From Variovorax sp. PBL-E5 (GTDB taxonomy: Bacteria > Pseudomonadota > Gammaproteobacteria > Burkholderiales > Burkholderiaceae_C): a DNA stretch of 64,000 bases. The position numbers and the translations under genes were made by a program. The notes under the pieces were generated by a model, which was given only the letters and a program-made list of their open reading frames with translations, was not told where the DNA came from and did not search any database. The stretch lies in contig NZ_LR594671.1 of assembly GCF_901827185.1 (NCBI RefSeq), positions 4,614,001 to 4,678,000 of the forward strand. The letters are read 5' to 3'. Position 1 is the first letter of the stretch; each line of letters opens with the position of its first letter. Below, one piece after another: positions 1 to 64,000 of the stretch.

Positions 1-617
1 CGAGCCCGATGAGCAAACTGGGAGAGGTCTTTCGAAACCATGCAGGGCTGGTCTGGTCGGGCGTGCTGATGATCCTGGGCGGCACGGTGGCGACCTATGT
101 GGTGATCTTCTACCTCGCCACCTACGCGACCCAGTTTCTCAAGATGCCGCTGTCGCTGACGCTGTGGGCGAGCCTGACCGCCTCGCTCGTGATCGTCCTG
201 GCATCGACCTATGCGGGCACGCTGTCGGACCGGGTCGGCCGCAAGCCCGTGATCGCATGGTCGCGGTCGGCGCTCGCCGTGCTGGTCTTGCCGGGCTTCA
301 TGCTGCTGGACGCCTACCGGTCCATCCCCGTGCTGATCGGCGTGGTCGCGGTGCTCTCCTTCCTGGTCGTGCTGCAGGCCGTGCCGGCCATCGTGATGCT
401 GACCGAAGTGTTCCCGCGCCCGATCCGGGCCACGTCGCTGTCGATCGTCTACAGCCTCGGGGTGGCAGTCTTCGGCGGCACGGCCCAGCTCATCGTGACA
501 TGGCTGATCCATGTCACGGGCAGCGACCTCGCCCCGGCGTGGTACCTGGTCGGCGCGACCGTGGTTTCGACGCTGCCGCTGCTTTGGCTGAAGGAGACGG
601 CCGGCCGGCCGATCTGA
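1..617 (+). CDS. MFS transporter, metabolite:H+ symporter (MHS) family, C-terminal part
   Basis: The reading frame is open from the window edge (frame of base 3), so this is the C-terminal half of a gene that begins upstream. About 200 residues are visible and hold roughly six hydrophobic segments, the second half of a 12-helix MFS fold. The loop with SDRVGRKPV and the later segment TEVFPRPIRATSLS followed by GVAVFGGTAQLIVTWLI are characteristic of the MHS group, proton symporters for citrate, 2-oxoglutarate, proline-betaine or aromatic acids in the inner membrane. The substrate cannot be told from this half. The internal ATG at base 9 is unlikely to be the true start because the first six helices would be missing. 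Confidence 0.85.
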   Translation, partial: SPMSKLGEVFRNHAGLVWSGVLMILGGTVATYVVIFYLATYATQFLKMPLSLTLWASLTASLVIVLASTYAGTLSDRVGRKPVIAWSRSALAVLVLPGFMLLDAYRSIPVLIGVVAVLSFLVVLQAVPAIVMLTEVFPRPIRATSLSIVYSLGVAVFGGTAQLIVTWLIHVTGSDLAPAWYLVGATVVSTLPLLWLKETAGRPI

Positions 618-725
618 CCCGCTGGGGGAGTCCGCTCAGGCTGAATTTTTCTCAGCCGCCGACAAGAGCACCATGCCCGCCCAGCGGCACACGGCAACCC
701 GGGCACACGTCTCAAGCCGGCCTCC

Positions 726-1455
726 ATGCGCAGACTCCGCTTCCTCACCCACCGCCATCGCGCGCCCTCGACCAACCGGGCGCTCGGACTGCCGCTCGCC
801 TTCAACGCCGGTGCGGTCAACGCGGGCGGCTTCCTCGTGCTGCACATGTACACCTCGCACATGACCGGCTTCGCGTCGCAGCTGTCGGACGGCCTGGTGA
901 TGGGCGACATGAAGATCCTGCTGAATGCACTGGGCGCGATCCTCTCGTTCCTGCCCGGCGCCGCGGTCTGCGCGATCCTCGTGAACTGGGCGCGGCAGCG
1001 CCGCCTGCACAGCGTCTATGCGCCGCCGCTGCTGCTGGAGGCGGCGCTGATGTTCCCGTTCGGGCTGATGGGTGCGATCACGCTCACCTGGGCAACACCC
1101 TTCGCCGTGCCGCTCACGGTGCTGCTGCTGTCATTCAGCATGGCCTGCAGAACGCCGTGGCGTCGAAGACGTCGGGCGGCAGCATACGAACCACCCACAT
1201 GACCGGCAACATCACCGACCTGGGCATGGAGCTGGGCAAGCTGCTCTACTGGAACCGCGGCGAGGTTCCGGCGGCCTCATCGGCATGTTCGTGCTGGGCG
1301 GCGCGATGGGGGCGCTGGGCTTCAAGTACATCGGCTTCATCTGCGTGATTCCGCTCGCCGCGCTGCTCCTCGCGCTGTCGCTGCCGCCGCTGCTGAAGGA
1401 TCTGCCGCGCCGGCACGCGCTGCGGCCGCCGCAGTCAGGACGCCGCGGCGCCTGA
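726..1455 (+). pseudogene. DUF1275 (YoaK-like) membrane protein, frameshifted remnant
   Basis: Recognisable DUF1275 membrane protein spread over three reading frames. The first frame (from ATG 726) carries the N-terminus with NAGGFLVLHMYTSHMTGFAS and runs to about 1140. The family segment SGGSIRTTHMTGNITDLGME continues in a second frame after an apparent one-base loss near 1142, where a family-like Met-Gly-Leu-Gln-Asn would need one more G. A second shift near 1255-1290 moves to a third frame ending in a last membrane segment, and some residues normally found between these blocks are absent. Intact family members are about 230 residues with six or seven helices; their function is poorly known. 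Two shifts plus a short deletion argue for real decay rather than a single base-calling error. Confidence 0.8.
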
Positions 1456-1486
1456 ACGCGGTCTTGCGGACCGAAGAAGCCGCGCG

Positions 1487-2494
1487 CTACTGGATCGGCT
1501 CGATCTTCGCCAGCCGCACCCATTCGCGCCAGCGCGCGCGGTCGGCTTCGGTGAACTTCGCCATCTCGGCCAGCGAATAGGGTTGCACCGTCATGCCCAG
1601 CCGCTCCAGGGCCTGGCGCGTCGGCGGATCGGCGAGCGCGGCGTTCAGCAGCCGGTTCATCCGGCCGATGACGGCATCGGGCGTGCCCGTCGGCACCGCG
1701 AGGCCGATCCAGCTGCGCACCTCGAAGCCCGGCAGCGCCTCGGCCACCGTCGGCACATCGGGCAGCGAGGGCGTGCGCTGCAGCGAGGTGGTCGCGATCG
1801 GCACGATGCCCTTGTTCTGCAGCGCCGGGGCCGCGGACATGATGTCGAGGAAAGCGAAGTCGATCGTGCCGCCGGCCAGGTCGGTGATGATCTGCGCCAG
1901 GCTCTTGTAGGCCGCGCCGATCACGTCGATGTCGGCGCGCGACTTGATGATCGCCGGCGGCACCTGCGAGGACGAGGTGGCGTAGCCGTAGCTTAGCTTG
2001 CCGGGATGCGCCTTGGCATAGCTCACGAGCTCGGCGGTCGAGTGGATCGGCAGGCCGGCCCGCACCATGCCGATCGCCGGGATGAAGCCGACCATCCCGA
2101 TGTCGCGGAAGTCCTTCTGCGGGTCGTAGGGCAGCTTGGCGTAGAGAAAGGGATTGGCCGAATGCGTGGAGCTGCCCGAGATCAGCACCGTGTAGCCGTC
2201 GCCCGGCGAATTCTTCACGTACTCGGTGCCGATGATCGCGCCGGCGCCGGCCTTGGCCTCGACCACGATCGGCTGCTTCAGCTCCTTCTCGAAGTAGCGG
2301 CCGAGGATGCGGCCGACCGAGTCGGTCGCGCCGCCCGGCGCCGAGGGCGCCACGAGCTTGATCGCGTGCGTGGGCCACGCGTCGGCCTGCGCGGCGGCCG
2401 GCAGCGCGTGGCAGAGCGCGGCGGCGGCGAAGAGCGCGGCGAGCGCATGCGAACGGCGGGGCTTGCGAAGGATGTGCGGCATGGCGGTGCTCAT
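1487..2494 (-). CDS. Bug-family (TctC-type) periplasmic solute-binding receptor
   Basis: About 335 residues. A Sec signal peptide (hydrophobic LAALFAAAALCHALPAAAQA) precedes a TctC-type domain starting WPTHAIKLVAPSAPGGATDS, and the body keeps the family blocks KLSYGYATSSS and LPDVPTVAEALPGFE. Bug proteins bind small carboxylates or amino acids in the periplasm, sometimes feeding tripartite tricarboxylate transporters; no TctA/TctB partner is in the window. The start at 2494 overlaps the stop of the upstream Bug gene as ATGA, directly after an AAGGA motif; an ATG 12 nt further in (2482) is an alternative. Position last in a leftward run with a second Bug gene and CoA-transferases suggests a role in acid uptake before CoA activation. 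The ligand is unknown. Confidence 0.88.
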   Translation of the reverse strand: MSTAMPHILRKPRRSHALAALFAAAALCHALPAAAQADAWPTHAIKLVAPSAPGGATDSVGRILGRYFEKELKQPIVVEAKAGAGAIIGTEYVKNSPGDGYTVLISGSSTHSANPFLYAKLPYDPQKDFRDIGMVGFIPAIGMVRAGLPIHSTAELVSYAKAHPGKLSYGYATSSSQVPPAIIKSRADIDVIGAAYKSLAQIITDLAGGTIDFAFLDIMSAAPALQNKGIVPIATTSLQRTPSLPDVPTVAEALPGFEVRSWIGLAVPTGTPDAVIGRMNRLLNAALADPPTRQALERLGMTVQPYSLAEMAKFTEADRARWREWVRLAKIEPIQ

Positions 2495-3468
2495 TCCTTG
2501 AGTCCGAGATCGCGCACCAGCTTGCTGTATTTCTCGGTGTCGGCGTGCACCTGCGCGGCGAACGCCTGTGGCGCGGCCAGCGCGACATCGGCGCCGGTCT
2601 TGCGGATGCGCTCGCGCACCTCTTCCGATTTCATGATCTTCGCAGTCTCGGCATAGAGCCGGTCGACGATGTCCTTGGGCGTGCCCGCCGGCGCGAAGAG
2701 GCCATACCACGTGATGACCTCGAGCCCCGAAACGCCGAGCTGCTCGGCGACGGTCTGCACCTCGGGCGCCTGGCTCGAACGCTGGGTCGCGCCGATCGCC
2801 AGGCCGCGCGCCTTGCCCGCCGTGACCTGCGGCAGCGCGCCCGTCACGGCCGGGAAGTAGAAGGAGACCTGGCCGCTCAAGGTATCGGTCATGGCCTGGC
2901 CGACGTTCTTGTAGGGCACGTCGCGGACGTCGATGTGGGTCGCCTGCCGGATCAGCTCGATGCCGAGATGGCTGGGTGATCCCTTGCCCGAGGTCGCATA
3001 GCTCAGCTTGCCCGGGTTGGCGCGCGCATAGGCGACCAACTCGTTGAGGTTCTTGTAGGGCGCGTTCTCGCCGGCGATCAGCATCAGCGGCAGCTCGGCG
3101 ACCTTGACGACGGGCACGAAGTCCTTCACCGGATCGTACTGCGGCGCGGTCTGCATGTAGGGGGTGACGGTCATCGTGGTCGCGCCCAGCATCAGCGTGT
3201 AGCCGTCGGCCGGCGCGCGCGCCGCGACCGCGGCGCCGATGGCGCCGCCCGCGCCTTCGCGGTTCTCGACCACCACGCTGGTCTTCAATTGCTCCGACAG
3301 CCGCTCGCCGAGGATGCGGCCGATGGTGTCTGCACCGCTGCCGGGTCCGAAGGTGACGATCAGCCTGATCGGACGCTGCGGATAGCTCTGCGCAGCGGCG
3401 GTCGCCGCCAGCGCGAGGCCCAGCGCGCCAGCGCCCAGGGCTTTGAAGAAAATCGAGCGAAGGTTCAT
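2491..3468 (-). CDS. Bug-family (TctC-type) periplasmic solute-binding receptor
   Basis: 325 residues, the usual length for the family. A Sec signal peptide (ALGAGALGLALAATAAAQS) is followed by YPQRPIRLIVTFGPGSGADT, the standard start of the mature TctC fold, and by later blocks KLSYATSGKGSPSHLG and VQTVAEQLGVSGLEVITWYG. It is predicted to sit in the periplasm and bind a small organic acid. Its stop overlaps the start of the next Bug gene (ATGA), suggesting translational coupling. It is 43 bases downstream of the CoA-transferase ending at 3512, so the set probably forms one transcript. Two tandem but clearly different Bug receptors may bind different ligands. Confidence 0.88.
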   Translation of the reverse strand: MNLRSIFFKALGAGALGLALAATAAAQSYPQRPIRLIVTFGPGSGADTIGRILGERLSEQLKTSVVVENREGAGGAIGAAVAARAPADGYTLMLGATTMTVTPYMQTAPQYDPVKDFVPVVKVAELPLMLIAGENAPYKNLNELVAYARANPGKLSYATSGKGSPSHLGIELIRQATHIDVRDVPYKNVGQAMTDTLSGQVSFYFPAVTGALPQVTAGKARGLAIGATQRSSQAPEVQTVAEQLGVSGLEVITWYGLFAPAGTPKDIVDRLYAETAKIMKSEEVRERIRKTGADVALAAPQAFAAQVHADTEKYSKLVRDLGLKE

Positions 3469-3511
3469 GCGTGTCTCCTGAGGGTCGGGTGCGTTCTTGT
3501 CTTGCTTCGGT

Positions 3512-4702
3512 TCAGATGACGCCGCGCGCTTGCAGGTCGTCGAGTTCTTCCGGGCTCATGCCGAGCAGCTCGCCGTACACGAGCGCGTTCGATTCGCCGA
3601 GCAGCTGCCCCGCGTGCCGCACCGCGCCGGGCGTGCGCGACAGCTTGGGCACGATGCCCTGCATGCGCAGCGGGCCGAGCTCCTTGTCTTCCACGGTGAT
3701 CACCATCTCGCGCGCGAGGATGTGCGGATCGTCGATCAGGTCCGCCGCGCTCTTGACCGGCGTGCCGGGCGCGCCGCGGGCCTGGAAGGCGGCGTCGACC
3801 TCGGCCAGCGTGCGGGCCGCCATCCACGCCTTGACCGCGGCCGCGAATTCATCGCGGTGCTGCATGCAGCGCTCGAAGCTGTTGAAGCGCTCGTCCTCGG
3901 CCATGTCCATGGCGCGCAGCGCATCGAGCGCGCTGCGCTCGGTGACGGCCGAGAACGAATAGTGGCCGCCGTCGCGCGTGCGAAAGAGGCCGGTGAAAGG
4001 CACGTTGCGGTGGTTGCTGCCGCTGCGCTCCAGCACGCGGCCGAGCTGGTCGAGCACCACGACCTGCTGCTCGATCTGGCGGAACAGGCCTTCGTAGAGG
4101 CCGATGTCGACCACCTGGCCCAGGCCGCCGCCGCGTGCATCGCGCCAGTACAGCGCCATCATCACGCCCATCGCCGCCCAGGTGCCGGCCACGGTGTCAC
4201 CGACCGACATCTGCGAATGCGTGGGCGGGCCATCCGGCTCGCCGGTGATGTGCGCGAAGCCGGCGAAGGCCTCGCCGATGCGGCCATAGGCGCGGCGCCC
4301 CGCGTAGGGACCGGTCTGGCCGAAGCCGGACAGGCGGCACATGATCAGGCGCTCGTTGATCTTCGACAGTTCCTCCCAGCCGAGGCCGAGCCGCTCCATC
4401 ACGCCCGGGCGGAAGTTCTCCACCACCACATCGGACTGCGCCGCGAGGCGCTCGAAGATGGCACGGCCTTCGGGGTGTTTGAGGTCGAGCGTGACGGACT
4501 TCTTGTTGCGCGCCTGCATCTTGTAGAACAGGCCGACGTCGTCCTTCGGGTAGAGCCAGCGCAGCGGGTCGCCGCGCACCGGCGGCTCGATCTTGATGAC
4601 GTCGGCGCCGAAGTCGGCCATGACCGAGGCCACGAACGGACCGGCGACGACATGCCCGATATCGAGCACCCGGATGCCGTCGAAGACGCCTTCAGTGAGC
4701 AT
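3512..4702 (-). CDS. class III (CaiB/BaiF, formyl-CoA transferase-like) CoA-transferase
   Basis: 396 residues, full family length. Opens with MLTEGVFDGIRVLDIGHVVAG and the CoA-site block MADFGADVIKIEPP. The catalytic aspartate expected in this family (Asp169 in oxalate formyl-CoA transferase) is present in SVGDTVAG at residue 169 of this start, which supports both activity and the start choice. The C-terminal block PGAVRHAGQLLGESNALVYGEL matches the end of the small domain. Such enzymes move CoA between acyl-CoA and a free carboxylic acid by an aspartyl-CoA thioester. The start overlaps the stop of the preceding CoA-transferase by 11 bases. Substrate is not predictable; the Bug neighbours hint at an imported carboxylate. 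Confidence 0.88.
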   Translation of the reverse strand: MLTEGVFDGIRVLDIGHVVAGPFVASVMADFGADVIKIEPPVRGDPLRWLYPKDDVGLFYKMQARNKKSVTLDLKHPEGRAIFERLAAQSDVVVENFRPGVMERLGLGWEELSKINERLIMCRLSGFGQTGPYAGRRAYGRIGEAFAGFAHITGEPDGPPTHSQMSVGDTVAGTWAAMGVMMALYWRDARGGGLGQVVDIGLYEGLFRQIEQQVVVLDQLGRVLERSGSNHRNVPFTGLFRTRDGGHYSFSAVTERSALDALRAMDMAEDERFNSFERCMQHRDEFAAAVKAWMAARTLAEVDAAFQARGAPGTPVKSAADLIDDPHILAREMVITVEDKELGPLRMQGIVPKLSRTPGAVRHAGQLLGESNALVYGELLGMSPEELDDLQARGVI

Positions 4703-5897
4703 GAGCCGCTCCGTCGGCCAGACCCAGTTCCTGCAGGATCTCGTCGTTGTGTTCGCCGAGGTAAGGCGCGCGCGGCACCTGTTCGGCCCTGCGCCGGTGC
4801 GCCTCGGCGATCGCCTCGGTGCTGCCGGCAGCGGATGCGGCGGTGACGGACACCGGCGCGACCGGCACGCGCACCTCGCGCTCGCGGTAGTCGTACGAAG
4901 CCATGGTGCCATTGGCCTGCGCATGCGCACTCGCCATCGACTCGCGCCAATCGAGCACGGGTGCGACGGGCACCTGGGCCTCGCGCAGCAACGCCACCCA
5001 TGCGTCGCGCGGCTTCAGCCGCAGGCGTTCGCCGATCAGCATCCGCTCGCCGAGCGCGATGTAGTCGCTGCCCATGTCCGAGCCGCTCGACCAGTCGCCG
5101 CGCGCGCGCACGTCGTCCGGCAGTTCGAGGACGGCGCAGAAGCTGTCCCAGAAGCGGCGTTCGATCGGACACACCAGCAGCGCCTTGGCGTCCTGCGTGC
5201 CGTACACCGCGTAGCGCGAACCGAGATCGCGGTAGGCGGTCCATGGCCGTTCGAGGTTCGCGAAGGTCGCGAGGTCGCGCCATTGCCACGCGAGCGCGGC
5301 CTCCCAGATCGAGACGTGCACGATCTGGCCGCCCTCGCCGCGGCTGCACCGGTGCAGCGCCGCATAGATGCCGGCGACCGCCTCGATGCCGGCCACCGTG
5401 GTGCCGACGGAGCGGTAGTGCTCGGGCACCTCGGGCTGCCCGTCCTGCCATTCGAGCGGGATCGCGCCGGCCAGTGCGTCCATGTTCAATCCGTGCGCCG
5501 GCAGCGCGGCCCACTCGCCCGCCAGGCCGTAGCCGGTGATCATGCAGTAGACCAGCTCGGGCTTGTGGGCCAGCAGGCTCGCGGCGTCGATGCCCATGCG
5601 CTGCGCTTGCGCCGGACGGTTGCCGACGATGACCACGTCGGCCCAGCGCGCGATCGCCGCCACCGTGCGCGACCATGAAGGCGAACGCCAGTCCAGCGCC
5701 AGGCTGCGCGTGCCGGCGTTGAGGTAGAGATGGTGGATGCCGTCCTCGTGGAACATCGGCGGGAAACTGCGGTTGCCGTCGCCCAGCGTCGGATGCTCGA
5801 TCTTGATCACGTCGGCGCCCATCTGCGCGAGACGGCGGCTCGCCACCGGCCCCGAGAGATGGGTCGAGAAATCCGCGACGCGCGGCGACTTAGCCAT
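4692..5897 (-). CDS. class III CoA-transferase-like protein lacking the catalytic aspartate
   Basis: 401 residues with clear CaiB/BaiF architecture: RVADFSTHLSGPVASRRLAQ, then MGADVIKIEHP, SRGEGGQIVHVSIWEAAL, and APYLGEHNDEILQELGL at the C-terminus. At the position where the two neighbouring paralogues and formyl-CoA transferase carry the nucleophilic Asp (residue 169), this protein reads SVGTTVAG with Thr166. It therefore probably cannot form the aspartyl-CoA intermediate. It overlaps the upstream paralogue by 8 bases and the downstream one by 11, so all three are likely co-translated. Possible roles are a non-catalytic partner of a flanking CoA-transferase (the active family enzymes are interlocked dimers) or a drifting duplicate. 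Its codon use and GC look like those of the neighbours. Confidence 0.8.
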   Translation of the reverse strand: MAKSPRVADFSTHLSGPVASRRLAQMGADVIKIEHPTLGDGNRSFPPMFHEDGIHHLYLNAGTRSLALDWRSPSWSRTVAAIARWADVVIVGNRPAQAQRMGIDAASLLAHKPELVYCMITGYGLAGEWAALPAHGLNMDALAGAIPLEWQDGQPEVPEHYRSVGTTVAGIEAVAGIYAALHRCSRGEGGQIVHVSIWEAALAWQWRDLATFANLERPWTAYRDLGSRYAVYGTQDAKALLVCPIERRFWDSFCAVLELPDDVRARGDWSSGSDMGSDYIALGERMLIGERLRLKPRDAWVALLREAQVPVAPVLDWRESMASAHAQANGTMASYDYREREVRVPVAPVSVTAASAAGSTEAIAEAHRRRAEQVPRAPYLGEHNDEILQELGLADGAAHAH

Positions 5898-7104
5898 GGG
5901 CCGTGACGCCGGGCACGTGGACGACGCCGGTGCCCGCGAAGCGCTCGATCTCGGCGGACGAATAGCCCAGCTCGCTCAGCACCTCGGCGGTGTGTTCGCC
6001 GAACATCGGCGGCGGCCGGCGGATGCCGCCCGGCGTGTCCGACATGAAGATCGGCGGTGCGAGCTGCGGGATCGCGCCGAGCTTCGGATGATTCACCGAC
6101 TGCACGAGGCCGAGCGCTTGCATCTGCGGATGCTCGAGCACCTGCGGCACCGTCAGCACCGGCCCGAACAGCGCCGTGGCCTCGTGGAACACATGTTCCC
6201 ACTCGGCCACCGTGCGCTGCAGGAAGGCCGCGTCGAGGATCTGGTTGAGCGCCGCGCGGTTCTTCATGCGCGCGATGTTGTCGGCGAAGCGCGGATCGTC
6301 GACCAGCTCGCGCAGCCCGACCGCCGTACAGAAGCGCGGCCAGCTGTCGAGCGTCCACGCGCCGGCCACAATGTCGCCGTCCTTCGCGCGGTAGCGCTGG
6401 TAGGGCGCCACGGCGCTGTGGCTGCTGCCTTCGCGCTGCGGCTCCTTGCCGCTGCCCCAGTAGGTCGCGAGCCGTGTCGTCAGCCCGAAGGCGAGCGCGG
6501 CCAGCATCGGCACGTCGACGCGCTGGCCGCGGCCGGTGCGCTCGCGCGCCAGAAGGCCGAGCAGCGCACCCTGCACCGCCACCATGGCCGACGTGAAGTC
6601 GGCCACCGGAATGCCGACCAGCACCGCGTCGCGGCCGGCCTCGCCGGTGAGCGACATCACGCCCGACATCGCCTGCACCACGGGATCGGTGCCGGGCGCG
6701 CGCGCATAGGGACCGGTCTGGCCGAAGGCGGTGATCGACAGGTAGATCAGGCGCGCGTTGAGCGCCGACAGCGCCTCGTAGCCGATCCCCATCGACTCGG
6801 CGACGCCGGGACGGAAATTCTCGGCCAGGATGTCGGCGCCTTCGACCAGCCGCCGCACGATCCCGGCCGACTCGGGTTTGCGCATGTCGAGCGCCATGCT
6901 GCGCTTGCTGCGGTTCCAGATCAGGAACAGGCCGGACTCGCCGTCGACGAAGGCCGTGCCCATGGTGCGCGTCGGATCGCCATGCGGCATCGACTCGACC
7001 TTGACCACGTCGGCGCCGAAGTCGCCGAGCAGCAAGGTCCCATAGGGACCCGACATGTGGCGCGTGAAGTCCACCACGCGAATGCCTTCCAGCGCCTCGT
7101 GCAT
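5890..7104 (-). CDS. class III (CaiB/BaiF) CoA-transferase
   Basis: 404 residues. Begins MHEALEGIRVVDFTRHMSGP with FGADVVKVESMPHGDPTRT, typical of the family CoA-binding N-terminus. The catalytic Asp is present in VGIPVADFTSAM (Asp169). Later RERTGRGQRVDVPMLAAL and the C-terminal MFGEHTAEVLSELGY match the family. A purine-rich GGAGA lies about 10 bases before the ATG. It is the first gene of the leftward run 7104-1487 and is divergent from the GntR/FCD regulator at 7232, whose operator probably lies between them. The likely job is CoA activation of an acid taken up by the operon's Bug receptors; substrate unknown. Confidence 0.88.
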   Translation of the reverse strand: MHEALEGIRVVDFTRHMSGPYGTLLLGDFGADVVKVESMPHGDPTRTMGTAFVDGESGLFLIWNRSKRSMALDMRKPESAGIVRRLVEGADILAENFRPGVAESMGIGYEALSALNARLIYLSITAFGQTGPYARAPGTDPVVQAMSGVMSLTGEAGRDAVLVGIPVADFTSAMVAVQGALLGLLARERTGRGQRVDVPMLAALAFGLTTRLATYWGSGKEPQREGSSHSAVAPYQRYRAKDGDIVAGAWTLDSWPRFCTAVGLRELVDDPRFADNIARMKNRAALNQILDAAFLQRTVAEWEHVFHEATALFGPVLTVPQVLEHPQMQALGLVQSVNHPKLGAIPQLAPPIFMSDTPGGIRRPPPMFGEHTAEVLSELGYSSAEIERFAGTGVVHVPGVTAHG

Positions 7105-7170
7105 CGGTTCTCGTCTCCGGTCGTTCGCCGGTGCCGGGGGATCGGCATCGTCGGCGTCTTCATGAATAAT

Positions 7171-7182
7171 ATTATCGATAAT
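7171..7182. promoter_or_regulatory. perfect 12-bp palindrome, candidate GntR operator
   Basis: The sequence ATTATCGATAAT is a perfect palindrome in an AT-rich island (7162-7187) of an otherwise GC-rich region. It lies in the 127-base gap between the CoA-transferase start (7104, leftward) and the GntR/FCD regulator start (7232, rightward). GntR/FCD repressors commonly bind such short palindromes and control the divergent operon and themselves. That this regulator binds here is inference. Confidence 0.5.
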
Positions 7183-7231
7183 CTACGGAACCCGCAACCG
7201 GGGACATCCACTGGCCGGCGCTCCGGTCAAA

Positions 7232-7960
7232 ATGCGACTGACCATGCGAGCCGAATCCGCCTCCCTTCCCGCACGCGAACGCTCCGACTGGAAGCGCATC
7301 GCCGAAGCCCTCGAACTCGACGTCATCGTCGGCCGGCTGCATCTGCGCGAGCGTCTGGTCGAGGACGAGGTGATGAAGCGCTTCGACGCCTCGCGCTACT
7401 CGGTGCGGCGCGCCTTCGACGAGATGCAGGCGCTCGGCCTCGTGGTGCGCAGCGAGAACCGCGGCGTGAGCATCCGCGGCTTCACGACCAAGGAGGTGGC
7501 GGATCTGTTCGGGCTGCGCGAGATCCTCGAATCGGCAGCGGCGCTGCAGATCCCGATGCCGGTGGCCGCCGAGATCGTCGACCGGCTCGCCGCGATCCAG
7601 AAGAAGCACGACGCGGCGACGAAGAAGGGCGACTTCTACAAGCTGTTCCAGCTCAACAACGCGTTCCACCAGACGCTCTACAGCAGCTGCGGCAACGAGG
7701 CGTTGACCCAGGCCATCGCGCGCTACTCGCTGCAGGTGCAGCCGATCCGTATGCGCTTCGTGCACGACGAGGTGCGGCGCCGCCAGACCGCGGACGAGCA
7801 CTGGGCCATGATCGAGGCCATCCGCTCGCAGGACAACGCGGCGCTGGCGCGCATCTGCGCCAAGCACCTGTCGGTCACCAAGACCATGTTCCTGCGCAGC
7901 GAGGGCGAACCGGCGCGGGCCGCGAAGACATCGGCCAGGGCATCGGCGCACGCACGCTGA
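7232..7960 (+). CDS. GntR family transcriptional regulator, FadR/FCD subfamily
   Basis: 242 residues. The N-terminal winged helix (about residues 15-80) includes LRERLVEDEVMKRFDASRYS followed by VRRAFDEMQALGLVVR, a GntR recognition helix and wing. An all-helical C-terminal effector domain starts near ADLFGLREILE and includes NNAFHQTLYSSCGN and DEHWAMIEAIRSQDNA, the usual FCD features that bind a carboxylate ligand, often through a metal. The start is uncertain: ATG at 7232 or at 7244; neither has a strong ribosome binding site. Divergent from the CoA-transferase/Bug operon and 156 bases upstream of the branched-chain dehydrogenase operon, so it could regulate either. The divergent operon is the more usual target. 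Confidence 0.85.
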   Translation: MRLTMRAESASLPARERSDWKRIAEALELDVIVGRLHLRERLVEDEVMKRFDASRYSVRRAFDEMQALGLVVRSENRGVSIRGFTTKEVADLFGLREILESAAALQIPMPVAAEIVDRLAAIQKKHDAATKKGDFYKLFQLNNAFHQTLYSSCGNEALTQAIARYSLQVQPIRMRFVHDEVRRRQTADEHWAMIEAIRSQDNAALARICAKHLSVTKTMFLRSEGEPARAAKTSARASAHAR

Positions 7961-9352
<1,392 letters not shown>

Positions 9353-9354
9353 GC

Positions 9355-10419
<1,065 letters not shown>

Positions 10420-10421
10420 TC

Positions 10422-11723
10422 ATGGGCATGCATGTGATCAAGATGCCCGACATCGGCGAAGGCATCGCGGAAGTCGAACTGGTGGCCTGGCGCGTGCAGC
10501 CCGGCGATGCGGTGCAGGAGGACCAGATCCTGGCCGACGTGATGACCGACAAGGCGACGGTGGAGATTCCGTCGCCGGTGGTCGGCACCGTCGTGTCGCT
10601 GGGTGGCAAGGTCGGCGAGCAGATGGCGGTCGGCGCGGAGCTGATCCGCATCGAGGTCGAAGGCGCGGGCAATGTGCGGGACGGCGCAGCAGCACAGCCG
10701 CCCACGGCCCGCACCGCACCCGCGGCGAAGCCCGAACCCACCGCCGCGCCGCCTGCGCCGGCCGTCGAGGCCGCAGCACCGCGCGCTCGCACCGAGCCGC
10801 GCGCAGCGCCGGCGCCCGCGCAAGTCCCGCGCCGCGCGCCGGACGAGAAGCCGATCGCCTCGCCCGCCGTGCGGCGGCGCGCCTGGGAGCTCGGCGTCGA
10901 GCTGCGCTTCGTGCACGGCAGCGGTCCGGCCGGCCGCATCCTGCATGAAGACCTCGACGCCTACCTCGCATCGCGCGGGCAGCCGGCGCCGGGCCGTGGC
11001 GGCGGCACGTCCTATGCCGAGCGCCACGACGAAGAAGCGATCCCCGTGATCGGCCTGCGCCGCAAGATCGCGCAGAAGATGCAGGAGGCCAAGCGCCGCA
11101 TCCCGCACTTCAGCTACGTCGAAGAGATCGACGTCACAGAACTCGAGGCCCTGCGCACCAAGCTCAATGCCAGGTACGCAGCCGAACGCGGCAAGCTCAC
11201 GCTGCTGCCTTTGCTGGCGCGCGCGATCGTGCTCGCGGTGCGCGAGTTTCCGCAGCTCAATGCGCGCTACGACGACGATGCCGACGTGGTGACGCGCTAC
11301 GGCGCCGTGCACCTCGGCATCGCGGCGCAGACCGACGCCGGCCTGATGGTGCCGGTCGTGCGCCATGCCGAGGCACGCGACCTCTGGGCCTGCGGCGCCG
11401 AGATCGCGCGCCTGGCCGAGGCCGCGCGCAACGGCAAGGCGACGCGCGAGGAGCTGTCGGGCTCGACCATCACGATCTCCAGCCTCGGCCCGCTCGGCGG
11501 CATCGTGACGACGCCGGTGATCAACCATCCGGAGGTTGCCATCGTCGGCGTCAACCGCATCGTGGAGCGGCCGATGATCCGCGGCGGCGCGGTGGTCGCG
11601 CGCCAGATGATGAACCTCTCGTCCTCGTTCGATCACCGCGTGGTCGACGGCCTGCATGCGGCGGAGTTCGTGCAGGCCGTGCGCGCGCTGCTCGAAGCGC
11701 CGGCGATGCTGCTGGTGGAGTAA
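10422..11723 (+). CDS. bkdB: branched-chain 2-oxoacid dehydrogenase E2 (lipoamide acyltransferase)
   Basis: 433 residues. One lipoyl domain at the N-terminus ([20 protein letters not shown], lipoylated Lys in [13 protein letters not shown] near residue 45). An Ala/Pro-rich linker follows, about residues 85-140. The E1/E3-binding domain reads [19 protein letters not shown] and [15 protein letters not shown]. The catalytic acyltransferase domain ends with the active-site motif [20 protein letters not shown]. The single lipoyl domain fits BkdB-type E2. ATG 10422 is used; a second ATG six bases on (10428) would give MHVIK. Core of the complex encoded by this operon. Confidence 0.95.
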
Positions 11724-11727
11724 AGAC

Positions 11728-13131
11728 ATGAAGACCCAATCCACCACGCTGCTCGTGATCGGCGGCGGCCCCGGCGGCTACGTGGCCGCGATCCGCGCCG
11801 GCCAGCTCGGCGTGCCCACCGTGCTGGTCGAAGGCGGCGCGCTCGGCGGCACTTGCCTGAACATCGGCTGCATTCCGTCCAAGGCATTGATCCATGCGGC
11901 CGAAGCCTTCGAGAACGCGCGCCACTGGGCCGGTGATTCGGCGCTCGGCATCCGCGTGCAATCACCCACCATCGACCTGGCACGCACGGTGCAATGGAAG
12001 GACGGCATCGTCGCCCGCCTGACCGGCGGCGTCGGCACGCTGCTGAAGAAGAACGGCGTGCAGGTCCTCAAGGGCTGGGCCGAGATCGTGGACGGCAAGA
12101 CCGTCGACGTGCGCACGGCCGGCGGTGAATCCCTTCGCGTGCACTGCGAGCACCTCCTGCTGGCCACCGGCTCGGAGCCGGTCGAGTTGCCGTCCATGCC
12201 CTTCGGCGGCGCCGTGATCTCCTCCACCGAGGCGCTGGCGCCGCAGACGCTGCCGCGCCGGCTGGTCGTGGTCGGCGCGGGCTACATCGGGCTCGAATTG
12301 GGCATCGCCTACCGCAAGCTCGGCGCCGAAGTGGCGGTGGTCGAGGCGGCCGACCATGTGCTGCCGAGCTACGACGAGACGCTGACGCGACCGGTCGTTG
12401 CCGCGCTCAAGCGCCTGGGCGTGGTGCTGCATCTGGGCTGCAGCGTGCAGGGACTGGTCGATGGCGGCGGCGATGCCGGCGTGCGCGTGCGCAGCGCGCA
12501 GGCCGACGAGTTCGCGCTGCCGGCCGACCGGATCCTCGTCGCCGTGGGCCGGCGCCCGCGCACCGAAGGCTTCGGCCTGGCCTCGCTGCGGCTGGACATG
12601 GCTGGCCGCGCGATCAAGGTCGACGAGCAATGCCGCAGCTCGATGCGCAACGTCTGGGCCATCGGCGACGTGACGGGAGAGCCGATGCTCGCACACCGCG
12701 CGATGGCGCAGGGCGAGATGGTGGCCGAGATCGTCGCCGGCAAGGCGCGGCGCTTCGAGCCGGCGGCCATCGCCGCGGTGTGCTTCACCGACCCCGAGAT
12801 CGTGACGGCCGGCCGCACGCCGGAGGACGCGCAGCGCAGCGGCATGGACTGCGTCGACGCCTCCTTCCCGCTCGCGGCCAACGGCCGCGCGATGACGCTG
12901 GAGGCCACCGACGGCTTCGTGCGCGTGGTCGCGCGGCGCGACAACCACCTGATCGTGGGCTGGCAGGCCGTGGGCCGCGGCGTGTCCGAACTCGCTGCAG
13001 CCTTTTCGCAATCGCTGGAGATGGGCGCGCGCCTCGAGGACGTGGCCGGCACCATCCACGCGCATCCGACGCTGGGCGAAGCGGTGCAGGAAGCGGCGAT
13101 GCGCGCGCTCGGGCACGCGCTGCACATCTGA
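11728..13131 (+). CDS. lpdV: dihydrolipoyl dehydrogenase (E3) of the branched-chain complex
   Basis: 467 residues. FAD-binding [14 protein letters not shown] at the N-terminus, redox-active disulfide in [15 protein letters not shown] (Cys43, Cys48), NAD-binding [24 protein letters not shown]-contact [14 protein letters not shown], and the catalytic base His446 in [12 protein letters not shown] near the C-terminus. Reoxidises the lipoamide of E2 with NAD+. Starts four bases after the E2 stop, closing the bkd operon; dedicated E3 copies are usual in these operons. Confidence 0.95.
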
Positions 13132-13155
13132 GCGCGGGCCGCGAAACGGCCGCGC
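13132..13155. terminator. hairpin between convergent genes, weak terminator candidate
   Basis: Immediately after the E3 stop, GCGC then GGCCG pairs with CGGCC then GCGC around a CGAAA loop, with one bulged G. The hairpin is GC-rich and sits in the 27-base gap between the convergent E3 and outer membrane factor genes. There is no T run on either side, so termination by it alone is uncertain. Confidence 0.35.
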
Positions 13156-13158
13156 CCT

Positions 13159-14634
13159 TCACTCGCCCGGCGAGACCTGCGGGCCGCTGTCCGGACCTGC
13201 GCCGCCGAGCGCGAGGAACAGCTGCGCCGTGTCCAGGTAGCGCTGCGCCTCGGCGCGCACGTAGCCCAGACGCGCCTGCTGATAGAGGCGCTCGGCATCG
13301 AGCACCTGCAGCACGCCGACATAGCCTTCGTGATAGCTCTTGCGCGTCAGGTCGAGGTTCTCGGCCGCCGCGGTCTGCGCATGCGCCTGCGCCTGCAGCA
13401 GCCCTGCGCCGTCGTCGAGCGCCTGCAGCGCATCGGCGACCTGCCCGAAGGCGACGAGCACTGTCTGCTCGTAGTTCGCGGTGCTGGCATGCAGCGCATC
13501 AACGGCGGCGCGCTGCTCGGCGCGCAGCGTGCCGCCGTCGAAGAGCGGCGCGACGAGTCCGCCGGCCAGGCTCCACACGCTGCCGGCACGGTCGAAGAGA
13601 TGGCTCAGCTCGACGGCCTGCTGGCCGGCCGATGCGCTCAGCGTGATGTGCGGATAGAGGTTGGCATCGGCGACGCCGACGGCCGCCGTCGCCGCATGCA
13701 GCTGCGCCTCGGCCGCGAGGATGTCGGGACGGCGGCGTGCGAGTTCGGACGGCAGGCTGACCGGCAGGCTGCGCGGCAGCGTCAGCCGCGCGAGCTCGGG
13801 CTCGGTCAGCGCGGCCTCCGCGGGCGCCTGCCCGAGCACGACGGCCAGCGCATGGCGCGCGACGCCGAGCTGCTGGCGCAGCGGCGGCAGCAAGGTCGTG
13901 TCGCTGGCCAGCTGGCTCTGCGCGCTGACGATGTCCAGGCGCGAGACCGAGCCCGCGTCGAAGGCCGTCTGCACCAGCTTCAGGTTCTCGCGGTCCTGCG
14001 CGAGGATGGCGTCGACGGTGGCGACCTGCGCGCGCAGCGAAGCGATGCGCAGCGCCTGCATGACGGCATTGCCGGCGACCGCCAGGTGCGCCGCGTCGAG
14101 CTGCCGGCGCTGGTAGGCGGCCAGCGCCCTGCTCTGTTCGACCGAGCGCGCGCCGCCGCCGGTGTAGTCGAGCGTGTAGCTCACGCTCGGCCCGACGGCG
14201 AAGTAGGTGAAAGGCGCCTCGCTTCCTTGCTTGCCCAGCAGTTCGGCGCCGTATTTCTGCCGGCCTGCGCTCGCGCCGAGGCTGAGCTGCGGCGCGAGCG
14301 TGCCGGCCTGCGCCGCGGCGAGTTCCTGCGCCTGGGCGAGCGTCGATGCGGCCGCGGCCAGCGTGCGGTTGCCCGCCAGTGCACGCTGCACGACGGCATC
14401 GAGCGCGTCCGATCCGAACAGGCGCCACCAGTCGGCGGCGGGCCGCTCGCCGAAGCGCACATGCTGCGTGGCATCGTCGCCTGCGCTCGCCGTCTCGACC
14501 TGCAGGTGTTCGGCGGTGTAGCGCTGCGCCGGCGGCGGATCGGGGCGCTGGAAGTCCGGTCCCGCCGCGCATCCGCTCAAGGCCGCAACGCAGGCCAGCG
14601 ACCCGAGGACGATCGTGAATCCCGGCCTGTTCAT
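13159..14634 (-). CDS. outer membrane factor lipoprotein (NodT/OprM-type) of efflux system
   Basis: 491 residues. Lipoprotein signal peptide with lipobox LSGC near residue 22, then GPDFQRPDPP, a characteristic RND/MFS outer membrane factor N-terminus. Repeated Ala/Gln/Leu-rich helices follow, and family blocks include SLPSELARRRPDILAAEAQL and GVADANLYPHITLSAS. Forms the trimeric TolC-like duct across the outer membrane. Its start overlaps the stop of the EmrB-like gene (ATGA), so it is the last gene of the marR-emrA-emrB-omf operon and completes a tripartite pump. Confidence 0.92.
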   Translation of the reverse strand: MNRPGFTIVLGSLACVAALSGCAAGPDFQRPDPPPAQRYTAEHLQVETASAGDDATQHVRFGERPAADWWRLFGSDALDAVVQRALAGNRTLAAAASTLAQAQELAAAQAGTLAPQLSLGASAGRQKYGAELLGKQGSEAPFTYFAVGPSVSYTLDYTGGGARSVEQSRALAAYQRRQLDAAHLAVAGNAVMQALRIASLRAQVATVDAILAQDRENLKLVQTAFDAGSVSRLDIVSAQSQLASDTTLLPPLRQQLGVARHALAVVLGQAPAEAALTEPELARLTLPRSLPVSLPSELARRRPDILAAEAQLHAATAAVGVADANLYPHITLSASAGQQAVELSHLFDRAGSVWSLAGGLVAPLFDGGTLRAEQRAAVDALHASTANYEQTVLVAFGQVADALQALDDGAGLLQAQAHAQTAAAENLDLTRKSYHEGYVGVLQVLDAERLYQQARLGYVRAEAQRYLDTAQLFLALGGAGPDSGPQVSPGE

Positions 14635-16166
14635 TCGACCACCATCGGCGCATCTTCCTTGTTCGCCGCCGCCGCCCGGCGCAGCAGCAGGACCAGCGGA
14701 ACGGCGCACAGCGTCAGCACCATCATCAGCTTGAAGTCGTTGTTGTAGGCGATCATCGCGGCCTGTCCGCTCACCATCTGGTTGAGCGCGGCGAGGCCCT
14801 CGGTGGTCGAGATCGCCGCCTGCGAATGAAGAATGTCGCTGAACGGCGTGACCTGTTCGGCCAGGCGCGAGTGCATCGCCTGCGTGTTGCGGGTCAGCAG
14901 GCTCTCGACGACCGAGATGCCGACGCTGCTGCCGACATTGCGCACCAGGCTGAACAGCGCGGTGCCTTCGTTGCGGTACTGCTTGGGCAAGGTGGCGAAG
15001 GTGATCGCCGCCAGCGGCACGTACACAAAGCCGGTGCCGAGCCCCTGCGTCAGCCCCGACCACACGACCGGCGCGCTGTCCATCTGCAGATAGAAGCGCG
15101 TCATCTGCCAGAGCGAGAACGCGGTGAGGCAGAAGCCCGTCGCAATGATCAGGCGCGTGTCGATTCGGCCCATCACGCGGCCGACGATGAACATCGCCGC
15201 CAGGGTGCCGAAGCCGCGCGGCGCGGTCACCAGGCCGGTCAGCACCACCGGGTAGTTCATCAGGTCCTGCAGCAGCGGCGGCAGCAGCGCCAGCGTCGCG
15301 AAGAGCACCACGCCGACGACGAAGATGAACAGGTTGCCCGTGAGGAAATTGCGATCCTTGAAGAGGACCGGGCTCACGAACGAAGGCCTGTCCGTCGTCA
15401 GCATGTGCACCACGAACAGATAGAGCGCGAGGCCGGCGACGACGGCTTCGACGCAGATCTCGGTCGAACTGAACCAGTCCTTGATCTGGCCGCGGTCGAG
15501 CATCAGCTGAAAGGCGCCGATGGCCACGCTGAGCGCCGCGAAGCCGAAGAAGTCGAAGCGCGAGCGGCGCAATGGCGTCTCGGGCATGAAGCTCAGGATG
15601 CCGAGAAAGGACAGGATGCCGAAGGGCACGTTGATGTAGAAGACCCAGCGCCAGCTGTAGTGCTCGGTGAGCCAGCCGCCGAGCGCGGGGCCGAGGATCG
15701 GCCCGACAGTCACGGCCATCGCCCAGATCGCCATCGCCCGCGCATGCCGCGCGGGCGGGTTGATGTCGAGCAGCACGGCCTGCGACATCGGGATCAGCGC
15801 CGCGCCGCACAGGCCCTGCAGCAAGCGCGAGATGACGATCGCGGGGAGCGTCTGCGCGAGGCCGCACAGGGCCGAGGCGATGGTGAAGCCGACGACCGAG
15901 AACAGGAACACGCGCTTGCGCCCGATCTGGCCGGCCAGCCAGCCGCTGAGCGGCGTCATGATCGCGGCGGCGATGATGTACGAGGTCAGGACCCAGGTCA
16001 TCTGGTCCTGCGTCGCCGACAGCGAGCCCTGGATGCGCGGCAGCGCCACGTTGGCGATCGTGTTGTCGAGCGCCTGCATGATCGAGGCCAGGATGACCGA
16101 GAGCGTGATCAGGGTGCGGTGCGGCGCACCGGCCGTCGGGCCTTCCATGACGGCAGCGGCGCTCAT
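14631..16166 (-). CDS. emrB: EmrB/QacA-type drug:H+ antiporter (DHA2 MFS, 14 helices)
   Basis: 511 residues, typical of 14-helix DHA2 exporters. The first helix contains LASIMQALDNTIANVALP (motif D1); motif A is GWLAGQIGRKRVFL and motif C is WAMAVTVGPILGPALGGW. Inner membrane component that pumps hydrophobic toxic compounds to the adaptor encoded just upstream. Its start overlaps the adaptor stop and its stop overlaps the outer membrane factor start, both as ATGA. The symbol denotes the family; the drug specificity cannot be read from the sequence. Confidence 0.92.
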   Translation of the reverse strand: MSAAAVMEGPTAGAPHRTLITLSVILASIMQALDNTIANVALPRIQGSLSATQDQMTWVLTSYIIAAAIMTPLSGWLAGQIGRKRVFLFSVVGFTIASALCGLAQTLPAIVISRLLQGLCGAALIPMSQAVLLDINPPARHARAMAIWAMAVTVGPILGPALGGWLTEHYSWRWVFYINVPFGILSFLGILSFMPETPLRRSRFDFFGFAALSVAIGAFQLMLDRGQIKDWFSSTEICVEAVVAGLALYLFVVHMLTTDRPSFVSPVLFKDRNFLTGNLFIFVVGVVLFATLALLPPLLQDLMNYPVVLTGLVTAPRGFGTLAAMFIVGRVMGRIDTRLIIATGFCLTAFSLWQMTRFYLQMDSAPVVWSGLTQGLGTGFVYVPLAAITFATLPKQYRNEGTALFSLVRNVGSSVGISVVESLLTRNTQAMHSRLAEQVTPFSDILHSQAAISTTEGLAALNQMVSGQAAMIAYNNDFKLMMVLTLCAVPLVLLLRRAAAANKEDAPMVVE

Positions 16167-17287
16167 GGACTGGACGCGCTCGCGCTCCCGGGCTCCGCCT
16201 CTGCGCCGCCGAAGAGACGGCGACGACGGCCGGTGTCCACGCTCACGGTCGCGCTCAGGCCGGCATGCAGCGCGAAGGCCGGATCGGGATGCTCGAGCTC
16301 GACGCGGATCGGCAGCCGCTGCACCACTTTGACCCAGTTGCCGGTGGCGTTCTCGGGCGGCAGCACCGAGAACTGCGAGCCGGTCCCGGGGCTCACGCTC
16401 GCGACGGTGCCGGCGAAGGTCCGGCCCGGATAGCTGTCGACTTCCACGCTCACCTTCTGGCCGGCGTGCATGTGCGTGAGCTGGTCTTCCTTGAAATTCG
16501 CCTCGACCCAGATGTCACCCGTCGAGACCAGCGCGAAGACCGGTGCCGCGGCGTTGATGTAGCTGCCCACCTGCAGCTGCTCGACGCGCGTGACGACACC
16601 ATCGCCCGGCGCCTTGACGACCGTATAGGACAGGTTGAGCCGGGCCTTGTCGAGCCGGGCCTGCGCCTCCTGCACCAGCGGATGCCGCTCGGGCGCGATG
16701 GCCGGATTGCCGCCGAGGTTGGCGACCACGGCGCCGATCTGCTGGCGCACGCCGGCCACCTGGGCGCGTGCCTCGTCGAGCGAGTGCGAGGCGCGGTCGA
16801 GCTGCAGCTGCGAAGCGATGCCGGAAGCGATCAGGCGCTGCTGGCGCTGGAATTCGCGCTGCTGGAAGGCCACGGTGTCCTGCGCCGATGCGAGTTCGGA
16901 CTGGCGCTGGCGGTAGTTGGCCTTGAGCGACTCGATCTGCAGGCGCGCCGCGGCCAGCTGCGCGGCGGCCTCATCGACGGCGATGCGGAACGGCGCGTCG
17001 TCGAGGCGGAACAGCACATCGCCCTGGCGGACAGCCTGGTTGTCGTGCACATCGAGCTCGACGACGCGACCGGCGACGTTGGCGCTGATCGCGACGCGCG
17101 CCGCCTGCACGTAGGCATCGTCGGTGGATTCGTAGCGGCCGCCGCTGAGGTAGAAGCCGAGCGCCAGCACCACCACCACCACGGGGCCGAGCAGCATCAG
17201 CACCATCCGCATGCGCCGGCGCCGGTCCCGGGCGGGAGGTGGCGGCGTATCGCGCGCGGCTTCTTCGGATGCATCCATGGTCGTCAT
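16163..17287 (-). CDS. emrA: EmrA-type periplasmic adaptor (HlyD family)
   Basis: 374 residues. A short cytoplasmic N-terminus rich in Arg, one membrane anchor (LLGPVVVVVLALGFYL), then a biotinyl-lipoyl-like half (NVAGRVVELDVHDNQAVRQG), a coiled-coil helical hairpin (about residues 110-210), the second lipoyl half (TVVKAPGDGVVTRVEQLQVG) and a beta-barrel domain (GDIWVEANFKEDQLTHMH). Links the EmrB pump to the outer membrane duct. Start at 17287 overlaps the MarR stop; a second ATG three codons later (17278) is possible. Confidence 0.92.
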   Translation of the reverse strand: MTTMDASEEAARDTPPPPARDRRRRMRMVLMLLGPVVVVVLALGFYLSGGRYESTDDAYVQAARVAISANVAGRVVELDVHDNQAVRQGDVLFRLDDAPFRIAVDEAAAQLAAARLQIESLKANYRQRQSELASAQDTVAFQQREFQRQQRLIASGIASQLQLDRASHSLDEARAQVAGVRQQIGAVVANLGGNPAIAPERHPLVQEAQARLDKARLNLSYTVVKAPGDGVVTRVEQLQVGSYINAAAPVFALVSTGDIWVEANFKEDQLTHMHAGQKVSVEVDSYPGRTFAGTVASVSPGTGSQFSVLPPENATGNWVKVVQRLPIRVELEHPDPAFALHAGLSATVSVDTGRRRRLFGGAEAEPGSASASSP

Positions 17288-17805
17288 TTCGTTCCGGTGC
17301 GCGGCGCGCGGGCCGGGACGACGCGCTTCGTTGCCGGCGCGCTCGCCGACGGTGTGCCGGCCGTCTCGATGGGCCGGTCGTCGAGTGCGGACGCATTGGC
17401 ATGCACCCGCTCCAGCACGCTCATGAAGGCTTCGCGTTCCTGCTTGCCGATACCGGCGAACATCTCGGCCCGCGTCAGCTCGACCAGGCGCCAGATCTCC
17501 TCGAGCAGGGGCCTGGCCTTGTCAGTGAGATAGAGGCGGCGCGCGCGCCGGTCGGCGGGATCGAGCCGGCGCTCCAGCAGGCTGTCGGCTTCCATGCGGT
17601 CGAGGATGCGCACCATCGTCATCGGCTCGATGTCGGTGAGCTCGGCGAGCCGGGCCTGGCTCGCGCCCTCATGGTGCTCGAGATGGGCGAGCGCCTTGCA
17701 CTGCATCAGCGTGAGCGAGATCTCGCTGGCCCGCTGCTCGAAGCGCAGCACATACCTGCGGCTCACATCCTTGACGAGAAAACCGAAATTGCGCAGGCGG
17801 TCCAT
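17284..17805 (-). CDS. MarR family transcriptional regulator of the efflux operon
   Basis: 173 residues. Winged-helix fold with ISLTLMQCKALAHLEHHEG, recognition segment QARLAELTDIEPMTMVRILD and wing RLDPADRRARRLYLTDKA. First gene of the leftward operon with emrA, emrB and the outer membrane factor, joined to emrA by an ATGA overlap. MarR-type repressors of this arrangement normally respond to the pump's substrates and bind their own promoter; an inverted repeat 44 bases upstream of the start is a plausible operator. The last 35 residues (rich in Ala, Thr, Arg) extend past the usual fold. Confidence 0.9.
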   Translation of the reverse strand: MDRLRNFGFLVKDVSRRYVLRFEQRASEISLTLMQCKALAHLEHHEGASQARLAELTDIEPMTMVRILDRMEADSLLERRLDPADRRARRLYLTDKARPLLEEIWRLVELTRAEMFAGIGKQEREAFMSVLERVHANASALDDRPIETAGTPSASAPATKRVVPARAPRTGTK

Positions 17806-17848
17806 GGGGATGTCGGCATCGGCAGGCGTCGGCCCGCGACAGCGGTCA

Positions 17849-17873
17849 TTGATATCGCGAGAGATAATATCAA
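17849..17873. promoter_or_regulatory. inverted repeat, candidate MarR operator
   Basis: TTGATAT, 11 bases, then ATATCAA: a perfect 7-bp inverted repeat in a 25-base AT-rich site upstream of the marR-emrAB-omf operon (marR starts at 17805). Size and symmetry match MarR-family operators. The gap 17806-17925 should also carry the operon promoter; no clear -35/-10 pair was assigned. Confidence 0.55.
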
Positions 17874-17925
17874 AAGAGCCGTTCGGCCGTGCATGTCTGC
17901 ACGGCGCGGCCCATCGACCCGCGGC

Positions 17926-19311
17926 TCAGCGCAGGTCGGCGCCTTCTTCGCGGTCCAGCCGCACGAAGAAGGCCAGCGAGATCAGCGTGATCGCGCCGAC
18001 CACGACGAAGGCGGGCGAGAAATCGCGCGCCGCGAGGTGCGTCGAATCGGAGCCGTGCCACCAGGCCGCGGCACTCACCAGCGAGGCGCCGAGCACCACG
18101 CCCACGCTCAGCGACAGCTGCTGCGCCATGCTCGACAGCGCGGTCGCATGGCTCATCAACGGCTTCGGAATCTCCGAGAAGCCCAGCGTCTGCAGCGCCA
18201 CCATGCCCATCGAATTGAAGAGGCCGCCGAGCATCATGGTGCAGAACATCAGCAGGTGCGGCGTCGAAGGCCGGAAGAAGCCGTAGCTCGCATAGAACAG
18301 GCTGGTCAGCGCGGTGGCACCGATCAGCAGCGAGCGAAAGCCGATGAGCCGTATCGCGCGCGCCATGACGGTCCGTGTGGCCAGCGACCCGATGGCCGTG
18401 GCCACCGTCAGCAGGCCCGAATCCAGCGCCGACAGGCCGAAGCCCAGCTGCAGCATCAGCGGCAACAGGAAGGGCGAGGCGCCGATCGCGATGCGCAGCG
18501 GCGTGCCGCCGATGATCGAGGCGAAGTAGGTCGGATAGCGCAGCGTGCCGAGATCGATCAGCGGATTGGCCCGGCGGTGGCTGCGCAGGTGATACACGCA
18601 CAGCGCCAGCGCGCCCGCACCGGCCACGGTCCACGTCACCCACACCGCGACCAGCGACTTGCCCACCGTCTCCAGCCCGCCGAGCACGCCGGTCAATCCC
18701 AGCGCCAGCAGCACGAAGCCGGCGATGTCGAAGGGCTGCGGCGTCTCGTCCTCGCTCAGCTCGTCGATGAACAGCAGCGCCAGCACGATGCCGAGCAGCC
18801 CGAAAGGCACATTGACCAGGAAGATCCAGCGCCACGAGGTCCAGGTGACGATGGCGCCGCCGAACAGCGGTCCGACCATGCGGCCGATGGCCGGCGGCAC
18901 GGTGAACCAGATCATGGCCGCGACCATGCGCGAAGCCGGCACGCTGCGCAGCAGGATCAGCCGCCCCACCGGGACCATCAAGGCGCCGCCCATGCCCTGG
19001 ATGATGCGAAACAGCACCAGCGCGGGCAGCGACTGTGCGGCACCGCACAGCGCCGAGCCGATCGAGAAGAAGGCGATGGCGCAGCAGAAGACGCGCCGGG
19101 CACCGAATCGCTCCGCGAACCATCCGCTCGCCGGCAGGAAGACCGCCAGACTCAGCAGATAGGAGGTGATCGCGAGGTTGAGGTGCAGCGGCTGCACGTC
19201 GAGCGAGCGCGCGATGCTGGGCAGCGCGGTCGCCATGACCGAGGTGTCCAGGTTCTGCAGGAAGAGTGGACAGGCCACGATGATGGGAACGATCCGGTCG
19301 CGGGTGGCCAT
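17926..19311 (-). CDS. MFS exporter, EmrB/QacA (DHA2) subfamily
   Basis: 461 residues, strongly hydrophobic, about 14 helices. Helix 1 carries LFLQNLDTSVMATALPSIA; motif A-like GWFAERFGARRVFCC and motif C-like IGRMVGPLFGGAIV are present, and SWRWIFLVNVPFGLLGI is typical of DHA2 members. Related to but clearly distinct from the EmrB at 14631-16166. It has no adaptor or outer membrane partner of its own. It sits 120 bases downstream of the MarR operon promoter region in the same orientation but with its own start region at 19312-19400, so it is likely a separate transcript. Substrate unknown. Confidence 0.88.
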   Translation of the reverse strand: MATRDRIVPIIVACPLFLQNLDTSVMATALPSIARSLDVQPLHLNLAITSYLLSLAVFLPASGWFAERFGARRVFCCAIAFFSIGSALCGAAQSLPALVLFRIIQGMGGALMVPVGRLILLRSVPASRMVAAMIWFTVPPAIGRMVGPLFGGAIVTWTSWRWIFLVNVPFGLLGIVLALLFIDELSEDETPQPFDIAGFVLLALGLTGVLGGLETVGKSLVAVWVTWTVAGAGALALCVYHLRSHRRANPLIDLGTLRYPTYFASIIGGTPLRIAIGASPFLLPLMLQLGFGLSALDSGLLTVATAIGSLATRTVMARAIRLIGFRSLLIGATALTSLFYASYGFFRPSTPHLLMFCTMMLGGLFNSMGMVALQTLGFSEIPKPLMSHATALSSMAQQLSLSVGVVLGASLVSAAAWWHGSDSTHLAARDFSPAFVVVGAITLISLAFFVRLDREEGADLR

Positions 19312-19432
19312 GCGGGGATTCTAGGGACTCGCTCCTTCGGCCGTACGGCGGGGGCTGCGATGCCGAGTGCAGGGCTTGGTTGTAGGCTGCGGCCCACGCG
19401 CTCGCATTGACTTATCCGGCAAGGACGACGCA

Positions 19433-19523
19433 TGCAGGGTGCCTAAGCTGGGCACTTGCACGATTCCTCCTCCCGGCGTCATTCGGCGCCGTTGCACAGC
19501 GTCCTTCGGGGCGCTGTTTTTTT
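19433..19523 (+). ncRNA. candidate trans-acting small RNA with anti-Shine-Dalgarno motif
   Basis: In the gene-free stretch 19312-19541 the + strand can fold into three consecutive hairpins. Hairpin 1 (19433-19460) has a 10-bp stem including GGGTGCC with GGCACTT, one bulged A and the loop TAAGCTG. A single-stranded pyrimidine segment follows that contains CCTCCTCCC (19466-19474). Hairpin 2 is CGGCG/CGCCG (19474-19491). Hairpin 3 is a textbook intrinsic terminator (19496-19523). No coding frame accompanies it. The CCUCCUCCC motif is complementary to ribosome binding sites and is known from anti-SD (cuckoo) sRNAs of alphaproteobacteria. The 5' end and promoter are not defined: TTGACT at 19407 lacks a well-placed -10. 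Lies head-on to plsC. Confidence 0.55.
19496..19523 (+). terminator. intrinsic terminator with UUCG tetraloop
   Basis: ACAGCG-T-CC, loop TTCG, GG-G-CGCTGT: a 9-bp stem with one T-G wobble, capped by the very stable UUCG tetraloop and followed by TTTTTT. The T run is only on the + strand, so it terminates rightward transcription. No rightward gene lies upstream before base 13131, which points to a short non-coding transcript. Confidence 0.85.
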
Positions 19524-19541
19524 GGCGGGAGAAAGCCGGCC

Positions 19542-20285
19542 CTATTTCGTCTCGCGCCGCAGCACCTGCACGTCCTCGTGCAGCGTCTTTGCCCAGGCGC
19601 GGCGCTCGCGGCCCAGCGAGGGCTGCGGTTCGCCGAAGCGCACGATCGCGAGCAGCGGCGGCGCCTTCAGCGTGTTCCACAGCGAGCTGAAAAGATTGTC
19701 GTCGTCGATGTAGCGCGGCGCGTGGCTGGTCTCGCCGGTGGCCGCGTCCGCGAAGCGCAGCGCGGCCGGCTGCACCGGCGCGCCGGCCGAGATCGCGGCC
19801 TGCAGCAGGTTGGCATGGAAGGGCAGCAGGCCTTGGCCGTCGGTGGTCGTGCCCTCGGGAAACACGGCGATCAGGTCGCCGTTGCGCAGCGCCTCGGTCA
19901 TGTGATGGACCACGCGCATCGCGTCGCGGCGGCGTTCGCGCTCGATGTAGAGCGAGCCGGCGCCGGTGGACAAGGTGCCGATCAGCGGCCAGTGCCGCAC
20001 GCCCGCCTTGGAGACGAAGCGCACGTGGCGTGCCGCATGGATGGCGAGGATGTCGAGCCACGACAGGTGGTTGCACACCACCAGCACCGGCCCGCACTCG
20101 GGCGGCTCTCCCTGCACCGCGAGCCGAATGCCCATCAGGCCCAGCATGCGCTCTGCCCATTGCTGCACGCGCGCGTTCCGCTCGGCCGGCGTCAGGTGCG
20201 GAAACGTGAAGCGGATGGTCCACCAGCCGCCGAATGCATGCGCGATCGCGCGCAGCAGCTTCAGGCATGCGGACAAGGCCTGCAT
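19542..20285 (-). CDS. 1-acyl-sn-glycerol-3-phosphate acyltransferase (PlsC family)
   Basis: 247 residues. Membrane-associated acyltransferase with the HX4D catalytic motif in VCNHLSWLDILA, the substrate-binding block FVSKAGVRHWPLIG, and FPEGTTTDGQGL, in the order seen in PlsC. Transfers an acyl chain to lysophosphatidic acid or a related lysolipid at the inner membrane. ATG 20285 is 20 bases downstream of the pyrC' stop, so it is the last gene of the pyr run. Other PlsC paralogues (for example ornithine-lipid acyltransferase) share these motifs, so the exact substrate is open. Confidence 0.88.
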   Translation of the reverse strand: MQALSACLKLLRAIAHAFGGWWTIRFTFPHLTPAERNARVQQWAERMLGLMGIRLAVQGEPPECGPVLVVCNHLSWLDILAIHAARHVRFVSKAGVRHWPLIGTLSTGAGSLYIERERRRDAMRVVHHMTEALRNGDLIAVFPEGTTTDGQGLLPFHANLLQAAISAGAPVQPAALRFADAATGETSHAPRYIDDDNLFSSLWNTLKAPPLLAIVRFGEPQPSLGRERRAWAKTLHEDVQVLRRETK

Positions 20286-20305
20286 CGTGCGCCGTGCCTC
20301 GACGG

Positions 20306-21577
20306 CTAGCCGTGGACCACGCGGCCACCGACGAGCGTGAAGCGCGCGCGTCCGCTCAGTGCATAGTCGCGGAAAGGCGTGTGCTTGCCCTGGCTTCGCA
20401 ACGCGTCGGGCAGGACCTGCCATTCGATCGCGGGATCGACCACGCAGAGGTCGGCGACGCCGCCCTTCACCAGCCGGCCGATGCCTTCGACACCCAGCAG
20501 CCTGGCCGGCGCCGCGCTCACCACCTCGATCGCGCGTGCCAGGCCCGCGCCGCTGCGCTCGCCCCATTGCAGCGCGAGCGGCAACAGCAGCTCGAGCCCG
20601 GTGGCGCCGGGCTCGCTCTCGGCAAAGGGCAGCGTCTTGGCATCGGCTTCCACCGGCGTGTGGTCGGAGACCAGCGCATCGATGGTGCCGTCGGCCAGTC
20701 CGGCCGACAGCGCATCGCGGTCGCGCTGCTGGCGCAGCGGCGGGTTGAGCCGCGCGCGGCTGTCGAAGTAGCCGATGTCGGTATCGGCCAGATGCAGCGA
20801 GTTGATGCTGACGTCGCAGCTCAGCGGGAGGCCCTCGGCCTTGGCGGCGCGCACCAGGGCCACGCCGCCCGCGCTCGACAGCCGGCACAGGTGCACGCGC
20901 GCGCCGGTGCTGCGCATGAGCTCGACGATGGTGAAGATCGCGATCGTCTCGGCCGCCGCCGGAATGCCGGTGAGGCCGAGCCGCGTGGCGAGCGGCCCGC
21001 TGGCCGCGACGCCCTTGCCCAGGTCGCGGTCCTGCGGACGCAGCCACACGGTGTAGCCGAAGGTGCTGGCGTACAACAGCGCGCGCTGCAGGACCTGCGT
21101 GTCGCCGAGCGGCACATCGGCCTGGCCGAAGCCGATGCAGCCGGCTTCGGTGAGCTCGGCCATCTCGGTCAGCACCTCGCCGGCCAGCCCGCGCGTCAGC
21201 GCACCGAGCGGGAACAGGCGTGCGCGCTGCAGCTTCTCGGCGCGGAACTTGAGCATCTCGACCAGGCCGGGCTCGTCGAGCACCGGGTCGGTGTCGGGCG
21301 GGCAGACCACGCTGGTCACGCCGCCGGCGACCGCGGCCGCCATCTCGCTTTCGAGCATGCCCTCGTGCTCGTAGCCGGGCTCGCGCAGGCGCGCGGCCAG
21401 ATCGACGAGGCCGGGCACGACCAGGCAGCCCGCGGCATCGATCGTCTGCGCGGCCTCGAAATCTGCGGGCGTGTGGCCGATCGAGAGGATCCTGCCTTCG
21501 GCAATGGCCACGTCGCCGGTTTGGTCGAGGCCGGAGGCCGGATCCACGACACGGCCGTTGGAAATGAGAATGTTCAT
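20306..21577 (-). CDS. pyrC: dihydroorotase-like protein PyrC', probably non-catalytic
   Basis: 423 residues with amidohydrolase architecture: IDAAGCLVVPGLVDLAARLREPG, then VTSVVCPPDTDPVLDEP, and late DALVSDHTPVEADAKTLPFA. The metal-binding DxHxH of active dihydroorotase (usually Asp-Leu-His-Val-His) is here Asp-Leu-Ala-Ala-Arg, and the usual His after VHLC is Arg (VHLCRLSSAGG). Several zinc ligands are therefore missing. This matches the inactive PyrC' (pDHO) of Pseudomonas-type aspartate transcarbamoylase, where it is a structural subunit. It lies 28 bases downstream of pyrB, consistent with that complex. A catalytic dihydroorotase should be encoded elsewhere. Confidence 0.88.
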   Translation of the reverse strand: MNILISNGRVVDPASGLDQTGDVAIAEGRILSIGHTPADFEAAQTIDAAGCLVVPGLVDLAARLREPGYEHEGMLESEMAAAVAGGVTSVVCPPDTDPVLDEPGLVEMLKFRAEKLQRARLFPLGALTRGLAGEVLTEMAELTEAGCIGFGQADVPLGDTQVLQRALLYASTFGYTVWLRPQDRDLGKGVAASGPLATRLGLTGIPAAAETIAIFTIVELMRSTGARVHLCRLSSAGGVALVRAAKAEGLPLSCDVSINSLHLADTDIGYFDSRARLNPPLRQQRDRDALSAGLADGTIDALVSDHTPVEADAKTLPFAESEPGATGLELLLPLALQWGERSGAGLARAIEVVSAAPARLLGVEGIGRLVKGGVADLCVVDPAIEWQVLPDALRSQGKHTPFRDYALSGRARFTLVGGRVVHG

Positions 21578-21605
21578 GCGTCAGTTCTTCCAGCGGGCAG
21601 GCTCT

Positions 21606-22567
21606 CTATGCTTCATTTCCGGCGACGATGCTCATCACCGCCATGCGCACGGCGATGCCGAAGGTGACCTGCGGCAGGATCACGCTCTGCCGTCCGTCGA
21701 CCACGGCCGAGTCGATCTCCACGCCGCGGTTGATCGGCCCGGGATGCATCACGATCGCATCCGGCTTGGCCAGCTGCAGCTTCTCGGGCGTGAGGCCGTA
21801 GGTCTTGAAGAATTCCTGCGACGAAGGCAGCAGCGCGCCGCTCATGCGCTCGTTCTGCAGGCGCAGCATGATGACCACGTCGCAGTCGCGGATGCCCTCC
21901 TCCAGCGTGTGGCAGACGCGCACGCCCATCTGCGCCATGTCCGCCGGCACCAGCGTCTTCGGACCGACCACGCGCACCTCGGCGCAGCCGAGCGTGGTGA
22001 GCCCGTGGATGTCGGAGCGCGCCACGCGCGAATGCAGCACGTCGCCGACGATCGCGACCGTGAGGTTCGCGAAGTCCTTCTTGTAGTGGCGGATCGTGTA
22101 CATGTCGAGCAGGCCCTGCGTCGGATGCGAATGCCGCCCGTCGCCTGCGTTCACCACGTGCACGTGCGGCGCCACGTGCTGCGCGATCAGGTAGGGCGCG
22201 CCCGATTCGCTGTGGCGCACCACGAACAGGTCGGCCGCCATCGCGCTCAGGTTGGCGATGGTGTCGAGCAGCGACTCGCCCTTGGTCGCCGACGAGCGCG
22301 CGATGTCGAGGTTGATGACATCGGCCGACAGCCGCTTGGCCGCGATCTCGAAGGTGGTGCGCGTGCGGGTCGAGTTCTCGAAGAACAGGTTGAACACGCT
22401 CTTGCCGCGCAGGAGCGGCACCTTCTTGACCTCGCGGTCGCTCACGCTGGTGAAGTTGGCAGCGGTGTCGAGGATGTGGCTGACGATGTCCTTGGGCAGG
22501 CCCTCGATCGACAGCAGGTGGATCAGCTCGCCGTTCTGGTTGAGCTGCGGGTTGCGCTTGTAGAGCA

Positions 22568-22568
<1 letters not shown>
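21606..22568 (-). CDS. pyrB: aspartate carbamoyltransferase catalytic subunit
   Basis: 320 residues. Second step of pyrimidine synthesis, joining carbamoyl phosphate and aspartate. Carbamoyl-phosphate site [18 protein letters not shown], then [44 protein letters not shown] and the aspartate-site block [12 protein letters not shown] are all intact. The start codon shares its A with the pyrR stop (TGATG). Followed by pyrC', its probable structural partner. Confidence 0.96.
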
Positions 22569-23061
<493 letters not shown>

Positions 23062-23065
<4 letters not shown>

Positions 23066-23499
23066 GGCAGGCTCCTCAAGAACTGCTCCAGGATGATGCA
23101 GGCCGATGCGGCATCGGCATCGCGCGCGCCCGCGGCGAGTGCCTCGGTCGTGCTGTAGCGCTCGTCGACCTCGTAGACCGGAAGACGAAAGCGCCCTTTC
23201 AGCTGCCGCGCGAAGCGCTGCGCCGCGCGGGTGTTGTCGTGCGGCGCGCCGTCGGGATGGAAGGGAACGCCGACCACCAGCGCATCGGGCTGCCATTCGC
23301 GGATGCGCGCCTCGACCTGCGCGAAGCGCGCGTCGCCTTCGGCCCGGATGGTGGCCTGCGGCGTCGCAGTCCCGAGCAGCCGGTTGCCGCTGGCGACGCC
23401 GGTGCGCTTCTGGCCGTAGTCGAAGGCCAGGAAGCTTTGGAAATGGGATGGAACGGGAACGGAAGGGTCGGCGCGGTCTGGCATTGCCAAAGCACTCAT
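23062..23499 (-). CDS. yqgF: YqgF/RuvX RNase H-fold protein, putative pre-16S rRNA nuclease
   Basis: 145 residues when started at ATG 23499, which overlaps the yqgE stop (ATGA); an ATG at 23529 would add ten residues. RNase H-like fold motifs FLAFDYGQKRTGVASGN, DALVVGVPFHPDG and VYEVDERYSTTEA carry the acidic residues expected in the active site. Family members process the 5' end of 16S rRNA. Directly downstream of yqgE, a common pairing in proteobacteria. Confidence 0.92.
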
Positions 23500-24095
23500 G
23501 CGTGCCCCGCGTCCGGGGAAAGCTTCCATGCTTCCAAGCCCAGCAAAGACAGCGCCTTGTCGTAGCGCTGCTCGATCGGCGTATCGAAGATCACCGCCAG
23601 ATCGGCCGCCACCGTGAGCCAGCTGTTCTCGGCGAGTTCGGATTCGAGCTGCCCCTCGCCCCAGGCCGAGTAGCCGAGCGACACCAGCACCTTGCGCGGC
23701 CCGGCGCCGGTGGCCAGGGCTTCCAACACGTCCTTGGAGGTGGTCATCTCGAGGCCGCCGGGAATGGTCATGGTCGAGGCGTACACGGATTCGTTCGGCT
23801 TGTCGCCGTCCGCGAACACGGGCTCGTGCAGCACGAAGCCGCGCTCGGTCTGAACCGGGCCCCCCTGGAACACGGGCGCGCTGCCCAGCTCGGGGCGCGA
23901 GAGGTGCAGCTCGATCTTCTCGAACAGCACCTTGAGGTTGATGTCACTGGGCTTGTTGATCACCAGGCCGAGCGCGCCGCGCTCGCTGTGCTCGCAGAGG
24001 TAGACCACGCTGCGGCTGAAGGCTGCGTCCTCCATCCCCGGCATCGCGATCAGGAAGTGATGCGTGAGGTTCATCGGGGCAGAATCGGAAGCCAT
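23496..24095 (-). CDS. yqgE: YqgE/AlgH family protein (UPF0301)
   Basis: 199 residues from ATG 24095 (MASDSAPMNLTHHFLIAMPG). Family blocks: GMEDAAFSRSVVYLCEHSE, GALGLVINKPSDI, VFQGGPVQTERGFVLHE and SLGYSAWGEGQLESEL. The biochemical function of the family is not established. A TTG nine codons upstream is less likely. The ATG lies on the same CATG as the divergent photolyase start, and TAAAAT sits seven bases before it, so the transcript may be leaderless. Heads the yqgE-yqgF-pyrR-pyrB-pyrC'-plsC run. Confidence 0.92.
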   Translation of the reverse strand: MASDSAPMNLTHHFLIAMPGMEDAAFSRSVVYLCEHSERGALGLVINKPSDINLKVLFEKIELHLSRPELGSAPVFQGGPVQTERGFVLHEPVFADGDKPNESVYASTMTIPGGLEMTTSKDVLEALATGAGPRKVLVSLGYSAWGEGQLESELAENSWLTVAADLAVIFDTPIEQRYDKALSLLGLEAWKLSPDAGHA

Positions 24096-25578
24096 GCCAC
24101 CGATTTTACTGGCCGTCGACAAAACCTATCCCAAGGGGCTGATGTGGTTTCGCCGCGACCTGCGCGTGGACGACAACGCAGCGCTCTACCACGCGCTGCG
24201 CAAGTGCCGGCAGGTGGTCTGCGTTTTCGTGTTCGACCGCGCCATCCTCGATCCGCTGCCGCGGGTGGACCGCCGGGTCGAATTCATCCGGGAATCGCTG
24301 GTGGAACTCGACGCCGAGCTGCAAGCGCTGGGCAGCGGGCTGCTGGTGCGCCACGCGGTGGCGCAGGACGAGATCGCCGAGCTGGCGCATGCGCTCGAGG
24401 TGCAGGCGGTGTTCGCCAACCGCGACGACGAGCCGGAGGCGATCGCGCGCGATGCCCAGGTGTTCGGCGCGCTTGCGAATGCGGGCATCGCCTTCCATGC
24501 GTACAAGGACCAGGCCATCTTCGAGCGCGACGAGGTGCTGACCCAGACCGGTCAGCCGTACACCGTCTTCACGCCCTACAAGCGGGCCTGGCTGGCCAAG
24601 GTGGACGATTTCTACCTGAAGCCCTATCCCGTGCGCGGCCATGCCGACGCGCTGGGCCCGGTGCCCGAGAAATTCCACGCACCGGTGCCGACGCTCGCGA
24701 ACCTCGGCTTCGAGAAGAGCAATCTGGCCGAGCTCGACATCCCGACCGGCAGCCAGGGTGGCGCGGCGCTGTTCGACGACTTCCTGCAGCGCATCGAGCG
24801 CTACCGGGCGGTGCGCGATTTTCCCGCGGTGCGCGGTCCGAGCTACCTGAGCGTGCACCTGCGCTTCGGCACCGTCTCGATTCGCCAGCTCGCAGGCGCC
24901 GCCCACCGGCTGGCGCAGCGTGGCGACGAAGGCGCGGCCACCTGGCTCGGCGAGTTGATCTGGCGCGATTTCTACTTTCAGATCCTGGCCCACCGTCCGC
25001 ACGTCGCGTCCAAAGATGGGTCGCACAGCTTCCGCCCCGAGTACGACAAGATCCAGTGGCACCACGGCAAGCACGCGGACCTGCTGTTCGAGGCCTGGTG
25101 CAAGGGCGAGACCGGCTACCCGCTGGTCGACGCCGCGATGGCGCAGATCAACCAGAGCGGCTACATGCACAACCGGCTGCGCATGGTGGTCGCGAGCTTT
25201 CTCTGCAAGGATCTGGGCCTCGACTGGCGGCGCGGCGAGCGCTATTTCGCCCAGCACCTCAACGACTTCGAGCTGTCGTCCAACAACGGCGGCTGGCAAT
25301 GGGCCAGCTCGAGCGGCTGCGATGCCCAGCCCTATTTCAGGATCTTCAATCCCGTCACGCAAAGCCAGCGCTTCGACCCGGAGGGCAAGTTCATCCGCCG
25401 CTACCTGCCGCAGCTGGCGAAGCTGTCCGATGCGGTGATCCATGCGCCGTGGACGGCCAGCCCGGTCGAACTGCAGGCGGCCGGCGTGATCTTGGGCGAG
25501 AACTATCCAAACCCCATCGTCGACCACGCCGAAGCGCGCGAGCGCACCCTGCAGCGCTACGCTGTGGTCAGGAAGTGA
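24094..25578 (+). CDS. phrB: cyclobutane pyrimidine dimer DNA photolyase
   Basis: 494 residues. N-terminal photolyase domain begins at GLMWFRRDLRVDDNAALYHA. The FAD-binding helical domain includes PSYLSVHLRFGTVSIRQL, GELIWRDFYFQILAHRP, GYPLVDAAMAQINQSGYMHN, RLRMVVASFLCKDL, and NNGGWQWASSSGCDAQPYFR, with the Trp and Asn residues that line the flavin and dimer pocket. Repairs UV dimers with light. ATG 24094 is chosen because DKTYPKG before the core looks like genuine family sequence and GGAAG precedes it; an ATG at 24142 after AAGGGG is the alternative. Divergent from yqgE. Confidence 0.94.
   Translation: MPPILLAVDKTYPKGLMWFRRDLRVDDNAALYHALRKCRQVVCVFVFDRAILDPLPRVDRRVEFIRESLVELDAELQALGSGLLVRHAVAQDEIAELAHALEVQAVFANRDDEPEAIARDAQVFGALANAGIAFHAYKDQAIFERDEVLTQTGQPYTVFTPYKRAWLAKVDDFYLKPYPVRGHADALGPVPEKFHAPVPTLANLGFEKSNLAELDIPTGSQGGAALFDDFLQRIERYRAVRDFPAVRGPSYLSVHLRFGTVSIRQLAGAAHRLAQRGDEGAATWLGELIWRDFYFQILAHRPHVASKDGSHSFRPEYDKIQWHHGKHADLLFEAWCKGETGYPLVDAAMAQINQSGYMHNRLRMVVASFLCKDLGLDWRRGERYFAQHLNDFELSSNNGGWQWASSSGCDAQPYFRIFNPVTQSQRFDPEGKFIRRYLPQLAKLSDAVIHAPWTASPVELQAAGVILGENYPNPIVDHAEARERTLQRYAVVRK
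24103..24108 (-). promoter_or_regulatory. -10 element for yqgE, leaderless arrangement
   Basis: On the - strand TAAAAT ends seven bases before the yqgE ATG (24095), with no purine-rich ribosome binding site between. A -10 at this distance would place the transcription start at or next to the A of the start codon. Confidence 0.45.
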
Positions 25579-25612
25579 GCCTCAGAGTGGCGTCGGCCTT
25601 TTCGGGGAGCGG

Positions 25613-25698
25613 CCGCGGAACCAGCTTCGCCAGGCCGCAGGCAGCGCCCCCTGAAAGGGGGTTGGGCGGCCACACGAAGTGGGCCAGCCTGGGGGTCA
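25613..25698 (-). repeat. dispersed intergenic repeat, copy A, overlapping the chpA stop
   Basis: Read on the - strand this starts at the chpA TGA: CCCCCAGGCTGGCCCACTTC, then CGTGTGG, a hairpin of CCCCCT and AGGGGG around TTC (each arm in 25646-25660), then GGCC/GGCGAAGC and TTCCGCGG. The same order of blocks occurs at 36741-36829 after thiD. Hairpin and placement behind a stop codon suggest a 3'-end element; its function is not known to me. Confidence 0.7.
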
Positions 25699-28600
25699 GC
25701 TAAGCATCGCAGGCGCCTCGGCTTTTGCATAGCTGCGCACGAGGCGCAGCAATTCCTCTTCCGAGTAGGGCTTGCCGAGGTAATGGTTGACGCCCAGGGT
25801 GCGCGCATGGTCGCGGTGCTTCTCGGCGATGCGCGAGGTGATCATGATGATCGGCAGGTCGGCCAGCGACGCGTCGGCGCGGATGTTGCGCGCCAGATCG
25901 AAGCCGTCCATGCGCGGCATCTCGATGTCGGACAGGACGACGGCCGGACGCTCCTGCTGCAGGCGTTCGAGTGCCTGCAGGCCATCGACCGCCAGCGACA
26001 CGCGATAGCCCTCGCGCTGCAGCAGGCGTTGCGTGACGCGCCGCACCGTGATCGAGTCGTCCACCACCAGCACCAGCGGAACCTGTGGCGCCAATGGCGC
26101 CGCCTTCGGCACATGGCTGGCCGGCGTGCCGTGCGCCGCCCTGTCCTGCGGTCCGCTCGCCGCCTGGAGCGCGAGCGCCCGATCGCCGTGCACCGCTGCC
26201 AGCGCCACCGGGTTGTAGATCAGCGCGACCGCACCCGATGCCAGCACCGAGATGCCCGCCATGCCCGGCAGCCGGGACAGCTGCGGCCCGAGGTTCTTGA
26301 CCACGACTTCCTGGTTGCCCAGCACTTCGTCCACATGCAGCGCCACGCGCTGCGCGGCGCTTCGCACGATGACGACCGTGTTGGCCTTGCCGGTCGGACG
26401 CTCGCTGCGCGACGAGGTCTGCAGCAGCGCGCCGGCCCAGTAGAACGGAACCTGCTCGCCGGCGAAGGCATAGCGCCGATGGAGGTAGGCCGATTCGAGA
26501 TCGGACGCACTCGCGCGCTGGACCAGCTCGACCAGGTTGGACGGCACGCCGATGGAGGTGTCGCCCGTGCGCAGCATGACCACGTGCGTCACCGCCGTGG
26601 TCAAGGGCAGCACGAGCTTGAAGATGGTGCCTTGACCGTCGCGGCTGTGGGTCTCGATGCGGCCGCCGAGCGCCGCCACGTCGGCGCGCACGACGTCCAT
26701 GCCGATGCCGCGGCCGGCCAGTTCGGACACCTGTGTTGCGGTCGAGAAGCCGGGCTGGAAGATCAGTTCGGCCGCTTCCTCGGGCGAAAGCTTGCGCCCT
26801 TCGGTGACCAGGCCGAGCGACAGCGCCCGCGCCGCGATGCGTTCGTAGTTGAGCCCGGCGCCGTCGTCGCGGAAGCTGACCGAGACGTCGTTGCCCTCGT
26901 GGTGCAGCTCGATCACGATCAGGCCGTTCGGATCCTTGCCGGCCTTCTCGCGCACCGCCGCGTCCTCGATGCCATGGGCGACGCCATTGCGCAGCAGATG
27001 TTCGAAGGCGGGCGTCATGCGGTCCAGCACGCCGCGGTCCATTTCGATCGAGCCGCCGGTGATGTCGAGGCGCACCTGCTTGCCGGTGTCCTTCGAGGCC
27101 TGGCGCACCACGCGGTAGAGCCGTTCCGAAATGCCCTCGAATTCGACCATGCGCGTGCGCAGCAGCCCACGCTGGAGTTCGCGCGTCTGGCGCGCCTGCG
27201 CGCTCAGGTCGTCTTCCGTCGCCTGCACCGTCTTCTGCAGCGTGCGCTGCACGGTCGCCACGTCGTTGACCGACTCGGCCATCATGCGCGTGAGTTCCTG
27301 CACGCGCGTGAAGCGGTCGAACTCGAGCGGGTCGAAGCCCTGCTGAGAATCCTTGGCCTGCGCGAGGCGCGACTGCATCTGGCTTTCGGCCTGGACCTCG
27401 ATGTCGCGCAGCTGCTGGCGCAGACGGTCCAGGTTGCCGGTCAGATCGCCGAGCGAGGCGCGCAGCTGGCCCAGTTCGGCCTCGAGCCGCGAGCGCGTGA
27501 TGATCACCTCGCCGACCTGCGTCACGAGGCGGTCGAGCAAGTGGGTGCGGATGCGCACCGCCTGGCTCGACATCGCGCGCAGCGGCGCCAGCGCGGAAGG
27601 CGAAGGCATCGCGATCGCGGCGCGCGCGACGGCCGATGCCTCGTCGGGGGTGGCGGGCTCTTCGGCACCGGCCATCGATGCGACGGCATCAGGCGCCGGT
27701 GCGGCCATCTCGGGCAACGGCGGCGCCGCAGCGGCAGCGGCAGCGGCGGCGCGCTGCGCCTGTTCCGCCTGGGCCGCGCCGTCCGCCTCGCGCAGGGCAT
27801 CGAACGTCGCCTGCAAGGCATCGAAACGACCCAGCAGATGTTCGATCGATGCCCGGTCGACGTTGTCGGCGCCCAGGGCCTCGATCTCGGACTCCATGCG
27901 GTGCGCGCGCTCGCCCAGGCGCATCGCGCCGGCCAGACGGGCGCTGCCCTTGAGCGTGTGCAGCGTGCGCAGCGTCGCGGCGCGCGGCGCGCTGCCTTCG
28001 GGATGCTGCGACCATTCGCGCAAGGCGGCACCGAGCCGAGGCAGCAGTTCGGCGGCCTCTTCCTCGAAGATCGGAAACAGGTCGACGTCGACCGCATCGG
28101 CCAGGTCGATCGCGTCCTCGGAGTCGTCGAGGGCCACGTCGGCCATCGCGTCGCGCGACAGCGGCGGCGGTGCGGATGCCCCACCGAAGCGCTCGACGGG
28201 CATCGGCGAGGCCGCCACATCGCGCAGCGCCTGCAGCGTCTCTTCGGCCGGCTCCTTGAGGAAACCGGCGGCAAACTGATGCAGCAGGCGCCGCAATTCG
28301 CCGGCCGCCGCGACCAGCACCGCGCCCTGTTCGGGCGTGCCGCGGCCTTGCATGTGCAGATGCTGCAGCGCCGCCTCGAACAGGCGCGCCATGCCCGACA
28401 GCCCCTGGAAGCCGACGGTGGCGGAACTGCCGGCCAGCGAATGGGCCAGGCCGACAGTCGAATCGGACACGCGCTGGTGCGACTCGAGCGCCCATTCGCC
28501 GACCTCACTGGCCAGTTGGCGCGACCACTCGTCGGCTTCGTTGAGGTAGACGTTGTAGAGCGCGATGCCGATGCGCAAGGGCCCTATCACCTTGACCTGC

Positions 28601-31600
28601 TCTTCGGCACTCGGCGCGGCCGGGCGCTCGGCGATCTCTTCGTGCTGCGATGCGACGGCAGCGGGCTCGGGTGCCGGGTGCGCGTCGGCGACGAGGGGTT
28701 CGATCACCGGCGCGGCGGCCGCGGGCGCGGGTTGCGGCGCCAGCTCCGGCTCCGGCTCCGGCACGACCTCCAGAAGCGGAGCGTGTTCGAGCACGACCGC
28801 CGGCGCCGGCGCGATCTCGGGTTCCGGCTCGGGCTCCGGCGTCGTCGCCGGCTCTTCGACGGTGAATATGACCGGCCGGCTCGGCACGACAGGCGCCAAC
28901 GCCGGCTCGATCGATGAATGGGCGGTCTCGAGGAAATCGATCTCTTCGAGGAAAGCCGGCGGCAGCGGCTCTTCCGGCCGCGGCACCGGCTTGCCGTCGA
29001 AGTCGAGGAAATCGCTAGACGCGAAATCGTTGTCGGATTCGGGGACCGTGCCCTGGCTGGGCGTCGGCGCGGACTCGGCGTGGACGGGTTCGTGCAGGTC
29101 CGGCCAATCCGAGAACTCTTCGGCGGGCACAGGCGCCGGCGCCGGCGCGGGCGACCGGGCTTCGACCGGCGCTTCGGAGACGGCAGGCGTCAGCTCGAGA
29201 TCGGGCAGCTCCGGCAGCAGAGGCACCGCAGGCATTTCGAGCGGCGCCGGCTCGCTGGCCCTGGCCTCGGCAGCAATGTGGCGCGCGGCCGCAACCAGTG
29301 CATCGGCATCGGCCACGCGCGCGGGCGCGGCGATCGGCTCGCCCGCGCGCAGGGCTTCCGCCATGCTGCAAAAGGGCGCGGACTGCCAGCCGTGCGGCTC
29401 GTTGGAAGCCACGGCTTCGACCCACTTTGCAAAATCCACCAGCGCCTTGCGCGTGCCCGCCAGCAGCTCCGGCGTGGCGGGGCGCTGGTCGGCGAGCCAG
29501 GTGTTGAGCACCTGCTCGAAGGACCAGGCCGCTTCGCCGAAATCCATCAGCCCGACCATGCGCGAGCTGCCCTTGAGCGTGTGGAACGCGCGGCGCAGCA
29601 CGGTCAGCTCGCCGTTGTCGTCCGGCCGCGTGCCGAGCGCCGCCACCGCAGCCAGGCCGTTGTGCAGCACTTCGCGCGCCTCGTCGAGGAAGATGTTCTG
29701 CAGGTCGTCTTCTTCGAGCTCCGTGACCTCGGTGTAGGGCAGCGGCTCCAGCGGCGCGGGGCCGGTGATCTTCGCGGTCCAGCTGGCGGTCGCGCGGCTG
29801 AATTCCTCGATCGGCGAGACGGGCGCCTTGCGGCTCGGCGCGGCGAGCGCCGCCAGCTTGGCCGCGATCTGCGCATCGACCTCCTCGACGCTCAGCACGG
29901 TATCGCTGGCCGCCACGGTGCCGGAGCCCGATGCGAACGCAACGGCCGCGCCGGCTTCGGGCACGCCGCTCTCGCCGCCCTGGCGGCCCATCAGCGGCTT
30001 GAGCTCGCCGGTGTCGGCATCGAACACGAACAGGCGCTTGGCCAGTGCGGGCTGATAGCTCAGCATGTCGATCAGGAAACCGAGCGCGCCGAGGTTGTTG
30101 CCGAGCGAGTCGAAGGCAGCGGTTTCATCGGCCTCGGCCTCTTCGGCCTGCAGGCGGTCGATGTCGTCGCGCATGTGCTGCACGGTCTGCGCCGCCTGGT
30201 CGAGGCCGAGCACCGAGAACACGCCGCGCATCTGCAGCAACTGGCTCGGCACGGCCTGCAGCAGGTTCTTCTGCGTCGGCCGGCGAAAGAACTGGTCGAG
30301 CGATTTCTCGAGTTCGCCCAGGTGGCTGCGCAATTCACCGACCACGGTGCCCATCGTCTGGCGATCGCTCACGCGGCGGTAGAGCTCTTCCATCCAGGGC
30401 TCGAGCGGCTCGGAATGGCCGCCTCCGCGTGCGCGCTCGATGCGGCCGGCGAGCTGCACGGTGCGGGCCGTCAACTGGCGGTCGTGGGGGTCGAGATCCT
30501 CGAAGGCAGCCTCGAGATAGAGCACCGAGGTCGCGACTTCCATCGCGAGTTCGGTCGCCGGCGGCTGGCCGGAGCGCAGCGATGCATCGACGGCCTTGTT
30601 CAGCGCCTGCACCATCGGTGCACTCGCCGGATGCAGCTTCTGCAGCGATTCGCCGAGCTGGGCGAAAGTGTCGGCCACCTGCCGCGTGCGCGCCACGTCG
30701 CCGCCCGACAGCGCGGACCACATTTCCTTCGCGGACTCGATGCGCTTGCGCGCCTGTGCGAGCACCAGCGGATCGAAGCGGCCGAACTGCTCGATCGTGT
30801 AGTCGACGCTCTGCTCGTTGGCCACGCCCCAGGCGACGCGCACCGCGCGCAGGGTGGCGGCCTCGTCGCGCGGACCCGGCACGGCCTGCGCGCAGAAGAA
30901 CAGCAGATCCTGGCCCAGGCGGTCCGAGACGGTGTTGTCGCCGCGCGCCAGCGTGGCGTACTGCAGCAGCACGCGCGATCCCGCGCGCTTCACGTGCGCG
31001 TCGGCGGGAATGAGCGCCAGCGCCAGGGCTTCGAAGAAGCCTGCCGCCAGGGTCCAGAAGCTGGCGACCCGCGGCGCCGAGGCGCCGCGGCCGAGGCCCA
31101 GGCACAGCGCATGCAGCCGCCGGGCCGCATGATCGTCGCCGCTTTTGACGACCTTGAGCACCTCGCGGTCCAGCTTGGAACGGACCGCCGGATCGTAGAC
31201 CAGTGCCGTTTGTGTCGGCGCCGGTTTGATCTCGACCCAGCGCCACGGCATGCTCCAGAGATCGGCCGGGTGGACGCGCTCGTTGCCGACCAGTTCGAGC
31301 ACCTCGCGGTACTGCGGGAACAGGGCGACGGACGATACGACCTTGCCGGCCAGCAGCGCGTTCAGGAAGTCGGTGACGGCGAAGCCGGCCCGATCGATCT
31401 TCTGGACGGCGGCCTCGGTGCAGCGAAGCGGTTCGGTGATGAAGTTCTGGACCGCGAACTCCATCGCGCCCAGCACCATCGCGGGTGCCGCGTGGCCCAC
31501 CATCTGCAGCGCGCCGACGGCCTGGTGCAACTGCTGCCGCGCCATGCGCAGCGGCGTGAGATCGACCTCCGCAGCGCTGCTGCCTTCGCGGGCGAAACGC

Positions 31601-31728
31601 CGCAGCGATTTGCCGACCCCGTCGAGCGACTTCTGGATTTCTCCGAGAACCCAGGCCAGCGGGCCGAGATCTTCGGTCGGCGGTGAGTGGCCGGCGGCGG
31701 GAGCGATGGCGGGGCTTTGGATCGACAC
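25696..31728 (-). CDS. chpA: ChpA-type hybrid chemosensory histidine kinase (CheA/Hpt/CheW/REC)
   Basis: 2010 residues, the hub kinase of the Chp system controlling type IV pili. A long N-terminal FimL/ChpA-like helical region covers about residues 1-600. Three Hpt sites are visible: AFHTLKGSSRM (His near 715), LAHSLAGSSATV (near 1095) and LHTLKGSARLAG (near 1256). CheA dimerisation and ATPase domains follow (LLRNGVAHGIED near 1580, then FRDDGAGLNYE and GRGIGMDVVRA), then a CheW-like domain (about 1700-1850). A C-terminal receiver has its phospho-Asp in LSDIEMPRMDGF (near 1933). Between Hpt units lie Ala/Pro/Glu-rich linkers. The start is a GTG 16 bases after pilJ. P. aeruginosa ChpA carries more Hpt-type units; this version is shorter. 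Confidence 0.93.
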   Translation of the reverse strand: MSIQSPAIAPAAGHSPPTEDLGPLAWVLGEIQKSLDGVGKSLRRFAREGSSAAEVDLTPLRMARQQLHQAVGALQMVGHAAPAMVLGAMEFAVQNFITEPLRCTEAAVQKIDRAGFAVTDFLNALLAGKVVSSVALFPQYREVLELVGNERVHPADLWSMPWRWVEIKPAPTQTALVYDPAVRSKLDREVLKVVKSGDDHAARRLHALCLGLGRGASAPRVASFWTLAAGFFEALALALIPADAHVKRAGSRVLLQYATLARGDNTVSDRLGQDLLFFCAQAVPGPRDEAATLRAVRVAWGVANEQSVDYTIEQFGRFDPLVLAQARKRIESAKEMWSALSGGDVARTRQVADTFAQLGESLQKLHPASAPMVQALNKAVDASLRSGQPPATELAMEVATSVLYLEAAFEDLDPHDRQLTARTVQLAGRIERARGGGHSEPLEPWMEELYRRVSDRQTMGTVVGELRSHLGELEKSLDQFFRRPTQKNLLQAVPSQLLQMRGVFSVLGLDQAAQTVQHMRDDIDRLQAEEAEADETAAFDSLGNNLGALGFLIDMLSYQPALAKRLFVFDADTGELKPLMGRQGGESGVPEAGAAVAFASGSGTVAASDTVLSVEEVDAQIAAKLAALAAPSRKAPVSPIEEFSRATASWTAKITGPAPLEPLPYTEVTELEEDDLQNIFLDEAREVLHNGLAAVAALGTRPDDNGELTVLRRAFHTLKGSSRMVGLMDFGEAAWSFEQVLNTWLADQRPATPELLAGTRKALVDFAKWVEAVASNEPHGWQSAPFCSMAEALRAGEPIAAPARVADADALVAAARHIAAEARASEPAPLEMPAVPLLPELPDLELTPAVSEAPVEARSPAPAPAPVPAEEFSDWPDLHEPVHAESAPTPSQGTVPESDNDFASSDFLDFDGKPVPRPEEPLPPAFLEEIDFLETAHSSIEPALAPVVPSRPVIFTVEEPATTPEPEPEPEIAPAPAVVLEHAPLLEVVPEPEPELAPQPAPAAAAPVIEPLVADAHPAPEPAAVASQHEEIAERPAAPSAEEQVKVIGPLRIGIALYNVYLNEADEWSRQLASEVGEWALESHQRVSDSTVGLAHSLAGSSATVGFQGLSGMARLFEAALQHLHMQGRGTPEQGAVLVAAAGELRRLLHQFAAGFLKEPAEETLQALRDVAASPMPVERFGGASAPPPLSRDAMADVALDDSEDAIDLADAVDVDLFPIFEEEAAELLPRLGAALREWSQHPEGSAPRAATLRTLHTLKGSARLAGAMRLGERAHRMESEIEALGADNVDRASIEHLLGRFDALQATFDALREADGAAQAEQAQRAAAAAAAAAPPLPEMAAPAPDAVASMAGAEEPATPDEASAVARAAIAMPSPSALAPLRAMSSQAVRIRTHLLDRLVTQVGEVIITRSRLEAELGQLRASLGDLTGNLDRLRQQLRDIEVQAESQMQSRLAQAKDSQQGFDPLEFDRFTRVQELTRMMAESVNDVATVQRTLQKTVQATEDDLSAQARQTRELQRGLLRTRMVEFEGISERLYRVVRQASKDTGKQVRLDITGGSIEMDRGVLDRMTPAFEHLLRNGVAHGIEDAAVREKAGKDPNGLIVIELHHEGNDVSVSFRDDGAGLNYERIAARALSLGLVTEGRKLSPEEAAELIFQPGFSTATQVSELAGRGIGMDVVRADVAALGGRIETHSRDGQGTIFKLVLPLTTAVTHVVMLRTGDTSIGVPSNLVELVQRASASDLESAYLHRRYAFAGEQVPFYWAGALLQTSSRSERPTGKANTVVIVRSAAQRVALHVDEVLGNQEVVVKNLGPQLSRLPGMAGISVLASGAVALIYNPVALAAVHGDRALALQAASGPQDRAAHGTPASHVPKAAPLAPQVPLVLVVDDSITVRRVTQRLLQREGYRVSLAVDGLQALERLQQERPAVVLSDIEMPRMDGFDLARNIRADASLADLPIIMITSRIAEKHRDHARTLGVNHYLGKPYSEEELLRLVRSYAKAEAPAMLS

Positions 31729-31744
31729 GTTCGGCGCTCGGCGT

Positions 31745-34069
31745 TCAGGCGATCTTGAAGCGGGACACCGATTGGCGCAGTTCCTCGGCCATGTGCGAGA
31801 GCTCGCGCACCTGCTGCGCGGTGGCGCGCGTGCCGTCGCCGGTCTGCTCGGTGACGGCGAAGATGTGCTGGATGTTGGCCGCCACCACGTTGGCCGAGTC
31901 GGCTTCGCGCGACGCGGATTGGGAGATCTGCTCGATCAGCTCGGCCAGCCGGCGCGACACGCGGTCGATCTCGGACAGCGCCGTGCCCGCGTTGTCGGAC
32001 AGCTTGGCCCCTTCGACCACACCCTGGGTGGAGCGCTCCATGGCACCGACCGCATCCTGCGTGTCGGTCTGAATGGCCTTCACGAGCGCCGAGATCTGGC
32101 GCGTGGCATCGGCCGACCGTTCGGCCAGCCGCTGCACTTCTTCCGCCACCACCGAGAAGCCCCGGCCGGCTTCACCGGCGGAGGCGGCCTGGATGGCGGC
32201 GTTGAGCGCCAGCACGTTGGTCTGTTCGGTGATGTCCGAGATCAGCTCGGTGATTTCACCGATCTCCTGCGACGATTCGCCCAGGCGCTTGATGCGCTTG
32301 GAGGTTTCCTGGATCTGGTCGCGGATCGAGTTCATGCCGCCGATCGCGTTCTGCACCGCCTGCAAACCGGACGAAGCAGCCTGCAGCGACTGACGCGCCA
32401 CCGTGGCCGATTCCTGCGCCTGCGAGGACACGCCGTTGATTCGCTCGGCCATCGTCAGCACCGACTGGCCCGTCTCGCGGATTTCGCGCAGCTGTTCGGT
32501 CGACGCGGCCAGCAGTTCGGTGGAGGTGCTTTCGACCTGCGAGGTGGTCTGCGCCACCCGGGTCGCCGTGTTCTGCACGTTGCCCACCAGGAGGCGCAGT
32601 TCTTCCACTGTGTAGTTCACCGAGTCGGCGATGGCGCCGGTGATGTCCTCGGTCACCGTGGCTTCCTGGGTCAGGTCGCCTTCGGCCACGGTCTGCAGTT
32701 CGTTCATGAGCCGCAGAATCGCGGCCTGGTTGGCCGCGTTGATGCGGCTGGCGTCGTCGCTCGCGCGCTCGGCCTCGATCCGCTCGTGTTCGGCCGCGAG
32801 CGCGCGTTCGCGGCCTTCGCGGACCTGCACGTAGCCGATGGCGCCGGCCAGCGCCAGCGCGGCCAGCGACAGCACGAACAGCATCACCACCGTGCCGGCG
32901 CCGAGACCGGTGCGCGCCGAGAGCTTGTCCTGCAGGTCGCCCAGCGCCAGGCGCAGCGGCTCGCTGTCGGCCAGGATCGCGGCCTGCGCTTCGCGCGCCG
33001 CCACGAGGCCCTGCAGATTGCCCAGGATCGCGCCGGCCTGCGTGCGCGTCTGTTCGTAGGTCTTGAGGATGGCTTCGAGCTGCTGGCGCGTTTGCGGATC
33101 GCGCGAGCCGGGCAGCCGCTGCTGGGTGCTGCCATCGAGCAGGCCGCGGGTGACTTCCTGGAAGGTGTTGAGGTCCTTGCCGAGCAGGAACACTGCATCG
33201 GGGCTCACGCCTTCGACCGTGAGGAACTCGTTGGCCGATTTGCCGATGCGCTGCGTCAGCATCACCAGCTGGCCGGCCGCGGAGATTTCAGGCAGGGTGG
33301 CGTTCTGCTGCATCTTCAACGAGGCCACGGTCTGGGTCATTTCGAGCAGATCGGAGGACTGGCGATTGATGTCGCGCAGCGCGCTGCCGACCTGCGTCAG
33401 GATCTGCTGCTGCGCGAGCACCGCCTTGGCGCTCTTGTCGGCACGTTCGACCAGCGGCGTGATCTTGCTCATCTCGGCGTCGTAGTCGCCTAGGCGTTCG
33501 AGCTTGAGCGACTCGTCGCCGTTCGCCAGGCCCTGGACGCGCCGCGTCAGGTCGCTGGCACTGTCCTTGACCTCGGCGAACGCGGGCACATTGCCCACCA
33601 ATGCCTGCGACACCGACTTGGCCAGACGCTGCGACTGCATGAGCGACTGGCCGGTCGCGGCCACCTGCTGCGCAAGGCGTTCGGCACGCAGGATCGCGGA
33701 ACCGGCGACGAGCAACAGCAGCAGCACGACGGCAGCCAGCACCAGTGCGAGCACGCGCTGCTGGCGCGCCGGATTCGAGCGCGGCGCGGGTGCCGTGCTG
33801 GCGGCATTCGGCGGCACGGCGCCATGCGCCTGCGCCATCGGCGGCTCGGCAGCGACCGGGTCCGCAGCAGGTTCGGCCGCGACCGTTTCGGCGTTCAGCA
33901 CGGTGGACACGGGCGCCGGGTCTCTCGGGATGTGCACAGTTTTTTCCTCCGCCGATTGCACGGTTTCGACATTGTCCAGCGAGAGCGCTCCGGCGCTGTC
34001 GACGCGCAGGGTTGCGCTGTCGTCGCCCAGGGGCAGGAATTTCTTGAACTTGTCGGCGATCGAGCTCAC
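31745..34069 (-). CDS. pilJ: PilJ-type methyl-accepting chemotaxis protein of the Chp system
   Basis: 774 residues from a GTG at 34069 with AAGGA seven bases upstream. A cytoplasmic N-terminus of about 100 residues precedes the first membrane helix (LALVLAAVVLLLLLVAGSAI). A periplasmic PilJ-type helical sensor follows, then a second membrane helix (VVMLFVLSLAALALAGAIGY), HAMP-like region, and signalling domain with the hairpin tip SEITELISDITEQTNVLALN-like sequence and RGFSVVAEEVQRLAERS. Senses pilus or surface state and controls ChpA. The signalling core is well conserved although no methyltransferase gene (pilK) is present here. Confidence 0.94.
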   Translation of the reverse strand: MSSIADKFKKFLPLGDDSATLRVDSAGALSLDNVETVQSAEEKTVHIPRDPAPVSTVLNAETVAAEPAADPVAAEPPMAQAHGAVPPNAASTAPAPRSNPARQQRVLALVLAAVVLLLLLVAGSAILRAERLAQQVAATGQSLMQSQRLAKSVSQALVGNVPAFAEVKDSASDLTRRVQGLANGDESLKLERLGDYDAEMSKITPLVERADKSAKAVLAQQQILTQVGSALRDINRQSSDLLEMTQTVASLKMQQNATLPEISAAGQLVMLTQRIGKSANEFLTVEGVSPDAVFLLGKDLNTFQEVTRGLLDGSTQQRLPGSRDPQTRQQLEAILKTYEQTRTQAGAILGNLQGLVAAREAQAAILADSEPLRLALGDLQDKLSARTGLGAGTVVMLFVLSLAALALAGAIGYVQVREGRERALAAEHERIEAERASDDASRINAANQAAILRLMNELQTVAEGDLTQEATVTEDITGAIADSVNYTVEELRLLVGNVQNTATRVAQTTSQVESTSTELLAASTEQLREIRETGQSVLTMAERINGVSSQAQESATVARQSLQAASSGLQAVQNAIGGMNSIRDQIQETSKRIKRLGESSQEIGEITELISDITEQTNVLALNAAIQAASAGEAGRGFSVVAEEVQRLAERSADATRQISALVKAIQTDTQDAVGAMERSTQGVVEGAKLSDNAGTALSEIDRVSRRLAELIEQISQSASREADSANVVAANIQHIFAVTEQTGDGTRATAQQVRELSHMAEELRQSVSRFKIA

Positions 34070-34109
34070 GGTCGGTCCTTCAGGTAATGGTCGGTGTCCA
34101 GCGATCCGC

Positions 34110-34643
34110 TCAGGCGCCGATGCTCAGGAACTGGGGTTGCTGCGAAAGTGCCTGCAGGTTGATTTCCTGCCAGCGCGCTCCCGCCGCATCGGTGTACGAA
34201 TGCCCGAGCCAGACCGGCGCGTCAGCGTCCGGGGCGTGCGAAGCGATGAAGGCCTCCACGCTGCGCAAACCGACGAGCCGATCGATCAGCAATGCGCAGT
34301 TGACTTCGAGCAGTTCGTTGAGCGCGACCAGCCGTGACTGCGAGCGTGCGGCCTCGCTCGCCGCCGTGGCCGATGCCGCGCCGGAAGCGAAGGTCGACAG
34401 CTCGACCACGCCGTACAGCCCGCCGCGCAGATTGGCGACGCCGAGGAACCATGGCTCGGTGTAGGGCACGGTCTGGGGCGGCGTCCAGGGAAAGATCTCG
34501 CCCGCATGGCCGAGCGGGAACAGGTACTTCGCATCGCCCGCCTCGACGGCAAGCCACGATGCGGCGACCCCGGACGTGCGCGCCGCCTGCAGGCGGCTGG
34601 CAAGCCGGGACTGGAAAGCGCGGAGGGCGTCGCGGTTGGCCAT
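34110..34643 (-). CDS. pilI: PilI, CheW-like adaptor
   Basis: 177 residues forming one CheW domain: WLAVEAGDAKYLFPLGHAGE, then PWFLGVANLRGGLYGVVEL, which matches the conserved CheW GxxNLRG stretch, and ALLIDRLVGLRS. Couples the PilJ receptor to the ChpA kinase at the inner membrane. Lies between pilH (13-base gap) and pilJ (40-base gap) in the same leftward operon. Confidence 0.93.
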   Translation of the reverse strand: MANRDALRAFQSRLASRLQAARTSGVAASWLAVEAGDAKYLFPLGHAGEIFPWTPPQTVPYTEPWFLGVANLRGGLYGVVELSTFASGAASATAASEAARSQSRLVALNELLEVNCALLIDRLVGLRSVEAFIASHAPDADAPVWLGHSYTDAAGARWQEINLQALSQQPQFLSIGA

Positions 34644-34656
34644 GGACGGCGCGCCC

Positions 34657-35022
34657 TCAGGCGAGCGCTTTGATCTTCGCCATCAGCTCGGTCGCATTGA
34701 CCGGTTTGACGATGTAGTCGCGCGCACCCTGCCGCATGCCCCAGACCCGATCGGTCTCCTGGTTCTTGCTGGTGCACATGATGATCGGCACCGCCGCGTA
34801 CTGCGGATTGCGTGCGATCGAGCGCGTGAGCTGGAAGCCGTTCTGTCCCGGCATCACGACATCCATCAGGATGAGGTCGGGCTGCTCTTCCTCGAGACGA
34901 CGCATCGCATCGTCGGCGTTCTCGGCGGTCTTGACCGAGAAGCCGTTCTTCTGGAGCAGATCGGTGAGGAAAACCAGTTCCGTCTTGGAATCGTCGACCA
35001 CGAGCACTTTATGAATCGGCAT
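34657..35022 (-). CDS. pilH: PilH response regulator
   Basis: 121 residues, a single receiver domain with acidic pocket VLVVDDSKTE, phospho-Asp in LILMDVVMPGQNGF (about residue 51), Thr in IIMCTSKNQE and Lys in YIVKPVNATEL. No output domain. In the Chp system PilH opposes or buffers PilG and affects pilus retraction. Its ATG shares one base with the pilG stop (TAATG). Confidence 0.94.
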   Translation of the reverse strand: MPIHKVLVVDDSKTELVFLTDLLQKNGFSVKTAENADDAMRRLEEEQPDLILMDVVMPGQNGFQLTRSIARNPQYAAVPIIMCTSKNQETDRVWGMRQGARDYIVKPVNATELMAKIKALA

Positions 35023-35420
35023 TACTGCGCTTTCTGCTGAACGATGCCGAACTGCTGCACGGCATTCAGCAGTTGGTCTTTGGTGAAGGGTTTGGTGAGA
35101 TAGTCCTGCGAGCCGACCATACGGCCGCGCGCCTTGTCGAACACGCCGTCCTTGGACGACAGCATAACGACAGGGACATTGGAAAAATGGGAATTGCGCT
35201 TGATGATCGCGCAGGTCTGGTAGCCGTCGAGGCGCGGCATCAGGATGTCGCAGAAGATGAGGTGCGGCTTGTGATCGTTGACCTTGGACAAGGCGTCGAA
35301 GCCGTCCTCGGCCAGCAGGACTTCATGGCCGCCTTGCTTGAGGAAGATTTCGGCGCTGCGCCGAATCGTGTTGCTGTCGTCGATGACCAGCACCTTGTAT
35401 CCGGATCCATTCGCGCTCAT
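35022..35420 (-). CDS. pilG: PilG response regulator
   Basis: 132 residues from ATG 35420, preceded by GAGGAG at a spacing of about nine bases; longer starts add a poor-quality extension. Single receiver: VLVIDDSNTIRRSAEIFLKQ, phospho-Asp in LIFCDILMPRLDGY, then VVMLSSKDGVFDKARG and DYLTKPFTKDQL. PilG promotes type IV pilus extension in the Chp pathway. First gene of the pilGHIJ-chpA operon. Confidence 0.94.
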   Translation of the reverse strand: MSANGSGYKVLVIDDSNTIRRSAEIFLKQGGHEVLLAEDGFDALSKVNDHKPHLIFCDILMPRLDGYQTCAIIKRNSHFSNVPVVMLSSKDGVFDKARGRMVGSQDYLTKPFTKDQLLNAVQQFGIVQQKAQ

Positions 35421-35499
35421 TCGCACCGCTCCTCGTGTGACACCTTGTCGACCGCTGTGCCCTTTCAAGGACGCAGGAAGCGCGGCCCTATGCCATGCT

Positions 35500-35670
35500 T
35501 CAGATCTCTACCATTTCGAAGTCTTCTTTGCGCGCCCCGCATTCGGGACACGTCCAGTTCATCGGAACGTCCGCCCACGCCGTGCCCGGCGCAATACCAT
35601 CTTCCGGTACCCCAACCGCCTCGTCATAGATCCACCCGCAAATCAGGCACATCCAGGTTTTCGTATTCAT
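35500..35670 (-). CDS. rubredoxin
   Basis: 56 residues, complete: starts [20 protein letters not shown] and ends FEMVEI. The two CxxC knuckles, CLICG and CPECG, bind a single Fe, and the core [14 protein letters not shown] is typical of rubredoxins. A small cytoplasmic one-electron carrier, for example to oxygenases or peroxide/superoxide reductases. It lies 79 bases upstream of pilG in the same direction, and diverges from thiD. Whether it has any link with pilus control is unknown. Confidence 0.95.
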
Positions 35671-35780
35671 CGCAGCTTAAAGTCCCTGTTCATAGAATGC
35701 AACGATCGTATCCAGACGTATCACCCAAACCCGTGACAAGCGTCTCAGATATGCCACCATCGGCTGAGCTCTGAAGTCAC

Positions 35781-36740
35781 ATGACAACTTATCTATTACC
35801 ACCAGAGCACAACCGCAAAGTGAGCGATCTTACCGACCCCCCGAACGACGAAGTCGAGGCCGAGAGCGATTCGAATCCGCCCTGCGTGCTCGTCTTCAAT
35901 GCGAGCGACCCGAGCGGTGCCGGCGGCCTCGGCGGCGACGCGCTGGCGATGGCTTCCGTGGGCGCGCACATGCTGCCGGTCGTGACCGGCGCGTATGCGC
36001 GCGACACGGCCGAGATCTTCGACCACTTCGCCTTCGACGAAGAGGCCGTCGCCGAGCAGGCGCGCACGATTCTCGAGGACGTGGAGGTGCAGCTCATCAA
36101 GGTCGGCTTCGTGGGCTCGCCGGAAAATCTCAGCACGGTGGCCGAGACCGCCACCGACTATCCGGACGTGCCCGTCGTCGCCTACATGCCCAATCTCTCG
36201 TGGTGGGAAGACAACCAGATCGAGGCGTACCTCGACGCCTTCCGCGAACTGGTGCTGCCGCAGACCACGGTGCTGGTGGGCAATCACAGCACGCTGTGGC
36301 GCTGGCTGCTGCCCGACTGGAGCGGCGAGCGCCCGCCGGGTGCGCGCGACATCGCCAAGGCGGCCGGCGAGTTCGGCGTGCCCTACACCCTCGTCACCGG
36401 ACTGATGCTGCCCGACCAGTTCATCGACAACGTGCTCGCATCGCCGCAATCGGTGCTCGCGAGCGAAAAGTACGAGCGGCTCGACGCCATCTTCGCCGGC
36501 GCGGGCGACACGCTGTCGGGCGCGCTCGCGGCACTGCTGGCCAGCGGCACCGATCTCGTCGCGGCCACGAGCGAAGCGTTGAGCTACATGGACCGCTGCC
36601 TGGATGCCGGCTTCCGGCCGGGCATGGGCCATGTGCTGCCCGACCGCCTGTTCTGGGCCCAGCCGGAGGACGACGAAGACGACGACGAACCCGCATCTCC
36701 GACCGACTTCGCGCTGCCCCCGCACGACACGAGGCATTGA
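35781..36740 (+). CDS. thiD: ThiD-like (hydroxymethyl)pyrimidine/phosphomethylpyrimidine kinase
   Basis: 319 residues. Ribokinase-like fold starting at CVLVFNASDPSGAGGLGGDA, with IKVGFVGSPENLSTVAET and the nucleotide/anion-hole motif FAGAGDTLSGALAALLASG. Orthodox ThiD has a catalytic Cys in the anion hole (Gly-Thr-Gly-Cys); here the position is Asp (Gly-Ala-Gly-Asp), as in other ribokinase members. The first 30 and last 30 residues are acidic extensions. Expected role is phosphorylating the pyrimidine precursor of thiamine, but the diverged active site leaves room for another substrate. Divergent from rubredoxin. Confidence 0.8.
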   Translation: MTTYLLPPEHNRKVSDLTDPPNDEVEAESDSNPPCVLVFNASDPSGAGGLGGDALAMASVGAHMLPVVTGAYARDTAEIFDHFAFDEEAVAEQARTILEDVEVQLIKVGFVGSPENLSTVAETATDYPDVPVVAYMPNLSWWEDNQIEAYLDAFRELVLPQTTVLVGNHSTLWRWLLPDWSGERPPGARDIAKAAGEFGVPYTLVTGLMLPDQFIDNVLASPQSVLASEKYERLDAIFAGAGDTLSGALAALLASGTDLVAATSEALSYMDRCLDAGFRPGMGHVLPDRLFWAQPEDDEDDDEPASPTDFALPPHDTRH

Positions 36741-36829
36741 CTCGCCCCCAGGCTTCGCGCACTTCGTGTCGCTTCGCCTTCCCCCTGACCGGGGGCAACA
36801 CCGGCGGACCGGCCGAGCCGGATCCGCGG
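36741..36829 (+). repeat. dispersed intergenic repeat, copy B, directly after the thiD stop
   Basis: Begins right after the thiD TGA: CTCGCCCCCAGGCT, CACTTCGTGT, then a hairpin CCCCCT/GGGGGC arm pair (36781-36796), GCGG-ACCGGCC-GAGCCGG and TCCGCGG. Block order and content match the reverse complement of 25613-25698, so this is a second copy of the same element in the same relation to a stop codon. Confidence 0.7.
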
Positions 36830-36864
36830 TGTTTCACGAACAGGCCTTGCTTCACCGGCCGCGT

Positions 36865-36870
36865 TAATCT
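36865..36870 (+). promoter_or_regulatory. -10-like element for hemL, leaderless arrangement
   Basis: TAATCT ends six bases before the first hemL ATG (36877) and no ribosome binding site lies between. This suggests a start of transcription at the start codon. No clear -35 is seen. Confidence 0.35.
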
Positions 36871-36876
36871 CACACC

Positions 36877-38166
36877 ATGATGTCGAACACTGATCCCAAT
36901 TCCATTCTCTTCGAGCGCGCGCGCGCGGTGATTCCCGGTGGCGTGAACTCGCCGGTGCGTGCCTTCAGGGCTGTTGGCGGCACGCCGCGTTTCGTGAAGC
37001 GCGCGCAGGGCGCGTACTTCTGGGACGCCGGCGATCGGCGCTACATCGACTACATCGGCTCGTGGGGGCCGATGATCCTGGGCCACGGGCATCCCGCGGT
37101 GGTCGAGGCGGTGCAGCGTGCCGTGACCGACGGCTTCTCCTTCGGCGCGCCGACCGAGCGCGAGATCGAACTCGCCGAGGCCATCCTCGCGCTGATGCCG
37201 TCGATGGAGATGGTGCGGCTCGTGAGCTCCGGCACGGAGGCCGCGATGAGCGCCCTGCGCCTGGCGCGCGGCGCCACCGGCCGCAAGTACGTCATCAAGT
37301 TCGAAGGCTGCTACCACGGCCATGCGGACGCGCTGCTGGTCAAGGCCGGCTCGGGCCTCGCGACCTTCGGCCATCCGACCTCGGCCGGCGTGCCGCCGGA
37401 AGTCGTGCAGCACACGCTCGTGCTCGAGTACAACAACATCGCACAGCTGGAAGAAGCCTTCGCGCTGCATGGCCACGAGATCGCCTGCCTGATGATCGAG
37501 GCCATCGCCGGCAACATGAACTTCGTGCGGGCAAGCGCCGCCTTCGCCAGGCGCTGCCGCGAGCTCTGCACGCAGCATGGCGCGCTGCTGGTGTTCGACG
37601 AAGTCATGACCGGCTTTCGCGTCGGGCTGCAAGGTGCCCAGGGCGTGCTCGGCATCACGCCCGATCTCACGGTGCTCGGCAAGGTGATCGGCGGCGGCAT
37701 GCCGCTGGCCGCCTTCGGCGGACCGCGCGCGATCATGGAACAGCTGGCGCCGCTGGGTCCGGTCTATCAGGCCGGTACGCTGTCCGGCAATCCGGTGGCC
37801 ACGGCCTGCGGCCTCGCGACGCTGAAGGAAGTGGCCCGCCCGGGCTTCTTCGATGCACTGTCACGAAAGACGCGTACGCTGGTCGACGGACTGAAGTCGG
37901 CCGCTGCCGCCGAAGGCCAGCCGTTTTGCGCCGACAGCGAGGGCGGCATGTTCGGCTTCTTCCTGCTCGACACGCTGCCGCAGAACTACACCACCGTCAT
38001 GACCACCGACAACGCGAAGTTCAACCAGCTCTTCCACGGCCTGCTGGACCGTGGCATCTATATTGCACCGGCCCTCTACGAAGCCGGCTTCGTGAGCGCG
38101 GCACACAGCGACGAGGACATCGCCGCCACGATCGAAGCCGCGCGCCAGATCTTCGCGCTGCGCTGA
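36877..38166 (+). CDS. hemL: glutamate-1-semialdehyde 2,1-aminomutase
   Basis: 429 residues. PLP enzyme making 5-aminolevulinate for haem. Starts with the family block [20 protein letters not shown]. It has [37 protein letters not shown], the Schiff-base Lys near residue 269 in [16 protein letters not shown], and [17 protein letters not shown]. Two ATG codons stand together (36877, 36880). Rightward after thiD and the repeat; a small exported protein gene follows seven bases on. Confidence 0.96.
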
Positions 38167-38172
38167 CCGGTC

Positions 38173-38640
38173 ATGAAGCTTCGACAGCTGCTGCCATGGT
38201 TCGGCCTGCTGCCCGGCCTGGCCTTCGCGCAGTTCGATCCCGGTCAGGCCTGGATCAATGCCGGCCTCTATTCCTACCACTTCGACCGCCACCAGGGCCT
38301 GGAGGACAGCAACCCCGGCATCGGCATCGAATGGCCGCTCGACTCGACCTATTCGCTGACCGCCGGCGTGTTCCGCAACAGCGACAGGCAGCAATCTCAC
38401 TACGTCGGGGTCTATGTCATGCCCTTCGAGTTCCACGGCGTGAAGCTGGGCGCGGCGGTCGGCGCCTTCGACGGTTATCCGAAGGCCTTCAACGGCGGCT
38501 GGTTCCCGGCGCTGATTCCCACCGCCGCCATCGAAGGCAAGCACTGGGGGCTCAACATCGCCTTCGTGCCCACCATCAAGAACCGGCTCTACGGCGCGCT
38601 CAGCTTCCAGCTCAAGTACCGCTTCTCGGCCGGCGAGTGA
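38173..38640 (+). CDS. small exported protein, predicted outer-membrane barrel (possibly PagP-like)
   Basis: 155 residues. A signal peptide (LLPWFGLLPGLAFA) is followed by a beta-rich chain with alternating hydrophobic residues (YSLTAGVFRNS, YVGVYVMPFEF, VKLGAAVGAFDGYP, WGLNIAFVPTIKN) ending in the aromatic terminus LKYRFSAGE, close to an outer-membrane barrel C-terminal strand. Size and the LIPTAAIEGKHWGLNIAFVP segment resemble PagP lipid A palmitoyltransferases, but I cannot confirm catalytic residues. It starts seven bases after hemL and may be co-transcribed with it. Confidence 0.6.
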   Translation: MKLRQLLPWFGLLPGLAFAQFDPGQAWINAGLYSYHFDRHQGLEDSNPGIGIEWPLDSTYSLTAGVFRNSDRQQSHYVGVYVMPFEFHGVKLGAAVGAFDGYPKAFNGGWFPALIPTAAIEGKHWGLNIAFVPTIKNRLYGALSFQLKYRFSAGE

Positions 38641-38665
38641 AGGCCGGCCGGGCGGCCGCGCACGC

Positions 38666-40249
38666 TCAGTGCCTGAAGTGCCGCACGCCCGTGAGCACCA
38701 TCACCACGCCGTGCTCGTCGGCGGCATCGATCACTTCCTGATCGCGCATCGAACCGCCGGGCTGGATCACGCAGCGCGCGCCGGCTTCGACCAGCACGTC
38801 GAGCCCGTCGCGAAACGGGAAGAAGGCATCGCTCGCCGCTGCGCTGTCCTGCAGCGACAGCCCCGCGTTCTTCGCCTTGATGCTGGCGATGCGCGCCGAA
38901 TCGACGCGGCTCATCTGCCCCGCGCCGACACCCATCGTCATGCCGTCGGCGCAGAACACGATCGCGTTGCTCTTGACGAACTTCGCGACCTTCCAGGCGA
39001 AGAGCAGATCCTCGAGCTGCTGCGGCGTCGGCTGCTTCTTGCTGACCACCTTGAGTTCGCTGCGCGACAGCACGTGGTTGTCGGCGGTCTGCATCAGCAG
39101 GCCCGAGCCGATGCGCTTCACGTCGACGGCGTTGCGGCCGTTGTCCCAGTCGGTGGCGCCGCCCGGCGGCAATGCGATCTCGAGGATGCGCACATTGGCC
39201 TTCTTGCCTTCCTGGAAGACCTCCAGCGCGCCCGGTGCGAATCCCGGCGCCATGAGGACTTCGACGAACTGCTTGCGGACTGCCTCGGCGGTCGCGCGAT
39301 CCACCGTCCGGTTGAAGGCGATGATGCCGCCGAAGGCCGAGGTCGGATCGGTCTTCAGGGCCTTGCCGTAGGCCTCGAACACATCCTTGCCGATCGCGAC
39401 GCCGCATGGGTTGGCGTGCTTGACGATCACGCAGGCCGCGGTGTCGAAGCTCTTCACGCATTCCCACGCCGCATCGGCATCGGCGATGTTGTTGTAGCTG
39501 AGCTCCTTGCCTTGCAGTTGCCTGGCCGTCACGAGCGAACCCGGCGCGGGATACAGGTCGCGGTAGAACGCGGCCTGCTGGTGCGGGTTCTCGCCGTAGC
39601 GCAGATCCTGCAGCTTGACGAAGCGGCCGTTGGCCTGCGCGGGAAACAGCGCATGGCTGCCGTCTTCCTGGATGCGCGAGAGGTAGTCGCTGATCGCGCC
39701 GTCGTACTGGCTGATGCGATTGAAGGCCGCGACGGAAAAAGCGAACTTGGTTTTCTGGCTCAGCGCGCCGTCGGCCTGAAGCTCGGCCAGCGCCTGCGGG
39801 TACTGCGCCGCATCGGTCAGCACGCCGACATCCTTCCAGTTCTTCGCGGCGCTGCGCACCATGGCCGGGCCGCCGATGTCGATGTTCTCGATCGCGTCCT
39901 CGAGCGTGCAGCCGGCCTTGGCCACCGTGGCTTCGAACGGATAGAGATTGACCACCAGCAGATCGATGGTGTCGATGCCATGCGCCTTCAGTGACGCCAT
40001 GTGCGCGGGCAGATCGCGCCGCGCCAGCAGGCCGCCGTGCACCTTGGGATGCAGGGTCTTGACGCGGCCGTCGAGCATCTCGGGAAAGCCGGTGTGCTCG
40101 GCCACCTCGGTCACCGGCAGGCCGGCGTCGGCCAAGAGCTTCGCGGTGCCTCCGGTCGACAGCAGCCGGATGCCGAGCGCATGCAGCGCCTGGGCGAATT
40201 CGAGGATGCCGGTCTTGTCGGAAACGGAGATCAGTGCAATCAGTGCCAT
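38666..40249 (-). CDS. purH: bifunctional AICAR formyltransferase / IMP cyclohydrolase
   Basis: 527 residues. IMP cyclohydrolase domain (residues 1-200) starts [18 protein letters not shown] with [19 protein letters not shown] and [17 protein letters not shown]. The AICAR transformylase domain carries [44 protein letters not shown] and [19 protein letters not shown] with the catalytic Lys-His pair in VKHANPCG. Last two steps of purine synthesis. It starts five bases after the fis stop, in the order dusB-fis-purH common in betaproteobacteria. Confidence 0.96.
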
Positions 40250-40254
40250 GAGGG

Positions 40255-40491
40255 TTACTTCAATAATTTGTGTTCGACCAGCTTCTTGCGCAGCGTGTTG
40301 CGGTTCAAGCCGAGCCATTGCGCGGCCTTGGATTGGTTGCCCTCCGCGCGCGTCATCACGACGTCGAGCAGCGGCTTCTCGACCACCCGCACCAGCATGT
40401 CGTACATGCCGTCGGGTTCGGTGCCGCGCAGATCGCGGAAGTAGCTGTCCAGGCTGCTGCGCACGCAGTCCTCGATGTGTTTCTTGCTCAT
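40255..40491 (-). CDS. fis: Fis family nucleoid/transcription regulator
   Basis: 78 residues. C-terminal helix-turn-helix [20 protein letters not shown] is the Fis signature; the N-terminal half corresponds to the dimerisation region ([18 protein letters not shown]). DNA-bending protein acting on rRNA, replication and recombination sites. Sits between dusB (32 bases upstream) and purH (5 bases downstream). Confidence 0.95.
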
Positions 40492-40523
40492 GGCCTTCTT
40501 CTTTTTTCCTCTTGTCTTTCTTG

Positions 40524-41585
40524 TCACGCCAGCGCGTCGGCCGCGAAGAGATCGCTCGATTCGGGCACATCGCCGGTGCCGGTCGGCGGGATGCGATCCA
40601 TGCGCGCCGCGAGCGCATCGAAGAAATCGCCGACCGCGCGCAGTTGCGCATCGCAGTCCTCGATGGCGTTCATCGCGGCGCGGAATGCCTCGCCGCCGGG
40701 CAGTGCGCGCACATACCAGCCGATGTGCTTTCGTGCGGTCCGCACGCCGCTGTAGTCGCCATACAGGGCATAGTGCTGCTGCAGGTGATCGAGCATGAGC
40801 CGGCGCACTTCCGCCACCAGCGGCGGCGCGAGTTGCGCGCCCGTGGCGAGAAAGTGCGCGATCTCCCGGAAAATCCAGGGCCGTCCCTGCGCGGCGCGGC
40901 CGACCATCAGCGCATCGGCGCCGGTCAGGGCGAGCACCTCGCGCGCCTTTTCGGGTGAGACGATGTCGCCGTTGGCCACCACCGGAATGCGTACCGCGGA
41001 CTTGACCGCAGCGATGGTGTCGTATTCGGCCTGGCCCTTGTAGCCCTGCTCGCGGGTGCGGCCGTGCACGGTGAGCATCTGCACGCCGGCCTGCTCGAAG
41101 CGGCGCGCCAGCGTCACGGCGTTGCGGTGGTCCTCGCTCCAGCCGGTGCGCATCTTGAGCGTGACCGGCACCGCGTGCGGTGCCGCGGCCTGCACCACCG
41201 CCTCGACGATCTCGAGCGCCAGCGGCTCGTCGCGCATCAGCGCCGATCCGGCCCACTTGTTGCAGACTTTCTTGGCCGGGCAGCCCATGTTGATGTCGAT
41301 GATCTGCGCGCCGCGGTCGATGTTGTACTGCGCGGCCTCGGCCATCATGGCCGCATCGGTGCCGGCGATCTGCACCGCGATGGGGCCCGGCTCGCCGTCG
41401 TGGTTGGCGCGGCGCGACGTCTTGAGCGTGCCCCAGAGCTCCTTCTTCGACGTGACCATCTCGCTGACCGCGTAGCCCGCGCCGAGTTCGCGGCACAGCA
41501 TGCGGAAGGGCCGGTCCGTGACGCCCGCCATGGGCGCGACGAACAGGCGGTTCTCCAGCGCGATGGTGCCGATGTGCAGGGTCAT
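40524..41585 (-). CDS. dusB: tRNA dihydrouridine synthase DusB
   Basis: 353 residues. FMN barrel with [53 protein letters not shown] (proton-donating Cys in KVCNK), [14 protein letters not shown] and IVVANGD-like sequence near [11 protein letters not shown], then [18 protein letters not shown]. Reduces specific uridines in the tRNA D-loop. The C-terminal 20 residues beyond the fold are rich in Pro, Asp and Ser. Heads dusB-fis-purH; TACAAT 45 bases upstream on the - strand is a possible -10. Confidence 0.95.
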
Positions 41586-41741
41586 GGAGGGAGAGGTGCG
41601 CGCGCCGGGCTGCTGAAAAATGAGGCACGATTGTAGCGGTGCCGCGCGCCGGCCGCTGAAACCATTTGCACTTGTGCGGTGGCTTGACAGCCCGCATGCG
41701 CGCAGCACCTTCGCCGACGCCGATGGCGCGTGCGCGTTTCC

Positions 41742-41747
41742 TATACT
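41742..41747 (+). promoter_or_regulatory. -10 element for the VTT-domain gene
   Basis: TATACT lies nine bases before ATG 41757 with no purine-rich ribosome binding site between. It would give a leader of at most a few bases. Confidence 0.4.
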
Positions 41748-41756
41748 GGCGCGCAC

Positions 41757-42227
41757 ATGCAGGCCTGGTTCGACTCCCTCCTGGCGCTTCTGGCGCTGCC
41801 GCAATACGGACTCAGCACGCTGTTCGTGGCCGCTTTCGTCTCCGCCACCCTGGTGCCGATCGGCTCCGAGCCGGCGCTGTTCGGCCTGCTCAAGCTCAAC
41901 CCGGACCTGTTCTGGCCGGCCCTCGGCGTGGCCACGCTCGGCAACACCCTGGGCGGCGTGGTCGACTGGTGGATGGGCTATGCCGCCCACAAGGTCGCCG
42001 ACAAGTACGCGCATTCGAAACATCACCTGCGCGTGCTCGGATGGCTGGAGCGGCTCGGCCCGAAGGCCTGCCTGCTGAGCTGGCTGCCGGTCGTCGGCGA
42101 TCCGCTGTGTGCCGTTGCGGGCTGGCTCAAGCTGGCGTTCTGGCCTTGCGTGATCTACATGGCGATCGGCAAGTTCGCGCGCTACCTCACGATGACGTTG
42201 GCGCTGCTCTACCTGTGGCCGCAGTGA
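41757..42227 (+). CDS. VTT-domain (YqaA/DedA-like) inner membrane protein
   Basis: 156 residues, four to five hydrophobic segments. Blocks LFVAAFVSATLVPIGSEPAL, VATLGNTLGGVVDWWMGY and LLSWLPVVGDPLCAVAGWLK, followed by FARYLTMTLALLYLW, match the YqaA branch of the SNARE-associated/VTT family, which are proposed membrane transporters or lipid-handling proteins. The upstream in-frame start (41730) is rejected because ATG 41757 starts at the conserved N-terminus. Stands alone, convergent with the glutathione transferase gene. Confidence 0.82.
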   Translation: MQAWFDSLLALLALPQYGLSTLFVAAFVSATLVPIGSEPALFGLLKLNPDLFWPALGVATLGNTLGGVVDWWMGYAAHKVADKYAHSKHHLRVLGWLERLGPKACLLSWLPVVGDPLCAVAGWLKLAFWPCVIYMAIGKFARYLTMTLALLYLWPQ

Positions 42228-42240
42228 AGCGCGCGCGCAC

Positions 42241-42915
42241 TCAGGTCAGCAGGCCGTAGGGCCCGCCGCGCTCGAGCGCCTTCTGGTAGGCGGGCCGGGC
42301 ATGGATGCGCTCCAGCCACGCCATCAGCTTCGGGCGCTTCGCATCGAGGCCGCCGCGCGCCACGCCGGCCTCGACCGGAAAGCTCATCTGGATGTCCGCG
42401 CCGGTGAAGCCATCGCCCGCGAACCATGCGTTCTTGCCCAGTTCGCCTTCCATGAAGTTCAGGTGCTGCGTGATCTGCGGCAGGATGAACGCGCTCTTGG
42501 CCTTGCCCGCGATGGCCCTGGCGATCGGCTTGGCGAAGAAGGGCATGCGGGCCTTCTCGATCCGGTCGAACATCAGCTTGAGCAGCAGCGGCGGCATGGC
42601 CGAGCCTTCGGCGTAGTGCAGCCAGTAGCGATACCGCACGGCATCCGGCGTGCCCGCGATCGGCGCGAGGCGGCCATTGCCGTAGCGCTCGATCAGCGTC
42701 TCGACGATGGCACCCGACTCGGCCAGCGCCTGGCCGTCGTCCGTCACCACCACCGGCGACTTGCCCAGCGGGTGCACGGCGCGCAGCGTGGCCGGCGCGA
42801 GCATCGTCTTCGGATCGCGCTGGTAGCGAACGATCTCGTAGGGCAGCGCCAATTCTTCGAGCAGCCAGAGCACGCGTTGCGAGCGCGAATTGTTGAGATG
42901 GTGGACGGTGATCAT
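42241..42915 (-). CDS. glutathione S-transferase family protein
   Basis: 224 residues from ATG 42915. Thioredoxin-like N-terminal domain: ITVHHLNNSRSQRVLWLLEE (Ser near residue 10 at the usual catalytic position), KSPVVVTDDGQALAESGAIV with the cis-Pro and the Glu-Ser glutathione contact, then an all-helical C-terminal domain ending LMAWLERIHARPAYQKALER. Soluble detoxification or small-molecule enzyme; substrate unknown. Transcribed alone, divergent from the decayed oxidoreductase operon. Confidence 0.9.
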   Translation of the reverse strand: MITVHHLNNSRSQRVLWLLEELALPYEIVRYQRDPKTMLAPATLRAVHPLGKSPVVVTDDGQALAESGAIVETLIERYGNGRLAPIAGTPDAVRYRYWLHYAEGSAMPPLLLKLMFDRIEKARMPFFAKPIARAIAGKAKSAFILPQITQHLNFMEGELGKNAWFAGDGFTGADIQMSFPVEAGVARGGLDAKRPKLMAWLERIHARPAYQKALERGGPYGLLT

Positions 42916-43115
42916 GGTCGCAGTGGGGATGGTGCGCCGCATCGCGCGGCGGAGTCGACTTGCATTTCTACACCGTTATGCGTGCCCGATACGCGATCAT
43001 GCACATCGGCCTACAGTACGACGGCGCATATACGCAACTTCCACGCCTTTGCGCATTCCCAGCATGACCGGCGGCGAGTGTTCCGACAGCCGCCATCTGC
43101 TGGAAGGAAAGAATC

Positions 43116-43732
43116 ATGCGCTCACGTTCCCCCTGCGAGCCCGATCCACCGACCTGGACGGTCACGCGGCGCGGTGTGTTCCAGGCCGGCGCCGCCCTTG
43201 CGGCCGTGCAAACCGCAGGCGCCGCGGCGGCCTCCTCCGACGCTTCGACAGCGCCTGCCACGCCGACCGACAACGCCATCGACCTGCCGCCGCCGCACAT
43301 GCCGCTGCAGTTGCACACCTGACCGGCGCCAAGAAGGGCTGCGACCATGGCCAGTGCGATGCATACACGGTGCTCATCGACGGTCGCCGCACCAATTCGT
43401 GCCTGACGCTGGCAGTGATGCACGATGGCCAGCAGATCACGAGCATCGAAGGCCTGTCGCGCAGCGATGCGCTGCATCCGATCCAGCAGGCATTCCTGAA
43501 GCACGACGGCTTCCAGTGCGGCTACTGCACACCCGGCCAGATCTGTTCGGCCGCCGGCATGCTCGACGAAGCGAAGCGCGGCATGCCGAGCCACGTGACG
43601 CGCGACCTGAACGCCGCCGTCGCGCTCGGCGACGAAGAGATCCGCGAACGCATGAGCGGCAACCTGTGTCGATGCAGCGCCTATCCGAACATCGTCGCCG
43701 CCATCCGGGACGTGTCGGGAGTGCGCGCATGA
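43116..43732 (+). pseudogene. remnant of periplasmic aldehyde oxidoreductase 2Fe-2S subunit (paoA-like)
   Basis: Starts at ATG 43116 after a good GGAAGGAAAG site with a Tat-like leader (TRRGVFQAGAAL). The first frame stops at 43322 just after MPLQLHT, where the first ferredoxin strand would begin. The family sequence resumes in another frame at LTGAKKGCDHGQCDAYTVLI, so about 25 or more residues and the frame have been lost by a deletion near 43320. One cluster Cys is also gone (Asp-Ala-Tyr where Gly-Ala-Cys is expected). The second 2Fe-2S domain (HDGFQCGYCTPGQICSA, MSGNLCRCSAYPNI) is intact. Ends in an ATGA overlap with the next remnant, the old operon organisation. Confidence 0.85.
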
Positions 43733-45818
43733 AAGCCTTCACCTACGAGCGCGCGGCGTCGCCTGAAGCCGCGGCCGACGCGCGCGTGCGCCGCGACTCT
43801 GCGGTGCTGAGCCGCGCGCTGCCATTACTTCTACGACACCGCCAGGCCGTGCAACAAGCGGCAGCCCGGCGCCGGCTGCGCCGCGCTGCAAGCCTGCAAC
43901 CGCATCCATGCAGTGCTCGGAACCAGCGCGCAGTGCATCGCCACGCATCCCTCGGACATGGCGGTGGCGATGCGCGTGCTCGATGCCAAGGTGGAGACGG
44001 TGCAGCCGAGCGGCGCTCGCCGCGTGATCCCGATCGCCGACTTCCATCGCCTGCCCGGCAACACGCCGCAGGCCGAGACCAACCTGATGCCGGGCGAGCT
44101 GATCACCGCCGTCGCGCTGCCCGCACCCGTGGGCGGCCGGCTCAAGGTCATGGGGCAGGCGCCCTATGCCTACGAAGTGCAGGAAGGCGGCCGGCCCGCC
44201 TACGGCTTCATCGTCGAAGCGACCATCGCCCACGGCAGCATCGCGGCGATCGACGCCAGCGCCGCCGAACGCGCACCCGGCGTGCTGCTGGTGCTGACCC
44301 ATCGCAACGCGCCGGCCCAGGGCGCGTGGGGCCCGGTCGACGCCGCGGACCGCTACGGCCGCGCCTCGCCGCAGCTGGGCAGCGACCGCGTGCGCTACTA
44401 CGGCGAGGCTGTGGCCTTCGTGGTGGCGGAGAGCTTCGAGCAGGCACGCGCCGCGGCGAAGCTGGTCGACGCCGCTACGACGCGCAGCCGGGCGACTATG
44501 CGCTGGACACGACCCAGGCCGAGAAGCCCGGGGACAGCGCCACCCGCAAGGCCGACAGCGCACTCGGCGATTTCACCGCGGCCTTCGCATCGGCGCCCGT
44601 CACCATCGATGCCACCTGCACCACGCCGCACTACATCCATGCGCAGATGGAGCCGCATGCCACGCGGGCGTATTGGAAGGACGGCGGTGTCATCGTGCAC
44701 TGCTCCTCGCAACTGCTCAAGAGCGCGCAGAAGGCCGTGGCCGCAACGCTGCAGATCCCGCCCGACAAGGTCCGCATCGTGAGCCGCTACATCGGCGGCG
44801 GCTTCGGCGGCAAGCTGCCGATCTACGGCGACGTGATGCTGTCGGCCATGGCGTCGCGCCAGCTGAAGCGCCCGGTCAAGACCGCGCTGACGCGGCAGCA
44901 GATGTTCCACTTCACCACGCACCGCAGCGAGACGCGCCAGCGCGTGCGCCTGGGCGCCGCGGCCGACGGCAGGCTCACCGCGATCGCCCACGAGAGCTGG
45001 TCGCACAGCGCGCGCTTCGACAACTTCTACGAGGCCGCGAGCCAGCAGACCCGCTCGCTCTACGCCGCGCCCAACCGCATGACGGCGCACCGCACGGTCA
45101 AGCTCGATCTGCCGATCTCCGATTCCACGCGCGCACCCGGCGAGGCCGTGGGCATGCTGGCGCTGGAGAGCGCAATGGACGAGCTGGCCGAGAAACTGAA
45201 GATGGATCCGATCGCGCTGCGCATCCGCAACGAGCCGGCGATGGACCCGGAAAAGAACATCCCCTGTTCGACCCGCCAGCTGGTGCGATGCATGCAGGAA
45301 GGCGCCGAGCGCTTCGGCTGAAGCCGGCGCAGCGCGACCCCGGCCTCACGGCGCGAGGGCCGCTGGATGATCGGCATGGGCATGTCGGCTTCGTCGCGCG
45401 GCAACCACCTGCGCGATTCGACATGCTGGGCGTCAAGGCCAATGATGCGATCCTCGCGGCGGGCCGCATCCTCAACCAGAAGACCGCGATCAGCCAGGCC
45501 ACCGGCGCGATGATCTGGGGCGCCAGCAATGCGCTGCACGAGGAAGCAGCGGTCGATCCGCGCTACGGCTGCTTCGTCAACCACGATCTGGCCGAATACC
45601 ACGTGGCCTCGCATGCCGACATCCCGGCCGCCGAAGCGCACTTCCTGCCGGAGGTGGACGACAAGACCAATCCGCTGAAGATCAAGGGCGTCGGCGAGCT
45701 CGGCATCTGCGGCGCCGGCGCCGCGGTGGCAAATGCGGTCTACAACGCGTGCGGGGTGCGGATACGGGACTTTCCGTTGACGCTGGACAAGGTGCTGGCG
45801 GGGTTGGACCGGGCGTAA
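43729..45818 (+). pseudogene. fused remnants of FAD subunit and molybdopterin subunit (paoB/paoC-like)
   Basis: Begins as a paoB-like FAD subunit (MKAFTYERAASPEAA) but most of the FAD domain is missing. It resumes in another frame at [20 protein letters not shown] through [20 protein letters not shown]. At about 44130 it passes without a stop straight into the molybdenum subunit ([16 protein letters not shown], then [12 protein letters not shown]), so a deletion has fused the two genes. Further lesions: a shift near 44475, an in-frame TGA at 45319-45321 where Trp is expected (FGW then SRRSATP), and loss of a large central part of the molybdopterin domain near 45414. The tail VKIKGVGELGICGAG-like block with LKIKGVGELGICGAGAAVAN is still clear. 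Cannot make an enzyme. Confidence 0.88.
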
Positions 45819-45853
45819 CGCCGCACCAATCCGACGCCCAATTACACCCATTT

Positions 45854-45878
45854 CGCCGCGGCCTGCGTCAGGCCGGCG
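45854..45878. terminator. GC-rich hairpin between convergent genes, weak terminator candidate
   Basis: CGCC and GGCCT pair with AGGCC and GGCG around a GCGTC loop, with two bases bulged on one side. It lies in the 75-base gap between the decayed oxidoreductase genes and ychF. There is no T run, so it is a hairpin of uncertain role. Confidence 0.3.
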
Positions 45879-45893
45879 AAGGCCCACCGAGGC

Positions 45894-46985
45894 TCAGGAA
45901 CTGAACAGGAAATTCATCACATCGCCATCCCTGACGACGTACTCCTTGCCCTCGGCCCGCATCTTCCCCGCGTCCTTCGCGCCCTGCTCGCCCTTGAACG
46001 CGACGAAGTCGTTGAAGGCGATGGTCTGCGCGCGGATGTAGCCCTTCTCGAAGTCGGTGTGGATCACGCCCGCGGCCTGCGGGCCGGTGTCGCCGATGTG
46101 GATGGTCCAGGCGCGCACTTCCTTCACGCCGGCCGTGAAGTAGGTCTGCAGGCCGAGCAGCGAATAGGCGGCGCGGATCAGGCGGTTGAGGCCGGGCTCG
46201 TCCTGCCCGATCTCGGCCAGGAACATCGTGCGGTCCTCGTCGTCCATGTCGGCCAGTTCGGCCTCGATCTTGGCGCAGATGGCGACCACGGGTGCGTTCT
46301 GCGCCGCGGCGTATTCGCGCAGGCGGTCGAGGAAGGGATTGTTCTCGAAGCCGTCTTCCGCGACGTTGCCGACGAACATCGCGGGCTTGGCGGTGATCAG
46401 CGAGAACTGCTTGATCAGCGGCCGGTCTTCCTTGCTGAATTCGATCGCGCGCACCGGCTTGTTCTCGTTCAGCGCGGCATGGCATTTCTCGAGCAGGGCC
46501 ACCAGCTTGATCGCTTCCTTGTCGCCCGAACGCGCAGTCTTGGTGTGGCGGTGCAGCGCCTTCTCGACCGTCGACAGGTCGGCCAGGCAGAGCTCGGTCT
46601 GGATCACCTCGATGTCGGAGATCGGGTCGACCTTGCCGGCCACGTGGATCACGTTGTCGTCCTCGAAGCAGCGCACCACGTTCACGATCGCGTCGGTCTC
46701 GCGGATGTGCGCGAGGAACTGGTTGCCCAGGCCTTCGCCCTGGCTGGCGCCAGCCACCAGGCCCGCGATGTCGACGAACTCGACGATGGCCGGCACGATG
46801 CGCTCGGGCTTCACGATGTCGGCCAGCTGCGCGAGCCGCGGATCGGGCACCTCGACCACGCCGACATTGGGCTCGATGGTGCAGAACGGATAGTTCTCGG
46901 CCGCGATGCCGGCCTTGGTCAAGGCGTTGAAAAGGGTGGACTTGCCGACGTTGGGCAGGCCGACGATGCCGCACTGGAGACTCAT
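45894..46985 (-). CDS. ychF: redox-regulated ATPase YchF (Obg-like P-loop protein)
   Basis: 363 residues, standard length. P-loop [20 protein letters not shown], switch region [20 protein letters not shown], the NxxE-type specificity motif typical of OLA1/YchF rather than NKxD, and C-terminal TGS domain ([20 protein letters not shown] ending VMNFLFSS). Binds ATP and ribosomes; linked to oxidative stress responses. TAAAAT about 36 bases upstream on the - strand could be its -10. Confidence 0.95.
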
Positions 46986-47021
46986 GGCGGGTGCTTTCAG
47001 GGATGCTGGGGGGAAGCCGGG

Positions 47022-47027
47022 ATTTTA
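47022..47027 (-). promoter_or_regulatory. -10-like element for ychF
   Basis: TAAAAT on the - strand, 36 bases before the ychF ATG at 46985, in the short gap after the MOSC gene. Spacing fits a normal 5' leader of about 30 bases. No convincing -35 hexamer. Confidence 0.3.
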
Positions 47028-47044
47028 GGCGCCTGATCCTGCGC

Positions 47045-47926
47045 TCATTCGAAACGCAGGTTGGCGCCGACCGGCTGGCCCACGCGCAGCGCATGCTCCA
47101 CGCCCTGCAGCACGATCGCATTCATGCCGAAGGTGATCGCGCCGTCGACGCGCGGATCGGCGCGGTAGGTGCGCAGCATGTCGCCGACCTCGGGCGTACT
47201 CAGCGCGGTGGCCGGGTCGATGTCGGGGATCGGGCAGCGCGCGCAGGGCTTGACCGGGCGCAGCGTGGCCTCGCCTTCCGCGGTGCTGATGTGCAGCGTC
47301 TCGACGCGGTCCTCGTCGTGCGCCTCGATGCCCGCGAGCACCACGTTGGGCCGGAAGCGCTCGATGCCGACCGCGCCATGGCCGGCCGCGGCCAGCTTCG
47401 CGTTGAGTTCGGCCATCGATCCCTCACTGGCCACCAGGATCGGAAAACCATCGGCGAACTGGTTCGGCGCCTCGACCTCGCCGGTCCATTGGCGGCTCGA
47501 CAGGCGCTGCTGCTCGGGATCGAAGCGCACCATGCGCAGCTGGCGCGGGCGGCCGGGCTCAGAGAGAAAGTCGCTGAACCACTGCGCCGCGATGTCGCCC
47601 ATGTCGTAGGCCTTCACATGGTCCTTCCACACGCGCACGCGCACCGGCTTCTCGACGCGGTCGAAAGCCACGTGCAGCGCCAGCATGCCCGGCGCGCGCA
47701 GCACCATCTCGTAGTGCTTGAGCTGTGGCCGGATCAGCACCATGCGCGGCAGCTCGCGCTGGGTGACGAATTCGCCGTCGGCATCGACCACCATCCAGGC
47801 GCGGTCGAACTCCAGTCCGGTTTCGATCAGGAGCGCCTCGTCCAGCTCGACGCCGGCACAGGACTTGACCGGGTAGACGAACAGGCGCGCGATGGTGGCT
47901 TGGAGGTCGAAGGCGGGAGCGTTCAC
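47045..47926 (-). CDS. MOSC domain protein (YcbX-like, molybdenum cofactor dependent)
   Basis: 293 residues from GTG 47926, which has AAGGA eight bases upstream. N-terminal MOSC_N beta-barrel ARLFVYPVKSCAGVELDEAL, then FDRAWMVVDADGEFVTQREL, and the MOSC core FRPNVVLAGIEAHDEDR with the conserved Cys region VKPCARCPIPDIDPAT. Relatives such as YcbX reduce N-hydroxylated compounds using the molybdenum cofactor. Divergent from the UbiH-type hydroxylase gene. Confidence 0.9.
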   Translation of the reverse strand: MNAPAFDLQATIARLFVYPVKSCAGVELDEALLIETGLEFDRAWMVVDADGEFVTQRELPRMVLIRPQLKHYEMVLRAPGMLALHVAFDRVEKPVRVRVWKDHVKAYDMGDIAAQWFSDFLSEPGRPRQLRMVRFDPEQQRLSSRQWTGEVEAPNQFADGFPILVASEGSMAELNAKLAAAGHGAVGIERFRPNVVLAGIEAHDEDRVETLHISTAEGEATLRPVKPCARCPIPDIDPATALSTPEVGDMLRTYRADPRVDGAITFGMNAIVLQGVEHALRVGQPVGANLRFE

Positions 47927-47988
47927 GGGGAGTTCCTTTGGCTGGAACAGGGATTCTCCCGCACCCGGCCGGCGCGCGAGGCAACTCC

Positions 47989-47994
47989 TACAAT
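47989..47994 (+). promoter_or_regulatory. -10 element for the UbiH-type gene, leaderless arrangement
   Basis: TACAAT ends six bases before ATG 48001, and nothing between resembles a ribosome binding site. The expected transcription start falls on the start codon. Confidence 0.5.
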
Positions 47995-48000
47995 GCCGCG

Positions 48001-49146
48001 ATGGCCCTTCCCCCCGAGGTTTGCATTCGCGGCGCCGGCATTGTCGGCCGCGCACTGGCGCTCTTGCTGGCGCGCGAAAGAGTGCGCGTGGCGCTGGTCG
48101 CGCCGGCCGCCGCGCCCGCCGCGCAGGACGTGCGTGCCTACGCCCTCAACGCGGCATCGAAGAACCTGCTCGAATCGCTGCGCGCGTGGCCCGACGCCAC
48201 GCATGCCACGCCGGTGCGCGAAATGCAGGTGCATGGCGACGAAGGCGGCCGCGTGCAGTTCAGTGCAGCGCGCCAGAAGGTCGAGGCGCTGGCCTGGATC
48301 GTCGACGTGCCGGCGCTCGAGCAGCAGTTGGCCGATGCGGTGCGCTTCCAGCCGCGCATCGAGGTCGTCGCCGACCCCATGCCCGCGGGGCTGACCGTGG
48401 TCTGCGAAGGCCGCGCGAGCGCCACCCGCGAGGCGCTCGGTGTGCGCTACGAGATCACCCGCTATCCGCAGCACGCGATCGCGGCGCGGCTCGAAGCCGA
48501 GCGGCCGCACGACGGCATCGCGCGCCAGTGGTTCGACGAGCGCGGCGAGGTGCTGGCGCTGCTGCCGCTGGGCGATGCGGGCGGCGTGTCGGACCGGCAC
48601 GGTGCCTTCGACCGTTCGCTGGCGCTGGTCTGGTCGGTCGACCAGCTGCGCGCGCCAGAGTTGCTGGCCCAGAGCGCCGACGAATTCGGCGCCAGCCTGC
48701 GCGCCGCCAGCCACGATGCGCTGGGCGCGCTCACGCTGACCAGCGAACGCGCAGCCTGGCCCCTGCAACGCGCGATCGCCGAACGCTGGACCGGCCAGTT
48801 CGCCGACGGCCGCAGCTGGGCGCTGGCCGGCGACGCCGCGCACACGGTGCATCCGCTGGCGGGCCAGGGCCTGAACCTCGGGCTGGCCGACGTGGCCGCG
48901 CTGTCGAACATCATCAAGGACCGGGACTACTGGCGCAGCGTGGGCGACGCCCGGCTGCTGCGCCGCTACGAACGCGCGCGCCGCACCGACGTGCTGTCGA
49001 TGAGCCTGGCCACCGACGGCCTGCAGCAGCTCTTCGCCCACAGCGCCGACCCGCTGCCGGCGCTGCGCAACTGGGGCATGCGCGGCTTCGACCGGACACG
49101 GCTCGTCAAGCACTGGATCGCGCGCCAGGCCATGGGCCTGCAATGA
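48001..49146 (+). CDS. UbiH/COQ6-type FAD-dependent hydroxylase
   Basis: 381 residues. N-terminal FAD motif VCIRGAGIVGRALALLLARE, a short DVRAYALNAASKNLLESL block matching the UbiH family, and the second FAD motif WALAGDAAHTVHPLAGQGLN (Asp near 278) followed by LGLADVAALSNII. Family enzymes hydroxylate the ubiquinone ring; which carbon this one modifies cannot be told from sequence. Rightward, followed by dsbC 23 bases on. Confidence 0.9.
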   Translation: MALPPEVCIRGAGIVGRALALLLARERVRVALVAPAAAPAAQDVRAYALNAASKNLLESLRAWPDATHATPVREMQVHGDEGGRVQFSAARQKVEALAWIVDVPALEQQLADAVRFQPRIEVVADPMPAGLTVVCEGRASATREALGVRYEITRYPQHAIAARLEAERPHDGIARQWFDERGEVLALLPLGDAGGVSDRHGAFDRSLALVWSVDQLRAPELLAQSADEFGASLRAASHDALGALTLTSERAAWPLQRAIAERWTGQFADGRSWALAGDAAHTVHPLAGQGLNLGLADVAALSNIIKDRDYWRSVGDARLLRRYERARRTDVLSMSLATDGLQQLFAHSADPLPALRNWGMRGFDRTRLVKHWIARQAMGLQ

Positions 49147-49169
49147 CTTCCGGCAACAGGAACCTCCTC

Positions 49170-49892
49170 ATGAAAAAACTCGTCCGTCCTCTTTTCGCCG
49201 CCGTGGCCTTCGGCTGCGTCCTCGCGAGCGCCATGGCCGGCGAAGCCGAGATCCGCAAGAACCTGGCGGCGCGCATTCCGCAGTTCGCCAAGATCGACGA
49301 GGTCACCAAGGCACCGATGCCCGGCCTCTACGAGGTGCGCCTCAACGGCTTCGAGATCTACTACACCGACGAGCAGGGCAACTACCTGCTGCAGGGCAAC
49401 CTGATCGACGTCAAGGCGCGCAAGAACCTGACCGAGGAGCGGGTCGAGAAGCTCAGCGAGGTCGCCTTCGACAAGCTGCCGATGCAGGACGCCTTCAAGA
49501 TCGTGCGCGGCAACGGCAAGCGCCGCCTGGCCGTGTTCGAGGATCCCAACTGCGGCTACTGCAAGCAGTTCGAGCGCGAGATGAAGAGCGTCGACAACGT
49601 CACGGTCTACCTCTTCCTGTACCCGGTGCTCGGTCCCGATTCGACGGTCAAGGCGCGCGACATCTGGTGCAGCAAGGACAAGGCCAAGACCTGGAACGAC
49701 TGGATGGCGACCCAGGTCAAGCCCGCGAGCGCGGGCCCCGGCTGCGACGTGGCGGCACTGCAGCGCAATCTCGAATTCGGCCGCAAGTACAACATCAGCG
49801 GCACGCCGACGCTGATCTTCAGCGACGGCACCCGCGCGCCGGGGGCGATTCCCGCCGCCGAAGTCGAAAAGCAACTCGCCGCGCTCAACTGA
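49170..49892 (+). CDS. dsbC: thiol:disulfide interchange protein DsbC
   Basis: 240 residues from ATG 49170. Signal peptide LFAAVAFGCVLASAMA, N-terminal dimerisation domain (IPQFAKIDEVTKAPMPGLYE), thioredoxin-like domain with the active-site VFEDPNCGYCKQFEREM (Cys128, Cys131) and cis-Pro in YNISGTPTLIFSDG. Periplasmic disulfide isomerase. Upstream ATG 49143 overlapping the hydroxylase stop is possible but would put charged residues before the signal peptide. The stop overlaps the M61 peptidase start (TGATG). Confidence 0.94.
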   Translation: MKKLVRPLFAAVAFGCVLASAMAGEAEIRKNLAARIPQFAKIDEVTKAPMPGLYEVRLNGFEIYYTDEQGNYLLQGNLIDVKARKNLTEERVEKLSEVAFDKLPMQDAFKIVRGNGKRRLAVFEDPNCGYCKQFEREMKSVDNVTVYLFLYPVLGPDSTVKARDIWCSKDKAKTWNDWMATQVKPASAGPGCDVAALQRNLEFGRKYNISGTPTLIFSDGTRAPGAIPAAEVEKQLAALN

Positions 49893-51688
49893 TGGCGGCG
49901 CCGGCCATCCGCTTCCGCGTCGAATGCGCGGACCGCCACGCGCACCTGTTCGCCGTCACCCTCACCATCGATGCGCCTGCGGCGCTGCAGCGGGTCTCGC
50001 TGCCGGTGTGGATTCCGGGCAGCTACATGGTGCGCGAGTTCGCGAAGAACCTGCAGCAGCTGCAGGCGGCGCAAGGCCGGCGCAAGCTGGCCGCGCGGCA
50101 GATCGACAAGCACAGCTGGCAGATCGACTGCGCGCCGGGCAAGCCGCTGGTCCTGCGCTACCGGGTCTGCGCCTACGACAACTCGGTGCGCACCGCGTGG
50201 CTGGACGCCCATCGCGGATTCTTCAACGGCACCAGCCTGTGCCTGCGTGTCGAAGGCCAGACGGACGCACCGCATGCGCTCGAACTCCCGGCGCCGCCTT
50301 CGGCCGCCGGCGACGGTGCGCGCTGGTCCTGTGCCACCGCGCTGCGGCCGTCGAAGGTCGATCGCCATGGCTTCGGCAGCTACGTTGCCGCCGACTACGA
50401 CGAGCTGGCCGACAGCCCGGTCGAGATGGGCACGTTCTGGAGCGCGAGCTTCGAGGCCTGCGGCGTGCCGCACCGCTTCGTGGTCGCCGGCGCGCCCGCT
50501 TCCTTCGACGGCGACAAGCTGATCGCCGACACGCGCGCGATCTGCGAGGCACAGATGCGCTTCTGGCATGGCGACAAGGTCGGCAAGCGCGGCGGGCCGC
50601 GGCCGCCGCATGACCGCTACGTGTTCATGCTCAACGCCGTGGACGACGGCTACGGCGGACTCGAGCACCGGCACTCGACGGCGCTCATCTGCACCCGGCG
50701 CGACCTGCCGCAACGTGGCGCCATGAAGCAGCCCGAGGGCTACACCACGCTGATGGGATTGATCAGCCACGAGTACTTCCACACCTGGAACGTGAAGCGG
50801 CTGCGGCCTGCAGAGTTCGCGCGCTACGACTATGCCGAAGAGAACTACACGCAGCTGCTGTGGCTGTTCGAGGGCTTCACCAGCTACTACGACGACCTGC
50901 TGCTGCGCCGTGCCGGCCGCATCGACGACGCGGCCTACCTGCGGCTCGTCAACAAGACCATCAACCAAGTGATGCAGACGCCGGGCCGGCGCGTGCAATC
51001 GGTGGCCGAGGCGAGCTTCGACGCCTGGGTCAAGTACTACCGCCAGGACGAGCAGACCGCCAACGGCACGGTGAGCTACTACACCAAGGGCGCGCTGGTG
51101 GCGATGTGCTTCGACCTCACGCTGCGCAGCGAAGGCAAGGGCACGCTCGACGACGTGATGCGGCTGCTCTGGAAGAAGAGCGGCGGCGGGCCCGTCGCCG
51201 AAGCCGATTTCGCCGAAGCGATCGAAGCGGTCGGCGGCCGGTCGTTCGCCAGGGAGATCGCCGACTGGGTGCACTCGACCGCCGAGCTGCCGCTGTCCGA
51301 GCTGCTGCGTGCGCACGGCGTCGTGCCGCTCGACGATCCGGCGCAGCGCGCGCAGGAACTCGGCCTGCGCGTGACCGAGACCGGCGGCAGCGTGCAGGTC
51401 AAGGTCGTGTTGCGCGGCGGCGCGGCCGAACAGGCCGGCTTCTCGGCCCACGACGAATGGCTCGGCATCGAGCTGCCGGCGGCCAAGGGCCATCCCGCGC
51501 AGGGCTGGCGGATCGCCAAGCTCGACGACCTCGCGCTCTACCTCGGCCCGCAGAAGAAGATGACCGCGATCGTCGCGCGCGACCGGCGGCTGCTGCGCCT
51601 GCCGCTCGTGTTGCCCACCGGCGTGACCACCTGGCGCCTGATGGCGCAGGATGCAGCCAGACTGGCCGCCTGGCTCAGCCCGTCCTGA
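49892..51688 (+). CDS. M61 family metallopeptidase (glycyl aminopeptidase-like, with PDZ domain)
   Basis: 598 residues. Zinc site [17 protein letters not shown] (His293, Glu294, His297) and the downstream Glu near 327 in [14 protein letters not shown]. The N-terminal beta domain opens with [19 protein letters not shown], a strong M61 mark, and the C-terminal 110 residues form a PDZ-like domain. No signal peptide is evident from this start, suggesting a cytoplasmic enzyme. Coupled to dsbC by TGATG and followed by an enoyl-CoA hydratase. Confidence 0.92.
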
Positions 51689-51728
51689 CCGGCCCCTCAC
51701 ACTGTTTGTTCGTTTCAAGGAGATCCGC

Positions 51729-52508
51729 ATGAGCTACGAAAACATCGAAGTCCGCACCGAGGCCGGCAAGGTCGGCATCGTGACGCTGAACCGGCCCAAG
51801 GCGCTGAATGCGCTCAACGACGCGCTGATGACCGAACTCGGCCAGGCACTCAAGGCCTTCGATGCCGACAGCAGCATCGGCTGCATCATCGTCACAGGCA
51901 GCGAGCGCGCCTTCGCGGCCGGTGCCGACATCGGCGCGATGGCCAAGTACAGCTTCGCCGACGTCTACAAGGGCGACTACATCACGCGCAACTGGGAGAC
52001 CATCCGCAGCGTGCGCAAGCCGGTGATCGCGGCCGTGAGCGGCTTCGCGCTCGGCGGCGGCTGCGAACTCGCGATGATGTGCGACTTCATCATTGCCGCA
52101 GACAACGCCAGGTTCGGCCAGCCCGAGATCAAGCTCGGCGTGATCCCCGGCGCCGGCGGCACGCAGCGCCTGCCGCGCGCGGTCGGCAAGTCCAAGGCGA
52201 TGGACATGGCCTTGACCGGCCGCATGATGGACGCGACCGAGGCCGAGCGCTCGGGGCTGGTGAGCCGCGTCGTGCCCTACGACAAGTTGATGGACGAGGC
52301 ATTGGGCGCCGCCTTGGTGATCGCCGACTTCTCGCAGGTCGCGGTGATGGCCGCCAAGGAATCGGTCAACCGCGCCTTCGAAGGCAGTCTGTCCGACGGC
52401 GTGATGTTCGAGCGCCGGCTGTTCCACGCGCTGTTCGCCACCGCCGACCAGAAGGAAGGCATGGACGCCTTCATGAACAAGCGCAAGGCCGAGTTCAAGC
52501 ACGAGTGA
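51729..52508 (+). CDS. enoyl-CoA hydratase (crotonase)
   Basis: 259 residues, preceded by CAAGGAGA at good spacing. Oxyanion-hole segments [15 protein letters not shown] and [14 protein letters not shown], and both catalytic glutamates: Glu113 in GCELAMM and Glu133 in [17 protein letters not shown]. Very close in pattern to the mitochondrial-type crotonase and PaaF/FadB-like hydratases, acting on short-chain enoyl-CoA. Stands after the M61 peptidase and is convergent with the anti-sigma gene. Confidence 0.93.
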
Positions 52509-52515
52509 GGCCGCG

Positions 52516-53727
52516 CTAGGGTGCGCGCGGCGGCGCCGTGGGCGGCGGGTCTTGCGGCGGCGGGGCCGGCTCCGGTTTTGCGGCCTCGGGCCGGGATGCG
52601 TCCGGCGGCGGCTGCACCGCTTCGCCCAGTGCGCTGCGCAGCGCGTCGAGCGCCGGTGCCGATGGCGCGCCGGTGGCCGGCGGTGAGCGGCCTTCGCGCC
52701 AGCGCACCTGGTTGCGCCCGAGCTCGAACACGGCCAGCACGTCCTTGCCGCGTTCGAGCGTGATGCGCCATTCCGGCGCGCCTGCGAGCGGCTGCGCGCC
52801 CGCGGCCGAGATCGCCGCCGACCCCATCAGCGCATCCAGCGAACCGGCCTCGGCGCGCGTGAGGCTGCGGGTCGCGCCACCGCGTTGCGCGATCGTGATC
52901 CGCGTCCATTGCGAGAGCGCTTCGAAGGTCGGCGGCTCGGTTGCGTCGGTGCGCGCCGAGGGCGGCGCGGCACGTGCAGCACCGGCGGCGCTGCCACCCG
53001 GCGCCACGAGGCCGGCGGCCGGCGCAGCCGCGGGCGCGGCCGGCGGCGCACCCGCGAAGCGCGGCAACATCGAAGCCTCCTGGTCCTTGCGCGCACGCTC
53101 CGCTCGCGACGGCGCAGGCGCGTTGGGCGTCGGCGAAGCGGCCTTGGCACGGCTCTGCTTCGCCATACCCGACAGGTCCGGGCCGAACAGCGCAATGTTG
53201 TTCGTCGCATCGGAAGCATCGGGGGACGGCGGCAGCGGCGGCGGCGGGCTGACCGGCTCCAGCTCGGGCAGCAGCGACGGTGGCCCGGCCGGGATGGCCT
53301 GGGAGGCCGCCGACGTGGCCGGCGCCGGCGATGCGCTGGCCGGCACGGCAGGGCTCGGCGCAACCGTTCGCGGCGGTGCCGCGGCGACCTGCCTTTCGCT
53401 GTCGGGCCGTGCGTCGGGCACGGACTCGCGCTGCCAGAGGACGGTCACGAGCGTGGCGAGCAGCACGGTGGCGAAGGCCGCGTTCCAGGGCATGCGCGAG
53501 CCGCTGCCGCCGGTCCATCCGCCCGCGCGCCACCACGGCCTCTTCTCCTCGCGTTCGAGCAGCACGGCGTCGGAGACCGCGACCGCTTCGTGCGCCTTCT
53601 GCAGGATCGTCTTGCGCAGGCGCCAGTCGGGCACGGCCGCGTGATCGGGAGCGTGCAGCAATGCGCGGCGCAGCGCGTCGTCCTGCAGCGGCCCGTCTTC
53701 TTCGGGGGTTGGCGCGGCATCGGTCAT
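52516..53727 (-). CDS. putative anti-sigma factor, single membrane span, Pro/Ala-rich
   Basis: 403 residues. An acidic, helical cytoplasmic N-terminus (about 1-65), then one membrane segment near residues 80-98 (PWNAAFATVLLATLVTVLWQ), then a long low-complexity Pro/Ala linker (about 110-240) and a C-terminal folded segment (WTRITIAQRGGATRSLTRAE, WRITLERGKDVLAVFELG). No zinc HxxxCxxC is present. The start overlaps the sigma factor stop (ATGA), the usual arrangement for a membrane anti-sigma factor. Identity is inferred from topology and coupling, not from a recognised domain. Confidence 0.65.
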   Translation of the reverse strand: MTDAAPTPEEDGPLQDDALRRALLHAPDHAAVPDWRLRKTILQKAHEAVAVSDAVLLEREEKRPWWRAGGWTGGSGSRMPWNAAFATVLLATLVTVLWQRESVPDARPDSERQVAAAPPRTVAPSPAVPASASPAPATSAASQAIPAGPPSLLPELEPVSPPPPLPPSPDASDATNNIALFGPDLSGMAKQSRAKAASPTPNAPAPSRAERARKDQEASMLPRFAGAPPAAPAAAPAAGLVAPGGSAAGAARAAPPSARTDATEPPTFEALSQWTRITIAQRGGATRSLTRAEAGSLDALMGSAAISAAGAQPLAGAPEWRITLERGKDVLAVFELGRNQVRWREGRSPPATGAPSAPALDALRSALGEAVQPPPDASRPEAAKPEPAPPPQDPPPTAPPRAP

Positions 53728-54392
53728 GCGCGGTGCTCCAGCACGGACAGGTAGCGCTCCATGCAGCCGCGCAATTTCTTCAGGCCGTAGCGCAACCGGC
53801 TGCGCACCGTCTCGAAGCCGACATCGAGCGTGACGCCCAGCGCTTCCACCGTGAAGCCGTCTTCGTTGTGCAGCAGGAAGGCCGAGCGCTGGTCGTCCGG
53901 CAGTTCGTCGAGGCAGGCCAGCAGCCGGCGGCCGGCGGCGCGCCAGAAGGCGGTCTCCTCGGCCGAGGGATGCGCGGCATCGCGGGCCGCGCCGCCGTCG
54001 CGCAGCAGGCCGCGGCTGAAGAGCCGCGCGGCCTCGAGGCCGTCGCCGTCCTCGTCGTGCGCATAGAACGCGACCTCGCGCCCGCTCATGCGCAGCCGGT
54101 CCATGGCGAGGTTGTGCGCGATGGTGAAGGCCCAGGTCCGCCAGGTCGCGCCCTGCGGGGAAAAACTCTCGCGCGCGGCGACGATCCGCAGCCAGGTGTC
54201 CTGGAACACCTCGTCGACCTCCGACGCGAGGCGCATGCCCATGAGACGCCGCACGAAGCGGAACAGCGCGCTCTCGTGCCGCGCGTAGAGCGCATCGAAG
54301 GCGGTGGTGTCGCCGCCGGCGTAGGCGAGCATCAGCTGGTCGTCCGGCATGGCGTCGTGCAGGGAAGGGGTCGCGGCGGTGGGCGCAAGCAT
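53724..54392 (-). CDS. ECF-type RNA polymerase sigma-70 factor
   Basis: 222 residues. Region 2 spans roughly residues 28-95 (FDALYARHESALFRFVRRLM, EVDEVFQDTWLRIVAARESF, WRTWAFTIAHNLAMDRLR), region 4 about 160-210 (LLACLDELPDDQRSAFLLH, DVGFETVRSRLRYGLKKLR). A spacer of 25 residues between the domains is longer than minimal. GAGGTG lies about 11 bases before ATG 54392. Paired with the downstream membrane protein as a likely sigma/anti-sigma unit and divergent from a VWA lipoprotein gene that could be its target. Confidence 0.92.
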   Translation of the reverse strand: MLAPTAATPSLHDAMPDDQLMLAYAGGDTTAFDALYARHESALFRFVRRLMGMRLASEVDEVFQDTWLRIVAARESFSPQGATWRTWAFTIAHNLAMDRLRMSGREVAFYAHDEDGDGLEAARLFSRGLLRDGGAARDAAHPSAEETAFWRAAGRRLLACLDELPDDQRSAFLLHNEDGFTVEALGVTLDVGFETVRSRLRYGLKKLRGCMERYLSVLEHRA

Positions 54393-54529
54393 CGGCAGAT
54401 TTTCACCTCACGTTCTACGGACAACATGGTCGCTCGGGGTTGGCACCGGCAAAAAATATATCGCGCGAGCGCTGACCCGCCTGGTACCGGTGCGCCGTAT
54501 CAGGCTGCATCCACAACCCGGAGCCATCG
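54393..54529. other. divergent promoter region between sigma factor and VWA lipoprotein
   Basis: 137 bases separating two divergent starts. It contains an AT-rich tract AAAAAATATAT (54451-54461) in otherwise GC-rich sequence. On the - strand CCAACCCC (near 54441) and GTCCGT (near 54419) are spaced by about 15 bases, which could be an ECF-type -35/-10 pair for autoregulation. This is a guess. CGGAG precedes the VWA gene at normal distance. Confidence 0.35.
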
Positions 54530-56083
54530 ATGACCCCTCGCCCTTTCTTCCTGCAACGACCGCTCGCCGCGCTGCTGTGCGCGCAGCTGCTGCTCGGCGC
54601 ATGCAGTGCCACCGAGCTCGCACCCGGCGCCGTGCGCTGGCCGTCGCCCGCGCCGCAACCCGAACCCGCGGCCTTCGCGCCGCCGCAGTGGCCGGCGCAG
54701 ATCGTGGCACGCACGGAGCCGAATTTCGAAGCCCCGTCGGCCGCCCATTGCGCGCGTCCGGTGCAGACGCACGAGACACCCGGCCGCGATCCGGGCCAGA
54801 GCGGCCGGCGCATGCCGCGCGAGGAAGCGATCTACGGCGATGCAGGCGCGACGCGCAGCCGAAAGGACGAGGCGAAAGGCACGGCACCGAGCGCAGCCGC
54901 CACGGACGAGACAGCGATCGGCGCCATGGCGGCGCCTTCGCCCGTGGCGCGCGCCGCTGGCCCGGACATCGCGCGCGAAGGGGAGGCCCCGCGTTTCGCA
55001 CCGCCCTCACCCCTTTCGCCGCCACCGATGCAGCGGCCGCGGCCGCGCAGCGAGGCGGTCACCGCCGGCATGGTGGACGACAACGCCGACTTCTCGGCCT
55101 ACCTGCAGTTCCGCCAGCGCACACAGGTCGCGCATCGCGAGCGCGACATCCGCGAGCGCTACCTGCTGCAGGTGCGCGATGCGCGCGGCGCCGGCGTGCC
55201 CGACGCGGAGGTGGCCGTGCAAGGCGCGAATGGCGCCGCCATGTGGGCGCGCACCGATGCGGCCGGCCGCGTGTGGCTGCATCCGAACGCCTTCGATCCC
55301 TTCGGCAGCCCGGTGTACGAAGTCGCCGTGCGCAAGGACGGCCGGCAAGGCACGACCTACCTGCGTCGCGGACAGAAAAGCGCGGTCGAGTTGGTGCTGG
55401 ATGCGCGCCCGGCGCCGCAGCGCGCAAGGCTGGACCTGGTCTTCCTGGTCGATGCCACCGGATCGATGGGCGACGAGATCGGCAAGCTCAAGGCAGCGCT
55501 GCATTCGATCGCCAACGAGGTCGCTCGCTTGCCCAGCCATCCCGACACCTGCTTCGGGCTGGTGGCCTACCGCGACCGCGGCGATGCCTTCCTGGTGCGC
55601 CGCCACGATCTGACCAACGACCTCGGCGCCTTCCAGTCGGTGCTGAATGCGCTGCAGGCAAATGGCGGCGGCGACTATCCGGAAGCGATGAACGAGGCGC
55701 TGCACGAGACGGTGCACGACCTGAGCTGGCGCGGCAGCGGCGCCATCCGCATGGTCGTGCTGCTGGCCGATGCGCCGCCGCATCTCGACTACGGCGGCCC
55801 GCAGTACGACGACGACATGATGGCCGCGCTCGGCAAGGGCATCAAGGTGTTCAGCGTCGGCGCGAGCGGGCTCGACAAGCAGGGCGAATACGTGCAGCGC
55901 CAGATTGCGCAGTACACCGGCGGGCGCTTCGTGTTCCTCACCTACCGGGACGCCGCCGACCCGGCGAGCGGCCCAGGCCGCGAGACGGTGCACGACGTCG
56001 GCAACTATTCGGTGCAGACGCTGGACCGGCTGATCGTGCGGCTGGTGGCGGACGAACTCGCGAAACTTCCGCCGGCCGGCTGA
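54530..56083 (+). CDS. VWA-domain lipoprotein
   Basis: 517 residues. Lipoprotein signal with lipobox LLGAC near residue 25. A disordered Pro/Ala-rich stretch (about 30-180) is followed by a short carboxypeptidase-regulatory-like beta domain (ERYLLQVRDARGAGVPDAEV). The von Willebrand A domain starts at LDLVFLVDATGSMGDEIGKL, where the MIDAS Asp-x-Thr-Gly-Ser lies near residue 308. C-terminal SVQTLDRLIVRLVADELAKL closes it. Exposed at the cell envelope and probably binds a partner through a metal ion. Divergent from an ECF sigma factor, which suggests envelope-stress control. Partner unknown. Confidence 0.85.
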   Translation: MTPRPFFLQRPLAALLCAQLLLGACSATELAPGAVRWPSPAPQPEPAAFAPPQWPAQIVARTEPNFEAPSAAHCARPVQTHETPGRDPGQSGRRMPREEAIYGDAGATRSRKDEAKGTAPSAAATDETAIGAMAAPSPVARAAGPDIAREGEAPRFAPPSPLSPPPMQRPRPRSEAVTAGMVDDNADFSAYLQFRQRTQVAHRERDIRERYLLQVRDARGAGVPDAEVAVQGANGAAMWARTDAAGRVWLHPNAFDPFGSPVYEVAVRKDGRQGTTYLRRGQKSAVELVLDARPAPQRARLDLVFLVDATGSMGDEIGKLKAALHSIANEVARLPSHPDTCFGLVAYRDRGDAFLVRRHDLTNDLGAFQSVLNALQANGGGDYPEAMNEALHETVHDLSWRGSGAIRMVVLLADAPPHLDYGGPQYDDDMMAALGKGIKVFSVGASGLDKQGEYVQRQIAQYTGGRFVFLTYRDAADPASGPGRETVHDVGNYSVQTLDRLIVRLVADELAKLPPAG

Positions 56084-56100
56084 GGCCGCGCGGAGATGGC

Positions 56101-56106
56101 TATAAT
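56101..56106 (+). promoter_or_regulatory. -10 element of the tRNA gene
   Basis: Perfect TATAAT ten bases before the tRNA gene. The hexamer 17 bases upstream (GGCTGA) is a poor -35, so the promoter may rely on the -10 and upstream contacts. Confidence 0.6.
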
Positions 56107-56115
56107 GTCGGGCTC

Positions 56116-56192
56116 GGCTCTTTAGCTCAGTCGGTTAGAGCGATGGAATCATAATCCACAGGTCCGCGGTTCGAGTCCGTGAAGAGCCACCA
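56116..56192 (+). tRNA. tRNA with CAT anticodon (elongator Met, or Ile2 if lysidine-modified)
   Basis: 77-base cloverleaf with encoded CCA. Acceptor GGCTCTT pairs with AAGAGCC; D arm GCTC/GAGC; anticodon loop ATCATAA with CAT; T arm CGCGG/CCGTG with loop TTCGAGT. Not an initiator (it has a normal first acceptor pair). The top pair of the anticodon stem is A27-C43, a mismatch; the other four pairs form. CAT tRNAs of elongator Met and Ile2 types look alike, so the charging identity is open; elongator Met is preferred. Confidence 0.9.
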
Positions 56193-56203
56193 GGTACAGC
56201 AAG

Positions 56204-56237
56204 AAAAGCCCGCCATCAGACCGATGGCGGGCTTTTT
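56204..56237. terminator. intrinsic terminator after the tRNA
   Basis: AAAA-GCCCGCCATC, loop AGACC, GATGGCGGGC-TTTTT: a perfect 10-bp GC-rich stem flanked by A and T runs. It ends the tRNA transcript and, because A/T runs lie on both sides, can also end the leftward Bug gene whose stop is at 56257. Confidence 0.92.
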
Positions 56238-56256
56238 CTTTGGCACGCAGGCCCCG

Positions 56257-57225
56257 TCACTTGGCCGCGGCCGCCGGCTTCAGCGTCTTCGCAAGCTCGC
56301 CCCATTGCGCGAGCTCTGCGGCCTGCGTCGCACCCAGCTGGGCGGCGGTCCCTGTCATGGCCTCGTAGCCATAGGTCGCGGCCAGGTGCTGGAACTCGAC
56401 GGACTTCTGGATCTTTGCGATCTCCGCGTTCAGGCGGTTCACGATGTCGGGTGACATCCTGGCGGGCCCGTACAGCGCGTACCAGCCGGACGTGTCGAAG
56501 CCCGGGTAGGTCTCGGCCACTGTCGGCACGTTCGGCGTGAGCGGATGCCTTCGGGTCTGCGTGGTGGCGATGGCCTTGACCTTGCCGGCCTTGATCAAGG
56601 GCATGGCCGCGCCCAGGGAGTCGAAGAAGATGTCGAGGCGACCGCCCATCAAGTCGGTATAGACGCCGGCGGCGCCCTTGTAGAAGACGTCGGTGAACTG
56701 CACGCCGGCGCGGCGGCTGAACAGAATCGAAGCGAGGTACGAGGCGCCCGTCGACGAGGCCGAGCCATGGTTCAGGTGCTGCGGGCTCGCCTTGGCGAGC
56801 GCCACCAGTTCGGGAATCGTGTTCGCCGGCAGATCGGGCCTGGCCAGGATCACATGGGACACCGACACCAGGCCGGCGATCGGACTGAAGTCCTTGACCG
56901 TGTCGTAGGGCAGCGGAATCTCGGACAGGAACGGACTGATGGTCTGAAAACTGTTGGCGCTGACGACGAGGGTATGGCCGTCGGGCGCGGCCCGGGCAGC
57001 CCGCGCCAGCCCGATCGTGCCGTCGCCGCCAGGCACGTTCTCCACGACGAACTGCTCGCCCAGTGCCTTGCTCAGTTCGACCGCGAAGAATCGGGCGCTC
57101 TGGTCGACGCTGCCTCCCGGCAGCAACGGCACGATGACGCGCACCGGTTTCGCAGGCCGGGTCTGCGCGAGCGACACCGGGGGCAGCAGGGTGAGTGCCA
57201 GGACGGCACGGCGTGTCAACTTCAT
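56257..57225 (-). CDS. Bug-family (TctC-type) periplasmic solute-binding receptor
   Basis: 322 residues. Signal peptide (RRAVLALTLLPPVSLAQ), then KPVRVIVPLLPGGSVDQSAR, HGSASSTGASYLASILFSRR and NVPTVAETYPGFDTSGWYAL, all characteristic of Bug receptors. GGAG precedes ATG 57225 at good spacing. It lies 19 bases after a class III CoA-transferase, repeating the receptor/CoA-transferase pairing seen at 1487-7104. Ligand unknown. The last gene before the bidirectional terminator. Confidence 0.88.
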   Translation of the reverse strand: MKLTRRAVLALTLLPPVSLAQTRPAKPVRVIVPLLPGGSVDQSARFFAVELSKALGEQFVVENVPGGDGTIGLARAARAAPDGHTLVVSANSFQTISPFLSEIPLPYDTVKDFSPIAGLVSVSHVILARPDLPANTIPELVALAKASPQHLNHGSASSTGASYLASILFSRRAGVQFTDVFYKGAAGVYTDLMGGRLDIFFDSLGAAMPLIKAGKVKAIATTQTRRHPLTPNVPTVAETYPGFDTSGWYALYGPARMSPDIVNRLNAEIAKIQKSVEFQHLAATYGYEAMTGTAAQLGATQAAELAQWGELAKTLKPAAAAK

Positions 57226-57244
57226 GGACTTGCTCCTTCTTCCT

Positions 57245-58453
57245 TCATGGGGCCAGGACGCTGCCGTCCGCCAGCATGGCGGCGATCTCATCCTCCGGAT
57301 AGTCGAGGCCACGGAGCACCTCGATGCTGTGTTCGCCGAAGCCGGGGGCATGGCGGCGTATCGAAGCGGGCGATCTGGAGAATCGGATCGGCGAGCGCAC
57401 CAGCGTCGTCGCACCTTCGGTCGGATGCTGGTGCGCCTCGAACATGCCGACCGCCTGCAGGTGCTCGTCCTGCGGCAGATCCTCGATATCGACGACAGGC
57501 ATGCACGGGATCTCGCCGGCCTCGCAGATCGCCACCCATTGCGCGGTCGTGCGGCTCGGCGTCAGATCACGGATCAGGCCGTAGAACGCGTCCGGGTGCC
57601 GGACCCGCGCGGCGTAGCTGCAAAAGCGCGCGTCGTCCGCCACCTCGGGCCGGCCGACCGCCGAGAAAAAACTCCGGCACTGCCGATCGTCGTAGGGCAG
57701 GATGCAGACGAAGCCATCCTGGGTCGGGAAGGGTCGCCGCGACGGTGAACTGGCCCGCGCGTAGCCGATCTTTCCCGGCGGCTGCGCGTAGGCGCCCGCG
57801 CCCAGATGATCGATCAGGTTGAAAGCCACGAGCGTCTCGAGCATGGGCACTTCGACGAATTGGCCTTCCTGGGTTCGCGACCTGTGAAGCAGCGCCGCCA
57901 GCACGGCCTGACTCACCGTGAGACCCACGATCTTGTCGGCGATGGCGCTCGGCACATAGCGCGGTTGGCCGTCCTGGCGAACGAACAGGCTGGCGAGACC
58001 CGACGCCGCCTGGATCGCGTCGTCCAATGCCGGCTTGGCCCGGTACGGGCCATCCTGGCCGAAACCGTAGGCGCCCACGTACACGATGCCGGGATTGAGC
58101 GCTGCCACGGCCTCATAGCCGAACCCGAGCCGTTCGATGGCCTGCGGCCGCATGTTGTGAATGAAGACATCGGCCGTTGCCGCCAGCCTGCGCAGCACCT
58201 CCTTCGCACCGGCCTGCTTCAGGTCGATGGCGACCGACCGCTTGTTGCGGTTCATGTTGAGGAAGCTGCCGCTCATGCCGGGCGTGCGCGCGGCGCCCAG
58301 ATTGCGCGCGATATCTCCCGCCGGCGGCGCTTCGATCTTGATCACGTCGGCGCCCATGTCGCCCAGTGTCTGGGTGGCGTACGGGCCCAGCATCACCGTC
58401 GTCACGTCCACGACGCGGATGCCTTGCAGCGGGCCGTGCATGTCGCGATCCAT
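57245..58453 (-). CDS. class III (CaiB/BaiF) CoA-transferase
   Basis: 402 residues. N-terminal LQGIRVVDVTTVMLGPYATQ and GADVIKIEAPPAGDI, later RTQEGQFVEVPMLETLVAFN, and C-terminal GFGEHSIEVLRGLDYPEDEI. The catalytic Asp is present in AIADKIVG; it is residue 169, as in formyl-CoA transferase, if the second ATG (58441, MHGPLQG) is used and 173 from 58453. That and the family N-terminus favour 58441. It lies five bases after the SDR gene and 19 before the Bug gene, so all three are likely one transcript. Confidence 0.88.
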   Translation of the reverse strand: MDRDMHGPLQGIRVVDVTTVMLGPYATQTLGDMGADVIKIEAPPAGDIARNLGAARTPGMSGSFLNMNRNKRSVAIDLKQAGAKEVLRRLAATADVFIHNMRPQAIERLGFGYEAVAALNPGIVYVGAYGFGQDGPYRAKPALDDAIQAASGLASLFVRQDGQPRYVPSAIADKIVGLTVSQAVLAALLHRSRTQEGQFVEVPMLETLVAFNLIDHLGAGAYAQPPGKIGYARASSPSRRPFPTQDGFVCILPYDDRQCRSFFSAVGRPEVADDARFCSYAARVRHPDAFYGLIRDLTPSRTTAQWVAICEAGEIPCMPVVDIEDLPQDEHLQAVGMFEAHQHPTEGATTLVRSPIRFSRSPASIRRHAPGFGEHSIEVLRGLDYPEDEIAAMLADGSVLAP

Positions 58454-58458
58454 GAGGC

Positions 58459-59256
58459 TCAGAGTGCGCGCACGACGCCGCCGTCGACGATGACGCTGGC
58501 CCCGGTCATGTAGCTGGCGCGATCGGAACAGAGGAAGGCGATGACGTCGGCCATTTCCTCGGGCTTGCCCCAGCGGCGACCGGGCAACAGCACGTCCCTG
58601 GACCAGCGCTGCATCTCCTGCGCGTACTTGTCGGCATCGCCGCCGGTCAGGTCGCGCAGCTTGCGGTCGAAGCGCGGCGTCATGGTGAGGCCGGGCATCA
58701 GGTAGTTCACGCGAATGTTGTCGCGTCCGAACTCCTGCGCCAGCGCCTTGGTGAAGTTGAACATCGCGGCCTTGGCCGGCCCGGACACGGTCGATGGCCC
58801 CTTGGGCGCCTGCTTGGCCGTGATGCCGCCGAGGTTGAGGATGACGCCGCCGCCCTGGCGCACCATGTGCGGAACAACCTGCTGCGACATGACGTAGGTC
58901 GAGAAGAAGTTCAGCCGGAAATTGTCTTCGAGGTCCTTCACGGTGACCGCCAGGAAGCCCTTGGACATTCCCGTGCCCGCGTTGTTCACCAGCACGTCGA
59001 TGCGGCCCCAGCGCGCAATGATCGCTTCGACCAATGCAGGCAATGATTCGAGCTCCGTCATGTCCCCCGGCAGGGCGAGCACCTCTGCGCCGGTCGAGGA
59101 CGCGATTTCGTCGGCCGTCGCCTGCAGCACCGGCGCCCGGCGCGCATTGATGGCGACGCGCGCGCCTTCGCGTGCGAAGGCCAGCGCGGTCGCCTTGCCG
59201 ATGCCTTCACTCGCACCCGTCACCAAGACGACCTTGTGTTTCAGTCCCAGATCCAT
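58459..59256 (-). CDS. SDR-fold protein lacking the catalytic Ser and Tyr
   Basis: 265 residues from ATG 59256, preceded by GAGGAGA. Rossmann motif VLVTGASEGIGKATALAFAR and NNAG in VLVNNAGTGMSKGF are intact, so NAD(P) binding is expected. The usual Ser block reads LNLGGITAKQ, and the YxxxK motif reads SGPAK: Ser158 replaces Tyr while Lys162 is kept. Two of three catalytic residues are therefore missing. It may have a different chemistry or a non-enzymatic role. First gene of a leftward unit with the CoA-transferase and Bug receptor, below an inverted-repeat operator candidate. Confidence 0.85.
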   Translation of the reverse strand: MDLGLKHKVVLVTGASEGIGKATALAFAREGARVAINARRAPVLQATADEIASSTGAEVLALPGDMTELESLPALVEAIIARWGRIDVLVNNAGTGMSKGFLAVTVKDLEDNFRLNFFSTYVMSQQVVPHMVRQGGGVILNLGGITAKQAPKGPSTVSGPAKAAMFNFTKALAQEFGRDNIRVNYLMPGLTMTPRFDRKLRDLTGGDADKYAQEMQRWSRDVLLPGRRWGKPEEMADVIAFLCSDRASYMTGASVIVDGGVVRAL

Positions 59257-59324
59257 GCTGTCTCCTCGAGACCGCGACGACGAGGAACGGGCACCCCGAG
59301 ATCGCCGCGGCTGGTATCCCGGTT

Positions 59325-59350
59325 TTGTCACCGGTCCACGCGGGTGACAA
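59325..59350. promoter_or_regulatory. inverted repeat, candidate operator upstream of the SDR unit
   Basis: TTGTCACC, ten bases, GGTGACAA: a perfect 8-bp inverted repeat, 69 bases before the SDR start in the 163-base gap after mvaB. Arms and spacing suit a dimeric repressor such as TetR or GntR. No regulator gene lies beside it in this window. Confidence 0.5.
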
Positions 59351-59419
59351 TCGAAATGTTTTGAGTTGGCTTGAGAAAAAGATCAGGCGGCAGCGGCCGC
59401 CGCGGCACCGCACATCGTC

Positions 59420-60340
59420 TCAGCCTTCGCGCTTCGTGCGCAACGCCTTCGACGCCCGCGAGTTCGGTTCGCGGCCCAGCGCTTCGCTGATGTACACGCC
59501 CGCGTCGATCAACCGGTCCAGGTCGATGCCGGTCTCGATGCCCATCCCGTGCAGCATGTAGACCACGTCCTCGGTGGCCACATTGCCGGTCGCGCCTTTC
59601 GCGTACGGGCAGCCGCCGAGCCCGGCCGCCGAGGTGTCGAACTGCCACACGCCCATCGCCAGGCTCGCGAGCGTGTTGCCCAGCGCCTGGCCGTAGGTGT
59701 CGTGGTAGTGGCCCGAGATGTCGTCGATGCCGAAGTGCTTCAAGGTCGCTTCCAGCGCGCGCTGCACCTTGACCGGGGTGCCTACGCCGATGGTGTCGGC
59801 CATGCCCACGTGCTGCACGCCGATGTCTTTCATGAGGCCGGCCAGCATGTCGACGCGCGCGGGCGCGACTTCGCCTTCGTAGGGACAGCCCACGGCGCAG
59901 GACATCGCGCCGCGCACGTAGATGCCCTGGTCGCGCGCGGCCGCCACCACCGGCCGGAAGCGCTCGATGCTTTCGGCGATCGAGCAGTTGATGTTGCGCT
60001 GGCTGAAGGCCTCGCTGGCGGCGGCGAACACCACGATCTCGTCGGGCCATTCCTCGCGCGGCGCGGCGATGGCGGCCTCGAAGCCTTTCATGTTGGGCGT
60101 CAGCACCGAGTAGCGCACGCCGGTCTTGCGGTGGATGCCGTGCATGACCTCGGCGTTGTCGGCCATCTGCGGCACCCACTTGGGCGAGACGAAGCTCGTC
60201 ACCTCGATCTCGCGCACCCCCGCATCCTGCAGCCGGTGCACGAGGCCGATCTTGATCTCGGCCGACACCGGCTGCTTCTCGTTCTGCAGCCCATCGCGCG
60301 GGCCCACGTCGACGATCTTGACTTTGGAGGGGAGTCGCAT
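59420..60340 (-). CDS. mvaB: hydroxymethylglutaryl-CoA lyase
   Basis: 306 residues. TIM-barrel lyase: VKIVDVGPRDGLQNEKQPVS at the N-terminus gives the metal-ligand Asp and catalytic Arg. It also has SFVSPKWVPQMADNAEVMHG, RGAMSCAVGCPYEGEVAPAR, MADTIGVGTPVKVQRAL, HYHDTYGQALGNTLASLAMG and the C-terminal active-site block GGCPYAKGATGNVATEDVVY with its Cys. Splits HMG-CoA to acetoacetate and acetyl-CoA, the last step of leucine breakdown, which fits the bkd operon elsewhere in the window. Eleven bases after etfA. Confidence 0.96.
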   Translation of the reverse strand: MRLPSKVKIVDVGPRDGLQNEKQPVSAEIKIGLVHRLQDAGVREIEVTSFVSPKWVPQMADNAEVMHGIHRKTGVRYSVLTPNMKGFEAAIAAPREEWPDEIVVFAAASEAFSQRNINCSIAESIERFRPVVAAARDQGIYVRGAMSCAVGCPYEGEVAPARVDMLAGLMKDIGVQHVGMADTIGVGTPVKVQRALEATLKHFGIDDISGHYHDTYGQALGNTLASLAMGVWQFDTSAAGLGGCPYAKGATGNVATEDVVYMLHGMGIETGIDLDRLIDAGVYISEALGREPNSRASKALRTKREG

Positions 60341-60351
60341 GGGCCGCCTCG

Positions 60352-61287
60352 TCAGAGCGCCTTGACCAGTTCCGGCACCGCCGTGAACAGGTCCGCCACG
60401 AGCCCGTAGTCGGCGACGCTGAAGATCGGTGCCTCCTCGTCCTTGTTGATGGCCACGATCACCTTGGAGTCCTTCATCCCCGCCAGATGCTGGATCGCCC
60501 CCGAGATGCCCGCGGCGATGTACAGCTGCGGTGCGACGATCTTGCCCGTCTGGCCCACTTGCCAGTCGTTCGGTGCGTAGCCCGCATCGACGGCCGCACG
60601 GCTGGCGCCCAATCCGGCGTTGAGCTTGTCGGCCAGCGGCGTCATCACTTCCTGGAACTTCTCGGCGCTGCCCAGGGCCCTGCCGCCACTGACGATGATC
60701 TTGGCCGAGGTGAGTTCGGGCCGGTCGTTCTTGGCGATCTCGCTGCCGACAAAGCTGCTCTTGCCCGAGTCGGCCACGCCTTCGGCGTTCTCGACGCTCG
60801 CGCTGCCGCCGGTGGCGGGCGCAGGATCGAAGCCGGTGGTGCGCACGGTGAGGACCTTGATCGCATCGGCGCTTTGCACAGTGGCGATGGCATTGCCCGC
60901 ATAGATGGGGCGCTCGAAGGTGTCGGGACTGTCGACCTTGGTGATGTCGCTGATCTGCGCGACATCGAGCTTGGCGGCCACGCGCGGGGCGACGTTCTTG
61001 CCGTTGGCGGTGGCCGGGAACAGGATGTGGCTGTAGTTCTGGGCGATGGCCAAGACCTGCGCGGCGACGTTCTCGGCAAGGTTGTCTTTCAGGCTGGCGC
61101 TGTCGGCCACGATGACCTTGGCGACGCCGGCGACTTGCGCAGCGGCCTTGGCGGCTTCGGCGGCGTTGGCGCCGGCGATCAGCACATGGACCTCGCCACT
61201 GGCGCAGGCGATGGCGGCCGTCACGGTGTTGAGGGTCGCCGGCTTGAGGGTGGCGTGGTCGTGTTCTGCGATTACGAGGACGGTCAT
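60352..61287 (-). CDS. etfA: electron transfer flavoprotein alpha subunit
   Basis: 311 residues. N-terminal variable domain ([20 protein letters not shown]) and the FAD-binding C-terminal domain: [40 protein letters not shown] and [20 protein letters not shown], which form the ETF alpha signature. Passes electrons from acyl-CoA dehydrogenases to ETF-ubiquinone oxidoreductase. Two bases after etfB. Confidence 0.96.
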
Positions 61288-61289
61288 GT

Positions 61290-62039
61290 TCAGATCACCT
61301 TGGCTTCGTTCTTGAGCTTGTCGACCAGCGTGGCAACGTCGGGCACCTTGATGCCGGCGCCGCGCTTGGGGGGCTCCGCGACCTTGAGGGTCTTCAGGCG
61401 TGGCTTGGCGTCGACACCGAGGTCCTCGGGCTTGAAGACATCGAGCGTCTTCTTCTTGGCCTTCATGATGTTGGGCAGGGTCACGTAGCGCGGCTCATTG
61501 AGGCGCAGGTCGGTGGTGATGACGGCGGGCAAGCTCAGCTGCAGGGTCTCCAGGCCACCGTCGACTTCGCGGGTGACGTTGACTTTGTCGCCGTTGACTT
61601 CGACCTTGCTGGCGAAGGTGGCCTGCGGCAGGTCGGCCAGCGCGGCGAGCATCTGGCCGGTCTGGTTGGCGTCGTCGTCGATGGCCTGCTTTCCGAGGAT
61701 GATGAGGCCGGGCTGCTCTTTGTCGACCAGGGCCTTCAGGAGCTTGGCGACGGCCAGGGGCTGCAGTTCCTCGCTGGTCTCGACCAGGATGCCGCGGTCG
61801 GCGCCGATGGCCATGGCGGTGCGCAGGGTTTCCTGGCACTTGGCATCGCCGCACGAGACGGCGATGACTTCGGTGACGACGCCTTTCTCTTTCAAACGCA
61901 CGGCTTCTTCGACGGCGATCTCGTCGAAGGGGTTCATGCTCATCTTGACGTTGGCGATGTCCACGCCGGTGCCGTCGCTCTTGACGCGCACCTTGACGTT
62001 GTAATCGACGACCCGCTTGACGGGGACCAGGACCTTCAT
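61290..62039 (-). CDS. etfB: electron transfer flavoprotein beta subunit
   Basis: 249 residues. Starts [20 protein letters not shown], with [60 protein letters not shown] and [16 protein letters not shown] block [20 protein letters not shown], the ETF beta signature. Forms the heterodimer with EtfA and binds AMP. Its ATG shares one base with the stop of the enoyl-CoA hydratase (TGATG). Confidence 0.96.
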
Positions 62040-62830
62040 CACTCTCCTTTGAACGACGGTTTTCGTTTCTCGTTGAACGCCTTGACGCCTTCCACCCGAT
62101 CCTTCGTGGGCACGAGATGGTTGTAGGCTTCGATCTCGACCACCAGGGCGTCTTTCAGTGCCATGCCCAGGCCGCGCGAGACCGAATGCTTGATCTGCCG
62201 CGTCGACAGCGGCGCGTTGCCGGCAATGAGGCGCGCGGTCTCCAGCGCGCGCGCAAGCAACGCGTCGAGCGGCATCACTTCGTTCACCAGGCCCCATTGC
62301 TGCGCCTGCATTGCAGTGAAGGGCTTGCCGGTCAGGATGTATTCCTTGGCGAGGCGCTCGCCGATGGCACGGGGCAATGTCTGCGTGCCGCCCGCGCCGG
62401 GCATGATGCCCAGCCTGGCTTCGGGCAGCGCGAACCTGGCGTGGTCCGCGGCATAGAGAAAATCGCAGCAGCCGGCGATCTCGCAGCCGCCGCCGAAGGC
62501 TGCGCCGTTGATCGCACCGATCACGGGCAGCGGGCAATCGAGCAGCGCGCGCGCCATGCGCTCGAAGATCAGATGCTGGGTCGTCCAGGCCTCGCTGCTC
62601 ATGCCGTCGCGCTGCTTCAGGTCGCCGCCCGCGCAGAAGCCCTTGGCGCCGGCACCGGTGAGCACGACGCAGCGCAGCGCGCCGGGACGCTGCGCGATCG
62701 ACTCGAACAGGTCCACCAGGTCCAGGCCCATCTGGGTATTGAGCGCATTGAGCAGCTCGGGACGGTTCAGCGTCACCAGCAGCACGTGCTCGTCCTGCGG
62801 CGCCGCCAGAAGCGTCTCGTACGCGCGCAT
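62039..62830 (-). CDS. enoyl-CoA hydratase/isomerase family protein
   Basis: 263 residues from ATG 62830. Crotonase fold with [54 protein letters not shown] and [20 protein letters not shown]; the two expected glutamates (GGCEIAG, LPEARLG) are present, so it is likely a hydratase. The ending [14 protein letters not shown] is common in this family. Starts and ends with one-base overlaps with its neighbours, so tightly coupled to etfB and to the OB-fold gene. Confidence 0.92.
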
Positions 62831-63240
62831 CACGAAGCCTCCGCCGGGCCGAACATCGGCACCCTGACGCCGCCATCGGCCTCGACGAAACAGACCTTCA
62901 CGCGCGTGCCGACGGGCGGCGTCGAATCGCCGAAGCCCGAGAGGTCGCTCATCAGCGTGACGCCTTCGTCCAAGGTCACGTAGGCCACGCAATACGGAAC
63001 GGGCACGCCCTTGCGCAGCAGGCTGGCGCTGTACACCGAACCCAGGCCGGCGGAAGACTTCCACGCCGTGCGGTCCGAATGGCAGTGCGGGCAGATCCCG
63101 CGCGGCGGATGGTGCGCCTGGCCGCAGGCGTCGCAGTGCTTGTAGACGAGACGGCCTTCGGCCGCCGCATCGAAAAAGGGCTGGGCCTCCGGATTGACCA
63201 GCGGCGCTGGAATCTTTCGGACAGGGATCTCGGTGCTCAT
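62830..63240 (-). CDS. DUF35 zinc-ribbon/OB-fold acyl-CoA-associated protein
   Basis: 136 residues. N-terminal helix ([20 protein letters not shown]), a rubredoxin-like zinc ribbon [18 protein letters not shown], and an OB-fold with [20 protein letters not shown]. Proteins of this family partner SCP2-type thiolases and appear to make part of an acyl-CoA binding pocket or channel. Its start overlaps the thiolase stop (ATGA), supporting a complex of the two. Confidence 0.9.
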
Positions 63241-64000
63241 GCTCGCTCCAGGATGAGGGTGGCCGAGGCGTGGCGACTGCCCAGCATGCCGCCGGTTCCC
63301 TGGGCCAGGGCCAGCGCGCAGTCCTTGACCTGCACGGCAGGGTGCGCTTCGCCGCGCAACTGGCGCACGGCCTCGATGATCTTGGTCATGCCGCCGCGGT
63401 TGGCCGGATGGTTGTTGCACAGCCCCCCGCCGTCGGTATTGATGGCGAGGCGGCCCTGGCCGGCGATCAATCGGCCGTCGGCAACGAAACGGCCGCCCTG
63501 GCCCTTCTCGCAGAAACCCAGGTCCTCGAGCTGAATCAGCACCGTGATGGTGAAGCTGTCGTAGATCGAGGCATAGCGAATGTCACCCGGCTTCACACCG
63601 GCTTCGGCGAAGGCCGCGGCGCCGGATGGCCGGGCGGCCGATGTCGTGATGTCCGGGCGCGCGCTGTTCACGTAGCCCACGGCCTCGCCGCCGCCCACAA
63701 GGCGCACCAGCGGTCGCTTCAGGCTGCGCGCGATCTCGGGCCGGGCGACGATCACCGCGCCGCCGCCGTCGGTCACCACGCAGCACTCCATGCGATGCAG
63801 CGGATCGGCGATGAGGGGCGACGCGAGCACATCCTGCACCGTCACCACGTCGCGCAGCATGGCATGGGGATTGTGCTGCGCATGGTGCGAGGCCGTGACC
63901 TTGATCCAGGCCAGTTGCTCGGCGGTCGTTCCGAATTCGTGCATGTGGCGCTGGGCCGCCATCGCATAGCTGTTGATCGGCACCAGCCCGTAGGGCGACT
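63237..64000 (-). CDS. SCP2/thiolase-like protein, N-terminus outside window
   Basis: The frame stays open to the window edge, so about 254 C-terminal residues are seen and the start is beyond 64000. Thiolase C-terminal architecture with VTDGGGAVIVARPEIARS, ISYASIYDSFT-like DIRYASIYDSFTITVLIQLE, NTDGGGLCNNHPANRGGMTK (His of the NNHP block) and AQGTGGMLGSRHASATLIL. The C-terminal catalytic Cys of classical thiolases is absent (GSRHAS), as in the lipid-transfer type partners of DUF35 proteins. Possibly a thiolase or an aldolase-like member acting on acyl-CoA. Couples to the OB-fold gene by ATGA. Confidence 0.85.
   Translation of the reverse strand, partial: SPYGLVPINSYAMAAQRHMHEFGTTAEQLAWIKVTASHHAQHNPHAMLRDVVTVQDVLASPLIADPLHRMECCVVTDGGGAVIVARPEIARSLKRPLVRLVGGGEAVGYVNSARPDITTSAARPSGAAAFAEAGVKPGDIRYASIYDSFTITVLIQLEDLGFCEKGQGGRFVADGRLIAGQGRLAINTDGGGLCNNHPANRGGMTKIIEAVRQLRGEAHPAVQVKDCALALAQGTGGMLGSRHASATLILERA

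Follow-up and report, generated by a model that had tools for sequence, protein, structure and literature searches.

The window analysed here, a stretch of 64,000 nt from the genome of Variovorax sp. PBL-E5, contains a + strand gap (19312-19541) that is flanked by an MFS transporter gene (17926-19311, - strand; PF07690) and by a plsC-type acyltransferase gene (19542-20285, - strand; PF01553), the latter being a recurrent convergent neighbour within the genus. Folding of the + strand from 19433 to 19530 gives three hairpins at -46.8 kcal/mol (z = -3.0, equalled by 0/200 shuffles), and a terminator scan of 19200-19700 returned a sole site, at 19496-19517 on the + strand, with a UUCG loop and a T run (chance expectation 0.5). 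The fold and the UUCG-capped terminator are both as described in the original prediction, which had proposed an sRNA with an exposed anti-Shine-Dalgarno (anti-SD) motif next to efflux and pyrimidine genes. A plsC-type gene gave a tblastn match in the fetched flank of 80/92 loci of the genus, always on the opposite strand, and, since the upstream neighbours vary as judged by eye while plsC recurs, a link to the efflux and pyrimidine genes looks uninformative and was dropped.

Architecture of the predicted RNA and its upstream region

The RNA would extend on the + strand from ~19457 to 19523, with a promoter of its own that follows a conserved element, and would consist of a free 5' end with UUCCUCCUC, a GC-rich hairpin and a U-tailed terminator hairpin. 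The anti-SD segment, UUCCUCCUCC (19464-19473), is defined by motif conservation and unpaired probability and has CCUCCUC as its conserved core. It is followed by hairpin A (19474-19491), which has 7 bp with a loop at 19481-19484 and is identified from covariation in the A3 and A4 alignments and from the alignment of the second model (both below), and by the terminator hairpin of 9 bp, which together with its UUCG loop and T run (19496-19523) would form the 3' end of the sRNA. The motif originally proposed, CCTCCTCCC, is present at 19466-19474. Its supposed single-strandedness stands for the first eight bases, as in the 67-nt form the unpaired probability is 0.84-1.0 for 19466-19473, but not for the final C of CCUCCUCCC, which is paired (0.06). 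Across 90 members, mean motif accessibility is 0.82.

The conserved upstream element (19381-19421, + strand) is a putative regulator-binding or promoter region. Its core, TGTAGG, is found in 91/92 parsed loci and opens a block of raised information of ~41 nt with the consensus TGTAGGCA-N3-GCCCACGC...TTGccTTcTCCcGCA; in the window the element reads TGTAGGC-N4-GCCCACGC...ATTGaCTTaTCCGGCA, comprising a dyad and a downstream box. Because GTAGGC-N4-GCCCAC within it is an imperfect dyad, the element may serve as a protein-binding site. TGTAGGC-N3-7-CCCACGC has a single occurrence in the PBL-E5 genome, and an element which is strongly kept in the genus, yet whose exact dyad is single in its own genome, has the appearance of a private regulatory site. 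A wider regulon was considered and rejected, since a search allowing two mismatches gave 113 places as against 119 for the reversed control, and therefore no signal.

A weak -10-like box lies ~20 nt after the element. This putative hexamer, TAAGCT (19444-19449, + strand), was assigned from its position and its partial conservation in the element-anchored alignment, and from it the start of transcription is predicted at ~19456-19457. A simple sigma-70 scan of the locus passed no -35/-10 pair, and a -35 is not recognisable. The first hairpin of the original prediction (19433-19460, + strand) folds as described but holds this -10-like hexamer, so it is probably not transcribed; it lies, moreover, beyond the conserved core and was rejected as part of the RNA.

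Conservation and covariation within Variovorax

BLAST of 19312-19545 against 61 relatives matched 18 genomes, all of them among the 37 of the same genus (own genome included). Barring the own genome and two matches involving the upstream element, the matches span positions 149-217 of the 234-nt query (~19460-19528), which places hairpin 1 outside the conserved core. Two covariance models were built, the first from A3, a MAFFT alignment of 15 members that was not fitted to the model, and the second from A4, a model-fitted alignment of 49 members. A covariance model of 19464-19523 gives one match of at least 48 bits in each of 93/101 Variovorax genomes. With the second model 95 of the 101 match at E 0.001 or better, six have nothing at the cut-off and another two match only weakly, and some genomes carry extra weak matches of 30-42 bits. 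The hairpin-motif-hairpin-terminator order first envisaged was recovered in relatives as regards the motif, hairpin A and the terminator, but not as regards hairpin 1 or the exact CCUCCUCCC. Within the window, 19464-19523 scores 76.4 bits with a model partly built from the same locus, and the sole further match has 10.4 bits.

Beyond the genus, the first model, run with stricter filters on 399 genomes drawn from the family, gave no match above 48 bits; the top score outside Variovorax, 47.2 bits, belongs to another class of locus. A DNA pattern of the core, which required the motif, was found in 47 stretches of the named genome collection, 45 of them from Variovorax, one from Xenophilus sp. 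L33 and one from 'Burkholderiales bacterium 8X'. Plasmid copies of the RNA were looked for and none were found.

The pairing itself is maintained across the members. In A3 (15 sequences) 97.9% of cells pair and both-side changes are seen in 6/16 pairs, and in A4 (49 sequences) the corresponding values are 97.0% and 12/16. Structures slid along A4 give 29.5-64.8% paired cells, and the covariation score of A4 is 0.355, compared with 0.031-0.099 for the slid structures, although further pair types are not clearly above shuffles (57/500 for A3 and 30/500 for A4). The locus is very probably a real, conserved gene for a regulatory RNA of ~67 nt, and its assignment as an anti-SD sRNA gene, judged from sequence, has good support from conservation and covariation.

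CCTCCTC is found in 91/93 genus loci (90/92 parsed loci and the unparsed G507, as printed), the exceptions being G274 with CCTCTTC and G014 with TACTCCTCC. It is preceded by UU (TT in the DNA) in 83/92 loci, and the ~20 bases ahead of it carry almost no information in the alignment. The bases that follow it vary, the forms being CCTCCTCAC (42 loci), CCTCCTCCC (32), CCTCCTCGC (12) and CCTCCTCCG (4), and the motif conserved genus-wide is CCUCCUC and not the full CCUCCUCCC. The exact CCUCCUCCC was rejected as a functional seed because only 32/92 loci have it and because, of the 31 places in the own genome with its perfect 9-mer complement, GGGAGGAGG, only 9 are followed at 3-13 nt by a start codon that opens at least 60 codons. 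In the same genome CCTCCTCCC is rarer than its reversal (32 vs 73).

A small open reading frame before the RNA

A hydrophobic smORF of 25 aa lies directly before the RNA in 49/93 genomes (48/92 parsed loci, and G507 by eye). The motif in these loci is 80-142 nt past the smORF start, a typical peptide is MKSIILWLCGVPLIVIIGLKVFGIL, and one member compared with Pfam and NCBIfam gave no match. The smORF is absent from 44/93 genomes, that of the window included, and in the smORF-less loci CCTCCTC is kept in 44/44 and TGTAGG in 43/44. Retention of the motif in all 44 points to the RNA, rather than the peptide, as the constant product of the locus, and the RNA probably has its origin in the 3' end of an mRNA for a small protein.

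A rapidly built tree of 78 plsC stretches from downstream of the RNA (smORF present in 42 and absent in 36; 22/75 inner branches starred) shows 11 changes of the smORF state, at least seven of them forced by starred branches, whereas shuffles average 26; on its own the tree cannot distinguish gain of the smORF from loss. Remnants resembling the start or end of the smORF were found, in sensible positions, in 7/44 smORF-less loci (G021, G496, G019, G513, G489, G011 and G470), a result equalled by 0/100 shuffles in a search of 88 comparisons in which chance alone should give one or two passes. Three further loci (G511, G006 and G465) passed the rule for listing remnants and look spurious. The remnants favour repeated loss, and the sequences suggest that the smORF disappeared on several occasions from loci that kept the RNA. 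Related 25-aa smORFs (for example MKSIILWLCGVPIGVIILLKVFGVF) also occur elsewhere, at L066-L072, with no RNA within 150 nt downstream; the tiny-peptide family extends beyond the RNA locus.

What makes the locus most interesting is its evolutionary context, in which the peptide partner was apparently lost several times over. A wider account, to which we would give slightly less than even odds, is that a locus for a small protein and an anti-SD RNA is common to the genus, that peptide and RNA were partners at the outset, and that the peptide was repeatedly discarded (7 to 11 changes), with the RNA and the upstream element being kept, such that a 3' UTR would have become a free-standing sRNA gene. 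This would be parallel to, but independent of, the CcaF1-CcsR loci of alphaproteobacteria, in which a small protein is likewise combined with an anti-SD RNA (excerpts of PMC10253847). If true, repeated peptide loss would amount to a replicated natural series of the transition from 3' UTR to free-standing sRNA gene. With congeners that have the peptide and congeners that lack it, the selected part of a small-protein/sRNA locus can be tested for directly.

Known families, mode of action and rival readings

Rfam 15 applied to the whole window at curated thresholds returned only a distant tRNA. At the locus, with E up to 10, the rows were Atu_C8 (17.8 bits, cut-off 50) and CcsR1 (RF02791; 12.6 bits, cut-off 65.3), with no row for the RF02344 ar14 model. 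The RF02278 model (Betaproteobacteria toxic small RNA; gathering score 50 bits) gave no match in 19200-19700 at E up to 10, nor in 14 relatives at E up to 1, and the weak Rfam rows in relatives were all under cut-off (ncS54 with 24.0 and 21.9 bits against 43, Atu_C8 with 25.4 against 50, and others). Nevertheless, the plan of RF02278, namely two hairpins of which the second is the terminator and an unpaired 5' CUCCUCC, is also that of the locus when members are compared by eye, and the RF02278 members fetched carry CUCCUCC at the 5' end. According to the available portions of PMC5688073 and PMC11722255, the RF02278 and S17 RNAs resemble the Variovorax RNA in being short and in having two hairpins and an unpaired CU-rich stretch. 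The Variovorax RNA differs from RF02278 in its sequence and hairpin A, in having one CU-rich site and none in a loop, and in its 25-aa smORF, which is unrelated.

Three of the four Burkholderia RNAs NcS03, NcS05, NcS27 and NcS62 are 57-67 nt in length, and NcS27, of 92 nt, is processed to a shorter form; over-expression of NcS27 retards growth, and its CU-rich region acts inversely in reverse-complement form (PMC5688073, in excerpt). S17S, belonging to S17 of Bordetella pertussis, arises by processing of a longer transcript in which there is a putative ORF of 32 residues, and directly represses a BP2158 reporter (PMC11722255, in excerpt). For RF02278 RNAs and S17 together, the experiments reported in the accessible parts of PMC5688073, PMC11722255 and PMC10987360 support action through the CU-rich region or repression of a target. 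Two separate RF02278-like copies are present in the own genome, at C1:1070762-1070824 (64.2 bits) and C1:1795926-1795984 (44.2 bits, under cut-off); with the second model the latter reaches 36.9 bits and the 64.2-bit copy goes unreported, and of 19 RF02278 loci given to this model three had their RNA reported (17.6-22.6 bits). A remote kinship with RF02278 is plausible. The sibling RNAs NmsR/RcoF of Neisseria have two unpaired CU-rich stretches complementary to ribosome regions (PMC5688073, in excerpt), a likeness as regards the unpaired CU-rich stretch, but they form a tandem pair, whereas the Variovorax locus is single, has one motif and gives no model match.

The best reading of these comparisons is that the RNA represents a new family of the known double-hairpin anti-SD sRNA kind (RF02278, NcS27, S17). 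The suggestion that such a design might be undescribed in betaproteobacteria therefore holds for this locus, which has no Rfam 15 family, but not for the kind, which is already known from RF02278 with NcS27 and from S17 (excerpts of PMC5688073 and PMC11722255). Among the literature matches listed for Variovorax sRNAs, from a collection without most subscription papers, none describes the RNA, and titles and abstracts retrieved for CCUCCUCCC contain nothing on betaproteobacteria. Variovorax would gain a well-conserved anti-SD RNA family that is absent from Rfam 15, and one linked to known Burkholderia and Bordetella RNAs that hold growth back or repress genes.

The main reading, to which we assign a probability of roughly 0.78, is that of a standalone anti-SD sRNA of ~67 nt, with its own promoter, which acts by occlusion of ribosome sites and was formerly the 3' part of a smORF transcript. 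The exposed CCUCCUC would pair with purine-rich SD sequences (GAGGAGG/GGAGGA) of several mRNAs and block ribosome binding, as with the Bordetella and Burkholderia double-hairpin RNAs, for which this mode of action has been shown with one target or has been proposed, and the U tail may recruit an RNA chaperone such as Hfq. The ancestral transcript would have encoded the 25-aa hydrophobic peptide with the RNA as its 3' part, the peptide gene later being lost. Hfq-dependent trans-acting sRNAs in general are short RNAs that have a promoter of their own, a terminator ending in U residues and a conserved unpaired seed; of these the sequence shows the terminator and the seed, with an upstream element as a putative promoter region, and the transcript and its binding to Hfq are predictions. 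In the own genome, which thus has ribosome sites of this kind, GAGGAGG-N3-9-ATG occurs at 101 places and the reversed pattern at 20. A short anti-SD motif has little target specificity. The full GAGGAGGAA site occurs four times among the matches listed (100 of the 101 places), before a MarR-type regulator, a CoA transferase, a CTP_transf_like gene and L287 (a 6-codon frame only), and these candidate targets were given no weight.

It is unlikely that the locus is only the terminator of an ancestral small-protein mRNA, whether a relic or an insulator between convergent genes, with a C-rich stretch lacking any function in trans. The RNA does end in a strong terminator, aimed at the end of plsC in 80/92 loci, and in 49/93 it comes after the smORF and probably forms the 3' end of that transcript; however, a terminator needs neither a near-invariant CCUCCUC nor a second, covarying hairpin, and RNA and motif persist in the 44/93 genomes that lack the smORF, of which 43 also retain the element core. 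Those same 44 genomes are left unexplained by regulation in cis, which has a low probability and in which the 3' UTR motif would pair with the ribosome site of the smORF (GGAGA) on the same mRNA and limit its translation. Mean pairing probability between the motif and this region exceeds 0.3 in 11/46 loci, a count made with no control, but over all 46 it is just 0.15.

Kinship with the alphaproteobacterial cuckoo RNAs (ar14/NfeR1 and CcsR1-4), as first suggested, was not borne out, and true membership of that family now appears scarcely credible. The CCUCCUCCC anti-SD motif is shared with ar14 (excerpts of PMC10746234), its letters being identical in 32/92 loci, and the CcsR genes share a transcript with the gene of a small protein, in an arrangement resembling the one described here (CcaF1-CcsR; excerpts of PMC10253847). 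Nevertheless, that protein is a 71-aa DUF1127 protein and not a 25-aa hydrophobic peptide. The cuckoo plan has several hairpins each exposing CCUCCUCCC, as in the three of ar14 RNAs (PMC10746234, in excerpt), whereas the Variovorax RNA has a single 5' motif outside the loops. The cuckoo RNAs also belong to another class of bacteria, their Rfam models do not match the locus, CcsR1 being far under its cut-off and ar14 giving no row, and strong matches to the Variovorax RNA were found in the Variovorax group alone, with alphaproteobacteria covered by the pattern scan only.

The RF02278-like double hairpin at C1:1795926-1795984 of the own genome (L231) is directly 3' of a phasin-like gene (by our own reading), which suggests another 3' UTR-derived member in that genome. 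Among the outside-genus loci L084-L108 (L106 left out), CCCTCCTC precedes the hairpin pair in L098 (34.7 bits), and eight form an flhC-motA class, the remainder being, by eye, ordinary terminators or stem pairs. These eight (L084, L085, L087, L088, L089, L090, L091 and L097) come from eight genomes in other genera of the family and lie at ~1400-1560 on the sRNA strand. Rfam applied to six of them gave none at cut-off (L085: Bp1_781, 24.8 bits against 80). They have, in this order, an flhC-like gene (PF05280, checked in L084 only), a sigma-28-like stretch (CTCAAGT or TCAAGT ... CGAT), TCTCCTCC, a hairpin and a terminator, with an ORF that we read as motA-like downstream in the four loci checked, and are candidates for a flagellar anti-SD sRNA.
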